From Thermoflavifilum sp. (lineage in GTDB: Bacteria > Bacteroidota > Bacteroidia > Chitinophagales > Chitinophagaceae): a stretch of 64,000 bases of DNA. The position numbers and the translations under genes are program-made. Below are positions 1 through 64,000 of the stretch, piece by piece. The stretch is taken from contig JAIMAQ010000001.1 in assembly GCA_023511875.1 (NCBI GenBank), positions 186,001-250,000 on the forward strand, written 5' to 3'. Under the pieces are notes generated by a model that saw only the letters and a program-made list of their open reading frames with translations, was not told where the DNA came from and did not search any database. The stretch's first letter is position 1; every line of letters begins with the position of its first letter.

Positions 1-2771
1 AATTTTTATCTATTGAAGGCAACGAAATCAAAGGATATTTACAAGGCCATTTCAACCTGCAGGAATTACCGATAGCTTTTCAACTGTTTTTAAGTCAATA
101 TTTTCCTGGATACGTGCAAAAACCCCATCGTTGGCTGCCTGATGAAAATTTTCGTTTCACCTTACAAACCCAGCATGTTGATCCCTTCTTGAGAGCCTTT
201 ACTTCAAACTGGAGCGGATTAGACAACTTAAATATCACAGGAACGGTAAATATGCTTACCAACGTCTTACATATTCAGGCCGATATTCCTTATCTGGGTT
301 ATCAACAATTACAATGGCATAATATCCATCTTCTCGCCGAAGGGAATTTACAACAACTTTCTTTGCGCACCGATATTCAAGAAATGCGATACGGCGATAG
401 CCTACTGACGCCGCAAACGAGTATTGTTGCTACCGCTTCGCACGATACTTCTTTGGTTTCGCTACAAACCAGTTCGCCTCGCTATCAAATGCATGCCGAA
501 CTTTATGCTCGGTTGGTTACCCAGCCGGCCGATATCTACGTTCAATTGCTAAATGCAGCTATCTTACTGAGCGACAAAGAATGGCATGTAAACGAAGACA
601 ACCACATCCATATCCGTAACCAACATCTTACAGTTGATAATCTTGTATTTTCTCAAAACAACCAACAAATACGCCTGCAGAGCGACACAGCTGGGCAAGC
701 CTTTCAGGTGAGCCTACATGATTTAATCGTGAGTGATTTTTCTAACTTATTCCTTCAACAAACACGACTCGAAGGATTAGCATCTGGCGAAATCATGATT
801 GATCATCCTTTTCAAAACATGAAGGTACAAGCAACTCTTCATAATGCTCAAACACGATTAAACAACCAATCATTAGGAGATGTGCAATTACAAGCACAAT
901 ATCAACAATCTTCTCAACTGCTTAGCTTTCATATTCAATCCCCACAACTTACAGGAAATGGAACTCTCGATCTAGGCAAGCAAGACCTGCCTACGGAAGG
1001 GCATCTCACACTCAGTCAGGCTAATTTGAGCACCTTAAATCCTTATCTCAGCGATTATGTTAGCCAAATACAAGGTTTTGTATCTGGCAACCTAAACTGG
1101 AATGGACCAGTCCACAACTTAAGTGTAAACAGTAACCTGCAATTAGATAGCCTGGCCATGAAAGTAAATTACCTGGGTACTACGTATACGTTTGCTCCTA
1201 CAACTTTACAAATCACTCCAAACTTAATTAGCCTTGCCCCAACCACTTTATACGACGATAATCGACAACAAGCACAGCTTAGTGGACAAATTCTCCACGA
1301 TCATTTTCATCAATTGCGTTTTAATCTACAATTAGAAACACAACGATTTCATTTTCTACATACCACTTATTTTGATAATCAATCGTATTATGGCGATGCT
1401 TATGCTGCAGGGAATATTCACTTTACAGGTCCATTAAACAATATGCAAATGACCATCAGGGCTACACCTATGCCCGGAACGCATCTTTATTTGCCCATTT
1501 CCGATAGCAAGGATATTGGTAAACACGACTTTATTATTTTTAAGACTTATGGCAACGAAGTGGTACAGCCTGTTCGCCCATCCAAAGACATAGATCTCAC
1601 CATTCATTTGCTGGCCGAGATGAATACAAATGCACGTATCGATGTCATCTTAGATGCCACTACTGGCGATGCCATCTCCGCTATTGGTAATGGTACACTC
1701 AATATGAACATCTCGCTGAATGGAGACATGAACATGTATGGTACCTATACGATTGAAGAAGGTACTTATACGTTTACTTTTCAACGACTCATCCCCAAAA
1801 AATTTCAGATCGATCCTGGTAGCACCATCACGTGGAATGGTAGCCCATATGAAGCTTATCTCAACGTAACTGCTGTGTATCATGTGCCTGGCGGAGCTAG
1901 CCTATACAACCTGCTGGCAGCCGAAGCTGCCAACAACCCAGGATTGTATGGAGCCGATTTAATGCGTACACAACGAGTGGATGTAAACCTAAAGCTCACA
2001 GGCCGCCTGACTAAGCCAGATATCCAATTTAGCATTAACCTGCCTGATGAAGAAGTAGGCGGTAGCTATGCCATCACCAGATTAAAACAAATTACCCAAG
2101 ACCCCAATCAACTACTCAACCAAGTCGTTGGCCTATTGATCTTTGGCCAGTTCTTACCAGAAGCCAATAATGCCACTACTTCCAATACCAACTTGCTGCG
2201 TTCGGGAAGCCTTAGCAGCGTGGGAGCTATTCTATCCGCTCAAGGCACTACTCAACTGAATAATCTCTTGAATCGTGTGTTGAAAGATAAAAACTTAGGC
2301 GTACAATTGAATTACAACCCTTACTCTGCTTCTCTTTCAGAAGGCAATACCTTACAACGCAATGCTCTTTCTGTGGGCATCACCAAATCATTTCTCAATA
2401 ATCGCATACGTGTAGAAATTGGCCCTCAGTGGGATTGGGGAAGAAGCTATGGACCTTACAATTATACCAGCTATTTCGATCCCATTGGTGATTTTCAATT
2501 TGAATATTTCGTGACTCCCGATGGCCGTATTCGACTCACTGCTTTTCGAAGAAGTAGCTACAACGTGCTGCTCGAAAACGACCGAACGATATACGGCATA
2601 GGTATTTCTTACAAACGACAGTTTGATTACCTATATGATCATTACTTTGGCAAAAAGCCAACCGATAGCCAACAACTGCCCCAGCCTATTTTAAAACATG
2701 ATTCCGCAACATATACAGCTCCAGATACCAATCGTTTGATAAAATCTATTTCCCATGAACACAATCCCTGA
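1..2771 (+). CDS. TamB-like translocation/assembly protein, C-terminal part (5' end outside window)
   Basis: The reading frame is open from base 3 with no start codon, so the gene begins upstream; about 922 codons are visible. The protein is a long run of amphipathic beta-strand repeats rich in Asn, Gln, Leu and Thr. The last 400 residues resemble the TamB/DUF490 C-terminal domain: a glycine-rich stretch, 'GTYTFTFQRLIPKKF', 'NLKLTGRLTKPDIQF', and a terminal beta-rich segment. TamB-family proteins are inner-membrane-anchored and span the periplasm to the outer membrane, where they help in lipid transport or outer-membrane protein assembly. A GTG at 114 is internal and not a likely start. The stop overlaps the start of pepT by 17 bases, suggesting co-transcription. 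The family call is fairly safe; the exact role in this organism is inferred. Confidence 0.8.
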   Translation, partial: FLSIEGNEIKGYLQGHFNLQELPIAFQLFLSQYFPGYVQKPHRWLPDENFRFTLQTQHVDPFLRAFTSNWSGLDNLNITGTVNMLTNVLHIQADIPYLGYQQLQWHNIHLLAEGNLQQLSLRTDIQEMRYGDSLLTPQTSIVATASHDTSLVSLQTSSPRYQMHAELYARLVTQPADIYVQLLNAAILLSDKEWHVNEDNHIHIRNQHLTVDNLVFSQNNQQIRLQSDTAGQAFQVSLHDLIVSDFSNLFLQQTRLEGLASGEIMIDHPFQNMKVQATLHNAQTRLNNQSLGDVQLQAQYQQSSQLLSFHIQSPQLTGNGTLDLGKQDLPTEGHLTLSQANLSTLNPYLSDYVSQIQGFVSGNLNWNGPVHNLSVNSNLQLDSLAMKVNYLGTTYTFAPTTLQITPNLISLAPTTLYDDNRQQAQLSGQILHDHFHQLRFNLQLETQRFHFLHTTYFDNQSYYGDAYAAGNIHFTGPLNNMQMTIRATPMPGTHLYLPISDSKDIGKHDFIIFKTYGNEVVQPVRPSKDIDLTIHLLAEMNTNARIDVILDATTGDAISAIGNGTLNMNISLNGDMNMYGTYTIEEGTYTFTFQRLIPKKFQIDPGSTITWNGSPYEAYLNVTAVYHVPGGASLYNLLAAEAANNPGLYGADLMRTQRVDVNLKLTGRLTKPDIQFSINLPDEEVGGSYAITRLKQITQDPNQLLNQVVGLLIFGQFLPEANNATTSNTNLLRSGSLSSVGAILSAQGTTQLNNLLNRVLKDKNLGVQLNYNPYSASLSEGNTLQRNALSVGITKSFLNNRIRVEIGPQWDWGRSYGPYNYTSYFDPIGDFQFEYFVTPDGRIRLTAFRRSSYNVLLENDRTIYGIGISYKRQFDYLYDHYFGKKPTDSQQLPQPILKHDSATYTAPDTNRLIKSISHEHNP

Positions 2772-4032
2772 TTTTAAAACCTATTCATTTAGCGTGGCTA
2801 AACGATTCATGCAATATGTGCAAATCAATACTCAATCTAATCCTTTCTCCCAAACCATACCTTCTTCAGCCGGGCAAAAAACGCTTGGCCAACTATTGGT
2901 AAAAGAATTACAAACATTGGGGCTCCAAGCCGAAATGGACGCCTATGGATACGTATATGCTACGCTTCCTTCCAACCAATCTCATGCTGTACCTGTAATC
3001 TGTTTCTGTGCGCACATGGATACTTCACCCGATTGTAGTGGAGAAAATGTAAAGCCCATCGTACATGCCAACTACCAGGGTCAAGACATCATCTTGCCCG
3101 ACGATCCCACGCAAGTGATCCGAATGACCGACTTTCCCGAGCTTCAACAACAAATCGGCAACGATATTATCACTGCATCGGGTACAACTCTTTTAGGTGC
3201 CGATGATAAATCGGGTATAGCTATCATCATGGATGCCCTTCAATATTGGATGAGCCATCCCGATCAACCTCACGGAGAAATTCGTATTTTGTTTACTGTT
3301 GATGAAGAAATTGGCCGCGGAGTGGATCATGTAGATTTACAAAAACTGGCTGCTCACGCCGCATATACCCTCGACGGAGAAACTGTCGGGCATATTGAAA
3401 TCGAAAACTTTTGTGCCGATAGTATTGTGGTGCATCTTCATGGTAGATCTGCACATACGGGTTATGCTAAAGATAAAATGATTAACGCTGTCAAACTAGC
3501 AGCAAACCTCATCTCAAGTTTGCCTGCCAACATGGCTCCAGAAACAACAACGGGCAAGCAAGGATTCATCCACCCCTTACATATCCAGGGCCAGGCAGAA
3601 ACGACAAGCTTACAGTTTTTGATCCGACATTTCGAGGAAAATGGATTGATAGAATTGGAAAATTTGTTGGAAACATTGGTTAAAAATATTGTACAAGCAT
3701 ATCCTGGGGCCAGCTATATCTGGGAGCGCCATATCCAATATCGAAATATGAAATACATCTTGGATCAACATCCGCAAGTAGTGCAATATGCCGAGGAAGC
3801 TATTCATCGGGCAGGTCTTACTCCTGTTTATCACCCCATTCGGGGTGGTACAGATGGAGCGCGATTGTCGTACATGGGTCTACCCTGCCCCAATTTGTTT
3901 ACCGGGCAACACGCTTTTCATTCTAAACGAGAATGGATTAGCATACAAGACATGCAAAAAGCCGTGGAAACCATCATTCATCTTGCTCAAATCTGGACAG
4001 AACGTACTCAGAAATCTGCTGATGACGCTTAA
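2755..4032 (+). CDS. pepT: peptidase T (tripeptide aminopeptidase, M20B)
   Basis: The 425-residue product matches the usual length of peptidase T, a cytosolic di-zinc aminopeptidase that removes the N-terminal residue from tripeptides. Visible M20 motifs are the first metal-binding 'CAHMDTSPD', the bridging Asp in 'TLLGADDKSGIA', the catalytic Glu pair in 'VDEEIGRG', 'LDGE' and the last His ligand in 'GQHAFHSKREW'. A dimerisation ('lid') domain lies between about residues 215 and 330, including 'GRSAHTGYAKDKM'. The ATG lies inside the end of the upstream TamB-like gene (17-base overlap), so the two are probably one transcription unit. Peptidase T fits better than the other M20 families because of the 'HMDTSPD' motif and the length. 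Confidence 0.93.
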   Translation: MNTIPDFKTYSFSVAKRFMQYVQINTQSNPFSQTIPSSAGQKTLGQLLVKELQTLGLQAEMDAYGYVYATLPSNQSHAVPVICFCAHMDTSPDCSGENVKPIVHANYQGQDIILPDDPTQVIRMTDFPELQQQIGNDIITASGTTLLGADDKSGIAIIMDALQYWMSHPDQPHGEIRILFTVDEEIGRGVDHVDLQKLAAHAAYTLDGETVGHIEIENFCADSIVVHLHGRSAHTGYAKDKMINAVKLAANLISSLPANMAPETTTGKQGFIHPLHIQGQAETTSLQFLIRHFEENGLIELENLLETLVKNIVQAYPGASYIWERHIQYRNMKYILDQHPQVVQYAEEAIHRAGLTPVYHPIRGGTDGARLSYMGLPCPNLFTGQHAFHSKREWISIQDMQKAVETIIHLAQIWTERTQKSADDA

Positions 4033-4051
4033 ACATCAAATTTGCACGAAA

Positions 4052-4083
4052 TTTGTAAGGATATGTTAAAATGCGTACCTTTG
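4052..4083 (+). promoter_or_regulatory. Bacteroidota-type promoter (-33/-7)
   Basis: TTTG at 4052-4055 is followed after 20 bases by TACCTTTG at 4076-4083, a full match to the -7 consensus TAnnTTTG. It sits 25 bases before the ATG of the small secreted protein at 4109, giving an expected short 5' leader. Confidence 0.75.
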
Positions 4084-4108
4084 CGCGAAACAGGATAAAC
4101 CCACTGCG

Positions 4109-4507
4109 ATGAAAAAATGGTTGTTTATCGGAATTTGTTTGCTGGTTGTCGGCTCCGTGCTGCTCAGTCAGCATCTTTTCTGTAAAAATCACCAATTTGC
4201 TTTTCATCGCAGTCAGCCAGCTAAGAAAAGCATAAGCGATCCCACGAAAGACAGCTTGCAGATTTTCTCCCCACATTCTCCACTGCTGATCTGGGGGCGT
4301 TACGATTCTTTTAAAACTTTTAAGTTTAGTGGAAATTATTGGGAAAGCATACTTAGCCGAAATAACACTTTATGGATGCGTGGCATCACGACTTATCAAA
4401 ATGGGAATGTAATTTATATTGTGCCCGAGCAGTTTACGCTTTCCACTTCCCCTTCACCTACTTTAAGCCCTGAAAAATCAGGTGCTACCTTACGCTCGAA
4501 TAAGTAA
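4109..4507 (+). CDS. small membrane-anchored or secreted protein of unknown function
   Basis: A 132-residue protein that I do not recognise. It begins with a basic N-terminus and a hydrophobic stretch (about residues 3-21, 'WLFIGICLLVVGSVLLS'), so it is exported or anchored in the inner membrane. The middle has a compact region with aromatic residues ('LLIWGRYDSF', 'GNYWESIL', 'TLWMRGITTYQNGNVIYIVP'), and the C-terminus is Ser/Thr/Pro-rich and probably disordered. It is supported as a real gene by the good Bacteroidota-type promoter directly upstream and by the lack of a competing frame. It has no operon partner: the next gene is on the opposite strand and convergent. Confidence 0.6.
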   Translation: MKKWLFIGICLLVVGSVLLSQHLFCKNHQFAFHRSQPAKKSISDPTKDSLQIFSPHSPLLIWGRYDSFKTFKFSGNYWESILSRNNTLWMRGITTYQNGNVIYIVPEQFTLSTSPSPTLSPEKSGATLRSNK

Positions 4508-4637
4508 AATCAAGGCAATAGACGCATCATTCATGTCAATTGATTTTATTCCATCATTGCATGCAGTATACGGCTATTGCATGTAATAAGCAGTTAGTAG
4601 AATCTAATTTCTGTTTTCACCTATTTCCTGGAAGCAA

Positions 4638-5297
4638 TTATGGGTGCATCAATTCATCTGGATTTATTTCTCGATATCCTGAAGCGGGAATATCAAATGC
4701 ACTCATAGGCACAGGACTAAGATCAACCTTTTCGGCAGTGATGGTCATGTTGATATGATTGATCGTACGCTGAAATTCTAAGGGGAATCCCTTCAACTGC
4801 GAAATCTTCAAATCGGTAGAATAATCTCCATCGGGAATCAACTGTGGAGTATAATACACAGGAAAAGTGGAACCATCTGCTGTATGGGCAATTGCTAATT
4901 TACACGTATATCCAGCTATCACCTTAGTGCCGGGCGCATCGGTATATTGCACAACACGATATGGATCTTGTTGGGTTCTTAATTGTGCAGCAGTGAGTTT
5001 CATCATGTACTTATTACCCATCGTCTCAATCAAAAATGTGTAAGTACTGTCTTGTGTGTTGATGTAAATCTGTTGCTTCATCATCTTCAAATCCATATCT
5101 ATGCGACGATATTTTCCTTTTACATACAAGGTGTAAGTACTCCCTTTAAGCGAATTTGACAATTCCTGATTACCATTACCAGCATCTACTTGGATCTTAT
5201 AATAAATTTTCCCATCGGTAAAAGTGGTTTGTGAAACAACAGGAAAAGCAAATAGCATCAAGACAATAGTCGATATCAATATTCTACAAGCTTTCAT
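4638..5297 (-). CDS. secreted protein, DUF4412-like
   Basis: The 219-residue form starting at 5297 begins with a clean signal peptide (hydrophobic 'ILISTIVLMLFAFPVVSQ', cleavage expected after the Ser-Gln region). The longer open frame up to 5444 overlaps the upstream enoyl-CoA hydratase and adds no signal, so I reject it. The mature part has the pattern of Bacteroidota periplasmic proteins of the DUF4412/GLPGLI kind: 'GKIYYKIQVDAG', 'YVKGKYRRIDMDL', a strand with 'IAGYTCKLAIA' and a C-terminal 'GYREINPDEL'. The biochemical role is unknown. It is the last gene of the minus-strand run pyrG-yidC-enoyl hydratase, with a 70-base gap. Family assignment is tentative. Confidence 0.65.
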   Translation of the reverse strand: MKACRILISTIVLMLFAFPVVSQTTFTDGKIYYKIQVDAGNGNQELSNSLKGSTYTLYVKGKYRRIDMDLKMMKQQIYINTQDSTYTFLIETMGNKYMMKLTAAQLRTQQDPYRVVQYTDAPGTKVIAGYTCKLAIAHTADGSTFPVYYTPQLIPDGDYSTDLKISQLKGFPLEFQRTINHINMTITAEKVDLSPVPMSAFDIPASGYREINPDELMHP

Positions 5298-5367
5298 GTG
5301 GATACGTGTTTTAATTGAAATATATGCATGATGTAAACAATACAAGGTACGAAAATTAAGCCAAGAA

Positions 5368-6147
5368 TTACCAACGGATAGGTTGTTTGTGTAAGAAAGC
5401 ATCAATTCCTCGTTGGCAGTCTGGATGGCTTCGAGCATGAGCATTGGCTAGCATCGCCATTTCCAGTGCTTCCGACATGCTCATATCTTGAATATGCGAC
5501 AACAATTGCTTGGTTTGTTGTAAAGAAAAAGTAGACGCCTGATACAATAAATTTTCCACACGTTGCAATGCGACTTGGGTAAATTGCGTAGCTGGAATCA
5601 CTTCATGCACGAGACCGATGTGCTGCGCCTGCTCTGCAGATATTAATTCTCCGCTTAATAGCAATGCTCTGGCTCGGGCTTCTCCAACTTTTCGAGTAAT
5701 AAATATACTCACCAATGCGGGTACAAATCCTATTCTCACTTCAGTGAAGCCAAACTTAGCTTCTGGTACACTAAAGCAAAAATCACATACCGCAGCAAGC
5801 CCACATCCCCCAGCAATAGCATGGCCTTGCACCCAAGCCACTACTACTTTTTCATGAAAATAAATCTGCTCGTATAATTCCTTCAACAATCGGGAATCTT
5901 GAATATGCTCTTCCTCACTGAATTGGCGCATGTGTTGCAAATGCTCTAAATCGGCTCCTGCACTAAATACAGAACCATTGGCTTTTAACACAATGAGTTT
6001 AACCTGTATATCACGTTGAGCTTCTTGTAATGCTTGCTTTAACTCACTAATTAATTGGGGATTTAATGCATTGCGCTTATCTGGCCTGTTTAAAGTAAGA
6101 TAAGCTACTCGATTTTTTACCTCATAGAGTACGGTGGTGAATGGCAT
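5368..6147 (-). CDS. enoyl-CoA hydratase/isomerase family protein
   Basis: This is a 259-residue crotonase-fold enzyme. The start at 6147 ('MPFTTVLYEVKNRV') fits the family; an upstream ATG at 6186 would add 13 unconserved residues. Oxyanion-hole and CoA-binding motifs are present ('SAGADLEHL' and 'HAIAGGCGLAAVCDF'), and a catalytic-position Glu occurs in 'FGFTEVRIGFVPALVS'. The last motif resembles methylglutaconyl-CoA hydratases of leucine breakdown, but the paralogues are hard to separate by eye, so substrate is left open. It lies 58 bases downstream of yidC on the same strand; no other fatty-acid or leucine degradation gene is nearby. Confidence 0.85.
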   Translation of the reverse strand: MPFTTVLYEVKNRVAYLTLNRPDKRNALNPQLISELKQALQEAQRDIQVKLIVLKANGSVFSAGADLEHLQHMRQFSEEEHIQDSRLLKELYEQIYFHEKVVVAWVQGHAIAGGCGLAAVCDFCFSVPEAKFGFTEVRIGFVPALVSIFITRKVGEARARALLLSGELISAEQAQHIGLVHEVIPATQFTQVALQRVENLLYQASTFSLQQTKQLLSHIQDMSMSEALEMAMLANAHARSHPDCQRGIDAFLHKQPIRW

Positions 6148-6205
6148 TTTTACAAGTAAAATACACAAAAATCTCCAAGTAACCAAGCAACAGGCAAAAT
6201 AAAAA

Positions 6206-8068
6206 TTATCTACCCGAACGATTTCTCTGCTGTGCAGCCTGAGCTTTTTGGATTTCTTCGAGTCGTTGTTGCCAGCGAGATGCTTTTATAGGCTTCTTTT
6301 TATTTTCTTGAATTTGTAAATGAATCTTTTCTTCATCAATGATATAATGCTGAATCACTAATTGAATCAGAATAGTAATGATGTTTGAAGCTAAATAATA
6401 TAAAGTAAGCCCTGCTGCTAAGCTATTAAAAAAGCCTAAGAAAAAGATTGGTAAAATAAATGGCATATATTTCATAAACGCCATTTCTTGGCCGCCAGTA
6501 CTGCCTGCTGCAGCCATATTGTTTTTATTATAAATTGCCATGATCAAACTTGTAATGGTCATGAGCAGGGTAAGTAAGCTTACATGATCGCCATATAGCG
6601 GAATCTTAAATGGCAAATTCAAAATGGAATCATATGTGCTCAAATCTTTTACCCATAGAAAATGTTGTTGCCTCAATTGTATGGCCGACATAAACAAGCT
6701 ATACAAAGCAAAGAAAATAGGTATCTGCAGCAATGCAGGCACACAACCTCCTAACGGGCTCACCCCCGCAGTGCGGAATAGCTTCATTTGCTCCATCGCA
6801 AATTTCTGCTGATCGTCTTTATATTTTCTGCGTAATTCATCGAGCTCGGGTTTCAACACCTTCATCTTGGCCTGAGAAAGATAACTCTTATAGGTGAGTG
6901 GCGAAATCAAGATTCGAATCACAATTGTGAGCAAAATGATCACAATACCCCAATTACCAATCCATTTACCCAACAACAAAAACACTGGCAGGATAATCCA
7001 TTTATTGATATATTTTACAAATGCATAAATACCATAGCCAAGTGGAATAATATTTTCGATGCCTATATGATAGCTTTTGAGCAAAGCATAATCATTTGGG
7101 CCATATAACAACTGCAAATCATAAGTCACAATAGGTTGATGTGGATAAGCGAGCTGAAGAGAAGATTGTGTTTGCCCAACAATATCAGGTTGCTTCGATA
7201 ATTCCCCTTGAATCTTTCCCCTAACAAAGGTTCCAGATCGATTGATGATGCTTACATTAAAAAATTCTTCCCGGAGGCTAATCCATTGCAATGGTCGATC
7301 AAATTGTTTTTGTTGAGTTTTGATTAAACTAAAATAATCGATGTTGGAATGATCTCCTGTAGATTCCTTGAAATAAACCTGTAAATCGCGTCGTTCTATC
7401 TCTACATCTCGTTCTTGATGATTGGCTTGAGCTTGCCAAAGTAAATCAATGTGTTGATCAGATGCCGGAATAAACTGATTGAGCCCCACTAATTTCACCT
7501 GCCAATCGATGCGATAATCTTGTGGGCGAATAAAGTAATGGTACTCAAGGTACTGATTGGGTGAAGACAAAGGCAACCGATAACTTATTTGATAACTGTG
7601 ATCGGGAAGTTGTTGGAGCGAATCCAATTGAAAATAATACGCATCGGTTTGCAGAGGTAAGGCATTAATGGCAGGAATATTAAATGCGAGTTTATCATAT
7701 GGATTACCTTTTAACAAAAGAGGTTTCCCTGTATAGGTTTGGTAATGCTTGAGTATCACTTGCTGGGGAATACCGCCTTTATTGGTAAAGACGATTTGCA
7801 ACACACCGTTGTCGATAGTATCTAATTGTTCAACTCCTTGTGATGCTTGAGTGGGTAAAATACCCGCTAAACTATCGCTTGCATGAGAAAGACTTTCTGG
7901 ATGATGCAATGAGCTATCGGGCACAACTGCTGTAGCTGCTCTTGTCAAAGAATCTTGCTCTGCCTTGAAACGGGCATATTTTTCTTGTGCCTGTTGGTTG
8001 TAATATAAATAGCCTACAACGAGTAGGCTCAGCAAAATAAAACCAATAACTGAGTTTCTGTCCATCAT
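6206..8068 (-). CDS. yidC: membrane protein insertase YidC
   Basis: The 620-residue product is a YidC/Oxa1 family insertase that places proteins into the inner membrane with or without SecYEG. It shows the Gram-negative layout: an N-terminal membrane anchor ('NSVIGFILLSLLVVGYLYY'), a large periplasmic beta-rich domain (about residues 60-340), and a C-terminal Oxa1 core with several membrane segments, including 'WGIVIILLTIVIRILISPLTYKS' and 'GGCVPALLQIPIFFALYSLF'. It ends with a basic, Gln-rich tail. Two tandem ATGs (8068 and 8065) are possible; family members usually start 'MDRN', which favours 8065. A promoter with -7 box at 8129-8136 lies in the gap after pyrG, so it can be transcribed alone or with pyrG. 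Confidence 0.96.
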   Translation of the reverse strand: MMDRNSVIGFILLSLLVVGYLYYNQQAQEKYARFKAEQDSLTRAATAVVPDSSLHHPESLSHASDSLAGILPTQASQGVEQLDTIDNGVLQIVFTNKGGIPQQVILKHYQTYTGKPLLLKGNPYDKLAFNIPAINALPLQTDAYYFQLDSLQQLPDHSYQISYRLPLSSPNQYLEYHYFIRPQDYRIDWQVKLVGLNQFIPASDQHIDLLWQAQANHQERDVEIERRDLQVYFKESTGDHSNIDYFSLIKTQQKQFDRPLQWISLREEFFNVSIINRSGTFVRGKIQGELSKQPDIVGQTQSSLQLAYPHQPIVTYDLQLLYGPNDYALLKSYHIGIENIIPLGYGIYAFVKYINKWIILPVFLLLGKWIGNWGIVIILLTIVIRILISPLTYKSYLSQAKMKVLKPELDELRRKYKDDQQKFAMEQMKLFRTAGVSPLGGCVPALLQIPIFFALYSLFMSAIQLRQQHFLWVKDLSTYDSILNLPFKIPLYGDHVSLLTLLMTITSLIMAIYNKNNMAAAGSTGGQEMAFMKYMPFILPIFFLGFFNSLAAGLTLYYLASNIITILIQLVIQHYIIDEEKIHLQIQENKKKPIKASRWQQRLEEIQKAQAAQQRNRSGR

Positions 8069-8128
8069 GTATCAAACATATATACTATCTAGCCATACCC
8101 TTCGGATGGCATGGCCTAAATGGAGTTG

Positions 8129-8157
8129 CAAAGGTAAGAAAAAGCCTGCTGGCTCAA
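8129..8157 (-). promoter_or_regulatory. promoter upstream of yidC
   Basis: Read on the minus strand, TTG (8157-8155) is followed after 18 bases by TACCTTTG (8136-8129), a full match to TAnnTTTG. The predicted transcript starts about 55 bases before the yidC start codon. Confidence 0.6.
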
Positions 8158-8168
8158 TCTTCAATTGT

Positions 8169-9857
<1,689 letters not shown>

Positions 9858-9909
9858 TCAGGGAAAATCAAACTGAATATCGATGGGATGCATTTTCCAC
9901 GTGGTCAAA

Positions 9910-9940
9910 CAAAGTTACGATATTTTCTCCCCCTGCCAAA
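9910..9940 (-). promoter_or_regulatory. promoter of pyrG
   Basis: On the minus strand TTTG (9940-9937) and TAACTTTG (9917-9910) are separated by 19 bases, a full -33/-7 match. The expected transcription start is about 80 bases before the pyrG ATG. Confidence 0.75.
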
Positions 9941-10001
9941 TCTTCGCTTTTTTATTATTTATTATAATGACGGGAAATGTGCAAATGTGTAAAACTTCGT
10001 G

Positions 10002-10009
10002 TAGGTTTG
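10002..10009 (+). promoter_or_regulatory. -7 promoter box for the thioesterase gene
   Basis: TAGGTTTG matches TAnnTTTG and ends 16 bases before the ATG at 10026. No good -33 box is seen at the expected distance. Confidence 0.5.
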
Positions 10010-10025
10010 CGGCAGATTTTAAAAC

Positions 10026-10556
10026 ATGGAAAGCACACTTACACCCAAAGCACCCAAAGAATCACTAGTAGTGATGACCGAACTCGTTTTGCCCAACGAT
10101 ACGAACACTTTTGGTAATCTCATGGGAGGTAGGCTCATGTATTGGATGGATATTGCTGCAGCATTGGCCTCCATGAAGCATTGCGGCAGTCCGGTGGTAA
10201 CGGCTTCAGTGGATAATATTTCGTTTGAAAACCCCATCCGCCTGGGCAATGTGGTGCATATCGAAGCCAAGGTCTCTCGTGCATTTCATACTTCTATGGA
10301 AGTGCATATTTCGGTATGGAGCGAAGATGCGCTGCAACATTTCCGTTATCGCTCCAACGAGGCTTACTATACTTTTGTGGCCATCGATCCCAACGGTAAA
10401 CCTAAACCCGTGCCTCCCATTCAGCCAGAAACTGAGGAAGAAAAGCATTTATATGATGGGGCCTTACGGCGCAGGCAACTTCGCTTGATCTTGAGTGGTA
10501 AAATGAAACCCGAAGATGCTGAGGAGCTAAAAGCCCTCTTTCAAGTGAATTATTAA
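10026..10556 (+). CDS. acyl-CoA thioesterase, hotdog fold
   Basis: This 176-residue protein has the hotdog acyl-CoA thioesterase pattern: 'VLPNDTNTFGNLMGGRLMYWMDIAAALAS' with the catalytic Asn/Asp region, then 'VVTASVDNISFENPIRLGNVVHIEAKV' on the central helix and strands. Such enzymes (YciA/BACH type) hydrolyse acyl-CoA to free acid and CoA in the cytoplasm; chain-length preference cannot be told from the sequence. The C-terminal 40 residues ('EEEKHLYDGALRRRQ') are charged, as in family members. It has its own -7 box and is convergent with the next gene, sharing four bases at the stops. Confidence 0.88.
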   Translation: MESTLTPKAPKESLVVMTELVLPNDTNTFGNLMGGRLMYWMDIAAALASMKHCGSPVVTASVDNISFENPIRLGNVVHIEAKVSRAFHTSMEVHISVWSEDALQHFRYRSNEAYYTFVAIDPNGKPKPVPPIQPETEEEKHLYDGALRRRQLRLILSGKMKPEDAEELKALFQVNY

Positions 10557-11221
10557 GAAGCTGCATCGAAGTATTCATCTATGAGTTGCTGCAGAATAGG
10601 ATTAATTTCCTCTGCATGATCCAATACCATGAGATGTGTGCCTCCTGGGATCACATGATCTACTTTTTTGATAAAACACAGTGGTAACATATGATCGCGA
10701 TTCCCATGAATATGAATCAATCGCTCGGGCAGATAACTAGTTTTCCAACTTATCACCCGCTGCCATGCCCAGCGAAAAAAAGTTTCATCGGTGTGCCGAA
10801 TCACCTCATTTAATATGTGGTGAGTGCTTGGACATTGGGGGCCAAACAACCATTTGCCCCATCTTATACCCAGTGCTTGCAACCAAGAATAGGGCAACCA
10901 ACGATGCACGGGAAAGACATGCAACAATTGAAAATAAGGAGGCAATTCTGCACGTGTTTTTACACTGGAAATTAAAATCACACCTTTTACTTGTAGAATA
11001 CGACTGATTTCTATGGCCATCATCCCGCCAAACGACATGCCAATGAGCAAAGGTTGCGTGGTATGAATTTGTGCGCTCAGCCTCCGGGCATAGGCTTGCA
11101 TAGATTCGTGCCGATGAGGAGTAATCCAATGCAGGGCATGCTGGCGACAACGTTGCAATTGAATATGTTGAAAAATGCGTTGATCAGCTCCCAAACCGCT
11201 AATGAAGTATACATCTAACAT
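10553..11221 (-). CDS. alpha/beta hydrolase family protein
   Basis: A short (222-residue) cytosolic alpha/beta-hydrolase. The nucleophile elbow is 'IGMSFGGMMA', the acid is probably the Asp in 'HIHGNRDHMLP', and the catalytic His is in 'IPGGTHLMVLDHAEEI'. The lid domain is reduced, and there is no signal peptide, so an intracellular esterase or thioesterase role is possible. The substrate is not predictable. The stop codon overlaps that of the convergent thioesterase (TTAA shared by both stops). It is a single gene between the thioesterase and the rpsA terminator. Confidence 0.8.
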   Translation of the reverse strand: MLDVYFISGLGADQRIFQHIQLQRCRQHALHWITPHRHESMQAYARRLSAQIHTTQPLLIGMSFGGMMAIEISRILQVKGVILISSVKTRAELPPYFQLLHVFPVHRWLPYSWLQALGIRWGKWLFGPQCPSTHHILNEVIRHTDETFFRWAWQRVISWKTSYLPERLIHIHGNRDHMLPLCFIKKVDHVIPGGTHLMVLDHAEEINPILQQLIDEYFDAAS

Positions 11222-11280
11222 GATCGAGAAAATTACACAAAATTCATTAGCTCTCTCGATGCAAGCTAGCGATTGAATAC

Positions 11281-11315
11281 AAAAAAAGCCCTGAATTCTT
11301 AGCGAATCCAGGGCT
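11281..11315 (-). terminator. intrinsic terminator of rpsA
   Basis: A 13-base stem with one mismatch (arms 11286-11298 and 11303-11315, loop about 5 bases) is followed on the minus strand by a run of seven T. It lies 37 bases after the rpsA stop. Confidence 0.9.
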
Positions 11316-11351
11316 TAACTTGTAGAGCGTTGATCGAAACAAGCTTCAGCT

Positions 11352-13250
11352 TCAGGATGATGATTTCTCGCCTTCTTCAGGCTTTTGTTGCTTGTTTTCC
11401 TGTTCGGCTTGTTTCATTTTTTCTTTGATCTCAGCCAGTACACCTAAATCGCCCAGCGTAGCCTTTTCCACCTTCGATTGTACATTCTTCACGGCTTTGC
11501 GGGTTCTTTCGGCTTCGGCTTTCTTTTCTTTGTGTGCGGCTTCTTTTTCTTGATGTTTCCGCTGTTCCCATACTTTCGTGTGTGAAACAACAATGCGCTT
11601 TTCCCCTCGGTCAAACTCCATAATCATGACCTCAATCACATCATCTACTTGAATAGGATGATCATCTTCTGTTTTGAGCTGACGAGCGGGCGCAAAGGCT
11701 TCGACACCGTATTGTAACAAAATAACGGCTCCTTTATCATCTTTCTTTACCACAGTGCCCTCATGTATAGAGCCAACGGGGAAGATGGTTTCAAAAGTAT
11801 TCCAGGGATCTTCCTCGAGTTGCTTATGACCCAGAGAAAGTTTACGATTTTGCTTATCGATGCCTAAAATGATCACTTCAATCTCCTCGCCGGGCTTGGT
11901 ATATTCGCTTGGATGGTTAAAGCGCTTTGTCCAACTCAAGTCTGAAATATGAATCATTCCGCCAATTCCAGGCTCTAGCTCTACAAATACCCCGTATGGA
12001 GTGAGGTTCTTCACAATACCCTTATGGCGGCTATCGATAGGATATCTTTCTTCAATATTTTCCCAGGGATCGGGAGTAAGCTGCTTAATAGAAAGGCTCA
12101 TCTTCCGCTCTTCGCGGTTCAACGTCACGATAACGGCTTCATGCTCATCGCCCAGCTTAAAGAATTCTTTTGCATTGACTGGGGTAGAAGCCCAACTTAC
12201 TTCAGAAACGTGTACGAGGCCTTCCACACCGGGTAATATCTCCAGAAATGCACCATAGTCTTCGATATTCACTACTTTTCCTTTCACTCGGGCACCTTCT
12301 TTGATGTTATCGGGAAGGGTATCCCAGGGATGGGGCATCAACTGCTTGTAGCCAAGACTAATACGCTTTTTCTCATCGTCGAAATCCAGAACAACTACAT
12401 TGATCTTTTGATCGAGCTTGAGTACTTCACTGGGATGTGAGATGCGCCCCCAGCTAATATCGGTAATATAAAGTAAACCGTCTACACCGCCCAGATCAAT
12501 GAATGCCCCAAAATCGGTGATATTTTTGATGGTTCCTTCCAGCACCTGACCTTTTTCGAGCTTGGAAATGATTTCCATGCGCTGCTGTTCAATATCGCTT
12601 TCGATGAGTGCTTTGTGGGAAACCACTGCATTTTTGATCGCCTCATTGATCTTCACCACTTTAAATTCCATGGTTTTACCCACAAATTGGTCGTAATCGG
12701 TAATGGGTTTCACATCGATTTGCGAGCCAGGTAAGAAGGTTTCCATACCATGGATGTCTACAATCAAGCCACCCTTGGTTTTGCTGGTCACGGTACCCGT
12801 AACCACCTCACCAGTCTTATAGGCTTCCACGATATGCTCCCATGCCCTGAGCAAACGTGCTTGTTTGCGGCTCAACACCAGCTGACCATTACGGTCTTCT
12901 TTTTCCACGACAAGCACCTCTATCTCGTCGCCTACCTTTAAATTGGGCATATCTCGAAATTCATTGAGGGAGACCAGCCCATCCGACTTATAGCCGATGT
13001 GGATGATGGCATCTGAGTCGGTCAACCCCACTACAGTGCCTTTCACAATTTCGTTTTCCTCGATGTTTTTCAGCGTTTTTTCGTAGGTCTTTTCATAGCG
13101 TTCCCACTCTTGCGGATCGTAGGTGGAAACATGACGTTTGTCGATGCTCCAGTCAAAATCATCGTGAGAGGAGCTCATCGGTTCGGAAGCCTGCTGAGTG
13201 GCTTCATGTTGTGGTTGAAATGAAGTGTTTTGAAGTTCTTGATCTGCCAA
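11352..13250 (-). CDS. rpsA: 30S ribosomal protein S1
   Basis: This protein binds mRNA on the 30S subunit and helps initiation. Six S1 (OB-fold) repeats can be traced, for example 'GTVVGLTDSDAIIHIGYKSDG', 'GTIKNITDFGAFIDLGGVDG', 'GKVVNIEDYGAFLEILPGVEG' and 'GIVKNLTPYGVFVELEPGIGG', followed by a Lys/Glu-rich C-terminal tail. I choose a TTG start at 13250 (632 residues): a strong AGGAGG (13264-13259) lies 8 bases upstream, and the -7 promoter box at 13297-13304 is downstream of the possible ATG at 13310, so that ATG would not be transcribed from it. A strong Shine-Dalgarno is unusual in Bacteroidota. A terminator follows. Confidence 0.95.
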   Translation of the reverse strand: MADQELQNTSFQPQHEATQQASEPMSSSHDDFDWSIDKRHVSTYDPQEWERYEKTYEKTLKNIEENEIVKGTVVGLTDSDAIIHIGYKSDGLVSLNEFRDMPNLKVGDEIEVLVVEKEDRNGQLVLSRKQARLLRAWEHIVEAYKTGEVVTGTVTSKTKGGLIVDIHGMETFLPGSQIDVKPITDYDQFVGKTMEFKVVKINEAIKNAVVSHKALIESDIEQQRMEIISKLEKGQVLEGTIKNITDFGAFIDLGGVDGLLYITDISWGRISHPSEVLKLDQKINVVVLDFDDEKKRISLGYKQLMPHPWDTLPDNIKEGARVKGKVVNIEDYGAFLEILPGVEGLVHVSEVSWASTPVNAKEFFKLGDEHEAVIVTLNREERKMSLSIKQLTPDPWENIEERYPIDSRHKGIVKNLTPYGVFVELEPGIGGMIHISDLSWTKRFNHPSEYTKPGEEIEVIILGIDKQNRKLSLGHKQLEEDPWNTFETIFPVGSIHEGTVVKKDDKGAVILLQYGVEAFAPARQLKTEDDHPIQVDDVIEVMIMEFDRGEKRIVVSHTKVWEQRKHQEKEAAHKEKKAEAERTRKAVKNVQSKVEKATLGDLGVLAEIKEKMKQAEQENKQQKPEEGEKSSS

Positions 13251-13258
13251 GTTTAAGT

Positions 13259-13264
13259 CCTCCT
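13259..13264 (-). promoter_or_regulatory. strong ribosome binding site of rpsA
   Basis: AGGAGG on the minus strand, 8 bases before the TTG at 13250. It decides the start codon and is remarkable in a phylum where such sites are mostly absent. Confidence 0.75.
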
Positions 13265-13296
13265 TTTTGTGAAATTTTTTTGTCAGAAATGGACTG

Positions 13297-13304
13297 CAAA
13301 GATA
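13297..13304 (-). promoter_or_regulatory. -7 promoter box of rpsA
   Basis: TATCTTTG on the minus strand matches TAnnTTTG and predicts a leader of about 40 bases before the TTG start. A clear -33 element was not found. Confidence 0.6.
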
Positions 13305-13365
13305 GGGCAAATTTCGAATGCAGAAAATTTGTCCGTTATTTTGTATAACGATAATTCAGGGATAT

Positions 13366-14601
13366 ATGAAGCAGTTTGAAGTGCCTCCAGCTTATCGCAG
13401 TGGTTTGATTTCCCAAATCAAGCAAATGCGACGGCAAGCCGATCGGATGAAAAAAGATTTTAGCCCTACTCGCTTGCAGATTGGGCGAATGACGATTTTG
13501 CTGGCGAGGCATTTTGGCTTTTGCTATGGTGTGGAAAATGCGATTGAAATTTCGTTTCGTGCGATTGATACTTATCCCAACAAACGGATTTTCCTTTTGA
13601 GTGAAATGATTCACAATCCCTTGGTCAATGCCGATCTGGCTCGCCGTGGCGTACGCTTTATCATGGATACTCATGGCCGCCAGCTGATTCCATGGTCTGA
13701 GCTTCGCCCTGATGATATTGTCATTGTTCCAGCGTTTGGCACAACCCGGGAAATAGCCGACCGGCTTGCCCAGATAGGCATTTCCCCAATGGCTTACAAC
13801 ACCACCTGCCCATTTGTAGAGCGGGTGTGGAACAAAGCAGCCGCTATTGGTGAAAAACAGTATACCATTGTCATCCACGGTAAGCCCCAGCATGAAGAAA
13901 CCCGAGCTACTTTTTCGCATAGCGCTCATGTTGCCCCAACTGTAATTGTGCGCGATATGCAACAAGCAAAGCTCTTGGCCGATTTTATCACCCGAAAACG
14001 CCCAAAAGAAAGTTTCTTTGAACTTTTTGCCCACCAATATTCTACAGGGTTTGATCCTGAACTTGATTTACAACGAATTGGCGTGGTCAACCAAACTACC
14101 ATGCTGGCCAGCGAAACCCAAGCAATTGCCGATTACTTGAAACAAGTGATGAAAACTTATTACCACCTTACCGACGACAATATCGAAAGCCATTTTGCCG
14201 ATACTCGCGACACCCTCTGTTATGCGACCAATGACAACCAAACGGCCGTGATTCGCATGTTGGAAGAAGAGGCCGATCTAGCTATCGTGGTGGGCGGCTA
14301 TAACAGTTCGAATACCTCGCATCTGGTTGAGCTTTGCGAACAAAAATTGCCCACTTATTTTATTTGTGGACCAGAAGAAATCGATGAGCATGGCCACATT
14401 CATCACTGGGATTTACACCGAAAAACCAAGTTGACCACGCCTGATTTCCTTCCGAAAAGCGAAACATTTACCTTCATGCTCACCAGCGGCGCCTCCTGTC
14501 CAGATGCTCTGGTAGAAGGAGTAATTCACCGGTTAGCACAAGTGGCAGGAATTTCTGAAGACCAGTGGGAAGCATTTATTGAGCAGTCGTTATTGGCATA
14601 A
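13366..14601 (+). CDS. ispH: 4-hydroxy-3-methylbut-2-enyl diphosphate reductase (long form)
   Basis: The last enzyme of the MEP isoprenoid pathway, converting HMBPP to IPP and DMAPP with a 4Fe-4S cluster. The three cluster Cys are visible: Cys53 in 'HFGFCYGVE', one in 'NTTCPFVERVW' and one in 'SGASCPDALVEG'. Substrate-binding His residues are in 'EMIHNPLVN' and 'HGKPQHEE'. At 411 residues it is about 95 longer than the E. coli enzyme, with an N-terminal extension and insertions like those of the plant/cyanobacterial type. The start at 13366 ('MKQFEVPPAY') is preferred; an upstream in-frame ATG at 13318 lies close to the divergent rpsA promoter. Confidence 0.93.
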   Translation: MKQFEVPPAYRSGLISQIKQMRRQADRMKKDFSPTRLQIGRMTILLARHFGFCYGVENAIEISFRAIDTYPNKRIFLLSEMIHNPLVNADLARRGVRFIMDTHGRQLIPWSELRPDDIVIVPAFGTTREIADRLAQIGISPMAYNTTCPFVERVWNKAAAIGEKQYTIVIHGKPQHEETRATFSHSAHVAPTVIVRDMQQAKLLADFITRKRPKESFFELFAHQYSTGFDPELDLQRIGVVNQTTMLASETQAIADYLKQVMKTYYHLTDDNIESHFADTRDTLCYATNDNQTAVIRMLEEEADLAIVVGGYNSSNTSHLVELCEQKLPTYFICGPEEIDEHGHIHHWDLHRKTKLTTPDFLPKSETFTFMLTSGASCPDALVEGVIHRLAQVAGISEDQWEAFIEQSLLA

Positions 14602-14604
14602 AAA

Positions 14605-14646
14605 TCCGGTATGGTATCGGCAGCAAGAATTATATACCATACCGGA
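14605..14646 (-). terminator. hairpin terminator between convergent ispH and the LytTR regulator gene
   Basis: A perfect 13-base inverted repeat (14605-14617 and 14634-14646) with a 16-base loop. On the minus strand it is followed by five T, so it best serves the LytTR regulator operon. On the plus strand it follows the ispH stop directly but lacks a T run. Confidence 0.7.
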
Positions 14647-14776
14647 AAGCATCAGGGGGAACAAACAAAGGAAAAACAATGTCAATTCTTATTCAAAATT
14701 ATCCGAATAGCACAAATGAAAACAAGTAAATTTCTAAACGGTGAGGATAATTGAGGAAGTGGCAGGAATTCTTTCA

Positions 14777-15544
14777 TCAACGGAATAAACCACCCAGCAC
14801 TCGATCTATAAAATCTTGTAAACGACGGCGCGCAACCTCAATTTCCACACCATCGCTCATCACCACTACAGGATGTACACTTTTCACAAACTGATGGATA
14901 TGGTGGCAGTTGATCAGATGAGATTGATGAATACGGAAAAATTGATAGTCTTCGAGTAAAAATTCAAATTCTTTCAATGTTCGACAAACAACCAAGGGTT
15001 GTTGATGAGTGAAATACAACCGGGTATAACTTCCCATGGCTTCGCAACGAATAATTTGTTTCACCTCAACAAATTGAAAACCTCGAGCTATAGGCAAAGC
15101 AATCTTTTGCGCTTGATGCTGTTGTTGAAGGTTATGAACAAATGTTTGCAAATGATTTTCTGTTGGGTGAGCGGCTTGGTGCTTATGCAAAAATCGTTGA
15201 ATAGCATTTTTTAATTCAGCAGGCGAATATGGTTTAAGTATATAATCTAAGGCATTGAATTTAATAGCTTTGAGTGCATAGCTCTCATATGCTGTTACAA
15301 AGATGACATCAAAATTTGGCTGCTGAAAATATTGAAACAATCCAAAACCATTCACATACGGCATTTCTATATCCAGCATGACCAACATAGGTGAATATCG
15401 ACAAATGGCTTCCACCGCTTCTTGCACATTCCTAGTCTCGGCTACTACATCGACTTCTGGCACATGAAGCTGCATCATGGCCTTCAAGATGTCGATAGAT
15501 TCCTGTTCGTCATCTACAATCAATGTTTTGATACGGTTAATCAT
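14777..15544 (-). CDS. LytTR-type response regulator
   Basis: This 255-residue protein has an N-terminal receiver domain (about 1-120) with acidic pocket 'VDDEQES', phospho-acceptor Asp58 in 'LVMLDIEMPYVNGF', the conserved Thr in 'VFVTAYESYA' and Lys in 'LKPYSP'. The C-terminal LytTR DNA-binding domain (about 150-255) has 'IIRCEAMGSYTRLYF', 'LEFLLEDYQFFRIHQSHLINCHHI' and 'IEVARRRLQDF'. It is translated 6 bases after the sensor kinase stop and is its obvious partner. Targets cannot be inferred. Confidence 0.93.
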   Translation of the reverse strand: MINRIKTLIVDDEQESIDILKAMMQLHVPEVDVVAETRNVQEAVEAICRYSPMLVMLDIEMPYVNGFGLFQYFQQPNFDVIFVTAYESYALKAIKFNALDYILKPYSPAELKNAIQRFLHKHQAAHPTENHLQTFVHNLQQQHQAQKIALPIARGFQFVEVKQIIRCEAMGSYTRLYFTHQQPLVVCRTLKEFEFLLEDYQFFRIHQSHLINCHHIHQFVKSVHPVVVMSDGVEIEVARRRLQDFIDRVLGGLFR

Positions 15545-15550
15545 ATAGTA

Positions 15551-17515
15551 TCATGAATATGCAAACTCTACAGGGAGTTCAAGAATAATTTTTGTGCCAC
15601 AAGGTTGCTGATCAGCATCAAACAAATCTACAACTTGAATACCGTGAAAATTCATATCTCCTGTATGTATAGAATACTGCAGCAGCTTTAATCTTTCTTC
15701 AGTAAGCCTAAGCCCCATCGATACATGATTAGGATTTTTTTGAAAACTTATCTCGCTCGCCTTCCTACGCCCAATACCATTGTCTTCAACTTCTACAACT
15801 AATCTTTGATCATCTTGTAAATGCATGGCAATTCGCAATATGCCACCTTCTTTTCGTGGCGCAAGTCCATGCCATATTGCATTTTCCACAAAAGGTTGAA
15901 TCATGAGTGGAGCTATCAACACATCGTCTGCATCAATAGATTCATCGAGCTCAAGCCGGTAATGAAAAACATGGTTACAACGAAGGTTTTCTAGTTCAAT
16001 GTAAATTGAGAGAAATTCAATTTCTCGAGATAAAGGAATAAATTCTTTCTCAGTATTCTCCAGAATCATGCGAATTAGTCGAGCAAACTTAGTCAAGTAA
16101 TCAGAAGCTAATTCGGGTTGATTGGTCCAAATGTATTTGTGTATAGAGTTTAAGCTATTGAAAATAAAATGCGGATTCATTCTGGCACGAAGCGATTGCA
16201 ATTCTAATTGTAATGCTTTTTGACGAATTTTTAATTCTTGATGTCGCATATATACATACCCACCTATAATTAATACAATGAGTAAGCCTGTTAATGATAA
16301 CCCTAATATAAGATTACGACTCGATTCTAATTGTTTTAAATGTACCTGTTCTCTTAACAATTCAATGGTTGCATTTTTTTTGTTTAATTGATACATGGTT
16401 TCCAGCTCTGCCATACGATTGTTTAATTGCTCATTAAGCATGCTGTCTTTATAATTCAAAGATGCTTCCAGCATTTCCATAGATGTTTTATATTGATTCA
16501 AATGGGCATAGTATTTTTGCAAGGCACGATATGCTTTTATGATTAAATATTTGGAGCCGATTTTTTTTGCAATTGATAATCCTTCCTGAATGTGTGTATA
16601 TGCTTGAGGATAAGACTTCAACAACAAATAAGTATTCCCTATGCTGATATGACTATCGGCCAAATCAATGACATCTCCAATCTTATTGCTGATGTCGAGT
16701 GCTCGTTGAAAATAGTAAAGTGATTCTTGATAGTCACCTAGCTGCTGATAAGCTTGCCCAAGATTATTGTATGAAATCAATTTACCTTGCTGGCTATTGA
16801 TTTGCTCGTTATAACGAAGAGAAATTTGAAAATATTGTATGGCCTTACGGTATTCTCCCTTTCCTTGCAAAGCAAGGCCAATGTTGGCATAATTGATAGC
16901 CAGCCCTAATAGGTTTTGATGTTCTTCTTCAATGGATAGAGATTGTTTAAAGGAAGATATAGCATTATCATATTGTTGCAATGCCAAATAAATGTTGCCT
17001 ATGCTATTGGTAGCAATAGCTTCATTTCGCCAGTGATGAATTTTTTGGGCTAATTGCAATGCCTTTAGGTGATAATCAAATGCTTGGTTGTTCTCATCGA
17101 GCCGGCGATATGCTACACCGATATTATTGTAAATGGTTGCCAATAATATGGTATCTTTTATATCTTGTGCATATAGTAATGCTTCCTTACCATAATTTAC
17201 GGCCAACAAATATCGAGCACAATTGCGCTGATCAACACAAAGTGCGTTGTATACCCTCGCTAATTGCAATGTATCATGCAATTGATTGGCTAACGATAAA
17301 GCTTTTGCTAAGAATGGATTCTCTGGCTCTAATGGATTTGTCTGGCGATAATTAACTGCATCCGACAGCAATTGTTGGATAGAAGAAGTATCGAGATGCC
17401 GTTGACCCAGACTATCTACATCTTTCGCATGAGACACATGAAATACGATTAACCAAGCAAATAATATGGCTACATATTTCCATCTTGTACTCGTTGACAA
17501 ATACCCAATAAACAT
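15551..17515 (-). CDS. TPR-containing sensor histidine kinase, LytS/YehU type
   Basis: A 654-residue sensor with a signal peptide, about six to seven tetratricopeptide repeats in the periplasmic part (roughly residues 85-330, e.g. 'AIATNSIGNIYLALQQYDNAISSF'), a coiled coil, one membrane segment near residue 400 ('LILGLSLTGLLIVLIIGGYVYM') and a cytoplasmic His_kinase domain. The phospho-acceptor His is in 'ARMNPHFIFNSLNSIH'. The ATPase has the N-box 'QPFVENAIWHG' and G-box 'VEDNGIGRR'. This layout is common in Bacteroidota, where the repeats probably bind a protein or peptide partner. It is co-transcribed with the LytTR regulator. Confidence 0.93.
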   Translation of the reverse strand: MFIGYLSTSTRWKYVAILFAWLIVFHVSHAKDVDSLGQRHLDTSSIQQLLSDAVNYRQTNPLEPENPFLAKALSLANQLHDTLQLARVYNALCVDQRNCARYLLAVNYGKEALLYAQDIKDTILLATIYNNIGVAYRRLDENNQAFDYHLKALQLAQKIHHWRNEAIATNSIGNIYLALQQYDNAISSFKQSLSIEEEHQNLLGLAINYANIGLALQGKGEYRKAIQYFQISLRYNEQINSQQGKLISYNNLGQAYQQLGDYQESLYYFQRALDISNKIGDVIDLADSHISIGNTYLLLKSYPQAYTHIQEGLSIAKKIGSKYLIIKAYRALQKYYAHLNQYKTSMEMLEASLNYKDSMLNEQLNNRMAELETMYQLNKKNATIELLREQVHLKQLESSRNLILGLSLTGLLIVLIIGGYVYMRHQELKIRQKALQLELQSLRARMNPHFIFNSLNSIHKYIWTNQPELASDYLTKFARLIRMILENTEKEFIPLSREIEFLSIYIELENLRCNHVFHYRLELDESIDADDVLIAPLMIQPFVENAIWHGLAPRKEGGILRIAMHLQDDQRLVVEVEDNGIGRRKASEISFQKNPNHVSMGLRLTEERLKLLQYSIHTGDMNFHGIQVVDLFDADQQPCGTKIILELPVEFAYS

Positions 17516-17553
17516 ATATTGAAATGATGAGAAGCGTTCTTAGGCTAGGTCTT

Positions 17554-18243
17554 TCAGGCAGGAAGGTTTTGTGCAACGGCTTTCACATGATCGAGTGCCA
17601 CCTGCAATTGCTGAGCCTCATCTAGATAAGTATTGTCGATCACAAAGGCATCATCTGCCTTTTTCAATGGGCCAACTGTTCTTTGGGTATCGATCAAATC
17701 CCGTTCTCTGAGATTTCTTTCTACTTCTTCTACGCTAATTTCTGGATGCTTTTCTCGTAATTCTTTCCACCGCCTAAGCGCTCTGGTGTGCAAATCGGCT
17801 GTCATAAAAATCTTTACCTCAGCATCTGGAAACACTACTGTACCGATATCTCGACCATCCATAACAAGGCCGCGCTGGCGACCCATGGCTTGCTGCTGCG
17901 TTACTGCAAATGCTCTAATTTCTGGAATAGCTGCTACCCGACTTACGGCTTCAGATACTTCCCAGCTTCGAATTTCTTCTTCTACTGGTTGCCCATTGAG
18001 CCATACCACCGAACGTTGTTGAATGGGATCATATTTCACATCCAAACAAATGTCTTGTAAAGCCTGCTGTATGGCTTCTATATCGTCTAAGTCTACTTGC
18101 TTACGCAATAGGGCATAGGTAATAGCCCTATACATAGCTCCACTGTCAATATACCGATAGTTCAATATCTCAGCCAGTTGGCGAGCTAATGTGCTTTTCC
18201 CACAAGAAGAATATCCATCAATGGCAATGATCATTGGACGCAT
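17554..18243 (-). CDS. cmk: cytidylate kinase
   Basis: This phosphorylates CMP and dCMP with ATP. The P-loop is 'IDGYSSCGKSTLA', the CMP-binding region 'YRYIDSGAMYRAITYALL' follows, and 'MDGRDIGTVVFPDAEVKIFMTA' is the family signature. The start at 18243 gives 229 residues, close to the family norm; ATGs at 18252 and 18234 are also possible. A -7 box at 18250-18257 ends about 7 bases before this ATG, so the transcript may be almost leaderless. The histidine kinase gene follows after 38 bases on the same strand. Confidence 0.93.
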   Translation of the reverse strand: MRPMIIAIDGYSSCGKSTLARQLAEILNYRYIDSGAMYRAITYALLRKQVDLDDIEAIQQALQDICLDVKYDPIQQRSVVWLNGQPVEEEIRSWEVSEAVSRVAAIPEIRAFAVTQQQAMGRQRGLVMDGRDIGTVVFPDAEVKIFMTADLHTRALRRWKELREKHPEISVEEVERNLRERDLIDTQRTVGPLKKADDAFVIDNTYLDEAQQLQVALDHVKAVAQNLPA

Positions 18244-18249
18244 GTCTAG

Positions 18250-18257
18250 CAAAACTA
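18250..18257 (-). promoter_or_regulatory. -7 promoter box of cmk
   Basis: TAGTTTTG on the minus strand matches TAnnTTTG and lies immediately before the start codon. No good -33 box is visible at 19-21 bases. Confidence 0.45.
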
Positions 18258-18288
18258 CTATTCTTTTGGAGCAAATCCATAAAAATAA

Positions 18289-18317
18289 AAAAGGATAGCC
18301 TAGTAGGCTATCCTTTT
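18289..18317 (-). terminator. intrinsic terminator of clpC
   Basis: A perfect 13-base stem (18289-18301 and 18305-18317) with a 3-base loop, followed on the minus strand by a T-rich run. It is 34 bases after the clpC stop. Confidence 0.9.
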
Positions 18318-18350
18318 CAAAAGCAATTATTTCAACTCAATCGTTCATTG

Positions 18351-20903
18351 TCAAGATTTCTTTTCAGTGGCAGGAGAAGCGCTAGCCACTTCAGAACCTG
18401 TATCTTTTAGGCGAAAAAGGATTGCTTGGTTTTTCTCATCGTAGTCTGCAATTAAGGTATCGCCTGGCTTCACTTTCTGGATAAGGATTTCCTCGGCCAA
18501 AGGATCTTCTAGATATTTCTGAATGGCACGATGCAAAGGTCTTGCGCCAAACTGGGTGTCGTATCCTTTGTCGGCCAAAAATTCTTTAGCTGCTTGTGTG
18601 AGTTCAAGCTTCACACCCATGCCCTCGAGACGCTTATGTACATCGTTCATGATGATATCGATAATAGAGAAGATATGCTCTTTGCTGAGTGGATTAAAGA
18701 TCACCACATCGTCGATACGGTTCAGGAACTCAGGCGAAAAGGTTCGTTTCAATGCTTTTTCGATCACTGCACGGGTATTTTCTTCCTCATTAGATCGAGC
18801 TGCAGTTACAAAACCCACGCCAGCACCAAAGTCTTTTAGCTGCCGTACGCCAATGTTCGATGTCATAATGATCAAGGTATTTTTGAAATCTACCCTTCTA
18901 CCCAAGCCATCGGTAAGGTGGCCATCATCGAGTACCTGTAGCAAGATGTTGTAAATATCGGGATGAGCTTTTTCAATTTCATCGAGCAACACCACGGAAT
19001 AAGGCTTGCGACGTACCTTTTCAGTAAGCTGGCCACCTTCTTCGTATCCCACATAACCAGGAGGTGCACCAATAAGCCTACTCACCGAGAACTTTTCCAT
19101 GTATTCACTCATGTCGATTCGAATGAGGGCATCATCCGAATCAAATAAGTACCGGGCAAGGGCCTTTGCTAATTCGGTTTTCCCCACACCTGTTGGGCCT
19201 AAGAAAATGAAGGAGCCAATGGGCTTGCGTGGATCTTTCAACCCCACCCGATTGCGCTGAATAGCCCGAGTAACCTTAGCAATAGCTTCATCCTGGCCCA
19301 CAACGGCTTTGCGCAGGTCGTCGGCCATATGTAGTAATTTTTCTGATTCGGCCTGCACCATCCGCCGAACGGGAATTCCGGTCATCATACTCACTACTTC
19401 AGCTACATCTTCTTCGGTAATTGGATAACGGCGATGCCGGATTTCTTCTTCCCATTCTGCTTTAGCCTTTTCCAACTCTTCGCCCAATTTTTTCTCGGTA
19501 TCACGCAAAGCTGCGGCTTCTTCGAAGCGCTGACTCTTCACTACCCTATTCTTCTCTTGCTTGATTTCTTCGATTTTCTTTTCCAGATCTAAAATGTGTT
19601 GAGGTACGTTGATGTTTTTCAAATGCACACGTGCCCCCACTTCGTCCATGACATCAATAGCTTTATCGGGCAAAAAGCGATCGGTAATATAGCGGTCGCT
19701 CAGCCGCACACAAGCCTTGATGGCTTCTTCAGAATAATCTACATTATGAAATTCTTCATATCGTGATTTAATATTCATCAAGATTTGAATTGTTTCTTCC
19801 ACAGTAGGTGGATCAACCATAACCTTTTGGAAGCGCCTGTCGAGTGCACCATCTTTTTCGATATACATGCGATATTCATCGAGCGTAGATGCGCCAATGC
19901 ACTGTAGTTCCCCTCTAGCCAATGCGGGTTTGAAAATATTCGACGCATCGAGAGATCCTGAGGCGCCTCCTGCACCAATGATGGTGTGGATTTCATCGAT
20001 AAACAGAATGACGTCTCGGTTTTTCTCCAATTCATTCATGATGGCTTTCATGCGTTCCTCAAACTGGCCCCGATACTTGGTTCCAGCTACCAACGCAGCC
20101 AGATCGAGGCTCACTACGCGCTTGTCGAATAACACACGAGATACTTTGCGCTGTACGATACGCAATGCCAAACCTTCTACGATGGCTGTTTTCCCTACGC
20201 CAGGTTCACCTATTAAGATGGGATTGTTTTTCTTGCGACGTGATAAAATCTGAGAAACTCGCTCGATTTCCTTTTCCCTACCTACGATAGGATCGAGTTG
20301 ACCCATTTCGGCCAAACGTGTAATGTCTCGCCCAAAATTGTCGAGGACTGGAGTCTTAGACTTGGCAGTTGATTGCTTGGTAGCACGGGAAGAATAGCTG
20401 CTTTTTCTTTCTTCATCAAAATCTTCTTCACCTGTTTCATCGGAATATTCTGCTTTGGGATCAGCCGATTTTACAAAACCCAATTCGCTCTTAAAGCTTT
20501 CATAATCCACATCAAACTGTTTCAGAATCTGGGTGCAGATATTTTCTTTATTTCTCAAAATAGAGAGCATCAAGTGCTCAGTCTCTACCGTGGGGCTTTT
20601 CATGGATTTGGCCTCCAATACAGTTACCCGTATTACCTTCTCAGCTTGCTTGGTGAGTGGTAGGCTATTGATATTGGCAATAGATTTCCCCGTTTTGTCT
20701 CTAACGGCCATCTCCACTTCCTTCCTCAGCTCCTGTACATCAACATTCATGGCCTTTAGAATCTGGATAGCCGTATTGTCGCCTTCTCGTATAAGCCCCA
20801 GGAGCAAGTGCTCTGTGCCAATGAAATCATTCCCCAATCTCAATGCCTCTTCCCTGCTAAAGGATATGATTTCTTTTACCTGAGGCGAAAAGTTTTGATC
20901 CAT
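18351..20903 (-). CDS. clpC: ATP-dependent Clp protease ATP-binding subunit ClpC
   Basis: An 850-residue AAA+ unfoldase that feeds substrates to ClpP. It has the double Clp_N repeat (about 1-145), a first AAA domain with Walker A 'GEPGVGKTA' and Walker B 'VILFIDEIH', a middle coiled-coil with a UVR motif ('EEAAALRDTEKKLGEELEKA') typical of ClpC rather than ClpA or ClpB, and a second AAA domain with 'GPTGVGKTELAKAL'. A 'VGF' ClpP-docking tripeptide is in 'GAGVGFVTAAR'. It is monocistronic: its own terminator follows, and a possible promoter lies at 20993-21022. Confidence 0.96.
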   Translation of the reverse strand: MDQNFSPQVKEIISFSREEALRLGNDFIGTEHLLLGLIREGDNTAIQILKAMNVDVQELRKEVEMAVRDKTGKSIANINSLPLTKQAEKVIRVTVLEAKSMKSPTVETEHLMLSILRNKENICTQILKQFDVDYESFKSELGFVKSADPKAEYSDETGEEDFDEERKSSYSSRATKQSTAKSKTPVLDNFGRDITRLAEMGQLDPIVGREKEIERVSQILSRRKKNNPILIGEPGVGKTAIVEGLALRIVQRKVSRVLFDKRVVSLDLAALVAGTKYRGQFEERMKAIMNELEKNRDVILFIDEIHTIIGAGGASGSLDASNIFKPALARGELQCIGASTLDEYRMYIEKDGALDRRFQKVMVDPPTVEETIQILMNIKSRYEEFHNVDYSEEAIKACVRLSDRYITDRFLPDKAIDVMDEVGARVHLKNINVPQHILDLEKKIEEIKQEKNRVVKSQRFEEAAALRDTEKKLGEELEKAKAEWEEEIRHRRYPITEEDVAEVVSMMTGIPVRRMVQAESEKLLHMADDLRKAVVGQDEAIAKVTRAIQRNRVGLKDPRKPIGSFIFLGPTGVGKTELAKALARYLFDSDDALIRIDMSEYMEKFSVSRLIGAPPGYVGYEEGGQLTEKVRRKPYSVVLLDEIEKAHPDIYNILLQVLDDGHLTDGLGRRVDFKNTLIIMTSNIGVRQLKDFGAGVGFVTAARSNEEENTRAVIEKALKRTFSPEFLNRIDDVVIFNPLSKEHIFSIIDIIMNDVHKRLEGMGVKLELTQAAKEFLADKGYDTQFGARPLHRAIQKYLEDPLAEEILIQKVKPGDTLIADYDEKNQAILFRLKDTGSEVASASPATEKKS

Positions 20904-20992
20904 TTTTATAGAAAATTTGAAATGTTTGCCAATGACTGATCAATACAATATTAGTAAATAATTTCGAATTATCAGATTCCCACGTTTTCAAG

Positions 20993-21022
20993 CAAATCTA
21001 GAATCATGCTATCTTTAACAAA
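20993..21022 (-). promoter_or_regulatory. possible promoter of clpC
   Basis: On the minus strand TTTG (21022-21019) and TAGATTTG (21000-20993) are 18 bases apart, slightly shorter than the usual 19-21. It lies about 90 bases before the clpC ATG, in the divergent gap with the STAS gene. Confidence 0.45.
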
Positions 21023-21034
21023 AATTTGTTCTTC

Positions 21035-21421
21035 ATGTTCAAAATTGATACCAGCGAGAAAATTCGGACAATACGCGTGGAAAAAGACCATTTTGATGCT
21101 AATTTGACAGCCGAAATTACTTCTGCATTACAAAACACTGACGGTTCTTTATCTGGCAACCTGATCTGGGATCTGAGCAAGGTGCAACGCATCGATGAAG
21201 ATAGCCTGTCGATCCTGGAAATCATTTACGATAGTTGTTACGCGCAAGGGTATTCTTGCTGCATTGTCTGTGGGAAGTCGCCCATATGTAAAATTTTGAA
21301 GAACAGGAATACCGAATGGAATTTAGTACCTACCGTGCAAGAAGCCATTGACCTGATTGGTTTGGAGGAATTGGAAAGAGATTTATTACAATCTTCTTCA
21401 ACAGAAGATGAATTTGATTGA
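21035..21421 (+). CDS. STAS-domain protein (anti-anti-sigma-like)
   Basis: This 128-residue protein is a single STAS-like domain: alternating strands and helices with 'GNLIWDLSKVQRIDEDSLSILEIIYDSC' in the place of the usual 'DlsgvtfiDSsgl' core. The phosphorylatable Ser position appears as 'EDSLS', so regulation by phosphorylation is possible but not shown. The ATG at 21035 is chosen; only a TTG lies three codons earlier. The C-terminus is Ser/Asp/Glu-rich. It is followed after 20 bases by rnz, so the two are probably co-transcribed. No sigma or anti-sigma partner is adjacent. Confidence 0.75.
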   Translation: MFKIDTSEKIRTIRVEKDHFDANLTAEITSALQNTDGSLSGNLIWDLSKVQRIDEDSLSILEIIYDSCYAQGYSCCIVCGKSPICKILKNRNTEWNLVPTVQEAIDLIGLEELERDLLQSSSTEDEFD

Positions 21422-21441
21422 TTTGAGAAACCCTTATCAAC

Positions 21442-22383
21442 ATGCATTTCAGTGTGACTATCTTGGGGAATAATTCCGCTATCCCTTCACCAGATCGTTT
21501 CCCGACTTCTCAGGTAGTGAATTATGAAAATCAGGCTTTCTTGGTTGATTGCGGGGAGGGTACGCAAATACAAATGTCTAAGTTTAGAATTCGCAAAAGC
21601 CGAATTGATCATATTTTCATCAGCCACTTGCATGGAGATCATTATTTTGGGTTAATCGGACTAATTAATAGCTTTAATCTTTCACAACGCACAGAAGCTT
21701 TGCATATCTATGCTCCTGCTGAATTAGAGTCTATTTTACAACTCCAGCTACAATGTGCTGCTACTACCTTACAGTTTCCTTTGCATTTTCATGCGCTTCG
21801 ATACCCACAACATCAAGTAATTGCCGATCTGCCCAATTTAACAATTAGTTGCTTTCCAACTCGGCACCGAATCTTATGCTTTGGATTCATATTCGAAGAG
21901 AAACCTAGGAAAAGGCATGTAATTGCTGAAAAAGCGCAACAGGCAGGTGTTCCTGTGAGCTTTTATAAAAACCTGCAAAATGGAGAAGATTACATTTCCC
22001 CTACTGGCAACGTCATACCCAATGCCTCGCTAACCTTGCCTCCTCCTAAGCCCAGAAAATACTGCTATTGTGCCGACACGCTATACGACGAAAGCCTCAT
22101 CACCTATATCTCGGGTAGTGATCTTGTTTATCACGAAACCACTTATTTGCAGCAAGACCTGAACCGGGCTGTGGAACGCTATCATTCAACAACGATTCAA
22201 GCGGCTACCCTTGCTCGTAAAGCATTAGGCAATAGCGGTAAATTATTAATCGGCCATTTTTCTTCGCGGTACGAACACTTGGAAGTATTTGAAGCCGAAT
22301 GCCGTACCGTATTTCCGGAAACTTATCTGGCCATTCAGGGTGCTACTTATTTCATTGGAACACCCTGGAAGGAACGCATATAA
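21442..22383 (+). CDS. rnz: ribonuclease Z
   Basis: A 313-residue metallo-beta-lactamase-fold endonuclease that cuts the 3' trailer of tRNA precursors. The Zn motif HxHxDH is 'SHLHGDHYFG' (His62, His64, Asp66, His67), further ligands are in 'KYCYCADT' and 'LIGHFSSRYEH', and the flexible exosite arm is at about residues 155-185. Length is standard. The tRNA-Asp gene in this window has no encoded CCA, so a 3'-processing enzyme is needed. Its 3' end overlaps the convergent dapA by 37 bases, with both C-termini coded from the same DNA. Confidence 0.93.
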   Translation: MHFSVTILGNNSAIPSPDRFPTSQVVNYENQAFLVDCGEGTQIQMSKFRIRKSRIDHIFISHLHGDHYFGLIGLINSFNLSQRTEALHIYAPAELESILQLQLQCAATTLQFPLHFHALRYPQHQVIADLPNLTISCFPTRHRILCFGFIFEEKPRKRHVIAEKAQQAGVPVSFYKNLQNGEDYISPTGNVIPNASLTLPPPKPRKYCYCADTLYDESLITYISGSDLVYHETTYLQQDLNRAVERYHSTTIQAATLARKALGNSGKLLIGHFSSRYEHLEVFEAECRTVFPETYLAIQGATYFIGTPWKERI

Positions 22384-23249
22384 TCGCGAATCTGCTGCAA
22401 TATTGGTTCAGCAACTGGAACCAATGGCAAACGAAGAATATTTTTACAAAGCCCTACTTCAGCTAAAAATGCCTTGATACCAGCAGGATTATTTTCGATA
22501 AACATCAAGTGAAAGGCATTCAACAACCGATAATGAATTTCCCGCGCTTCTGAAAAACGTTCGGCCAGAGCGAAGCGGACGAGTTCACTCATTTCTCGAG
22601 GAAAGCAATTAGCCGCTACTGAAATCACTCCTTCAAATCCACATGCTATTTGCGCCAATGCCAATGCGTCGTCGCCAGAAAGCAACAGGAAATCATGTCG
22701 CCTGTGTTTCACTAATTCCATACATTGTTGCAGGTCGCCCGAAGCTTCTTTCACACCAATGATATTATCGAGTTCAGATAAACGTAAAATGGTTTGAGCG
22801 CTTACGTTTCGGCCAGTACGTCCCGGCACATTGTAAATGATCACAGGCTTAGGGGAAGCCTCGGCAATTGCCTTGTAATGTTGATACAGCCCTTCTTGTG
22901 ATGGCTTGTTGTAATAAGGCGAAACGCTCAACACGGCTACGGCTTGGTCGAGCGGGCAGGTTTGCAGTCGTTTCACCACATCGGCGGTATGATAATCTCC
23001 TAAGCCCACCACTACCGGCACTCTACCGGCAACTTTTTCAAACGTAAACAAAATGATTTCCGTTTTTTCTTCGGCAGAAAGTGTGGGCGTTTCGCCCGTC
23101 GTTCCTAAACTCACAATATAGTTTACCCCACCCTTAATTACATGTTCAATGATACGCTCCAGGGCTGGATAATCTACTTCAAGCTTATCATTGAATGGAG
23201 TGATGATAGCTACTCCTGTACCCCTGAGCATTTCTTGGATATCTGCCAT
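22347..23249 (-). CDS. dapA: 4-hydroxy-tetrahydrodipicolinate synthase
   Basis: A 300-residue (beta/alpha)8 aldolase catalysing the first step of the lysine/diaminopimelate branch from pyruvate and aspartate semialdehyde. The Schiff-base Lys167 is in 'IIGVKEASGD', the catalytic Tyr139 in 'VIIYNVPGRTG', and the Thr pair in 'LGTTGETPTL'. It lies 20 bases downstream of accA on the same strand, likely one operon. The tail-to-tail 37-base overlap with rnz is the only oddity. Confidence 0.95.
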   Translation of the reverse strand: MADIQEMLRGTGVAIITPFNDKLEVDYPALERIIEHVIKGGVNYIVSLGTTGETPTLSAEEKTEIILFTFEKVAGRVPVVVGLGDYHTADVVKRLQTCPLDQAVAVLSVSPYYNKPSQEGLYQHYKAIAEASPKPVIIYNVPGRTGRNVSAQTILRLSELDNIIGVKEASGDLQQCMELVKHRRHDFLLLSGDDALALAQIACGFEGVISVAANCFPREMSELVRFALAERFSEAREIHYRLLNAFHLMFIENNPAGIKAFLAEVGLCKNILRLPLVPVAEPILQQIRDYMRSFQGVPMK

Positions 23250-23269
23250 ATAGTGAAAAATTATATCAT

Positions 23270-24229
23270 TTAGACCTCTTTATACACCCCCATTCGAGAA
23301 AACTTCTGAATTCTTTGTTGGATGCGTTCTTCAGGTGAAAACATTTCCAATTCTTCGATCGCCTTTAAAATCCAGCCCCTTAAGGTTTCTGCCATTTCGT
23401 CGGGATTTACATGTGCCCCACCTAAAGGCTCTGGAATAATATCGTCGATTAATTGAAATGCTTTCATGTGAGCAGCAGTGAGTTTGAGTTGTTCGGCTGC
23501 TTGCTCTTTATAATCCCAGCTACGCCAAAGAATAGAAGAACAAGATTCAGGAGAGATCACGCTATACCAGGTGTTTTCGAGCATGTAAATTCGATCGCCC
23601 ACCCCAATACCCAATGCTCCTCCCGATGCTCCTTCGCCAATCACAATACAAACCACTGGCACCCGCAGTAAAACCATTTCATATAAATTTCGGGCAATAG
23701 CCTCGGCTTGCCCACGCTCTTCCGCTTCTAACCCGGGAAATGCGCCAGGCGTATCGATCAAAGTAACAATGGGTTTGTTAAACTTTTCGGCAAGCTTCAT
23801 TAACCGAAGGGCTTTACGATATCCTTCGGGATTAGCCATTCCAAAATTGCGCAATTGGCGCATGCGTGTATTTACCCCCTTTTGATGACCAATAAACATA
23901 ATGGTGCGGTTGCCTATATCACCCAAACCGCCTACCATAGCCTTATCGTCTTTCACTTTACGATCACCATGTAGCTCAATAAAATGGCGGCACAATTTTT
24001 CAATGTAAGCTAAGGTATACGGCCTATTGGGATGCCTGCTGAGCTGTACACGTTGCCAGCTGGTAAGATTCTGGGTGATCTCCAGCCGTTTCTGTCGGAT
24101 CTTTTCCTCAATCTCCCGTACCGTAGCCGAGACGTCGACATTGCTTTTTTCCCCCGCTTGCTTTACCTTCTCCAACTGCTCATATAACTCGGCTACAGGC
24201 TGTTCAAAATCTAAAAATTGCATGATCAA
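23270..24229 (-). CDS. accA: acetyl-CoA carboxylase carboxyltransferase subunit alpha
   Basis: A 319-residue AccA: the alpha half of the carboxyltransferase that moves CO2 from biotin to acetyl-CoA to make malonyl-CoA for fatty acid synthesis. Family motifs are the N-terminal helical hairpin, '[17 protein letters not shown]', '[30 protein letters not shown]' and '[31 protein letters not shown]'. Tandem ATGs at 24229 and 24223 are both possible. accD is not in this window, as is common. It is followed closely by dapA. Confidence 0.96.
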
Positions 24230-24302
24230 ATAAGCTTAGACGATGTAAAGATACAGCCAAAATATTTTTTATGTGTCTGTGTGAATTTTTCACAAAACTG
24301 CC

Positions 24303-24310
24303 TAACTTTG
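24303..24310 (+). promoter_or_regulatory. candidate -7 box upstream of tRNA-Asp
   Basis: TAACTTTG matches TAnnTTTG, 116 bases before the tRNA. A second match, TAAATTTG, is at 24352-24359. Neither has a good -33 box at the right distance, so which is used is unclear. Confidence 0.35.
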
Positions 24311-24426
24311 CGGCTCCAAGCTATAGCTAAGCATTTGAGAGAGTTATCGGGTAAATTTGCTTCCGAAAAGAATTTGCCTGAGAAGAGAATGGGTTGAGAT
24401 TCAAGAGTTCTTTTATATCATCTTCC

Positions 24427-24500
24427 GGACCAGTAGTTCAGTTGGTTAGAATGCCGCCCTGTCACGGCGGAGGTCGCGGGTTCGAGTCCCGTCTGGTCCG
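24427..24500 (+). tRNA. tRNA-Asp (GTC)
   Basis: A 74-base cloverleaf: acceptor arms 24427-24433 and 24493-24499 (7 pairs) with discriminator G at 24500, a D-arm beginning at 24436 ('GTTCAGTTGGTTAGAAT'), anticodon stem CCGCC/GGCGG around loop CTGTCAC with anticodon GTC, and a T-arm containing 'GGTTCGAGTCCC'. The 3' CCA is not encoded. Confidence 0.96.
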
Positions 24501-25090
24501 CTTTCCTTATCGCATCGGCTCAATAGCCTCTTTTCCATCAGCTCTTCATGGCACCATTTGATTTCATCGTATTGCAGGTGAACATTGTTGAAATCTCTAC
24601 CTAGTTGAATGCTCTCTGAATGAAATATGGTTATTAATGGATGAAACATTCCCGATACTTTATATCCTCTGACTACTCAAATCAAGATCTTCATTTCAAA
24701 CAAATATCTCACACCAAAAAAATGATTCACGAGTTGGTGGTTATTATACGAGAAGTAGCATCGACACAAAGACATCAAAGCTCATGATATTTTATGTATG
24801 GGTTAACTTAAGCGGAACAGAAAAAACAATTCACCTCAAGTGTAGTATGAAGTGTAAAAAATTAAGGATGATAAAAATTTCTTACCGCTTTGATTCAACT
24901 ATATCCGATGTATGGGGTTTACCAGAATTGTATAAACGATTTACACCACTAAAAACGCTAAAATCGTAATTAATACTCTTTAATGCCACAGCAAGTACTC
25001 ATAAAAAACAACACGTACACAGGCTTATGATCATCTCTTCATGAATAAATCAGCTCTTTATTATTGCAAATCACTTTCTCCTCGAATGGA
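24501..25090. other. 590-base region without a convincing gene
   Basis: This AT-rich stretch between tRNA-Asp and the beta-galactosidase gene holds only short open frames. A 61-codon plus-strand frame at 24784-24969 and a minus-strand frame at 24446-24649 that runs antisense through the tRNA are not credible genes. I see no copy of the tRNA 3' end that would suggest an attachment site, no strong hairpin and no repeat. Confidence 0.6.
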
Positions 25091-28297
<3,207 letters not shown>

Positions 28298-28355
28298 TCA
28301 ACAATTAGTAGTGATAAAAATTTATTACCTTCATTCATACAAAAATGCATGTTTC

Positions 28356-29771
28356 ATGCGTAAGCTCCTATCTCAGGTATGCATTTATTTCTGCTGCATA
28401 TCCTTTTTCAGCATACAAGCTCATGCACAACAATTGCGCTTGCCTGATTATTTTTCCAACAATATGGTTTTGCAGCAGCTCGATACGGTTACGCTTTGGG
28501 GATGGGCCGATGCTACACAAAAAATTTGGGTGAAAGCCGATTGGTTAGCAGATACGATATACACCACATCTGCTTCTAACGCACGTTGGCAAATACATTT
28601 AGCCACTCCAAAAGCAGGTGGGCCTCATGAGCTTACGGTTTCTAATGGACAACAAAGCATCACTATTCAAAATATCCTTATCGGAGAACTATGGCTTTGT
28701 AGTGGTCAATCGAATATGGAAATGAGTGCTGCCTGGCATTATGATCATTGGCAAGAAGAAGTAGCAAATGCTAATTTTCCAGAAATCCGTCTGTTTCATG
28801 TATATAAAACTGTAGCTTCTTGCCCAGCAGATGAATTGCGAGGAAGATGGGAGATATGTACCCCAGCAACGATTATGAACTTTAGTGCTGTAGGATATTT
28901 TTTTGGTAGACAATTGTATAAACAGCTTCGCATACCTATTGGCCTCATCGAATCTTGCTGGGGAGGAACGCCTATCGAAACCTGGATGCCCGATAGCATA
29001 TTCGCCCAGCATCCTCATTTGGCTGCATCTGCACAAGTTTTCCAGCCCGTGCCTTGGTGCCCAATAACTCCTTCTGTAACTTTTAATGCCATGATTGCGC
29101 CTTTACATTGCTTGCCCCTTGCAGGAGTCATTTGGTATCAAGGAGAAACCAATACGGCTAATCCACAAACATACACAGAAGATTTCAGTCGAATGATCGC
29201 AAGCTGGCGACATCTTTGGAAAAAGGATTTTCCCTTTTACTTTGTTCAAATAGCTCCTTATCAATACCAGCAACCCTATAGTGCCGCTTTGCTTCGAGAA
29301 GCTCAATTGCGTACATATCAGCAAGTACCACATACGGGTATGGTAGTGATTACAGATATTACAGGCGATACCACAGATATTCATCCTAAAGATAAAAAAG
29401 ATGTAGGAGAAAGACTTGCTCGTTGGGCGCTGGCACTAAATTATCATCACCCAGAAATCATGTATTCAGGACCAATTTATGATTCTATGAAAATTGAAAA
29501 TCACCAAATTCGCATTTATTTTGATTTTGCGAAAGACGGGCTCGTTATTCGTGGAAATAAGCTCACAGATATCTACATTGCTGGTGTAGATCGGCATTTT
29601 TTGCCAGCCGAATCGAAAATAGAAGGTTCTACCCTGATCGTATGGAATCGACAGATACCTAATCCCGTAGCCGTACGTTTTGGTTTTGCAAACACAGCAA
29701 TGCCCAACTTGTTTAAACGCGCAGGGTTACCGGCATCTCCTTTCCGAACAGATGATTGGCCTGTGCCTTAA
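28356..29771 (+). CDS. sialate O-acetylesterase family protein
   Basis: A 471-residue secreted esterase of the SASA/SGNH type. The start at 28356 gives a proper signal peptide ('VCIYFCCISFFSIQAHA'); the longer frame from 28311 does not. The catalytic Ser119 is in 'LCSGQSNMEM', 'LIESCWGGTPIETWMP' and 'GVIWYQGETN' are family blocks, and the Asp/His dyad is in 'TTDIHPKDKKDVG'. Members remove O-acetyl groups from sialic acid or from plant or other glycans; the sequence alone does not choose. A TATGTTTG box at 28267-28274 may be its promoter. It is divergent from the beta-galactosidase and convergent with the kinase gene. Confidence 0.88.
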   Translation: MRKLLSQVCIYFCCISFFSIQAHAQQLRLPDYFSNNMVLQQLDTVTLWGWADATQKIWVKADWLADTIYTTSASNARWQIHLATPKAGGPHELTVSNGQQSITIQNILIGELWLCSGQSNMEMSAAWHYDHWQEEVANANFPEIRLFHVYKTVASCPADELRGRWEICTPATIMNFSAVGYFFGRQLYKQLRIPIGLIESCWGGTPIETWMPDSIFAQHPHLAASAQVFQPVPWCPITPSVTFNAMIAPLHCLPLAGVIWYQGETNTANPQTYTEDFSRMIASWRHLWKKDFPFYFVQIAPYQYQQPYSAALLREAQLRTYQQVPHTGMVVITDITGDTTDIHPKDKKDVGERLARWALALNYHHPEIMYSGPIYDSMKIENHQIRIYFDFAKDGLVIRGNKLTDIYIAGVDRHFLPAESKIEGSTLIVWNRQIPNPVAVRFGFANTAMPNLFKRAGLPASPFRTDDWPVP

Positions 29772-29793
29772 TTTAGAATTAATTCAGCGATTA

Positions 29794-30870
29794 TCAACTC
29801 AGATATTTTTGAATAATTTTTTTTAAATCGTGTTCTCGTTGTATCAATTGTTGTAAGAGCACAAATTGATTTTTAGCTCGATAAAAATTATGCTCCGGAT
29901 ATTGTATGGGGTAATACACATCACCATTCAAGAAATCAGTCAGAAAGCGAATTCCTTGCATATATGTCATGAATAAACCTGCATAGTAAAGCGATGCTTT
30001 TTCTGCAGGAGTAAGCCATTCACGTAGTTCTTCTAAATAACCTTGAATAAGTGCCTCATAAAAAATATCCCTGATCTCAACTTTACTGAAATCACGTTCT
30101 TCCTCCGATGCTGGGCTAACGTAGGTTCGCACCATATCTCCTAAGTCTGAAATAATTTTTCCTGGCATCAGAGTATCTAGATCAATGACACAAACGCCTT
30201 TATAAGTATTTTCGTCTAACAACACATTGTTGATTTTGGTGTCGTGATGCATGAGTCGATCTGGAAAATTCTTTTGGGTCTTAATCTCTTCAAAGTGGAT
30301 CGCAATAAAAGAATAATCCAGAAATCCTTCAATCAACTCTTCAGCATATTCTCTTCGTTCTTCTCTTGCATTACGAATGGCTTCTTGAAGCTGACTATAG
30401 CGTAGTGTAAGATTATGAAAATTAGGAATTACTACTTTAAACTGATGCAATGGAGCCCGATGCAAATAACGAGTGAGCCTACCAAATTGCCGAGCCGCTT
30501 CATAGGCTTGTTCGGGTGTAGTGGCTGCATCTAAGGCCACCGTATGAGGAATATAAGGCAAGAGTCGCCAATATTCATTATTCCATATGCAATACTCTTG
30601 CTGATCAACCGTGAGTAGAGGAGCAACAAATAGATAATCGGGATAATGTTGTTTCAAAAAATTTGCTGCCAACCTATAATTACTGGCAATGGCTTCTGGA
30701 GAAGTAAACACCTGCGTGTTGATTCTTTGCAAAATATAAGCTTCATTGTTGTTGGATTGCAACAAAAAAGTGCGATTGATATATCCATGGCCAAAACGTC
30801 TGGTAATAAAGCGTGTTTTATCCAGTCCAAATGATTGATAAATTTCTGAAGCCAGACTTATGCTTTCCAT
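29794..30870 (-). CDS. APH-fold sugar kinase, NahK (N-acetylhexosamine 1-kinase)-like
   Basis: This 358-residue protein has the aminoglycoside phosphotransferase/choline kinase fold. The nucleotide loop is 'RRFGHGYINRTFLL', the catalytic loop is 'RLMHHDTKINNVLLD' (Asp base), and the metal-binding motif is 'GVCVIDLDTLMPG'. Length and the 'HDTKINNVL...IDLDT' pattern are like NahK, which phosphorylates GlcNAc/GalNAc at C1. Overlap by 13 bases with a sugar nucleotidyltransferase gene supports a kinase/uridylyltransferase pair. It is not an antibiotic-resistance call. The substrate is inferred from context. Confidence 0.72.
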   Translation of the reverse strand: MESISLASEIYQSFGLDKTRFITRRFGHGYINRTFLLQSNNNEAYILQRINTQVFTSPEAIASNYRLAANFLKQHYPDYLFVAPLLTVDQQEYCIWNNEYWRLLPYIPHTVALDAATTPEQAYEAARQFGRLTRYLHRAPLHQFKVVIPNFHNLTLRYSQLQEAIRNAREERREYAEELIEGFLDYSFIAIHFEEIKTQKNFPDRLMHHDTKINNVLLDENTYKGVCVIDLDTLMPGKIISDLGDMVRTYVSPASEEERDFSKVEIRDIFYEALIQGYLEELREWLTPAEKASLYYAGLFMTYMQGIRFLTDFLNGDVYYPIQYPEHNFYRAKNQFVLLQQLIQREHDLKKIIQKYLS

Positions 30871-31766
30871 AGATATGATGGATACACACCTTCTGTAACA
30901 AGTTGTTGAAATCCTTTGATGACCATGGGCGCATCTTCTTTATACGTAACACCAAACCAAGGCGAAGCTGTGCGAATAACTTTTACTGTGCCCATGCCCT
31001 GCCGAATATAATGATCTACAACAGCAGGAATCAAGAATTCAGCCTTTGGATCTGTAGCATGATCCTGTACAAATTGATGAAACAATTTTTCACATAATGA
31101 AAAAATTGAGGGATCAAAACCCCAAAAATTCATAGATACCGGCGTATCTTCAGCCAGAGCATGTAGCCGACCATCTTCTTCATATACAATTTGTCCATCT
31201 TTTCGATACACTTTAGTACGTTCTTGAATGCTTACCAAATTGCCTTGTGCATCTACCTGGCAAACGCCTCTAGAAACAGATCCATGTTCAGATAAAGTAT
31301 TGCTCAATTGATAGCCCAGAACTGCATAACGTTGTGGCGAGCATTCTTGTTGTAGAAAATCAGCCATCTTTTCAAATGCTTCGCGACCATAATAATCATC
31401 GGCATTGATCACGGCAAAAGGTTCATGAATGGCTTCCCGAGCACATAATACTGCATGTGCTGTACCCCATGGTTTGGCTCGTTGTACTTGTGGTTGAAAG
31501 CCTGCAGGCAAATAAGCATCCATTTCTTGATACACATATGCGGTGGGTATGCGATCTTTTAATTTAGGGTCAAAAATGTTTCGAAATGCTTGCTCAAAAT
31601 CTTTCCGAATGATGAAGACAACCCTTCCAAATCCCGCCCGAATGGCATCATATATCGAATATTCCATGATAGTTTCTCCACCGGGTCCAAACTCTTGAAT
31701 TTGCTTCATACTTCCATAGCGGCTAGCTATACCGGCTGCTAAAATCAATAATGTGGGCTTTTGCAT
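30858..31766 (-). CDS. sugar-phosphate nucleotidyltransferase
   Basis: A 302-residue NTP-transferase. The signature G-rich loop is 'LLILAAGIASRYGSMKQIQEFGPGGETIMEY', followed by 'PWGTAHAVLCARE' (base and phosphate binding) and the metal Asp pair in 'FAVINADDYYGREAF'. It resembles glucose-1-phosphate or HexNAc-1-phosphate uridylyl/thymidylyltransferases. With the downstream NahK-like kinase (13-base overlap), it would convert a sugar-1-phosphate to a nucleotide sugar. A -7 box lies at 31782-31789. Confidence 0.82.
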   Translation of the reverse strand: MQKPTLLILAAGIASRYGSMKQIQEFGPGGETIMEYSIYDAIRAGFGRVVFIIRKDFEQAFRNIFDPKLKDRIPTAYVYQEMDAYLPAGFQPQVQRAKPWGTAHAVLCAREAIHEPFAVINADDYYGREAFEKMADFLQQECSPQRYAVLGYQLSNTLSEHGSVSRGVCQVDAQGNLVSIQERTKVYRKDGQIVYEEDGRLHALAEDTPVSMNFWGFDPSIFSLCEKLFHQFVQDHATDPKAEFLIPAVVDHYIRQGMGTVKVIRTASPWFGVTYKEDAPMVIKGFQQLVTEGVYPSYLWKA

Positions 31767-31781
31767 AGCTAATGTTTTTTA

Positions 31782-31789
31782 CAAAAATA
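31782..31789 (-). promoter_or_regulatory. -7 promoter box of the nucleotidyltransferase/kinase pair
   Basis: TATTTTTG on the minus strand matches TAnnTTTG, about 15 bases before the start codon at 31766. The -33 region is weak. Confidence 0.45.
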
Positions 31790-31882
31790 ATTACTGCAGA
31801 GTTTTTTACACAGAATTGAACATTTTTTATGAATTTTACTTCATTAATATTCATTTTATTTTACCCATAAAAGTACACAGAC

Positions 31883-33790
31883 ATGCTAAAACGCTTGCCC
31901 CTGCTATTTTTCATTGCACTTTGGCAATTTTCGTTTGCACAATCTATTTCTAGCTTTCAGCCAGCTAATGTTCAAATTATTCCCAAGCCTGTTTCGATGC
32001 AAATAAAAAATGAGCAATTGCTCTTGCACGCTACAGATCGCATCTTTGCCAGCGGTGATGAAGCTCGGCATGTAGCCGAATTGTTTAACCAAACGCTGAA
32101 ACAACGCTATGGCTTTACCCTGGCTTTTGCTACTTCGCCAGTGCAAGCTAAAATCATCATGCGCAGCGGGCTCCATGCCTTGCCACATGAAGGCTATCAA
32201 ATCCACATGTCAAATCAGAAAATTGAGCTGCAAGGTGCCGACGGTGCCGGTTTGTTTTATGCCACCCAAACTTTATTGCAACTGCTTCCCCCATCACCTG
32301 CAAAACAGCTTCTAGTGCCAGAAGTAGAAATCGTAGATAGCCCACGCTTTCATTATCGGGGTATGCATCTCGACTGTGGCCGTCATTTTTTCCCTGTGTC
32401 GTTTATTAAAGAATATCTCGATTGGATGTCGCGGTATAAAATCAACACTTTTCATTGGCATCTCACCGAAGATCAAGGCTGGCGTATCCAAATCCCTCAA
32501 TACCCTCGCCTCACGCAAGTAGGCGCATATCGAAAGGAAACGGTTATTGGCCATAATTCCGGCATATTCGATGGGCAACCTTATGGGGGTTATTATACCG
32601 ATGCAGAAATCCAGGAAATCGTACAATATGCTGCCGATCGGTATATCACCGTAATTCCTGAAATTGAGATGCCTGGCCATTCTCAAGCTGCGTTGGCCGC
32701 CTACCCCTGGCTGGGCTGCAAAGGATTTGGGCCCAATTACGAAGTGTGGACACAATGGGGCGTCTCGCCAAATGTATACTGTGCTGGAAATGATAGCACA
32801 TTCATGTTTTTGGAAAACGTACTCACACGCGTGATGCAACTTTTTCCCAGCCATTATATCCACATTGGCGGTGATGAATGCCCTAAAGATCATTGGAAAA
32901 AATGCCCCCTGTGTCAACAACGAATAAAAACACTGGGATTAAAAAATGAAGAAGAACTGCAGAGTTATTTTATACAAAGAATCGAAAAATTTCTCAATGC
33001 CCATGGTCGAGATATTATTGGCTGGGATGAAATCTTAGAAGGTGGATTGGCTCCAAATGCCACGGTAATGAGCTGGCGTGGCGAACAAGGAGGTATAGCC
33101 GCAGCGAAACAACACCACCGGGTGATTATGACGCCAGGGGAATGGTTGTACTTCGATCATGGGCAAGGTAATCCAGCTTATGAGCCGCTGAATATTGGGG
33201 GGTACTTGCCTTTATGGAAAGTATATGGCTACAATCCTGTTCCAGCAAGCCTCTCACCCGATGAACAGAAGTACATCATCGGCATGCAGGCCAATGTGTG
33301 GACTGAATATATTCCCAACGGGCACGAAGCAGAATACATGGTGTTTCCCCGGATGCTTGCCTTAGCAGAAGCTGCCTGGACGCCTTTATCCGAAAAAAAT
33401 TATACCGATTTTCTAAACCGATTACCCAACCAGCTGGTATGGATGGACAGGGCTGGATTGCGTTTTCGTATTCCAGAACCCATTGGTTTACAAGATAGCA
33501 CACTGCAGTCGGATAGTTTAACCATAGACCTCAAGCCTATCTTACCGGGTACAAAAATTTATTACACGCTCGACGGCAGCAATCCTACCATTACTACACA
33601 ACTATTCACAAAACCCTTTACCCTATACTTGCCTGCAGGAAAATCACTTACTATACGCTGCATTGAGGTTACTCCTTCAGGCAATATCAGCGTGCCTTAT
33701 AGCGCCGTTTATCAACATATCGCTACTGGAACGACTCATTCGGCAAGGCCTGAGCCCGACCCAACTGTTGCGCTTGAGGCAACGCGTTGA
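31883..33790 (+). CDS. secreted beta-N-acetylhexosaminidase, glycoside hydrolase family 20
   Basis: A 635-residue exo-acting GH20 enzyme. It has a signal peptide ('LPLLFFIALWQFSFAQ'), a GH20b N-terminal domain (about 30-150) and a TIM-barrel catalytic domain (about 155-510) starting 'YRGMHLDCGRHFF'. The catalytic Asp331-Glu332 pair is in 'HIGGDECPKDHW'. A C-terminal chitobiase-like domain follows ('GTKIYYTLDGSNPTI', about 550-625). It releases terminal GlcNAc or GalNAc, which would supply the adjacent NahK-like kinase. It is divergent from the kinase/nucleotidyltransferase pair. Confidence 0.94.
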   Translation: MLKRLPLLFFIALWQFSFAQSISSFQPANVQIIPKPVSMQIKNEQLLLHATDRIFASGDEARHVAELFNQTLKQRYGFTLAFATSPVQAKIIMRSGLHALPHEGYQIHMSNQKIELQGADGAGLFYATQTLLQLLPPSPAKQLLVPEVEIVDSPRFHYRGMHLDCGRHFFPVSFIKEYLDWMSRYKINTFHWHLTEDQGWRIQIPQYPRLTQVGAYRKETVIGHNSGIFDGQPYGGYYTDAEIQEIVQYAADRYITVIPEIEMPGHSQAALAAYPWLGCKGFGPNYEVWTQWGVSPNVYCAGNDSTFMFLENVLTRVMQLFPSHYIHIGGDECPKDHWKKCPLCQQRIKTLGLKNEEELQSYFIQRIEKFLNAHGRDIIGWDEILEGGLAPNATVMSWRGEQGGIAAAKQHHRVIMTPGEWLYFDHGQGNPAYEPLNIGGYLPLWKVYGYNPVPASLSPDEQKYIIGMQANVWTEYIPNGHEAEYMVFPRMLALAEAAWTPLSEKNYTDFLNRLPNQLVWMDRAGLRFRIPEPIGLQDSTLQSDSLTIDLKPILPGTKIYYTLDGSNPTITTQLFTKPFTLYLPAGKSLTIRCIEVTPSGNISVPYSAVYQHIATGTTHSARPEPDPTVALEATR

Positions 33791-33824
33791 CGAAGAAATG
33801 ATCGAATAAAATTTGGTTTAATCT

Positions 33825-34802
33825 TTAATGGGTAACCGTGCTTGTTTGTTGTTGCATTCGGGCAGCATGTTCACGCGCAGCCAAATAACGTTCGGCATCT
33901 AGCGCAGCCATGCATCCACTGCCAGCCGCAGTAACAGCCTGACGATAGATTTTATCTTGCACATCTCCACAGGCAAATACGCCTTCTACACTGGTACGTG
34001 TGCTTCCTGGCTGGGTACGGATATAACCCGTTTCATCCATATCGAGTTGCCCAACAAACAATTGGGAATTGGGCTGATGCCCTATGGCTACAAAAAATCC
34101 TTCCACAGCAATCACTTGCTCTTTTCCTGTTTGACGATTTTTTATCCGAACACCTTCTACCCGATCTTGCCCTAGAACTTCTTCTACGATTGTATTCCAG
34201 TAAATCTGAATATTTGGAGTATGCTTTACTCGCTCCTGCATGATTTGTGAAGCCCGCATTTGATCTCTACGCACCAGCATATGCACCTTGGTACATAGCT
34301 TAGACAAGTAAAGCGCTTCTTCACAAGCCGTATCGCCACCACCCACTATCGCCACTTCCTTACCCCTGAAGAAAAACCCATCGCATACAGCACAAGCCGA
34401 AACACCTCTACCATTTAACCTTTGCTCAGACTCTAACCCAAGCCATTTGGCAGAGGCGCCCGTAGCAATAATCAATGCATCGGCAGTAAGTTGCTTGTCG
34501 TCATCCACCGTTACCTGAAACGGCCGTTGTGCCAGGTTAACCTGAGTAACTATACCAAAGCGAATATCTGCACCCATGCGCTTGGCCTGTTTCTCAAAAT
34601 CTTGCATCATATCTGGCCCCTGTACGCCATCGGGGTAACCTGGATAATTTTCTACTTCGGTAGTAATGGTAAGCTGTCCTCCTGGCTGTAAGCCTTGATA
34701 GAGAACGGGTTTCAGATTAGCTCGCGCAGCATAAATAGCTGCTGTATACCCCGCTGGTCCTGAGCCAATGATCAATACATGAACGTGTTCTGGTGTTGAC
34801 AT
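33825..34802 (-). CDS. trxB: thioredoxin reductase
   Basis: A 325-residue flavoprotein that moves electrons from NADPH to thioredoxin. The FAD-binding 'IIGSGPAGYTAAIYAARAN' is at the N-terminus, the redox pair Cys137/Cys140 is in 'SACAVCDG', the NADPH motif is 'VAIVGGGDTACEEA', and 'GVFACGDVQD' is the C-terminal FAD motif. The gene follows the DUF4249 lipoprotein by 20 bases on the same strand and may share its transcript. The C-terminal tail is Gln/Thr-rich. Confidence 0.96.
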   Translation of the reverse strand: MSTPEHVHVLIIGSGPAGYTAAIYAARANLKPVLYQGLQPGGQLTITTEVENYPGYPDGVQGPDMMQDFEKQAKRMGADIRFGIVTQVNLAQRPFQVTVDDDKQLTADALIIATGASAKWLGLESEQRLNGRGVSACAVCDGFFFRGKEVAIVGGGDTACEEALYLSKLCTKVHMLVRRDQMRASQIMQERVKHTPNIQIYWNTIVEEVLGQDRVEGVRIKNRQTGKEQVIAVEGFFVAIGHQPNSQLFVGQLDMDETGYIRTQPGSTRTSVEGVFACGDVQDKIYRQAVTAAGSGCMAALDAERYLAAREHAARMQQQTSTVTH

Positions 34803-34822
34803 AAGCTTGCTGTTTTAACTGT

Positions 34823-35716
34823 TTATTTAGGAATGTAAATCGTTTTATACATAGATCGATAGCCGCCCCAATAGCCCAATGCCCCGGGTATATTTCCCAG
34901 CACATCTATGGGCACAGAAAAGGGATTCCCGTTATTGGCAAATGCATATTCCCAAGTGTGCCAAAAATCATAAGTAGCTTTATCAATATCACAAAACTTC
35001 ACCGTGATCGTATCTCCAAAACGAAATGTCCCGTAATTTTTTTGGTCAATAGGCAAAGCCTTATTTACTCCCCTCTCGAGCTGAAAATCGAAAACTGTTC
35101 CATTAACTAGTTCATCACTTGCCACCGAAAAGTAGCCTGGATAAAAGGGTTCGGTATTCACTTTAGTAAAATAACGCGAATAATCTCCCCGTTCGGGAGG
35201 ATCGTAAAATCGCCCATAAAGTACCACTCTATCGGTATCGGGATGTTCTGGAGTAGGCTTCACCAATAGGTAATACAAAGAATCCAACTCCATACCCGAG
35301 GCTGGAATGGTTGTTTCTGCCTGGTAATCTTGACCATTTACCCGAATCCATAACCTGTAGCTATGCCCTGGTAGCCCTATAAAATGAGTACTTTGCGGTG
35401 GTCGATAACTATAAAAATGTATGCCGCCAAGGGTATCTTGCTCCTGTTCTTCTAACCAAATGCTATCGTTGAGCTGCACATCTTTGACCATTACTTGCGC
35501 ACCATGAACAAATAATTGATCGATGAACTCGCTATCCAATCCAGCAAAATAACTAAAGCTTCGGGTAAGAATCACTATGGGATGACGGTAGCTTTCTATG
35601 TATCCTTCAACCACCAATTGCTCCGATGGAGTAGGTAGTTGAATATGGATATTTTTTTCGCATCCGCTCATGACCCAGGCTAAAGACCAGACAATTACTC
35701 GTGAAAAAATACGCAT
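34823..35716 (-). CDS. DUF4249 family lipoprotein
   Basis: A 297-residue lipoprotein: the signal peptide ends in a lipobox-like 'WVMSGC', with Cys at about residue 19. The mature part matches the Bacteroidota DUF4249 pattern: 'LVVEGYIESYRHPIVILTRSFSYFAGLD', 'HSYRLWIRVNGQDYQAETTIP' and a C-terminal 'FWHTWEYAFANNGNPFS' followed by 'GALGYWGGYRS'. Family members usually sit beside a TonB-dependent outer-membrane receptor; none is next to this one. Function is unknown. It is followed closely by trxB. Confidence 0.82.
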   Translation of the reverse strand: MRIFSRVIVWSLAWVMSGCEKNIHIQLPTPSEQLVVEGYIESYRHPIVILTRSFSYFAGLDSEFIDQLFVHGAQVMVKDVQLNDSIWLEEQEQDTLGGIHFYSYRPPQSTHFIGLPGHSYRLWIRVNGQDYQAETTIPASGMELDSLYYLLVKPTPEHPDTDRVVLYGRFYDPPERGDYSRYFTKVNTEPFYPGYFSVASDELVNGTVFDFQLERGVNKALPIDQKNYGTFRFGDTITVKFCDIDKATYDFWHTWEYAFANNGNPFSVPIDVLGNIPGALGYWGGYRSMYKTIYIPK

Positions 35717-35784
35717 ACGAATATGCTAAATTAACCAATTCTATACCAGGCTTCGGTAATATATGTTGCATATGTGTAAAAAAG

Positions 35785-35809
35785 AAGCCAGGGTAAAGAA
35801 CCCTGGCTT
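35785..35809 (-). terminator. intrinsic terminator of sigA
   Basis: A perfect 9-base stem (35785-35793 and 35801-35809) with a 7-base loop, followed on the minus strand by CTTTTTT. It is 26 bases after the sigma factor stop. Confidence 0.9.
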
Positions 35810-35834
35810 GCTGTTCACCAACTACCTATGAAAA

Positions 35835-36692
35835 TTAACCCAGGTAGGTCTTTAACGCGTTGCTGTAACGAGCTTTCTGCAAACGCTTGATGGCTCTTTC
35901 TTTGATCTGGCGAATGCGTTCTTTGGTGAGATCATATTTTTGACCAATTTGCTCGATATTCACTCCATTTTCTCCATCTAAACCAAAATATGCCGTCACG
36001 ATCTCTGCTTCACGGGGCGATAATGATTTGAGCACTCGGCGAATTTCTTCCCTCAGCGATTCGCGCATCACTTCTTCATCGGTTTGCGCACCACTTTCGA
36101 GCAAATCGCCCATTGCTACATCCTCTGCTTCATGTACTGGGGCATCCAAGCTCGTATGACGCGTATTGCTGCTGATGATGTTGTTGATCTCGGTTTCCGA
36201 CATTTGGAGGATGTCTGCCAATTCTTCTGGAGAAGGCTCGCGTTCATTTTCTTGTTCAAATGCCGTAAAAGCCTTAGTAGCCTTGTTGTAAGTGCCAATC
36301 TTATTTTGTGGCAAGCGCACTAGCCTTCCTTGTTCAGCCAACGCTTGAAGAATTGACTGACGAATCCACCACACGGCATAAGATATGAATTTGAAACCTT
36401 TGGTTTCGTCGAAACGTTGAGCCGCTTTGATCAATCCCAGATTGCCTTCATTGATCAGGTCGCTCAGGCTCAACCCCTGATGTTGATATTGCTTGGCAAC
36501 CGAAACCACAAAACGCAAGTTGCCAGTTACCAGCCGTTCCAACGCTTTCTGATCGCCCATTTTAATGCGTTGGGCCAAAACGGTTTCTTCTTCCGGGGTG
36601 AGTAGAGGAATCTTAGAGATCTCTTGCAAGTACTTTTCTACAGCTTGAGAATCCCTGTTGGTGATTTGTGTGGCAATTTTAAGCTGCCTCAT
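35835..36692 (-). CDS. primary RNA polymerase sigma factor (short sigma-70, RpoD/SigA type)
   Basis: A 285-residue sigma-70 that lacks the long region 1.1 and non-conserved region, as in Bacteroidota primary sigma factors. Region 1.2 is 'VEKYLQEISKIPLLTPEEE', region 2 includes 'NLRFVVSVAKQYQHQGLSLSDLINEGN' and '-10'-recognising 'KFISYAVWWIRQSI', region 3 spans about 150-210, and region 4 ends with 'IEQIGQKYDLTKERIRQIKERAIKRL'. It would recognise the -33/-7 promoters seen across this window. It has a -7 box at 36849-36856, with a leader of about 150 bases. Confidence 0.95.
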   Translation of the reverse strand: MRQLKIATQITNRDSQAVEKYLQEISKIPLLTPEEETVLAQRIKMGDQKALERLVTGNLRFVVSVAKQYQHQGLSLSDLINEGNLGLIKAAQRFDETKGFKFISYAVWWIRQSILQALAEQGRLVRLPQNKIGTYNKATKAFTAFEQENEREPSPEELADILQMSETEINNIISSNTRHTSLDAPVHEAEDVAMGDLLESGAQTDEEVMRESLREEIRRVLKSLSPREAEIVTAYFGLDGENGVNIEQIGQKYDLTKERIRQIKERAIKRLQKARYSNALKTYLG

Positions 36693-36793
36693 ATCGAAGA
36701 AAGGTTTTACGTATCATGAAATAACAAATCCAACAATAAGATGGTTTAACCAGTTGATTTCCATAATCTTCATTTCATCTAAACGTCATCTTT

Positions 36794-36801
36794 TATCTTT
36801 G
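36794..36801 (+). promoter_or_regulatory. -7 promoter box upstream of the threonine aldolase gene
   Basis: TATCTTTG matches TAnnTTTG, 130 bases before the likely ATG. No clear -33 box. The divergent sigma factor promoter is just downstream. Confidence 0.4.
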
Positions 36802-36848
36802 AATCGGAGAATCTGGTTTTGGAGTTGGGTATTTCAAAAAATTGAGCG

Positions 36849-36880
36849 CAAAGTTACGACAAACTATAACGCTTTTGCAA
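36849..36880 (-). promoter_or_regulatory. promoter of sigA
   Basis: On the minus strand TTG (36880-36878) and TAACTTTG (36856-36849) are 21 bases apart, matching the -33/-7 pattern. Confidence 0.6.
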
Positions 36881-36933
36881 GTAAAAATTGTAATCTGTTT
36901 TTCATTTTTATGATTTCACTAACAATAACCACC

Positions 36934-37953
36934 ATGATCGATTATCGAAGCGACACCGTTACAAGGCCTACACCGGCGATGTTAGAAGCAATGATGCACG
37001 CCGAAGTAGGTGATGATGTGTGGGGAGAAGACCCCACTGTACAAGCATTAGAAGAACGTATGGCCCACCTTTTTGGAAAAGAGGCCGGATTATTTTGTCC
37101 TTCGGGCACCATGACCAACCAAATTGCCGTAAAGATTCATACCCAACCAGGCGATGAACTGATTTGCAGCGAGCTTGCACATGTGTACCAATACGAGGCT
37201 GGAGGCATGGCTTTTCACTCGGGTGTGCAGGCGCATACTTTACCGGGCAATCGCGGATTGATTACTGCAGAACAAATCGTAGAGGCCATCAACCCCGATG
37301 ATATTCATAAAGCACCTACCCGATTGGTTTGGATCGAAAACACCGTTAACCGCGGAGGAGGGTGTTGCTATGATTTAAGTGAGCTGAAACGCATACACTA
37401 TCTATGCCGAGAGCGCGGACTAGCCTTACATCTCGACGGTGCTCGCCTATTTAATGCCCTGGTGGCTCGTGGGGAAAACCCTCAGCAATATGGTGAATTG
37501 TTCGACACGATCTCGATTTGCTTGAGCAAAGGACTAGGCTGCCCGGTAGGGTCGGTGCTGATTGGTAGCAAAAAGCTAATCCATCAAGCACGTCGAATAC
37601 GCAAGCTCATGGGAGGTGGTATGCGACAGGCTGGGTTCTTGGCGGCTGCTGGTATCTATGCTCTGGATCATCATATTCAACGGCTGGCCGAAGATCATGC
37701 TCATGCACAACGCCTGGCCAACGTGCTGAGCGAATTGCCTTATGTAACAGATATACTGCCCGTAGAGACCAATATCCTCATTTTTAATCTCAAGCAACCC
37801 ATGAACGCTCAACTATTCACCGAATACATGAAAAAATACCAGATTTTGGTACACCCCATTAGCCATACCTCAATCCGTATGGTTACCCATCTCGATATCC
37901 ATCCAGAAATGGTTGACCGAACTATTGAAGTGATTAAAAATCTCGCTATTTAA
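36934..37953 (+). CDS. low-specificity L-threonine aldolase
   Basis: A 339-residue PLP enzyme of the beta-eliminating lyase fold that splits L-threonine to glycine and acetaldehyde. The conserved '[19 protein letters not shown]', '[14 protein letters not shown]', '[13 protein letters not shown]' and the PLP-Lys region '[18 protein letters not shown]' are all present. The ATG at 36934 is chosen because family members start 'MIDLRSDT'; one at 36910 is possible, and the open frame back to 36658 crosses the divergent sigma factor promoter and is not coding. Confidence 0.94.
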
Positions 37954-37993
37954 ATTAAAAAAGTATTGCTTAAACAGTTTCAGCCTCAAGCGG

Positions 37994-38001
37994 TATTTTT
38001 G
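37994..38001 (+). promoter_or_regulatory. -7 promoter box of valS
   Basis: TATTTTTG matches TAnnTTTG and ends only 5 bases before the valS ATG, implying a leaderless or nearly leaderless transcript. The best upstream TTG is 25 bases away, longer than usual. Confidence 0.5.
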
Positions 38002-38006
38002 CAAGC

Positions 38007-40619
38007 ATGGAATTAGCCAAAACTTATCAGCACAAGCTTGTAGAATCTAAATGGTATGCCACTTGGGAAGAAAAAGGATATTTTCACTCTTCTCCTGATT
38101 CGCGAGAGCCTTTTACCATTGTGATTCCTCCGCCCAATGTGACGGGGGTTTTACACATGGGGCATGCATTGAACGAAACGGTACAAGATATTTTGATCAG
38201 GCGAGCACGGATGAAAGGATATAATGCCTGCTGGGTGCCAGGAGCCGATCACGCATCTATAGCCACCGAAGCGCGTGTGGTCAACCAGCTTAAGGAAAAA
38301 GGAATCCGCAAGCACGACATAGGCAGAGAGGCCTTCTTGCAACATGCCTGGGCCTGGAAAGAAAAATATGGCGGCATCATCTACGACCAACTCAGAAAAC
38401 TGGGATGTAGCTGCGATTGGAGCAGAGCCACCTTTACACTCGACCCACATTATTCTCAGGCAGTGATTCGGGTGTTTGTACAGCTTTATCGCGAAGGCCT
38501 CATTTATCGAGGCCAGCGGATGATCAACTGGGATCCAGTGGCCCTTACCGCATTGAGCGACGAAGAGGTGGAATACCGTGAAGTACATTCGGTATTGTAC
38601 TATGTGCGTTATCCTCTGGAAGGAAATACAGATTTCATTACCATTGCCACTACCCGACCCGAAACCATTCTTGGCGACGTGGCAATAGCCGTGCATCCCG
38701 AAGATACGCGTTATCAACATCTCATTGGTCGTTATGCCCTCGTACCCTTGATTGATAGACGAATTCCAATAATTGCCGATGAATATGTAGATCAAAGTTT
38801 TGGCACAGGCTGTCTAAAAATCACTCCAGCCCACGATCCGAACGACTACCTGCTGGGTATTAAACATCAATTGCCGAGCATCGATATCTTCAATCCCGAT
38901 GGCACCTTAAGTGCAGCCGCACAGCTCTATGTAGGGGAAGATCGATTTACCGTTAGAAAAAAAATTGCCGATGAGCTACGCAAGCAAGGATACCTGGTGA
39001 AAGAAGAGACAATCATCAACAAAAATGGTTTTTCTCAGCGCAGTCGCGCTGTTGTAGAACCACGCATTTCCACTCAATGGTTTCTGAAGATGAAAGAACT
39101 TGCTGCACCTGCATTATCTGCGGTCATCAATCGGCAGGTGCACATTCATCCTGAAGAGCGATTTCTCAATACCTACCGCCATTGGATGGAAAATGTGCAA
39201 GACTGGTGCATCTCTCGCCAGCTTTGGTGGGGCCACCGCATACCGGCCTGGTATGATGATGCAGGAAATATTTATGTAGCCGAAACCGCCGAAGAAGCCC
39301 TATCTCAGGCCCAGCAGGTTTCTGGCAGATCGGATATCGAGCTTCGCCAAGACGATGATGTGCTCGATACTTGGTTTTCTTCATGGCTATGGCCTATAGA
39401 GGTATTTCACGGTATTACCCAGCCACACAATCCCGAATGGCGATATTACTATCCTACTTCTGTATTGGTGACCGGGCAAGATATTATCTTCTTCTGGGTG
39501 GCCCGCATGATCATGGCCGGGCTGCATTTTACCGGAGAAATTCCTTTCCATCGGGTGTATTTCACCGGCATGGTACGCGATAAGCTGGGCCGAAAAATGA
39601 GTAAGTCGCTCGGCAATTCTCCCGATCTTCTGCAACTCATCGAGCAGTATGGGGCCGATGCAGTACGTTTTGGTATCATGATAGCTTCCCCAGCAGGCAA
39701 TGATCTATTGTTCGATGAAAAAAGCTGTGAACAGGGGTTGCATTTCTGCAATAAACTCTGGAATGCACTTCGGCTCGTGAAAAGCTGGACGCAGAAACCA
39801 TCTGCCCAACCGGCTCCTCATGTGTCGTTTCCCGTAAAATGGTTTCAACATCGGCTGGCCAGTTTCCTGCAGCAAACAGAAATAGATTTCGATCAATTTC
39901 GTTTGAGTGAGCACCTAAAAAGCTTATATACCTTGATCTGGGAAGATTTCTGCAGCACTTATCTGGAATGGATCAAACCACAACCCGATGTGCACACCTT
40001 GCAGATCACCCAAAGTTATTTCGAGCAACTGCTACAACTTTTGCACCCCTTTATGCCTTTTATCACCGAAGAAATTTATCAACAACTCCAAACCCGAGCA
40101 GCAGATGATTTTCTAATAATTAAACCACTTCCTACCCCACCAGAAGCCGATAAACATATCGTTGAACAAGGGTTTCTGCTCAAAGAAATACTTGCCAGTA
40201 TCCGACAAACCATGCAACAACATCAGCTGAAGCGTACCGATATCTCTGCAATCTGGATACATACTCGCCACTTACCTACTTATCAAGAATTCATGCCCGT
40301 GCTCAAACAACAATTACCTGTTGAGCAGATCGATTTTACCAACCAACCTCGTTCAAATTGTATACAAATAGTTGTTCATAAAGATATCATCTACATCGAA
40401 ACCTCAAAAGCTTCTACACAGCATGCTCATCAAAAAGAAGAGTTATTAAAAGATTTGCAACATTTGAAACAATTTCTACAACAAATTGAAGCCAAGCTAC
40501 AAAATGAACGTTTTCTTCAACATGCTAAGCCAGAAATCGTAGAACGTGAAAAAAAGAAAAAACAAGATACGGAAGAAAAAATCCGGATCATAGAAGAAAG
40601 TTTACGCAATATGTCATGA
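38007..40619 (+). CDS. valS: valyl-tRNA synthetase
   Basis: An 870-residue class I synthetase that charges tRNA-Val. The HIGH motif is 'VLHMGHALN' (residues 50-53), the editing CP1 domain spans about 190-330 ('IATTRPETILGDVAIAVHP'), KMSKS is 'RKMSKSLGNSPD' (about residue 530), an anticodon-binding domain follows (about 600-760), and the C-terminus is a charged coiled coil ('HLKQFLQQIEAKL'). Length is normal for the family. A small secreted protein gene starts 7 bases after its stop. Confidence 0.97.
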   Translation: MELAKTYQHKLVESKWYATWEEKGYFHSSPDSREPFTIVIPPPNVTGVLHMGHALNETVQDILIRRARMKGYNACWVPGADHASIATEARVVNQLKEKGIRKHDIGREAFLQHAWAWKEKYGGIIYDQLRKLGCSCDWSRATFTLDPHYSQAVIRVFVQLYREGLIYRGQRMINWDPVALTALSDEEVEYREVHSVLYYVRYPLEGNTDFITIATTRPETILGDVAIAVHPEDTRYQHLIGRYALVPLIDRRIPIIADEYVDQSFGTGCLKITPAHDPNDYLLGIKHQLPSIDIFNPDGTLSAAAQLYVGEDRFTVRKKIADELRKQGYLVKEETIINKNGFSQRSRAVVEPRISTQWFLKMKELAAPALSAVINRQVHIHPEERFLNTYRHWMENVQDWCISRQLWWGHRIPAWYDDAGNIYVAETAEEALSQAQQVSGRSDIELRQDDDVLDTWFSSWLWPIEVFHGITQPHNPEWRYYYPTSVLVTGQDIIFFWVARMIMAGLHFTGEIPFHRVYFTGMVRDKLGRKMSKSLGNSPDLLQLIEQYGADAVRFGIMIASPAGNDLLFDEKSCEQGLHFCNKLWNALRLVKSWTQKPSAQPAPHVSFPVKWFQHRLASFLQQTEIDFDQFRLSEHLKSLYTLIWEDFCSTYLEWIKPQPDVHTLQITQSYFEQLLQLLHPFMPFITEEIYQQLQTRAADDFLIIKPLPTPPEADKHIVEQGFLLKEILASIRQTMQQHQLKRTDISAIWIHTRHLPTYQEFMPVLKQQLPVEQIDFTNQPRSNCIQIVVHKDIIYIETSKASTQHAHQKEELLKDLQHLKQFLQQIEAKLQNERFLQHAKPEIVEREKKKKQDTEEKIRIIEESLRNMS

Positions 40620-40626
40620 TTCTTCA

Positions 40627-41148
40627 ATGAAGAACACAAATACTTATATTGCCTTGTTCTGGAAAATATGCCAGTGCATATGCCTGACCTGCTTATTTCA
40701 TGCCGGCTATGCACAACATCTATTTGCTCCCTCGGCTAAAATATTGGATACATTACAACAAAAAGGACCTATATTGTATACCCTGCTGGGGAACGACTCT
40801 TCTCGATATATTCCCGCACCTAAAATGCTTCAACTCATCGATTCACCACTTGTAGTAAAAGATACCAAAGGAAATACTTATCGAGTAACTAGTTTTGATT
40901 TTGGTTATCGTCATTTCGACACTACTTTCAACGATTCTACCGAACAATTCGAAATCGTACCGGAATATTTTGGATTCACCTTTTTCCAAAATCGAATAGA
41001 CTCGCTTTGGAGAAGTAGTGTTAAGCAACTCCTACATGCAGGAGAGATGATTTATTTCGACAATATCATTGCTGAAGACTCCTCAGGCATTAAATATGGT
41101 GCACCGCCTTTACATATCCATGTGAGCGATACAATGATCCAACATTAA
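40627..41148 (+). CDS. secreted protein of unknown function
   Basis: A 173-residue protein I do not recognise. It has an N-terminal signal peptide ('CICLTCLFHAGYAQ'). The mature part shows beta-rich, Asp/Ser-rich segments, such as 'DTKGNTYRVTSFDFGYRHFDTTFNDSTEQF' and 'MIYFDNIIAEDSSGIKYGAPPLHIHVSD'. The end looks a little like the C-terminal 'GPDGKTRKLNPIVFKI' regions of gliding-motility GldM-type proteins, but this is too weak to name. It begins 7 bases after valS, so it is likely co-transcribed, and its stop shares TTAA with the convergent gene. Confidence 0.6.
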   Translation: MKNTNTYIALFWKICQCICLTCLFHAGYAQHLFAPSAKILDTLQQKGPILYTLLGNDSSRYIPAPKMLQLIDSPLVVKDTKGNTYRVTSFDFGYRHFDTTFNDSTEQFEIVPEYFGFTFFQNRIDSLWRSSVKQLLHAGEMIYFDNIIAEDSSGIKYGAPPLHIHVSDTMIQH

Positions 41149-43976
41149 TTGATTTGTAAGGGAATGATCAACTCCCATCGATTATGCATGGCAGGTGAAA
41201 CAGGATCTGTATCGAGCAAATGACTAAATCGTAATGTAATACTCAACGGATATTCATTCCACCAACGCGTATCAGCATTAAGCTCTAATCCAAGAGAGCG
41301 AAAATATTGATGATAATTTTGTTGCTGAAAAAAATATGTTGTTTGGCTGTAATCATAAAAACCATTCAAACGAAGCCGAAGTAAATACATGATACCCGCA
41401 AACCCCCAGTCGGGATAAGCAATAGGCAATTGATAATTGATGCTAAAACGATATACTTGTTTATTATAATAAGGGAGGTTATATCCTCTAGCATAAATAA
41501 AATGATCGGCAAAATTGTATTGATTAGATGTATCTTTTTGCTGAAGAGCTCCTTGCAATAGCAAGCTATGTGTAGGCCATATGCCTGGGAAATAAAGATC
41601 TGCACGCAAATATAGCTGGCGGGCAAACCTTTTCCCCAAAGAATGGCTCCAATTAAGCTGAATGTATTGTGCAATATGCGGTGCTACTTGCTTCTGAGCC
41701 TGAATACGCTGTTGTAAAAATTGAAATCCCAAAGTGAAATATTGAAAACTATATGATGGCATACTTATATGTGCATAAGCAGGATATTGTACGCGCGTAT
41801 AATGAAATGTAGAAAGGGGTAATAACATTCGATAAAACATACGACCAGAGAAATTTAACGGTATTTCTCCCGTAAGCGATGCGGTGGACTCATTCCAATA
41901 AACACGTTGCAAGTTTGCATTCACTGCACTTCTTTGAGCAATATATTGCCCTTGCAACTGCCATATTGAATACCATCCGCCATAAGTGAGTGCGCTACCA
42001 ATAGTATGTGAATATTCATTTCGATTATACACATAATACAAAGAGGAACTGCAAGTGTTTAAAATATTATCCGACAATATCTGAAAACCGATATCCGGAT
42101 CATTGAAAAGAGGCTCCCAACTGTGTACATGAATGAGTTGAAATGCTTTTGGATAACGATTAATGGAATATTTCTCCACATGAACTTCTTGCAATACATT
42201 GGCTTGTTCTTCCTGAATAGCTTTTGGGGCGTAAGCATTTCCTATCTCATCAATCTTTTGCGCATTCAAAGGTGTCCACTGAGTACTATCGAGTGGAAGC
42301 TTCATCAATCGTCTTCCTTTTAAGGTAAACTGGCTATATATTAACCAATGCTGATCGGGAGAAATAGCTGGTGAATAACATCCTGTATTCCCTGAAGTCA
42401 CCCGATAAATTACTCCGCTAGACAATGATAGGGCATAAATTTGTTGAATAGATTCGTATGATCCACTAAAAAATAGCCAATCTCGAGTGATGCAATATTT
42501 TTGAAGAGGATGATAACTAAAAGGTAACACCACCTGAACTTGTTCATCTATTAAATTTTGTCGCACAACACCTGATTTTCCAGTACTGTCGGCAGCAATA
42601 TAATATATTGATTTGCCATCTACAGAAAATTGTGGATAAGCTATCATCGAGTAACTCGAATGAGTAAAGGTATCGATGAGGCTTCCATTACTTGTTTGAA
42701 ATATACACAATTGTGCTTTTTGTTGAGGCGAGATAGAAACCGCTACTATGGAATCGCCACTCGAAGAAAGAGCAGGAGAAAAAAGTTTGGTACGATGGGT
42801 TATTTTTTTTATACGATGATGATGTATGTTGTATACCATTAGCACACCATAATCTTTCCAACCCCATCTTGGATCATTTCGATAACCCACCCACACGATA
42901 TATCCATTTCTCGCAGTAAAGTGTAGATCAGGTACTATGCCAGGGCGTATCAATCGATGTACATGGCCAGCAGTATCGCGCATCGAAATAGTGGCTACTC
43001 GTTTAAAACTATTTTGTACAAACAATAAACTATCGTGTACAAATACTGGATAATCTTGATTTAAATAACGAGAAATTGTATCCGGAAAAACAGCTAATGC
43101 TTGATCTAATGTTGCCGGACGATCTTGCTTCCATAATGTTGAATAATATTGCATTGCATCATGGTAAAAAGGAATCACTCGCTTACCCGTATAATCGTGC
43201 AATGCATGCGAAAACGGATAAAACAAATGCTTATATGCTGCTGCATCATGTGTAACTTTTGCCCACAAGCTATCTCCATATTTTTCTCGACCATAAGCAC
43301 AGAGTAAATAACCAAGTGGATAATGATTGGGAACATCATCGCGATAAGATCCATTACGTAGTTTCATCCAGGAATAAGGAAAATGAGCAGCTGCTAATGC
43401 CCGATAAGCATCAAAAAATGAAGGAAGCCGACCTCTACCTTGAGGAGTAAATGCAGTTTCAGTAAATACCGCATCGCCTTCCCAAAACCAGTTTGGAATA
43501 GCCACGTCGGTTGCAAAGGCTTGCCCAGCTTCACCAAATGCTATTCGCATCAAATGAGAAATACCCACATTAAAATACATGTTTTGCAAAGCGTGTCGAT
43601 ATTCATGTACAGTCAAATAATCGAGCCAAGGCAAACTACCTAATTGATTCATCTGCTGAGGAGGTGTAGTTTGAAATTCTGCCCTAAAAGGTGCTAACAT
43701 CACGTAACCATTGCTTAATATGGTTTGGTTTTGCAAAACGATATTCAACTTTTTTAACTTGCTGCTCATCGACTGGCGATGATATGCATCAATATTTGTC
43801 ACTAATGCTGTAATGCGCTGGGCTTGATCTTCCATGCCTTCGGGGAAAATCACCCGAACTGTGCTGGTGTTGACTTGTTGCCATCGTAAACGAGCAGGAT
43901 CTCCACCAAATATTTGGGCTTGTGCAGAAAATTCCCACAATAGGCCAAACATGATGGCCCAACATATTTTTTTCAT
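41145..43976 (-). CDS. putative zinc peptidase with TolB-like propeller and C-terminal beta-barrel region
   Basis: A 943-residue exported protein (signal peptide 'AIMFGLLWEFSAQA'). Residues 30-260 hold a gluzincin-like motif: HEXXH as 'VHEYRHALQ' (His124, Glu125, His128), with the probable third ligand Glu166 in 'NWFWEGDAVFTE', the pattern of peptidase MA-like domains. Residues about 300-600 contain TolB/WD40-like repeats ('GDSIVAVSISPQQKAQLCIF', 'YPQFSVDGKSIYYIAAD', 'YSPAISPDQHWLIYSQFT'). The last 300 residues are Tyr-rich amphipathic strands, suggesting an outer-membrane barrel. Two ATGs upstream at 43991/43988 are less likely starts. The protease activity and barrel are inferred. Confidence 0.7.
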   Translation of the reverse strand: MKKICWAIMFGLLWEFSAQAQIFGGDPARLRWQQVNTSTVRVIFPEGMEDQAQRITALVTNIDAYHRQSMSSKLKKLNIVLQNQTILSNGYVMLAPFRAEFQTTPPQQMNQLGSLPWLDYLTVHEYRHALQNMYFNVGISHLMRIAFGEAGQAFATDVAIPNWFWEGDAVFTETAFTPQGRGRLPSFFDAYRALAAAHFPYSWMKLRNGSYRDDVPNHYPLGYLLCAYGREKYGDSLWAKVTHDAAAYKHLFYPFSHALHDYTGKRVIPFYHDAMQYYSTLWKQDRPATLDQALAVFPDTISRYLNQDYPVFVHDSLLFVQNSFKRVATISMRDTAGHVHRLIRPGIVPDLHFTARNGYIVWVGYRNDPRWGWKDYGVLMVYNIHHHRIKKITHRTKLFSPALSSSGDSIVAVSISPQQKAQLCIFQTSNGSLIDTFTHSSYSMIAYPQFSVDGKSIYYIAADSTGKSGVVRQNLIDEQVQVVLPFSYHPLQKYCITRDWLFFSGSYESIQQIYALSLSSGVIYRVTSGNTGCYSPAISPDQHWLIYSQFTLKGRRLMKLPLDSTQWTPLNAQKIDEIGNAYAPKAIQEEQANVLQEVHVEKYSINRYPKAFQLIHVHSWEPLFNDPDIGFQILSDNILNTCSSSLYYVYNRNEYSHTIGSALTYGGWYSIWQLQGQYIAQRSAVNANLQRVYWNESTASLTGEIPLNFSGRMFYRMLLPLSTFHYTRVQYPAYAHISMPSYSFQYFTLGFQFLQQRIQAQKQVAPHIAQYIQLNWSHSLGKRFARQLYLRADLYFPGIWPTHSLLLQGALQQKDTSNQYNFADHFIYARGYNLPYYNKQVYRFSINYQLPIAYPDWGFAGIMYLLRLRLNGFYDYSQTTYFFQQQNYHQYFRSLGLELNADTRWWNEYPLSITLRFSHLLDTDPVSPAMHNRWELIIPLQIN

Positions 43977-43993
43977 ACATGAAAGCATCACCT

Positions 43994-44001
43994 CAAATTT
44001 A
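43994..44001 (-). promoter_or_regulatory. candidate -7 box for the propeller/barrel protein gene
   Basis: TAAATTTG on the minus strand matches TAnnTTTG, about 18 bases before the ATG at 43976 and inside the last codons of the ABC gene. No good -33 box. Confidence 0.35.
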
Positions 44002-45483
44002 TGATACGATTTGCGCAGATAGTTTTTTTCGGGCCCATTCTCGTGAATATACGCCTGAATAGGTTATGCGACCATTTTCTAAATATAAAAAATGGGTCAT
44101 ATGAGTAGGAATTTCTTCAAAACGGTGGGTAACATACAGTAAAGTAAAAGCAGGCGATTGGGGAAGATGATCAATGAGTTGCATAAACAATTTTCGATGA
44201 TGTACATCTAATCCTTGGCAAGGTTCATCGAGTATCCATATAGGTGCACGTTGCAACAAAATGCTGATGAGCAAAACCAATCTTTGCTGCCCGCTTGAGA
44301 GTTGTGAAAAAGGTTGATCAGCAAAATCCTCTAATCCGAAATACCGCAAGTATGCCATAGCCGTATCGCGCAAATGAGATGCCATATGGCTAGAAGAGTT
44401 TGATGCGGCATGAAGTATGAGCGATAAGCAAGTTTGCGTAGTTCGGAAATAACTATGCATTTCTGGGGATATATAAGCTATTTGTTTGCGAATATCCCAT
44501 ATCGATTCGCCAGTACCTCTTCGTTTACCCATCCAATAAATAACATTTGCATAAGCTTGAGGATGATCGGTAGTCAATAAGCTGAGCAAAGTAGATTTGC
44601 CTGCTCCGTTTTGTCCACCAATTAACCATCGTTCTCCAGCATTGACTCGCCAGTTGATGTCTTGTAATACCGGCTTATGTGCATATTTCACTTCCACATG
44701 CTGCATATCGATGATCGGTGTTGTGGGTTGAACAGTAAGCACTGGTATGTATGGCAATTGTACGGGTTTAGGTGGGTAAGGGGGAGATAATTGCAAGCAT
44801 TGATCGTATTTCTCATCATGCTCTATCTCCAATGCTTCTATGATCACCGTGGTATCTATTTGCTGAATTCGATGAAGCAGCCATCGCAATTGACTTCTAG
44901 ACGGAGCATCGAGCCCTACAAAAGGAGCATTTAGCAACAACAAAGATGGTTTAACCAGTAAAGCGCGTAAAATCATGCATTTCTTCAATTCCCCATTCGA
45001 TAACTGTTGCAGCGAACGTTGAAGAAGATAAGAGGGAAACAATTGCTGCACTTCAACCAGCTCAGTTAATCGGATATTTAATGCTTCATCTGTCATACCC
45101 AATTGCATCGTGGCATATTCCTGAAGCATATCAATTACGCGTTGCCAACCATGAGTTTGCGATGCATGATAACGTTGTTGATAAAAGGTATCTGGATGAC
45201 GCCACAACAGATCTCCTGCGTGAAAATCTACCCAACCTACCTGATGAGCTGATAAACCCCATGTGGAATGAGAATGATCGGTATCTGAGTGATAAACTAT
45301 TTTTCCTTGTTGAATAGGCAATTTACCGGCAATCGCTTTTAGTATAGTGGTTTTTCCGGAACCATTAGGCCCGGTAATCAGCACCAATTCCCCACGATGC
45401 ACTTGCCAATCCAGATCTCTTACAATGCATTGTTGACCACGATAAATGGTTACTTGTTTAAATCGAAACAATACGTTACTCAT
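43999..45483 (-). CDS. twin ATP-binding cassette protein, ModF/PhrA-like
   Basis: A 494-residue protein with two ABC ATPase domains and no membrane segments. Domain 1 has Walker A 'GPNGSGKTTILKAI' and signature-like 'LSNGELKKCMILRALL'. Domain 2 has 'GGQNGAGKSTLLSLL', 'LSSGQQRLVLLISILL' and Walker B 'IWILDEPCQGLD'. The 'GVYSREWARKKL' tail and insertion 'YWMGKRRGTGESIWDIRKQIAYISPEMH' match ModF/PhrA-type proteins rather than ABC-F translation factors. In E. coli ModF sits in a molybdate operon, but no molybdate gene is here. Instead it starts 4 bases after the nucleoside transporter stop, so the two are one operon. Function is not established. Confidence 0.78.
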   Translation of the reverse strand: MSNVLFRFKQVTIYRGQQCIVRDLDWQVHRGELVLITGPNGSGKTTILKAIAGKLPIQQGKIVYHSDTDHSHSTWGLSAHQVGWVDFHAGDLLWRHPDTFYQQRYHASQTHGWQRVIDMLQEYATMQLGMTDEALNIRLTELVEVQQLFPSYLLQRSLQQLSNGELKKCMILRALLVKPSLLLLNAPFVGLDAPSRSQLRWLLHRIQQIDTTVIIEALEIEHDEKYDQCLQLSPPYPPKPVQLPYIPVLTVQPTTPIIDMQHVEVKYAHKPVLQDINWRVNAGERWLIGGQNGAGKSTLLSLLTTDHPQAYANVIYWMGKRRGTGESIWDIRKQIAYISPEMHSYFRTTQTCLSLILHAASNSSSHMASHLRDTAMAYLRYFGLEDFADQPFSQLSSGQQRLVLLISILLQRAPIWILDEPCQGLDVHHRKLFMQLIDHLPQSPAFTLLYVTHRFEEIPTHMTHFLYLENGRITYSGVYSREWARKKLSAQIVS

Positions 45484-45487
45484 TGTT

Positions 45488-46768
45488 TTACGAGATCAAG
45501 ATACCTGCAATAGTAGCGGAGAGATAAGAAGCTAGCGTGCCACAAATCAATGCCCGAAAGCCAAGCCGTGCTAAATCGGTTCGGCGCGAGGGTTCTAGCT
45601 CGCCAATGCCACCCACTTGAATGGCGATAGAGCTAAAATTAGCAAATCCGCACAAGGCAAAGCTCACAATGACCATGGTTTTCGGATCGAGGGTATCTTT
45701 AATCTTCGATAAATCGAGATAAGCTACAAATTCATTGACCACCATTTTAGTACCCATAAGTGCTCCAGCCGTCTGCGCTTCATGTGCTGGCACTCCCATT
45801 GCCCGTGCAAATACGGAGAATAAGCTACCTAAAATTTGGTTCAGATTGAGTGTATTCACATCGATACCGATGAAACTCAACGAAATGCCAGCTACTGCCA
45901 TCCAATGCCCTAGCCAACCCAAAAACCAATCGGCCAAAGCAATTAATGCGATAAAACCAATTAACATGGCCGTGACATTGAGCCCCACGCGTAAGCCATC
46001 GCTAGCTCCATGCGAAATAGCATCTAGCAAATTGTAGGTATTGCGTTTCACCTCAAGCGTTACCTTGCCTTTGGTTTCCGATGCTTCTGTTTCTGGCCAT
46101 ACGATCTTGGAAATAACCAGTGCTCCTGGTGCTGCCATTAAACTGGCTGCTATCAAATATTGCGCAGGCACACCTAAGGAAATATATACCGCCATTACTC
46201 CCCCCGCAATGGTCGCCATACTACCCGACATAGAAGCCAGCAATTCACTCATCGTCATTCCCTTAATATATGGTTTAATCATGATCTGCGCCTCTACTTG
46301 ACCCACAAAAGCACTAGCCACATTCGACAAGGCTTCGCTTCCGCTCACCCCCATAATCTTATACACCACAAAGGCAATGGCTTTAACGATTCGCTGCATG
46401 ATGCCCAGATGATACGCCATGCTCACCAACACAGCTACAAAAATGATAGTAGGTATGATCTTGAAAAAAAAGATCAAGTTGTTTTCTGGACCAAATACCT
46501 TCGTGAGTAATTCCGAGTTTACCAACGGACCAAAAACAAATGCAGCACCTTTGTCGGCCATATTAAGTAACTTGGTAACATGATCGCCGATCCATGCAAA
46601 GATGGCTTTACCGATGGGCACTTTTAAAATAAATATGGCTAATGCTACCTGCAAAGCCAGCCCACTCAATACCACACGAAGATTAATACGTCTTTTATTG
46701 TTCGACATGAGAAATGCAATTCCCAGGATCAAACCGACTCCTATTAGTCCAGTGAAACGACCAGTCAT
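45488..46768 (-). CDS. concentrative nucleoside transporter, NupC family
   Basis: A 426-residue inner-membrane protein with at least eight hydrophobic segments. Family signatures are 'GKAIFAWIGDHVTKLLNMADKGAAFVFG', 'NVASAFVGQVEAQIMIKPYIKGMTMSELLASMSGSMATIAGG' and 'EFVAYLDLSKI' followed by 'FALCGFANFSSIAIQVGGIG'. CNT transporters import nucleosides with Na+ or H+. The ABC-type ModF-like gene follows after 4 bases and is probably co-transcribed. Confidence 0.93.
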   Translation of the reverse strand: MTGRFTGLIGVGLILGIAFLMSNNKRRINLRVVLSGLALQVALAIFILKVPIGKAIFAWIGDHVTKLLNMADKGAAFVFGPLVNSELLTKVFGPENNLIFFFKIIPTIIFVAVLVSMAYHLGIMQRIVKAIAFVVYKIMGVSGSEALSNVASAFVGQVEAQIMIKPYIKGMTMSELLASMSGSMATIAGGVMAVYISLGVPAQYLIAASLMAAPGALVISKIVWPETEASETKGKVTLEVKRNTYNLLDAISHGASDGLRVGLNVTAMLIGFIALIALADWFLGWLGHWMAVAGISLSFIGIDVNTLNLNQILGSLFSVFARAMGVPAHEAQTAGALMGTKMVVNEFVAYLDLSKIKDTLDPKTMVIVSFALCGFANFSSIAIQVGGIGELEPSRRTDLARLGFRALICGTLASYLSATIAGILIS

Positions 46769-46889
46769 GGGTTACAGAATTAAGCTGGTAAAATAGCATA
46801 TAATTTTTTATTTCCCATCAATCAGCAATCTAACTCGCCCTTTTAGGCAACATAATTGGAGATTTTCTCGATTAAAAGAAAGAAAAAAT

Positions 46890-46897
46890 TAATTTTG
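46890..46897 (+). promoter_or_regulatory. -7 promoter box of the M43 protease gene
   Basis: TAATTTTG matches TAnnTTTG, 12 bases before the ATG at 46910. This supports that start over the in-frame ATG at 46856. No clear -33 box. Confidence 0.5.
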
Positions 46898-46909
46898 TTT
46901 ATAACGAAT

Positions 46910-49090
46910 ATGCGTTTACCCCCTTTACTGTCTTGGCTTCAATTGTCTAGCACTCTCTTCGTGTTGGTTTACGGAAGTATGCATAGCTCCATTGCCTGGT
47001 CTCAACGTAAATGTGGCTTTGATTTAGCCATACGGCAAGCCTTGCAAAAAAATCCACAACTCATCAAAAAGGCTCAGGCTATTGAAGCTGCTATGCAAGC
47101 TTATATGCAACGACCTCATTTGCTACGCACCGATTCGAGCGCTTACCCCGATACGACTGTCGTTATTCCTGTGGTAGTGCACATCGTTTTACCAGATCCC
47201 ACGCAGGTTACAGATACACAAGTGTTTTCACAAATCAATGTACTCAATCAAGATTATCATGCCACAAATCCCGATACAGCCAAGGTTCCAGCCGTATGGA
47301 AACCTATTTTGGGTCATGTTAAATTTGAATATGTCTTAGCCAAACGTACACCCACAGGACTTCCTACAAACGGCATTGACCGTGTGCAGACATCAGTGAC
47401 GACATTTTCTATCAATAATGCTTGCTCGCAAGTAAAGCACGCTAGCTCTGGAGGCGCCAATGCATGGGATACCAAGAGTTATCTCAACATTTGGGTTTGC
47501 AACCTTCCGCAAGGATATTTAGGAGTAACTACCCCGCCAGGTTTATATCCAGCTGATGAAGATGGGGTTGTCATTACCACTAAGGCTTTTGGAGCAGTGG
47601 GCAATCTCGATCCTGAATTCAATCTTGGCCGCACTGCCACACATGAAGTGGGGCACTACTGGAATCTGCTACATCCCTGGGGAGTTTATAGCAGCAATCC
47701 CAACTGCTCGTATGATGATAGTGTTGCCGATACTCCACCTCAGTCGGGCCCTATTTACGGATGTACGACTTTCCCTGCAACCGATAATTGTTCGCCCAAC
47801 CCGCCGGGCGTGATGTTTATGAATTATATGGAATATGTTGACGATAGCTGCATGTATATGTTTACTCAAGGTCAAGTGCAACGCATGTTGGCCTTGCTTT
47901 ACACTTTTCGTTCTTCGCTGCTGAATTCCCAGGGAGCAACTCCTGTACAATTGGAAAAACTTAAGCCGCAACTGTTGCGCATCATTCAACCAATTGGAAA
48001 AATCTGCGACCCTATGGTATCTCCTCAAGTGACGTTACGAAACTATGGATACGATTCACTGTTTACAGCCGATATTGTTTACTATACAGAGGATTCTATT
48101 CCATACAGTTATCATTGGACAGGAAAATTAGGAACCTTCGATTCCATACAAGTGAACTTACCAGCATTTTCTATCGGCATCGGCACACATATCCTCACGG
48201 CTTATGTGCTTCACCCAAATGATAGCCTCAATGGCCAATACAATAGCGATACCATTCGCCAGAGCTTTCATCTCGACCCCATCATTACATCAGATTTTAC
48301 CGAAGGATTTGAAGAAGATACTTTCCCACCACCCTACTGGGAAGTTGTGAATCCCGACAACAGCTACACCTGGGAACATACCAGTGTAGCCAGCCATAGT
48401 GGCCAATATTCTGCAGTCATGCGTAATTTGGATTATATGCAAAATGGGCCCATAGATGATCTCATAAGCCCTGTAATCAATGTGAGCCAGGCCGATTCAG
48501 CATTTCTATTTTTCTATGTGGCCGCAGCCGTACAATCCAATCCTTATGGAAATAATGCATATTGGGACACACTAGAAGTGGTGATTAGTACAAATTGTGG
48601 GCAAACGGGTACTATAGTATACAAAAAATGGGGACGTAATTTGATAACCGATTCTATTCCCACGAGTCAAGAGTTTATACCCACCCCATCACAATGGCGC
48701 CGAGATTCTATTAACCTCACTCCGTTTATCAAACAAGGTAATTTCCAAATCATCTTCCGCAACATCACCAATTTTGAAAACAATATTTATCTCGACGATA
48801 TTCAGTTGGTGACCCGCCCTACCAATCCCAACCTGAAGCGAGATAAGGTGTTGATCGTTCCTAATCCCACCACTGGCGATGTACTGGTGGAATTCCTCAC
48901 GCTTTCTCCCGACCTGCTGGGTGTGGAATTGTTTAACAGCGTAGGTCAATTGTTAGCCCGTTATGCACCCTCATCGGTCATCAATAATCAAATTGCTGTA
49001 CATTTGTTGGGCAAACCTGCTGGAGTATATTTTGTGAAGGTGGTATACCGAGATTATAGCATAGTTAAACGCATTATTAAATTGCCCTAA
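46910..49090 (+). CDS. secreted M43 (pappalysin-like) zinc metalloprotease with type IX secretion tail
   Basis: A 726-residue exported protease. After the signal peptide ('LFVLVYGSMHSSIAWSQ') comes an M43 domain with the zinc motif HEXXHxxGxxH-like 'HEVGHYWNLLH' (His245, Glu246, His249, His255) and a Met-turn region 'GVMFMNYMEYVDDSCMYMF'. A beta-rich region and a jelly-roll/MAM-like domain ('GFEEDTFPPPYWEVVNPDNSYTWEHT', about 465-640) follow. The last 75 residues ('IVPNPTTGDVLVEF', 'GVYFVKVVYRDYSIVKRIIKLP') are a type A T9SS sorting domain, so the protein is probably cell-surface attached or released. Confidence 0.92.
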   Translation: MRLPPLLSWLQLSSTLFVLVYGSMHSSIAWSQRKCGFDLAIRQALQKNPQLIKKAQAIEAAMQAYMQRPHLLRTDSSAYPDTTVVIPVVVHIVLPDPTQVTDTQVFSQINVLNQDYHATNPDTAKVPAVWKPILGHVKFEYVLAKRTPTGLPTNGIDRVQTSVTTFSINNACSQVKHASSGGANAWDTKSYLNIWVCNLPQGYLGVTTPPGLYPADEDGVVITTKAFGAVGNLDPEFNLGRTATHEVGHYWNLLHPWGVYSSNPNCSYDDSVADTPPQSGPIYGCTTFPATDNCSPNPPGVMFMNYMEYVDDSCMYMFTQGQVQRMLALLYTFRSSLLNSQGATPVQLEKLKPQLLRIIQPIGKICDPMVSPQVTLRNYGYDSLFTADIVYYTEDSIPYSYHWTGKLGTFDSIQVNLPAFSIGIGTHILTAYVLHPNDSLNGQYNSDTIRQSFHLDPIITSDFTEGFEEDTFPPPYWEVVNPDNSYTWEHTSVASHSGQYSAVMRNLDYMQNGPIDDLISPVINVSQADSAFLFFYVAAAVQSNPYGNNAYWDTLEVVISTNCGQTGTIVYKKWGRNLITDSIPTSQEFIPTPSQWRRDSINLTPFIKQGNFQIIFRNITNFENNIYLDDIQLVTRPTNPNLKRDKVLIVPNPTTGDVLVEFLTLSPDLLGVELFNSVGQLLARYAPSSVINNQIAVHLLGKPAGVYFVKVVYRDYSIVKRIIKLP

Positions 49091-49116
49091 ACACTCTTGC
49101 ATGAAATCATTGAATT

Positions 49117-50265
49117 ATGGAAACAGATATATTGGCTTTGCTCAAAACCTATCATTTACCTGCATCTATAGAACGAATTGCATATAAAGTAATTGCTGGT
49201 GAACGGCTTACCCCTCAAGAAGGCATTACCTTATTTGAACAAGGAAAAATTAGCTGGCTTGGTGCATTAGCCAACTATGTACGTGAGCGCATGCATGGCA
49301 ACGATACTTTCTTTAATCGCAATGTACATATCGAACCCACCAATGTATGTGTATACAGCTGTAAATTTTGCTCATATTCTCGATTATATAAGCATCGCGA
49401 AGAAGGTTGGGAGCTAAGCTTAGATGAGATGATGGATATCGTGAAACGATACGATGGACAACCCATCACCGAGGTACATATTGTAGGAGGCGTGCATCCT
49501 AAATTGGATTTTTATTTCTTTCGAGAATTGTTGCAACGTATCAAGGCTCATCGGCCAGAAATTCACATCAAAGCATTTACCGCTGTTGAGCTTTATTATA
49601 TGTTTAAAAAAGCTCGGCTATCGATTGAAGAGGGACTCTCCCAATTGAAAGAAGCAGGGCTCAATTCCCTTCCAGGTGGTGGAGCTGAAATTTTTGCACC
49701 TGAGATCAGAAACCAAATCTGCGCAGATAAAGTGGATGCCGAAAACTGGCTTAAGATTCATGAGACTGCCCATCGCCTGGGCATTCCCAGCAACGCCACC
49801 ATGTTGTATGGACATATAGAATCTTATGCTCATCGTATTGATCATATGGAGCGCTTGCGGCAGTTGCAGGATCAAACTGGCGGATTCAATTGTTTTATCC
49901 CCCTCAAATTCCGTAACCAAAACAACGATATGAGCCATGTGCCCGAATGCAGTGTGGTGGAAGATGTAAAGATGTATGCCGTTGCCCGTTTGTATCTGGA
50001 TAATTTTCCCCACCTAAAAGCCTACTGGCCTATGCTGGGGCGCGATATGGCACAAATGATGCTTTCTTTTGGTGTGGACGATCTGGATGGTACTATCGAT
50101 GATTCTACCCGAATTTATTCGATGGCTGGAGCAGAAGAGCAACACCCCGCTATGACTACCGAAGAGATTACCTCATTGATTCGAAAGGCTCATCGTATTC
50201 CCGTAGAACGTAATAGCTTGTATGAAGTGATTAGTCGTTTCGATGAGCCTGTTGAAACAAGTTAA
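49117..50265 (+). CDS. mqnE: aminofutalosine synthase (radical SAM), menaquinone biosynthesis
   Basis: A 382-residue radical SAM enzyme. The cluster Cys triad CxxxCxxC is Cys78, Cys82 and Cys85 in 'EPTNVCVYSCKFCSY'. Other family blocks are 'EVHIVGGVHPKLDFYFF', 'LPGGGAEIFAPEIRNQICADK' and 'NATMLYGHIE'. It fits MqnE, which joins a SAM-derived adenosyl radical to 3-enolpyruvylbenzoate to form aminofutalosine. This points to menaquinone made by the futalosine route. MqnC is similar, but the 'GGGAEIF' region and context of 'MTTEEI' near the end favour MqnE. No other mqn gene is adjacent. Confidence 0.88.
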   Translation: METDILALLKTYHLPASIERIAYKVIAGERLTPQEGITLFEQGKISWLGALANYVRERMHGNDTFFNRNVHIEPTNVCVYSCKFCSYSRLYKHREEGWELSLDEMMDIVKRYDGQPITEVHIVGGVHPKLDFYFFRELLQRIKAHRPEIHIKAFTAVELYYMFKKARLSIEEGLSQLKEAGLNSLPGGGAEIFAPEIRNQICADKVDAENWLKIHETAHRLGIPSNATMLYGHIESYAHRIDHMERLRQLQDQTGGFNCFIPLKFRNQNNDMSHVPECSVVEDVKMYAVARLYLDNFPHLKAYWPMLGRDMAQMMLSFGVDDLDGTIDDSTRIYSMAGAEEQHPAMTTEEITSLIRKAHRIPVERNSLYEVISRFDEPVETS

Positions 50266-50336
50266 CCTTCGTGAAAAACTCATCTGCTAAGTACACCCGT
50301 AGAGGAAGTAAAAAAGCATTCACACATGTATGAAGC

Positions 50337-50990
50337 TTATTGCCATTTTTTGGCATCTTCCAGAAACTTAGCTAAGCCAATATCGGTGAGGGGATGTTTG
50401 AATAAGCCAATCAAAGTATCATATGGACAAGTACAAACATCGGCTCCAGCAGCGGCACATTTTACGATATGCAAAGAACTGCGAATAGATGCAGCCAGCA
50501 CCTGCGTTTCAAAACCTTGAACCGTATAAATCTCCACAATCTGGTCAATCAATTCCAACCCATCCCAATTGATATCATCAATCCGACCGATAAATGGCGA
50601 CACATAACGTGCACCCGCCTTGGCTGCTAAAATGGCCTGCGCCGGCGAAAATACTAGCGTACAATTGGTGGGAATATCATGCTCAGTAAGCCAATGAATA
50701 GCCTTCACCCCATCTTTAATCATGGGGATCTTCACAACAATATTTGGATGAATCTTAGCCAGTTCCTGCGCTTCGGCAATCATGCCCTGAAAATCGGTAG
50801 AAACCACTTCTGCACTCACATCGCCTTTCACCATCTCACATATTTTGCGATAATGCTCAAACACGGCTTGCTTGCCTTTCACCCCTTCCTTTGCCATCAG
50901 CGATGGATTGGTAGTGACGCCATCTAATATACCTAATTCATTGATTTCTCTGATTTGATCCAGATTTGCTGTATCGATAAAAAATTTCAT
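50337..50990 (-). CDS. transaldolase / fructose-6-phosphate aldolase-like
   Basis: A 217-residue short transaldolase (TalC/Fsa class). It starts 'MKFFIDTANLDQIREINELGILDGVTTNPSLMAKEG' at 50990; a longer frame to 51050 runs into the SRP RNA and is rejected. The Schiff-base Lys is in 'NIVVKIPMIKDGVKAIH', and 'NCTLVFSPAQAILAAKAGARYVSPFIGRIDD' is the family signature. Short members work either as transaldolase in the pentose phosphate path or as fructose-6-phosphate aldolase; the sequence does not settle it. It is convergent with mqnE. Confidence 0.93.
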   Translation of the reverse strand: MKFFIDTANLDQIREINELGILDGVTTNPSLMAKEGVKGKQAVFEHYRKICEMVKGDVSAEVVSTDFQGMIAEAQELAKIHPNIVVKIPMIKDGVKAIHWLTEHDIPTNCTLVFSPAQAILAAKAGARYVSPFIGRIDDINWDGLELIDQIVEIYTVQGFETQVLAASIRSSLHIVKCAAAGADVCTCPYDTLIGLFKHPLTDIGLAKFLEDAKKWQ

Positions 50991-51029
50991 GAACAAGAGA
51001 TTTAATGTAAAACAACAAAGGAAAAAAAT

Positions 51030-51124
51030 GGCAAGTTGCTTACATCGCACCGCTGCGACCGCCTACCCTTGCTGCATTCCTGCCCTGGGGGAGTTCAGCA
51101 GGAGCTGGTCGTGTAAGTCTTGCC
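51030..51124 (-). ncRNA. ffs: signal recognition particle RNA (small, 4.5S-type)
   Basis: On the minus strand the conserved helix 8 core is visible: 'CCCCCAGGGCAGGAATGCAG' leading into 'CAAGGG', with the SRP54-binding GGAA-like region. The outer stem is made by GGCAAG at 51124-51119 and CTTGCC at 51035-51030, plus CTTACA/TGTAAG. This is about 95 bases, the size of small bacterial SRP RNA. A -7 promoter box is just upstream. Confidence 0.88.
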
Positions 51125-51129
51125 ATATG

Positions 51130-51137
51130 CAAAGTTA
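51130..51137 (-). promoter_or_regulatory. -7 promoter box of the SRP RNA gene
   Basis: TAACTTTG on the minus strand matches TAnnTTTG and ends 6 bases before the predicted first base of the RNA. Confidence 0.65.
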
Positions 51138-51358
51138 AGCAATTCTTTCCAGGTTTATCAGAAAATGATACAGGGCATATGTTGCATGTAACTTTTTCAT
51201 TGAAATTGATCTATCATACTGGCTAAAAACAGCTTTCATGAAGCATGCCAATGCATATCTATGCCAGGAATAACAGCTAAACATGCCCCAATGAATGGTA
51301 TGAGATACTCATTGCCTACTTAAACTGAGTTTCAAACGTAAAAAATAAAATAAATGTT
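51138..51358. other. intergenic region between SRP RNA and his leader
   Basis: About 220 bases of AT-rich sequence with no open frame of note, no strong hairpin and no repeat. The part just before 51359 should hold the -33 element of the his promoter, but none is clear. Confidence 0.5.
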
Positions 51359-51366
51359 TATTTTTG
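51359..51366 (+). promoter_or_regulatory. -7 promoter box of the his operon
   Basis: TATTTTTG matches TAnnTTTG, 19 bases before the ATG of the His-rich leader peptide. Confidence 0.6.
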
Positions 51367-51385
51367 CGAGCAGAAAACTAAACGT

Positions 51386-51442
51386 ATGAAACGGCATGTA
51401 CATCATCACGTGGCTAACTTCTCTCCGGGGACGCCAAGATGA
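51386..51442 (+). CDS. histidine operon leader peptide
   Basis: An 18-codon open frame coding MKRHVHHHVANFSPGTPR, with four His among residues 4-8 (CAT GTA CAT CAT CAC, 51395-51409). It is placed after a -7 box and before an intrinsic terminator and hisG. This is the classic design of a his attenuator: a ribosome slowed at the His codons leaves the distal part of the leader (51425-51435) free to pair with the terminator's upstream arm. It is too short for usual gene callers. Confidence 0.85.
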   Translation: MKRHVHHHVANFSPGTPR

Positions 51443-51502
51443 GGTACATGCATGTTTGCTAAAAATGTACAAAGGCTTACCCGGTGTGGTAAGCCTTTTT
51501 TG
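51425..51502 (+). promoter_or_regulatory. his operon attenuator (antiterminator and terminator)
   Basis: Terminator: 11-base perfect stem 51471-51481 / 51488-51498 with loop CGGTGT, then a run of T. Antiterminator candidate: CCGGG and GCC at 51425-51435 pair with GGC and CCCGG at 51474-51484, which removes the terminator's 5' arm. A second short inverted pair, GTACAT at 51444-51449 and ATGTAC at 51465-51470, flanks the gap. A ribosome at the leader stop (51440-51442) would cover the antiterminator segment and allow termination. Confidence 0.78.
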
Positions 51503-51525
51503 TTATAGATACAAATGATAAAACG

Positions 51526-52386
51526 ATGTCTGTTAAACTCAAGATTGCCATCCAAAAATCGGGGCGCCTCCATGAAGATTCCGTTAAACTGCTGCGCGAA
51601 TGCGGCATAGATTTGCACAATGGATGGAATAAACTCAAAACAGAGGCCAGCAATTTCCCAATGGAAATTTATTTTTTACGTGATGATGACATCCCACAAT
51701 ATGTTGAAGACCGCGTGGCCGACATAGGAATTGTGGGGAAAAATTTAATCTTGGAAAAAGAAAAACACGTGCAAATTGTCGAACAATTAGAATTTGGGAA
51801 ATGCCGGCTATCTTTAGCCATCCCTAAAGATCAAAATTATACCAGCATTCAAGATTTCCAACACAAACGCATTGCTACCAGCTATCCACATATCCTCTCT
51901 ACTTACCTTCAACAACATCAAGTCCAAGCTGAGATCCACGAAATCAGCGGTTCTGTGGAAATAGCTCCCAGCATTGGCCTTGCCGATGCCATCTGTGATC
52001 TGGTAGACAGTGGTTCTACCTTGTTTATGAATGGCCTGCGTGAGGTGGAAACCATCTTACATTCAAACGCAGTATTGATCAGTAGCATGCAACTCAACAG
52101 CGAAGTACAAGACTTATTGGAGCAATTACGTTTTCGCATTCAAGCCGTAAAAAAAGCCCAGCACAATAAATACATTTTGCTCAATGCGCCCAACGATAAA
52201 CTGCCAGAAATCATCAAGCTACTTCCCGGCATGAAAAGCCCTACTATCTTGCCCCTGGCCGAGTCGGGCTGGAGCTCGGTGCATGCTGTAATCAATGAAA
52301 ACGATTTCTGGCATATTATCGAAAGCTTAAAAAAACATGGTGCACAAGGCATTTTGGTGGTGCCTATCGAAAAAATGATCGTTTAA
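51526..52386 (+). CDS. hisG: ATP phosphoribosyltransferase (long form)
   Basis: The first and committed histidine enzyme, joining PRPP to ATP. The 286-residue length is the long HisG type, with a C-terminal regulatory ACT-like domain (about 215-286, 'MKSPTILPLAESGWSSVHAVI') that senses histidine, so no HisZ is needed. Catalytic motifs are 'IAIQKSGRLHEDSVKLL', 'DIGIVGKNLI' and the PRPP loop 'ADAICDLVDSGSTLFMNGL'. It follows the his attenuator and is followed after 4 bases by hisD. Confidence 0.96.
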   Translation: MSVKLKIAIQKSGRLHEDSVKLLRECGIDLHNGWNKLKTEASNFPMEIYFLRDDDIPQYVEDRVADIGIVGKNLILEKEKHVQIVEQLEFGKCRLSLAIPKDQNYTSIQDFQHKRIATSYPHILSTYLQQHQVQAEIHEISGSVEIAPSIGLADAICDLVDSGSTLFMNGLREVETILHSNAVLISSMQLNSEVQDLLEQLRFRIQAVKKAQHNKYILLNAPNDKLPEIIKLLPGMKSPTILPLAESGWSSVHAVINENDFWHIIESLKKHGAQGILVVPIEKMIV

Positions 52387-52390
52387 CGGA

Positions 52391-53707
52391 ATGATATGTA
52401 AAAACATGTGGACATTTATTCGACATCCCGACCCTTCGCAATGGCATCAATGGTTGCAACGACCTCATGCCGATGAAACAGTAATTCGCCAGCGAGTAGC
52501 AGATATCGTTGAACAGGTGCGCGAGCACGGCGATAAAGCGTTGTGTGACCTTACCGAGGCCATTGACGGCATCCGCCTGGCTCAATTGGCTTATCCTGTA
52601 CCCAACACAGATGTTGCTGCCCAAGCATTGCCTAGCGATTTGCGGGAAGCAATCGACTTAGCCATGGCCAATATTCGCCGTTTTCACCAGGCTCAACTAT
52701 GTACAGAGCCCCACGTAGAAACCATGCCCGGTGTACGATGCTGGCAGAGAGCCCTACCTATTGAACGTGTGGGTTTATACATTCCCGGCGGTTCTGCACC
52801 TTTGTTTTCCACCTTGATGATGCTCGCCGTGCCCGCCCGTATTGCTGGATGTCGGGAGCTAGTAGTATGTTCTCCACCTATGAAAAACGGCGAGCTGCAC
52901 CCCGCACTTCTATATGTAGCCTCTTTATGCGATATTTCCAACATTTATCGGGTAGGTGGGGCTCAAGCCATTGCTGCCATGGCTTTTGGCACTGCTTCTA
53001 TCCCCCGAGTAGATAAAATCTTCGGGCCAGGCAATCGCTACGTTACCCTCGCCAAGCAACTTTTGCAACGAGAAGGAGTAGCCATCGATATGCCAGCAGG
53101 ACCTTCGGAAGTGGCCTTGGTAGGCGATCGTAGCTGTCCGCCTGCTTTTGCCGCAGCCGACTTACTCTCACAAGCTGAGCACGGGCCCGATAGCCAAGTC
53201 ATACTGGTAAGTACCGATGAAACCTGGATGACCGAGGTGGAAGCCTGCCTTCAAAAACAACTCGCAGCGCTTCCCCGACAAGAAATAGCTAGGCAGGCCC
53301 TTAGCCATAGCAAGGCTTTTTTGGTGCAAGATACCTCTCAAGCCATGGCCCTTATCAACGCTTATGCCCCAGAACACTTAATCTTGGCCTGCAGCCATGC
53401 CCGTATGCTAGCCGAGCAAGTACAACATGCCGGTTCGGTATTTATAGGTTGTTATACCCCCGAAAGTGTGGGCGACTACGCTTCTGGTACCAACCATACC
53501 TTGCCTACCTCAGGCTATGCACGAGCCTGGAGTGGTGTGCATGTAGATAGCTTCTTGAAAAAAATTTCCTTTCAAGAGCTTAGCCCTCAAGGCCTACAAG
53601 CCATTGGCCCTGCAGTGGAGATACTAGCCACTGCTGAGGGTCTTTGGGCACACAAGCAGGCAGTCTCTATCAGACTACATCATTTGCAAACGCAACAAAA
53701 CCCATAA
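52391..53707 (+). CDS. hisD: histidinol dehydrogenase
   Basis: The last histidine enzyme, oxidising histidinol to histidine in two NAD steps with zinc. The 438-residue product shows 'VGLYIPGGSAPLFSTLMMLAVPA', 'VDKIFGPGNRYVTLAKQLL', 'IDMPAGPSEVALVGD', 'LLSQAEHGPDSQVIL' (zinc ligands) and 'VGDYASGTNHTLPTSGYARAWSGV'. An alternative ATG five codons in (52406) is equally plausible. It lies 4 bases after hisG and is followed closely by hisC. Confidence 0.96.
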   Translation: MICKNMWTFIRHPDPSQWHQWLQRPHADETVIRQRVADIVEQVREHGDKALCDLTEAIDGIRLAQLAYPVPNTDVAAQALPSDLREAIDLAMANIRRFHQAQLCTEPHVETMPGVRCWQRALPIERVGLYIPGGSAPLFSTLMMLAVPARIAGCRELVVCSPPMKNGELHPALLYVASLCDISNIYRVGGAQAIAAMAFGTASIPRVDKIFGPGNRYVTLAKQLLQREGVAIDMPAGPSEVALVGDRSCPPAFAAADLLSQAEHGPDSQVILVSTDETWMTEVEACLQKQLAALPRQEIARQALSHSKAFLVQDTSQAMALINAYAPEHLILACSHARMLAEQVQHAGSVFIGCYTPESVGDYASGTNHTLPTSGYARAWSGVHVDSFLKKISFQELSPQGLQAIGPAVEILATAEGLWAHKQAVSIRLHHLQTQQNP

Positions 53708-53710
53708 AAC

Positions 53711-54781
53711 GTGTTTGATCTGCAACGACTAGTAAGGCCTAATATCTGGAAATTAATCCCTTACTCCTCCGCCCGCGATGAATTTTCTGGCGAGGCAAAA
53801 ATTTTCCTCGATGCCAATGAAAACAGCTGGGGATCTCCACTCGGCAAACAGTATCACCGCTATCCCGACCCATTGCAACACAAGCTAAAAGACAAGATAG
53901 CTAGATTAAAACATATACCTGCCGAACAAATTTTTCTAGGCAACGGCAGCGATGAATGCATTGATCTATGTTTGCGCATCTTTTGTGAACCTCAGCAAGA
54001 TGAAATCATCATCTGCGAGCCTACCTATGGTATGTATGAAGTGAGTGCCTCTATTCAAGATGTTGTGGTGCGTCGAATACCACTATTGCCTAGTTTTCAG
54101 TTAGATGTGCCGAGCATACTCCAAGCCGTTGGGCCACATACAAAACTCATCATCTTATGTTCGCCCAACAACCCAACTGGCAACTGTTTCCTTTCACCAG
54201 ATATAGAAACTTTATTGACCCATTTTTCTGGAATCGTAGCCATTGATGAAGCCTATATCGATTTTGCTCATCAGCCAGGATTTTTACAACGACTCCATGA
54301 GTTTCCTAATCTCATCATTTGGCAAACTTTTTCCAAAGCTTGGGGCTTAGCTGGATTGCGGCTGGGCATGGCTTTCGCTTCTGTTGAAATCATACAGCTG
54401 TATAACAAGGTCAAATATCCATACAACATTAGCCAACTCACTCAGGATGCCGTTTGGCAAGCATTAGATCAACACGAGCTTGTACAATCGAGAATTCAAC
54501 AAATCATTCATCAACGCGAGCAATTGTCTAAGGCATTACAACAGTTAACTATTGTGGAAAAAGTTTATCCTAGTGAAGCCAACTTCGTATTGGTAAAAAT
54601 GCAACAAGCACAGCAGGTGTTTGCCTACTTATTGCAAAAAGGTATTGTGGTTCGCGATCGCAGTCGGGTGATTCTTTGTGAAGACAGCTTACGAATCACG
54701 GTAGGCCGACCAGAAGAAAATGAAGCCTTGCTGGCAGAATTGCACGCTTATGCACAACAAATAGTTTCTTCATCCAATTAA
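53711..54781 (+). CDS. hisC: histidinol-phosphate aminotransferase
   Basis: A 356-residue PLP aminotransferase acting before the phosphatase step. It starts with GTG at 53711, 3 bases after hisD. Family blocks are 'FLDANENSWGSPL', 'IFLGNGSDECIDL', 'ILCSPNNPTGNCF', 'VAIDEAYIDFA' and the PLP-Lys (about residue 209) in 'TFSKAWGLAGLRLG'. The C-terminal Arg is in 'LCEDSLRITVGRPEEN'. Normal length; hisB follows after 15 bases. Confidence 0.95.
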   Translation: MFDLQRLVRPNIWKLIPYSSARDEFSGEAKIFLDANENSWGSPLGKQYHRYPDPLQHKLKDKIARLKHIPAEQIFLGNGSDECIDLCLRIFCEPQQDEIIICEPTYGMYEVSASIQDVVVRRIPLLPSFQLDVPSILQAVGPHTKLIILCSPNNPTGNCFLSPDIETLLTHFSGIVAIDEAYIDFAHQPGFLQRLHEFPNLIIWQTFSKAWGLAGLRLGMAFASVEIIQLYNKVKYPYNISQLTQDAVWQALDQHELVQSRIQQIIHQREQLSKALQQLTIVEKVYPSEANFVLVKMQQAQQVFAYLLQKGIVVRDRSRVILCEDSLRITVGRPEENEALLAELHAYAQQIVSSSN

Positions 54782-54796
54782 ATCATTTTTATAGAT

Positions 54797-55939
54797 ATGC
54801 TACCCAAAGTATTGTTTATTGATCGCGACGGCACCCTTATTCAAGAACCTCCTGACCATCAGGTTGACGATTTTTCTAAGCTCAGCTTTGTACCAGGCAT
54901 GCTTCAATACCTGCCCCGCATTGCTCGAGAACTCGATTACGTACTGGTCATGGTTACCAACCAAGATGGGCTGGGTACACCTGTTTTCCCAGAAGAGCAT
55001 TTTTGGCCCATACAAGAGTTTTTAATACGCACCCTTCAAAATGAAGGTGTGCATTTTAGTGATGTATATATCGACCGTTCCCTTCCTGATCAACATCAAC
55101 CCACGCGTAAGCCAGGAACGGGCATGATGGGAAAATACCTCGAGCCGGGAAAATATGATCTAAAGCATTCTTTTGTTATTGGCGACCGAATTACCGATGT
55201 TAAATTTGCGCAAAACATGGGTTGCAGAGCCATCTGGCTTAATGACGGCAATCAGCTAGGCTTTAGAGAAATTTCACCCGAAGAACAAAAAAGTCTATTG
55301 AAAGTCGTGGCGCTAGAAACAACAGATTGGAAGCAGATTTACGCATGGTTAAAAATGGGTGAACGCCGAGTAGAACGACATCGGGTTACTGCTGAAACCG
55401 ATATCCGAGTGAGCTTGAACCTGGATGGAACGGGCAAAGCCGATATTCAAACGGGCATAGGCTTTTTCGATCACCTCTTACACCAAATAGCCCGCCACGG
55501 GCAAATAGATTTAACCATACTTGCCCAAGGCGATTTGCATGTGGATGAACACCATACGATTGAAGATACAGCGATAACCCTGGGAGAGGCCCTACATGAA
55601 GCTTTAGGCAATAAAATGGGCATTGAACGTTACGGATTTTGCTTACCCATGGACGATGCACAAGCACAAGTATTGCTGGATTTTGGAGGAAGAAGTTGGC
55701 TGGTATGGCAAGCCGAATTTCACCGAGAAAAAATTGGAGAAATGCCTACCGAAATGTTTTCACATTTTTTCAAATCACTTGCCGATGCCGCTCATTGCAA
55801 CATCCACGTGCAAGCCAGTGGCGAAAATGAACACCATAAAATTGAAGCGATCTTCAAAGCTTTTGCTAAAGCACTAAAAATGGCCATCAGGCGTGATCCT
55901 GAACGCCAGCTATTGCCTTCTACTAAAGAATTGCTATAA
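54797..55939 (+). CDS. hisB: bifunctional histidinol-phosphatase / imidazoleglycerol-phosphate dehydratase
   Basis: A 380-residue fusion with two domains. The N-terminal HAD phosphatase (about 1-165) begins '[15 protein letters not shown]', with the motif III Asp in '[13 protein letters not shown]'. The C-terminal dehydratase (about 185-380) has the two Mn-binding blocks '[17 protein letters not shown]' and '[18 protein letters not shown]', and '[16 protein letters not shown]'. The fusion is found in enterobacteria and Bacteroidota. In most his operons hisH would come next, but here the trp leader and trp genes follow. Confidence 0.95.
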
Positions 55940-55944
55940 AAAAA

Positions 55945-55976
55945 TTTGCATTTTCCTAAATTGTTGCGCATATTTG
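55945..55976 (+). promoter_or_regulatory. probable promoter of the trp operon
   Basis: TTTG at 55945-55948 and CATATTTG at 55969-55976 (one mismatch to TAnnTTTG) are separated by 20 bases. It lies directly after hisB. No terminator was seen between hisB and this site, so his-promoter readthrough should also reach the trp genes. Confidence 0.5.
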
Positions 55977-55983
55977 CAACGTG

Positions 55984-56064
55984 ATGAACAACATGCACAT
56001 ACATATCGGATGGTGGTGGCACAGAAAGAATCAACCTACGCTGTGTCTCAGCCCCGGCATGTAA
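55984..56064 (+). CDS. tryptophan operon leader peptide
   Basis: A 26-codon open frame with three consecutive Trp codons (TGG x3, 56011-56019) in 'HIGWWWHRKN'. It ends at TAA 56062-56064, ahead of a large terminator hairpin and trpE. An internal ATG at 55993 could also serve as start. The predicted transcript start from the site at 55969-55976 falls at about 55983, so the leader may be translated from an almost leaderless mRNA or from his-operon readthrough. Confidence 0.85.
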   Translation: MNNMHIHIGWWWHRKNQPTLCLSPGM

Positions 56065-56118
56065 TTGCATGCAGCAAAGATCTAGAAGAAGGCTCGCTGG
56101 ACACAGCGGGCCTTCTTC
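56018..56118 (+). promoter_or_regulatory. trp operon attenuator with 1:2, 2:3 and 3:4 pairings
   Basis: Three exclusive pairings are visible. 1:2 pairs GGCACAG (56018-56024) with CTGTGTC (56041-56047), 7 pairs. 2:3, the antiterminator, pairs 56041-56052 with 56096-56106, 11 pairs with one bulge. 3:4, the terminator, pairs 56085-56099 with 56104-56118, 15 pairs with one G-U and a 4-base loop. Segment 1 abuts the Trp codons, so a stalled ribosome would block 1:2 and favour 2:3. The T run after 3:4 is short (TTT), so termination may be modest. Confidence 0.8.
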
Positions 56119-56159
56119 GTTTAAAGCCTGTGAGATAAAATGCATTTAAACCACATATT

Positions 56160-57569
56160 ATGAAACCTGTTCGTATCCACACACGTGCAAAACGCTTGCT
56201 GGCCGATATTTTCACGCCAGTAGGTATTTATCTGCGTATCCGCGATCGCTATCCAGGAAGCATCTTGCTGGAGAGCACCGATTATCATGCGGCCGATAAT
56301 AGTTTTTCTTTCATCTGTATCAATCCTATTGCGGGCATTGAATTCAGCTCTACCCACACGTTTGAATTCAAGTATCCGTTGGAATCGCCCGAACGACATC
56401 AGGTGAAAGACCCCCAGGAAATGATGAATCGTTTCCAAGAATTTCTCCAACGTTTTCAGTTTAGCGGACAATCGCCCGTGCCCGTCACCGAAGGCATGTT
56501 TGGTTACACGGCTTACGATGCTGTACAATTTTTCGAAAACATTCACCTGCATGCTCCTGCCGACGAATCTATGATCCCGTTAATGCGTTATCGATTTTAT
56601 CAGTATGTGATAGCCATCAATCATTTTAAAGACGAATTATTTCTCTGCGAAAACCAGATCGATGGATTATCTTCCGAATTCGAACAAATTGAAACACTCA
56701 TTCGGCGCAAGGATGTACCCCTATTTCCATTTAAGCGAAATGGAGCAGAACAAGCCGATATGCAAGATGAAGATTACATACACATGGTAGAAAAGGGTAT
56801 AGCACATTGTCATCGAGGAGATGTGTTTCAAATTGTATTGTCGAGAAGCTTTGCCCAACCTTTTTTAGGCGATGAATTTAATGTATATCGGCATCTACGA
56901 TCCATTAACCCTTCTCCATACTTATTTTATTTCGACTATGGAAATTATCGCTTGATGGGCTCTTCACCAGAATCACAACTCATCATACGCAATGGAAAAG
57001 CTACCATTCATCCCATAGCAGGAACCTTCCGCCGAACGGGTGACGACCAGGTCGATGAAGCACTCGCACGCAAATTGGAAAATGATCCCAAAGAAAACGC
57101 AGAACACGTGATGCTGGTAGACTTGGCTAGAAACGACTTAAGCCGCTATGCCCAACATGTAGAAGTAACTTCTTATCGAAAGGTGCAATACTATTCACAT
57201 GTCATTCATTTGGTAAGTGAAGTCACAGGTCAACTCAATGGCCAAACTAATCCATTTGCATTGTTGGCCGCTACTTTTCCTGCGGGCACTTTATCGGGTG
57301 CACCTAAATACAAGGCTATGCAATTGATCGATGAGATCGAAAAAACGGCCAGAAGTTATTATGGCGGTTGCATTGGCTTTGTAGGATTCAATGGCGATTT
57401 TAACCATGCCATTATGATTCGCACCTTGCTCAGCAAAAACAATGTATTGTATTACCGCGGCGGAGCTGGCATCGTTGCTCGATCCATACCCACTTCAGAA
57501 GTGCAAGAAGTGAACAACAAACTCAATGCCTTGCGAGTAGCTATTGAAAGTGCCGAACAAATACATTGA
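56160..57569 (+). CDS. trpE: anthranilate synthase component I
   Basis: A 469-residue chorismate-using enzyme. The N-terminal regulatory part has the tryptophan-binding segment 'GSILLESTDYH' (LLES motif of TrpE), and the C-terminal catalytic part contains 'VFQIVLSRSFAQPF', 'PSPYLFYFDYGNYRLMGSSPE', 'IHPIAGTFRRTGD', 'EHVMLVDLARNDLSRY' and 'PAGTLSGAPKYKAMQLIDEIE'. The LLES motif argues for feedback inhibition by tryptophan and for TrpE over PabB. It follows the trp attenuator and is followed by trpG after 24 bases. Confidence 0.95.
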   Translation: MKPVRIHTRAKRLLADIFTPVGIYLRIRDRYPGSILLESTDYHAADNSFSFICINPIAGIEFSSTHTFEFKYPLESPERHQVKDPQEMMNRFQEFLQRFQFSGQSPVPVTEGMFGYTAYDAVQFFENIHLHAPADESMIPLMRYRFYQYVIAINHFKDELFLCENQIDGLSSEFEQIETLIRRKDVPLFPFKRNGAEQADMQDEDYIHMVEKGIAHCHRGDVFQIVLSRSFAQPFLGDEFNVYRHLRSINPSPYLFYFDYGNYRLMGSSPESQLIIRNGKATIHPIAGTFRRTGDDQVDEALARKLENDPKENAEHVMLVDLARNDLSRYAQHVEVTSYRKVQYYSHVIHLVSEVTGQLNGQTNPFALLAATFPAGTLSGAPKYKAMQLIDEIEKTARSYYGGCIGFVGFNGDFNHAIMIRTLLSKNNVLYYRGGAGIVARSIPTSEVQEVNNKLNALRVAIESAEQIH

Positions 57570-57593
57570 TTGATTTCAATAATTCTATGCTAT

Positions 57594-58163
57594 ATGCGTA
57601 TTCTGGTATTTGATAATTACGATTCGTTTACCTACAACCTGGTTCATCTGGTTAGAAAATTAACCACTGATCGAGTAGATGTATTCCGCAATGATGAGCT
57701 TCCCTTAGAAAAAGTAGCGGTTTATGATAAGATCATTCTTTCCCCCGGCCCGGGTATCCCCAAGGAAGCCGGATTATTGCTTCCACTCATTCGTGAATAT
57801 GCATCTTCAAAATCTATATTGGGTGTGTGTTTGGGGCATCAGGCTATTGGAGAGGCCTTTGGCGCCAACTTGCTCAACCTTTCGCAGGTATATCATGGAG
57901 TAGCCACCCCCGTGTACATCTTGCGACAAGATTTGCCCATCTTCCAGGGATTGCCCGAGAGCATCCAGGCGGGCCGTTATCATTCATGGGTGGTAGATGA
58001 AAACGGACTTCCTGATTGTTTACAAATCACTGCACGCGACGACCAGCAATACATCATGGGCCTGCATCATACCCAGTACGATGTTACTGGAGTGCAATTT
58101 CATCCAGAAAGCGTGCTCACGCCCCATGGAGAACGAATGATGGCCAACTGGCTGAAAGCTTAA
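57594..58163 (+). CDS. trpG: anthranilate synthase component II (glutamine amidotransferase)
   Basis: A 189-residue class I glutamine amidotransferase that feeds ammonia to TrpE. The start at 57594 gives the standard 'MRILVFDNYDSFTYNLVHLV'. The nucleophile Cys79 is in 'LGVCLGHQAIGEAFGA', with the His/Glu pair in 'VQFHPESVLTPHGE'. It is not fused to TrpD. It could also serve aminodeoxychorismate synthesis (PabA), but its place between trpE and trpD settles the main role. Confidence 0.95.
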   Translation: MRILVFDNYDSFTYNLVHLVRKLTTDRVDVFRNDELPLEKVAVYDKIILSPGPGIPKEAGLLLPLIREYASSKSILGVCLGHQAIGEAFGANLLNLSQVYHGVATPVYILRQDLPIFQGLPESIQAGRYHSWVVDENGLPDCLQITARDDQQYIMGLHHTQYDVTGVQFHPESVLTPHGERMMANWLKA

Positions 58164-58193
58164 ACCAATATTATCCTTTTAAACTGCATACTC

Positions 58194-59192
58194 ATGAAAC
58201 AGATTTTGCAATATCTATTTGACCACAAAACTTTAGACAGAAACACGGCCAAAGACATCCTGCTCAACATTTCAAAAGGTGCATACAACGAAAGTGAGCT
58301 GGCCGCCTTTATGACCGTTTTCCTGATGCGTAGCATCACAGTAGAAGAGCTTAGCGGATTCCGCGAAGCCCTACTGGAGCTCTGCTTACCTGTAGACCTC
58401 AACGGCATTCCGGTGCTCGATATTGTGGGAACGGGTGGTGATGGTAAAAACACGTTCAATATTTCTACAATTGCATGCTTCTTAGTAGCTGGGGCGGGGC
58501 AAAAAGTAGCCAAACACGGTAACTATGGCGTATCGTCGATCACGGGTGCATCCAACGTCATGGAAGCCTTAGGATATAAGCTAAAAAACAATGTTGACCA
58601 ACTCAAACGTGAACTCGAACGAGCCAATATTTGTTTTCTCCATGCTCCTTTGTTTCACCCAGCTTTAAAAAATGTTGCCAACGTGCGTAAACAATTGGGC
58701 GTGCGTACCTTTTTCAATCTGTTGGGCCCATTGGTCAACCCTGCATTCCCCGCCTACCAATTTATTGGTGTATACAACTTAGAACTAGCCCGTACCTATC
58801 AATACCTATATCAGCAAACCGATAAACGATATGCCATTGTTCATAGCCTGGATGGATACGACGAGATCTCTTTAACAGGCGATACAATGGTAATTACGCA
58901 TGAAGGCCAGCAGCTGCAAACACCAGAACAACTGGGTAAAAGATCTGTACACCCAACAGACTTATATGGCGGAGGTTCGGTTGAAGAATCTGTGAAATTG
59001 TTTGTAAAAATTCTCAAAGGAGAAGGAAGCTGGGCTCAACATGCTGTGGTACTGGCCAATGCGGCCATGGGCTTGTATTGTTGCGGTGCCTATCCAAGCT
59101 ATGAAGATTGCTATCAGGCAGCGGTAGAATCGCTCGAAAGCGGAGCAGGCTATCGATCCCTGCAAACATTACTCGAAATGCAGAAAAACTAA
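58194..59192 (+). CDS. trpD: anthranilate phosphoribosyltransferase
   Basis: A 332-residue enzyme joining PRPP to anthranilate. Signature blocks are 'DIVGTGGDGKNTFNISTIACFLVAGAGQKVAKHGNYGVSS' (PRPP and anthranilate loops), 'FFNLLGPLVNPAFP' and 'VHSLDGYDEISLTGDT'. The active-site 'GTGGDG' and 'KHGN' elements are intact. Length is normal. It uses the same PRPP pool as HisG, encoded in the same gene cluster. Confidence 0.96.
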   Translation: MKQILQYLFDHKTLDRNTAKDILLNISKGAYNESELAAFMTVFLMRSITVEELSGFREALLELCLPVDLNGIPVLDIVGTGGDGKNTFNISTIACFLVAGAGQKVAKHGNYGVSSITGASNVMEALGYKLKNNVDQLKRELERANICFLHAPLFHPALKNVANVRKQLGVRTFFNLLGPLVNPAFPAYQFIGVYNLELARTYQYLYQQTDKRYAIVHSLDGYDEISLTGDTMVITHEGQQLQTPEQLGKRSVHPTDLYGGGSVEESVKLFVKILKGEGSWAQHAVVLANAAMGLYCCGAYPSYEDCYQAAVESLESGAGYRSLQTLLEMQKN

Positions 59193-59214
59193 TTCCTGCT
59201 TAACTTGCAACATC

Positions 59215-60021
59215 ATGGCTTCCATCTTACCACGCATCGTCGCACAGAAACGCATAGAAATTGCCCGTAAAAAATTGGCACTACCTCTTGAGGTCATCCA
59301 ACGTATGCCTTTCATGAGCAGGCAAGGATTATCTCTACGCAAAGCGCTACTCAGCCCCGGCGCCAGTGGTATTATTGCCGAACACAAACGCAAATCGCCT
59401 TCAAAAGGCTTTTTTGCCTCTACCCTTAGCTTAGAAGAAATTGTTGCTGGCTATGCTCATGAAGGTGCAACGGGGTTAAGCATTCTCACCGATGTACATT
59501 TCTTCGGCGGCACGCTAGAAGACCTGCTAGCAGCACGCAACTGTGCATCATTGCCCATCTTGAGAAAGGATTTTATCGTTGACCCCTATCAACTATACGA
59601 AGCCAAAGCCTTCGGTGCCGATGTGGTATTGCTCATTGCTGAATGCTTACAAGCAGAAGAAGTGAAAAAATTATCGCAGCTCGCTCATAAGCTGGGCATG
59701 GAAGTACTCATGGAAATACATCACCGCGAGCAACTCGATAAGCTTTGCGATGAAATAGATATGGTAGGCATCAACAACAGAGATTTGAACACATTTCAAG
59801 TAGATGTCAATCGCTCATTCGAGCTAGTTTCACTTGTTCCCCCAGAAAAGCCAGTCATTGCCGAAAGCGGTATTCATGATCCTCAGCTGATCACTGCACT
59901 TCGGGAAGCGGGCTGCAAAGGTTTTTTAATAGGAGAAAGATTTATGCACCAACCCAATCCCGTACAAGCTTTTCAACATTTTACTACTCAACTCAAAAAT
60001 CTTTCTACACATGCTTCCTAA
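59215..60021 (+). CDS. trpC: indole-3-glycerol-phosphate synthase
   Basis: A 268-residue (beta/alpha)8 enzyme, separate from TrpF. Family blocks are 'IIAEHKRKSPSKGFF' (catalytic Glu/Lys), 'GATGLSILTDVHFFGGTLEDL', 'LPILRKDFIVDPYQLYEAKAFGADVVLLI', 'VGINNRDLNTFQVDVN' and 'VIAESGIHDPQLI'. It overlaps trpF by 11 bases, so translation is likely coupled. Confidence 0.96.
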   Translation: MASILPRIVAQKRIEIARKKLALPLEVIQRMPFMSRQGLSLRKALLSPGASGIIAEHKRKSPSKGFFASTLSLEEIVAGYAHEGATGLSILTDVHFFGGTLEDLLAARNCASLPILRKDFIVDPYQLYEAKAFGADVVLLIAECLQAEEVKKLSQLAHKLGMEVLMEIHHREQLDKLCDEIDMVGINNRDLNTFQVDVNRSFELVSLVPPEKPVIAESGIHDPQLITALREAGCKGFLIGERFMHQPNPVQAFQHFTTQLKNLSTHAS

Positions 60022-60676
60022 ACGGCTGCACATCAAGGTATGTGGGTTCACCCAGCTCCACGAGCTACCCATGCTGGAAGCCATGGGCGTGGATTTTTTC
60101 GGAATGATCTTCTACCCTCGCTCACCTCGTTATATTCGCAACTTTTCTCAGCAGCAAGCAGCCAGGGCCTATACAGGATCGATGAAGAAAGTAGGTGTAT
60201 TTGTAGATGCACCATTGTCTGAAATCTGGCGGGCAGCAGATGAATATGGGTTACAGGTCATCCAATTGCATGGAGAAGAGCCCCCCGAATGGGGTGAGAA
60301 GCTGCGTGAACAAGGCTTTCAAGTAATCAAAACCTTTCATTTGCCTGTTCAATCTCCATCTTCGCCTATAAGCTTTCCCGATATACGAGTTTATGAAACG
60401 GCTTGTGATTATGTGCTATTCGATACGGCTTCGATGAAAAAAGGCGGTAGTGGACAACGCTTCGCTTGGCAAGCGCTACAAGCTTATGCCGGCAATAAGC
60501 CTTTTTTCTTGAGCGGGGGCATTTCACCCAACCATGTAACCGATATCTGGGCAATCGATCATCCGCAATTGTTTGCAGTAGATATCAATAGTCGGTTTGA
60601 AATAGCCCCAGGAATCAAAAATTTAGAACTCATCAAACAATTCATATGTCAATTGAATATCGTGTCGGAGGCATAG
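60011..60676 (+). CDS. trpF: phosphoribosylanthranilate isomerase
   Basis: A 221-residue (beta/alpha)8 isomerase carrying out an Amadori rearrangement on the tryptophan path. The catalytic Cys is in '[15 protein letters not shown]' and the catalytic Asp in '[20 protein letters not shown]', with the phosphate loop '[15 protein letters not shown]' and C-terminal '[19 protein letters not shown]'. Because TrpF is present, the downstream HisA need not be a dual PriA enzyme. It overlaps trpC by 11 and trpB by 31 bases. Confidence 0.95.
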
Positions 60677-61905
60677 CCCCTTCTATATTACGGCTGGCCA
60701 AGCCTGGACAATATCAGGTTGATGAAAAAGGCTACTACGGCCAGTTTGGCGGAGCATTCATCCCAGAAATGCTGTATCGCAATGTAGCAGAGCTTCGGGA
60801 AAAATATCTCACCATCATGCAAGAGCCCGAGTTCCAACGAGAATTTACCCAGCTGCTTCGCGATTACGTAGGTCGCCCTTCTCCATTATATCTGGCTCGC
60901 AGACTTTCCGAAAAGTATGGTGCGCAGATTTTTCTCAAACGAGAAGATCTCAACCATACTGGCGCGCATAAAATCAACAACACCATTGGGCAAATCTTAT
61001 TGGCTCAACGCTTAGGCAAGAAGCGCATTATTGCTGAAACGGGTGCCGGGCAACATGGGGTAGCCACGGCAACGGTATGCGCCCTCATGGGGATGGAATG
61101 CGTGGTGTATATGGGAGAGCTTGATATGCAACGTCAAGCGCCTAACGTAGCACGTATGCGCATGTTGGGAGCACAAGTGATCCCGGCCATGAGCGGTAGC
61201 CGCACCTTAAAAGATGCCACCAACGAGGCCATACGCGATTGGGTGAATCATCCAGAAGATACTCATTACATCATTGGCTCTGTAGTGGGGCCACATCCCT
61301 ACCCCGACATGGTAGCCCGCTTCCAATCGGTCATCAGTGCGGAAATCCGACAACAACTGCTCGAGAAAACCGGATCGGAACTGCCCACTCATGTGCTGGC
61401 CTGTGTGGGCGGAGGCAGCAATGCGGCTGGAGCATTTTATCATTTCTTAGACCATATATCGGTACAGCTCATTGCCGTAGAAGCCGCGGGAGAAGGCATC
61501 AACAGCGGGCGATCGGCTGCAACTACCGTGCTCGGGCGGCCTGGCGTGATCCATGGGAGCAAAACATTGCTCATGCAAACCGACGACGGACAAATCATTG
61601 AGCCTTATTCCCTTTCGGCCGGATTAGATTACCCAGGCATAGGTCCACTCCATGCACACCTGCACCAAACAGGCAGAGCTACTTATCTACAGGCCACCGA
61701 CCAGGAAGCGCTCGACGCCGCATTTGAGCTAACTCAGCTGGAAGGCATTATCCCCGCACTGGAAAGCGCTCATGCCTTAGCTAAGCTGAAAGACTTAGAG
61801 CTAAAGCCCGAACATGTCGTGGTGGTTTGCCTCAGCGGGCGCGGCGATAAAGATATGGACACTTATTTACGTTATTTGCCTAAAGAATTCCGTACCGAAA
61901 TCTAA
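60646..61905 (+). CDS. trpB: tryptophan synthase beta chain
   Basis: A 419-residue PLP enzyme joining indole and serine. The PLP Lys109 is in '[15 protein letters not shown]', the catalytic Glu is in '[15 protein letters not shown]', the phosphate loop is '[13 protein letters not shown]', and '[11 protein letters not shown]' is the COMM/tunnel region. It is somewhat longer than E. coli TrpB (397) through its N-terminus. The start lies 31 bases inside trpF; no later ATG before conserved sequence gives a better fit. trpA follows. Confidence 0.96.
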
Positions 61906-61924
61906 ACCTGTTGAATGTGAAACC

Positions 61925-62719
61925 ATGAATCGCATAGATGAATTATTTGCACGGAAACAAAAAAATGTTCTGACCATTTATTTCACTGCTGGATTCCCGC
62001 AGTTGCATGATACTCGACGCATCCTGAAAGCCTTACAAGATGCGGAGGTAGATATGGTAGAAATTGGGATTCCTTTTTCAGATCCCCTGGCCGATGGGCC
62101 CGTGATTCAGCAGAGCAGCAAGCAGGCCTTAGACAATGGCATGTCGCTCCGCTTGTTGTTCAATCAGCTTCGCGATGTGCGCAGAGAAATCCATATTCCA
62201 CTTATCTTGTTTGGATATGTGAATGTGGTCATGCAGTTTGGCATAGAACGCTTTCTGGATACTTGTGCCGAAATAGGAATCGATGGTCTTATCTTACCCG
62301 ATCTTCCTCTCGATGAATTTACACATGAGATGGCTTCGCTTTGCGCAGATCGCCAAGTGCATTTTAGTTTCTTGATTACCCCGGAGACCTCAGAGCCGCG
62401 AATACGGGCGCTCGACGAGGCCAGCAGCGGATTTCTTTATGTAGTATCGTCGTCGTCAACCACCGGGAAGCGAAAAGATCTTTCGGCTATGCAACCATAT
62501 TTTCAGCGCATCCAACAGATGCAGTTGAAAAATCCATTCCTTGTGGGTTTTGGCATTCACGATTCCATGAGCTTTCAGCAAGCATGTCAATATAGCAATG
62601 GAGCCGTTGTTGGCAGCGCTTATATCCGCGCCCTGCAAGAAGTTCATGACAGGAATGTAGAACGGGTCACACGAGATTTTGTGGCATATATTCTTCAGCC
62701 GATCCGTTCAACCTTTTAA
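61925..62719 (+). CDS. trpA: tryptophan synthase alpha chain
   Basis: A 264-residue (beta/alpha)8 protein releasing indole to TrpB. Catalytic Glu46 and Asp57 are in 'MVEIGIPFSDPLADGPVIQ'. The start at 61925 gives 'MNRIDELFARKQKNVLTIYFTAGFP', matching the family; longer frames overlap trpB. 'DGLILPDLPLDE' and 'FLYVVSSSSTTGKRKDL' are further blocks. It closes the trp gene set, and hisH begins 10 bases later on the same strand. Confidence 0.95.
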   Translation: MNRIDELFARKQKNVLTIYFTAGFPQLHDTRRILKALQDAEVDMVEIGIPFSDPLADGPVIQQSSKQALDNGMSLRLLFNQLRDVRREIHIPLILFGYVNVVMQFGIERFLDTCAEIGIDGLILPDLPLDEFTHEMASLCADRQVHFSFLITPETSEPRIRALDEASSGFLYVVSSSSTTGKRKDLSAMQPYFQRIQQMQLKNPFLVGFGIHDSMSFQQACQYSNGAVVGSAYIRALQEVHDRNVERVTRDFVAYILQPIRSTF

Positions 62720-62729
62720 AACGATTGCT

Positions 62730-63323
62730 ATGGATATCGTGATCATTCGTTATCATGCGGGAAACATCCAATCCGTACTCTTTGCGCTGGAGCGTATGGG
62801 ATATCAGGCCGTGGTAACCGACGATGTGGGCCGCATTCGCTCGGCCGACAGGGTGATTTTTCCCGGCGTGGGTGAAGCAAGTTCGGCTATGCAATACTTG
62901 CAAGCAAAAGGCCTTCATACCCTCATCCCTTCGCTTAGCCAGCCAGTTCTGGGCATTTGCCTGGGGATGCAGCTGATGGGCAGCTATTCTGAAGAAAACC
63001 AAACCCCTTGCTTACACATATTTCCCGAACAAGTGAAACGATTCCCTCAAGAGTCTGGATTAAAAGTACCCCAAATAGGTTGGAATCAAATCCATGAACT
63101 GCATTCACCCTTGTTTGAAGGAGTTAAAGAAGGGGCATTCGTATACTTCGTACACAGCTACTACATGCCTCTTAATGAAGCTACTATAGCCAAGGCTTGC
63201 TACGGCATTCCTTATAGCGCAGCCGTACAACAAAATAATTTTTATGCCGTGCAGTTTCATCCCGAAAAATCGGCACAAGTAGGGGAACAGATATTGAGAA
63301 ACTTTATTCATTTGCCTGTATGA
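62730..63323 (+). CDS. hisH: imidazole glycerol phosphate synthase subunit HisH
   Basis: A 197-residue glutamine amidotransferase that gives ammonia to HisF. Cys77 is in 'LGICLGMQLMGSYSEE', the His/Glu pair is in 'VQFHPEKSAQVGEQIL', and 'VIFPGVGEASSAM' is the oxyanion-strand block typical of HisH. The start is 62730, 10 bases after trpA. It overlaps hisA in ATGA, so the two are translationally coupled. It is separated from hisG-D-C-B by the complete trp operon. Confidence 0.95.
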   Translation: MDIVIIRYHAGNIQSVLFALERMGYQAVVTDDVGRIRSADRVIFPGVGEASSAMQYLQAKGLHTLIPSLSQPVLGICLGMQLMGSYSEENQTPCLHIFPEQVKRFPQESGLKVPQIGWNQIHELHSPLFEGVKEGAFVYFVHSYYMPLNEATIAKACYGIPYSAAVQQNNFYAVQFHPEKSAQVGEQILRNFIHLPV

Positions 63324-64000
63324 ACAACTCATTTGTTTTCGATATCATCCCCGCTATAGATCTTATCGATGGGCATTGTGTGAGGCTGCACCAGGGCAAC
63401 TATGAGCAACAAACCCGATACGATGCCGATCCCTTAAGTATAGCTCAAGCATTTGAAGATGCGGGTATACGTCGACTCCATTTGGTGGATCTCGATGGTG
63501 CCCGGCTCAGAAAAGTGCAAAACTGGGCAGTCTTAGAACGTATTGCCCAACATACTCGGCTAATCATCGATTTTGGCGGGGGTATTACACAAGCATCTGA
63601 TATTAGACGAGCACTCGACAGTGGTGCCTCGCTGATTACTGTGGGCAGTATAGCCGTGAAACAACCCAGCTTGTTTCAGCAATGGCTCGAGCAGTTTGGC
63701 CCGGAAAAATTTCTCTTGGGAGCCGATGTGAAAAACGATTATATCGCTATCCATGGCTGGCAAGAAACCAGTTCTGTTTCGATTATCGATTTTTTACATG
63801 TACAATTACAAATGGGAGTGCGTCAAGTGTTTTGTACAGATATAAGCCGCGATGGCACGTTGCGAGGGCCAGCATTCGATCTATATGAAACACTGCTACA
63901 AGCCTTCCCCAGCATCCACCTGATTGCGAGTGGTGGTGTGCGTGATATGCACGATATTACTCAGCTCAGTCGGCTAGGCTTGCGAGGTGTAATCATAGGA
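63320..64000 (+). CDS. hisA: ProFAR isomerase HisA, partial at window end
   Basis: The first 227 codons of HisA, the (beta/alpha)8 isomerase before the IGP synthase step. Family blocks are 'DIIPAIDLIDGHCVRLHQGNY' (Asp at the active site), 'LHLVDLDGA', 'IDFGGGI', 'TVGSIAV', 'FCTDISRDGTLRGP' and 'IASGGVRDMHDI'. The frame is open at 64000, about 15-20 codons short of a normal end. hisF and hisI would be expected next but lie outside the window. Confidence 0.95.
   Translation, partial: MNNSFVFDIIPAIDLIDGHCVRLHQGNYEQQTRYDADPLSIAQAFEDAGIRRLHLVDLDGARLRKVQNWAVLERIAQHTRLIIDFGGGITQASDIRRALDSGASLITVGSIAVKQPSLFQQWLEQFGPEKFLLGADVKNDYIAIHGWQETSSVSIIDFLHVQLQMGVRQVFCTDISRDGTLRGPAFDLYETLLQAFPSIHLIASGGVRDMHDITQLSRLGLRGVIIG

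Follow-up and report, generated by a model that had tools for sequence, protein, structure and literature searches.

A Trp leader with a neighbouring His codon as a probable Trp and His attenuator in a mixed his-trp gene cluster of Thermoflavifilum sp. and other Bacteroidia

Introduction

How can late histidine genes respond to histidine when they are placed behind a tryptophan attenuator? The question is raised by a stretch of 64,000 nucleotides of Thermoflavifilum sp. (contig JAIMAQ010000001.1, positions 186,001 to 250,000), which is called the window and to which all positions refer. Operons of two pathways pose a control problem, in which the regulator of one product switches off the genes of the other pathway. 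A previous study reported that the his genes were interrupted by trp genes in Thermoflavifilum thermophilum and Filimonas lacunae and suggested a single operon (PMC8305728); in that text, the string "attenuat" occurred once, concerning the leader before hisG. The window contained the same arrangement of trp genes inside his genes. The passage on the cluster named these two species, whereas in our study hisH was found behind the trp genes in 98 loci with non-identical TrpE, and the layout was frequent in the family of the window.

Materials and Methods

The regions were taken for TrpE matches with room downstream, not for all matches. A total of 226 loci were annotated, and 220 were retained after identical TrpE were dropped. 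Loci with hisH behind the trp genes are called linked. The linkage was unknown in 38 of the 220 loci, which were not counted (33 of them contained a leader, 25 with H). The automatic leader rule favoured ATG, WWW and the WW position and did not use His; 18 leaders outside this rule were assigned by hand. In L104 (L190), several candidate ORFs were present and the one adjoining the terminator was chosen.

Results

The gene order was established from ORFs and NCBIfam as hisGDCB, a Trp leader with a terminator, trpEGDCFBA and hisHAFI (Table 1). A sequence-only reading of the window had placed hisH and hisA beyond the trp attenuator; this was borne out, and hisF and hisI were found there too, just past the window. 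The HisH query gave a single match in its own assembly. The trpA stop was separated from the hisH start by 10 nt, so there is no space for a terminator between them. The gap was below 60 nt in 65 of the 98 linked loci, and in the five linked loci outside the family the two genes were separated by 1.0-2.3 kb that contained other genes. hisB was found at most 600 nt before trpE in 29 of the 98 linked loci.

Table 1. Features of the his-trp cluster (window positions).
Feature	Position	Strand	Basis or detail
His leader ORF MKRHVHHHVANFSPGTPR (then stop), upstream of hisG	51386..51442	+	sequence
his terminator-like hairpin, 51471-51481 with 51488-51498; six T at 51496-51501	51471..51501	+	-15.9 kcal/mol
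hisG, hisD, hisC, hisB (bifunctional)	51526..55939	+	ORFs, NCBIfam
Bacteroidota-type promoter-like site TTTG-N20-CAtaTTTG before trp leader	55945..55976	+	consensus scan; putative function
trp leader ORF MNNMHIHIGWWWHRKNQPTLCLSPGM (then stop)	55984..56064	+	sequence; Trp codons 56011-56019, His codon 56020-56022
Protector hairpin 1:2, 56018-56024 with 56041-56047	56018..56047	+	fold; His codon in 5' arm
Antiterminator, 56039-56047 and 56049-56052 with 56096-56108	56039..56108	+	fold, predicted
trp terminator, 15-bp stem 56085-56099/56104-56118, then GTTT	56085..56122	+	fold
trpE, trpG, trpD, trpC, trpF, trpB, trpA	56160..62719	+	ORFs, NCBIfam
hisH, first his gene past trp attenuator	62730..63323	+	TIGR01855, 4.2e-63
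hisA	63320..64000 (to 64108 in genome)	+	profile match
hisF	from 64112	+	just outside window, after hisA
hisI	from 64895	+	just outside window, after hisA

Of the 41 loci whose upstream DNA spanned 320 nt, 40 had a leader ORF with at least three His codons before hisG. The window thus shares the His-rich leader before hisG with the classic his attenuator; the classic attenuator precedes hisGDCB, whereas here the late his genes sit behind a second, mixed leader. The promoter-like site between hisB and the trp leader was scored with the Bacteroidota promoter consensus. Both of its boxes were identical in L113 and L114 and are conserved in the genus; this box pair was absent from the sequence-only reading. 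An internal hisHA promoter had been named there as evidence against its model. In a simple consensus scan, which is a weak method, no promoter-like site with at most one mismatch within 800 nt before hisH was common to the three genomes of the genus. Because no conserved internal promoter was seen, hisHAFI probably depend on read-through past the trp attenuator, and we infer a transcript running from the trp promoter through hisI.

The trp leader ORF contained 26 codons, including three Trp and three His codons. It reads MNNMHIHIGWWWHRKN..., the three Trp codons being followed at once by a His codon, and two earlier His codons (55996-55998 and 56002-56004) were present before the Trp run. The leaders of both genus relatives were MNFKHVHISWWWHGVKLKSL. 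A short ORF rich in codons for the product amino acids, as in ribosome-mediated attenuators, was therefore present, and it contained codons for each amino acid with genes downstream (Trp and His), as in multivalent attenuators. The alternative structures were established in silico, where the terminator and an antiterminator freed by a stalled ribosome were mutually exclusive. The antiterminator was obtained by folding a nascent RNA up to 56108 in which the presumed footprint of the ribosome was masked; masking at His13 or at Trp10 gave the identical antiterminator. The antiterminator arm started 19 nt past the first base of the His codon in the window; in the 98 linked loci the median was 14 nt (quartiles 13-16). 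Given the distance of the front edge of the ribosome, the arm would lie at or beyond this edge when the His codon is in the A site, and at this spacing pausing at His is predicted to cause antitermination as pausing at Trp does. In the full-length RNA after the stall, the terminator had -41.3 kcal/mol versus -29.8 kcal/mol for the best antiterminator intermediate. Since the terminator remains the more stable full-length fold even after the stall, the predicted switch must be kinetic. The contiguous pairing of the antiterminator arm to the 5' arm of the terminator was better than the average of shuffled sequences in 90 of the 98 linked loci and in 68 of 78 unlinked ones. An initial duplex search for this arm was noisy (median z -1.7 in linked and -1.4 in unlinked loci) and was replaced by contiguous pairing.

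The terminator hairpin (56085-56118) had a folding energy of -29.4 kcal/mol (z -8.0 against shuffles), and its stem core showed little variation when 14 sequences, that of the window among them, were aligned. Among the 209 scored trp leaders (own included), a hairpin as strong or stronger was found in just four and a tail score as low or lower in eight. The short T run described in the sequence-only reading was correct, the tail being only GTTT. Its explanation, a compromise that lets enough polymerase through to hisHA, was not supported, because the T run and the tail score did not differ between linked and unlinked loci. Hairpin energy, T run, T count and tail score were alike in 98 linked and 78 unlinked loci (all p > 0.09). 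The same was found in the family set of 93 linked and 40 unlinked loci, which includes three unlinked Weeksellaceae loci (L109, L111, L112; all p > 0.13); the T-run medians were 6 and 6 (p = 0.18), and the tail gave p = 0.96.

The Rfam family RF01692 (Bacteroid-trp, Bacteroidete tryptophan peptide leader RNA) is similar in having a Trp leader peptide and a terminator before trpE in Bacteroidota. Locus L216 matched RF01692 at 76.2 bits, and L008, of the same bacterial family as the window, scored 41.7, under the cut-off of 49. No match to RF01692 was found in 51000-64000 at E <= 1 (cut-off 49 bits); by its folds, the window leader is predicted to work like RF01692 though it is not a member. The sole Rfam match in 51000-64000 was Thr_leader, at 25.3 bits against a cut-off of 55, which is unusable for the leader. 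A role of the His codon is stated neither in the RF01692 description line of Rfam nor in a row of Table 1 of PMC2864571.

The Trp leader was found in all 98 linked and in 82 of 84 unlinked loci (the two without a leader were L197 and L267). In the 180 scored Bacteroidia loci, a His codon was present right behind the Trp run in 94 of 98 linked versus 26 of 82 unlinked loci, and within two codons of the run in 98 of 98 versus 28 of 82. The family set of this leader comparison likewise contained the three unlinked Weeksellaceae loci. The four linked exceptions kept a neighbouring His, as WWGH, WWWQH and, twice, HWWWQ. The linked leaders L189 and L104 were down to a single Trp, yet WH was retained. 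For the batches collected after the hypothesis was fixed, His was found in 47 of 50 linked versus 10 of 17 unlinked loci of the family, and in 5 of 5 versus 7 of 47 loci of the class batch, which includes five own-family loci. The small family f36 contained H in three linked loci and L in L288, L289 and L290; hisH was on a different contig in L288, and no hisH was found in L289 and L290. In family f16, a blunt test that scored only the presence of the motif TGGTGGTGGCAY before trpE gave 16 of 24 linked versus 15 of 32 unlinked loci (p = 0.18); the other eight linked loci lacked this motif. This test scored 56 of the 71 f16 genomes with TrpE, with linkage judged by coordinates; 15 genomes were excluded because contigs were fragmented, the list of motifs was incomplete or the distance was unclear, among them G160 (L253), which is unlinked with H.

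At the third base of the CAN codons, C/T stood against A/G at 94:3 in linked loci and at 25:21 in unlinked ones; what tracks the gene order is therefore the amino acid rather than the first two bases. The synonymous His codons of the linked loci were CAT (73) and CAC (21). Among the 56 unlinked loci without H, the most frequent replacement was a Gln codon, CAA or CAG (22 loci).

In the correlated-evolution test between the His codon and hisH linkage, the LRT was 33.55 on a TrpE tree of 179 rows, from which L274 was omitted for its short TrpE read. None of the 160 null simulations, fitted from one starting point where the observed data had two, matched this value (maximum 14.4). The modelled rate of His-codon loss was 2.88 in unlinked and 0.15 in linked loci, and the dependence of the codon on downstream his genes is established. 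The LRT was 24.7 in the family alone, from which the three Weeksellaceae loci were excluded, and 11.6 outside the family; the third base of CAN gave 22.1, and ten other leader features reached at most 8.66. No signal was found for His codons elsewhere in the leader (36 of 98 linked versus 22 of 81 unlinked, LRT 2.5) or for a Trp run of three (LRT 0.3). An independent-pairs test with nine pairs on well-supported branches gave averages of 3.7 as predicted, 0.0 against and 5.3 ties, with one pair against in a few of 200 pairings; with nine pairs it was underpowered (median p = 0.125).

Discussion

From the comparison of leaders and their predicted folds, we conclude with a probability of about 0.7 that the element is a bivalent Trp and His ribosome-mediated transcription attenuator. 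The leader peptide would offer a Trp run and then a His codon, and a ribosome paused at either would leave the antiterminator arm free. Low charged tRNATrp or low charged tRNAHis would thus allow RNA polymerase to enter trpEGDCFBA-hisHAFI. When both amino acids are plentiful, the ribosome would reach the leader stop and cover the antiterminator arm, and the terminator would form. We infer that the ribosome senses His supply at the His codon; hisHAFI would then be His-responsive despite their position behind the trp control point. The sequence-only reading had predicted that high tryptophan silences hisHA even when histidine is scarce. This is probably wrong, as the leader has a His codon adjoining its Trp run. 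Loci with his genes downstream retain this codon much more frequently than other loci do, so a lack of His should likewise reduce termination. The layout and the lack of a conserved internal hisHA promoter survive from that cross-control model, whereas the pure Trp sensor and the T-run compromise do not.

Several observations run against the bivalent reading. About a third of the unlinked loci also contained His after the Trp run, so this codon is not confined to linked loci; the blunt comparison in f16 failed, the independent-pairs test was underpowered, the terminator is the more stable full-length fold even after a stall, and the His codon was paired in the protector stem in the clade of the window. 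Since the codon pairs within this stem, RNA pairing is a separate constraint on it.

A pure Trp attenuator with an incidental His codon, in which high Trp would unavoidably limit hisHAFI even when His is short and a leaky terminator would soften this effect, is unlikely. It agrees with hisHAFI lying behind the attenuator with no visible promoter of their own, with the poor tail of the window terminator and with the His codons of unlinked leaders, but the retention of the codon tracks downstream his genes, and the T run and tail do not differ between linked and unlinked loci. We also regard it as quite improbable that RNA pairing, in a protector stem such as TGGCAC/GTGCCA, is what preserves the His codon and that the codon correlates with gene order only through the history of the clades. 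TGGCAC or TGGCAT was matched by a downstream GTGCC in 10 of the 14 aligned sequences of the window clade, the His codon lies inside the stem in the window, and the Gln codons of unlinked loci share CA. However, the two groups are distinguished by the third base, at which either C or T is accepted in linked loci, and after correction for the tree the loss of the codon still follows genes some 6 kb downstream, with other leader positions weaker. A separate, undetected promoter or other control of hisHAFI, with the trp attenuator nearly irrelevant to them and the His codon tuning trp alone, would suit the weakness of the scan and the five widely spaced loci but is very improbable, given the short trpA-hisH gaps and the lack of a site common to the genus, and it leaves the correlation of His codon and linkage unexplained.

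The enterobacterial multivalent attenuators of thr and ilvGMEDA combine a single terminator with a single leader whose codons represent two or more amino acids, and the window leader resembles them in this. Their amino acids belong to one branched pathway, whereas Trp and His are products of separate pathways whose genes are joined here in a cluster. In the open-access literature, no description of a mixed Trp/His attenuator was found (subscription papers were outside the scope).

It seems fairly likely that one leader peptide works as an OR-gate for two amino acids that are unrelated, and that selection throughout Bacteroidota maintains the His codon as long as his genes are behind the trp attenuator and the codon decays once they have moved away, so that the specificity of the sensor would follow the gene content of the operon. 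The addition of one codon appears to solve the control problem of two-pathway operons, and the natural gains and losses of linkage provide a ready test of whether the codons of attenuators follow the gene content of their operons.

Gene Arrangement and Leader of the Window

In the window, hisG, hisD, hisC, hisB, trpE, trpG, trpD, trpC, trpF, trpB, trpA, hisH, and hisA were found in this order on one strand, followed by hisF and then hisI beyond the window end. The trpA stop was separated from the hisH start by 10 nucleotides, and a search with HisH found a single match in the assembly. Together with the placement of the leader and terminator, these findings bear out the anatomy of the sequence-only reading, which had put a trp attenuator ahead of hisH and hisA. 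A second, His-rich leader with its own terminator, distinct from the trp leader, was present before hisG. The leaders of all three genomes of the genus (the window, L113, and L114; L-numbers denote compared trp loci) contained three Trp and three His codons each.

Features of the window and their positions
Feature	Position	Strand	Details
Bacteroidales small SRP RNA	51025-51132	minus	RF04183, 94.4 bits; flanked by the his leader and a putative transaldolase-like ORF
his-trp-his cluster	51526-64000		hisG to hisA
trp leader ORF MNNMHIHIGWWWHRKNQPTLCLSPGM	between hisB stop (55939) and trpE (56160)		26 codons
Two additional His codons ahead of the Trp run	within 55984-56019		HIHI / HVHI; common to the window, L113, and L114
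trp terminator	between hisB and trpE		15 bp, -29.4 kcal/mol, then GTTT
RNA folded for the His13 stall	56034-56108		13-bp antiterminator predicted, -28.7 kcal/mol (footprint assumed)

Survey of Gene Order

TrpE was searched in 147 family genomes (144 with any match), in 197 class genomes (191 with any match), and in named genomes, where the best 80 of 579 relatives were kept. The loci analysed were 80 named, the window's genome, 85 from the family, and 60 further, five of them also from the family and 55 from beyond it, 226 in all. The 220 loci with non-identical TrpE comprised 98 linked (hisH ≤3 kb past the last trp gene), 84 unlinked (without that), and 38 of unknown linkage. Among the 98 linked loci, the trpA-hisH gap was <60 nucleotides in 65, and hisB was ≤600 nucleotides upstream of trpE in 29 and was not seen in 40. 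L085 contained hisB 187 nucleotides upstream of trpE and retained a WWWH leader; its hisH did not adjoin trpA and was found, in the same orientation, about 14 kb past the start of trpE.

Five loci outside the family (L229, L234, L244, L276, and L280) contained an apparently larger aromatic-histidine cluster, with an ORF of about 337 amino acids, putatively DAHP synthase-like, between trpA and hisH; L234 and L244 contained there a further ORF, putatively phenylalanine hydroxylase-like. Downstream of hisI in L032 (15593-17854), adjoining ORFs of 383 and 371 amino acids, alike by eye, contained a thioredoxin-like WCGPC motif.

The Codon after the Trp Run

Of the 98 linked loci, 94 had His directly after the Trp run (the rest Gln 3 and Gly 1), whereas 26 of 82 unlinked loci did; the other residues in unlinked loci were Gln 22, Leu 15, Ser 6, Pro, Asn, and Arg 3 each, Phe 2, and Lys and Cys 1 each. 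His was present ≤2 codons from the Trp run in 98/98 linked and 28/82 unlinked loci. The four linked exceptions were WWGH, WWWQH, and HWWWQ in two species of one genus; the linked one-Trp leaders L189 and L104 retained WH, and the WRW leader L038 read WRWH. The hypothesis was formed on the initial batch (42/43 linked vs. 9/18 unlinked); the later family batch gave 47/50 vs. 10/17 (p = 0.0017) and the class batch, which includes five own-family loci (L282-L286), 5/5 vs. 7/47 (p = 0.0003).

Gln (CAA/CAG) was the commonest non-His residue of the unlinked leaders (22/56; e.g., L043, L045, L047, L051, L153, L193). Since anthranilate synthase uses glutamine, either a Gln-sensing role or plain drift from CAY is possible.

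In f36, another family, the linked L229, L276, and L280 contained His after the Trp run; L288, with hisH on another contig, contained Leu, as did L289 and L290, whose genomes (84 and 62% complete, respectively) yielded no hisH. In the family f16 (56/71 genomes scored), TGGTGGTGGCAY was present before trpE in 16/24 linked and 15/32 unlinked loci (p = 0.18), a scoring by this motif only, which misses WW-His leaders; alone it lends no support to a bivalent attenuator. In the two linked f16 loci with sequence at hand, trpA and hisH lay about 2.2 kb apart, and so may not share one transcript.

A tree of 179 TrpE proteins built with FastTree required, by parsimony, 17 linkage changes and 21 His-state changes. 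A model with linkage-dependent gain and loss of His was favored over independence (LRT 33.55, 2 df), with a fitted loss rate of 2.88 in unlinked and 0.15 in linked loci; none of 160 simulations under independence reached this value (95% point 7.0, maximum 14.4), and ten further leader features gave ≤8.66 (highest, Thr at +2). The LRT was 24.7 in the family alone, 11.6 outside it, 22.1 with CAN codons only, 26.9 with strict linkage (gap <150), and 27.3 with strict unlinked loci. The independent-pairs test, conservative and underpowered with 9 pairs on well-supported branches, gave means of 3.7 for, 0.0 against, and 5.3 ties (median p = 0.125).

Amino Acid, RNA Pairing, and Folding

RNA pairing alone is an unlikely reason for keeping the His codon. 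The window's codon sits within the protector stem and, of 14 aligned sequences from its clade, 10 contained a matching GTGCC downstream, so pairing matters in this clade. Pairing, however, cannot sense which genes follow about 6 kb downstream. The third base of the CAN codons read was C/T or A/G in 94:3 linked and 25:21 unlinked loci (p = 1e-9), and linked loci used both synonyms (CAT 73, CAC 21).

In the 98 linked loci, the antiterminator arm, which pairs with the 5' side of the terminator, started at a median of 14 nucleotides (quartiles 13-16) past the first base of the post-Trp-run codon; the window's spacing of 19 is roomier. Past the codon in the A site, a ribosome covers some 12-13 nucleotides, and this codon would thus be about the last at which a stalled ribosome does not block the arm. 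The antiterminator pairs predicted for the window were identical for stalls at Trp10 and His13; with the ribosome at the leader stop the terminator alone was predicted to form, and without a ribosome the protector stem formed and the terminator stood. In the full-length RNA the terminator was the most stable predicted state even after a stall (-41.3), and therefore the choice must fall during transcription.

Terminator Strength and Promoter-Like Sites

The short T run had been read as a possible leaky compromise supplying hisH and hisA. The window's tail score was among the poorest (8/209 as low or lower) and its hairpin among the strongest (4/209), its own included in both, and in most of the 14 clade sequences the stem ended in CCTTC and the T run was broken. 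No difference between linked and unlinked loci was seen in hairpin energy, tail score, or T run (in the family set, T run 6 vs. 6, p = 0.18; tail 4.86 vs. 4.83, p = 0.96). A leaky compromise is therefore neither needed nor supported.

Between hisB and the leader (44 nucleotides in the window), TTTG-N20-CAtaTTTG was common to the window, L113, and L114; it fits the Bacteroidota promoter consensus with one mismatch. In the 800 nucleotides upstream of hisH, the window's genome contained a single one-mismatch match (at -493) and L113 and L114 none. Across 13 kb, 5 such matches were observed vs. 2.4 in shuffles, so that the scan is weak alone and the argument for the boxes is their conservation.

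Relation to Known Systems

The gene arrangement is already known; PMC8305728 gives the trp-in-his order for Thermoflavifilum thermophilum and Filimonas lacunae. The window may belong to the genus Thermoflavifilum. The Trp leader of Bacteroidota is known as RF01692, to which the window had no match. Searches of an open-access library found no description of the coupling between the His codon and gene order. The best explanation of the trp leader element, with a probability of roughly 0.7, is a predicted bivalent attenuator, in which a shortage of either Trp or His would relieve termination.
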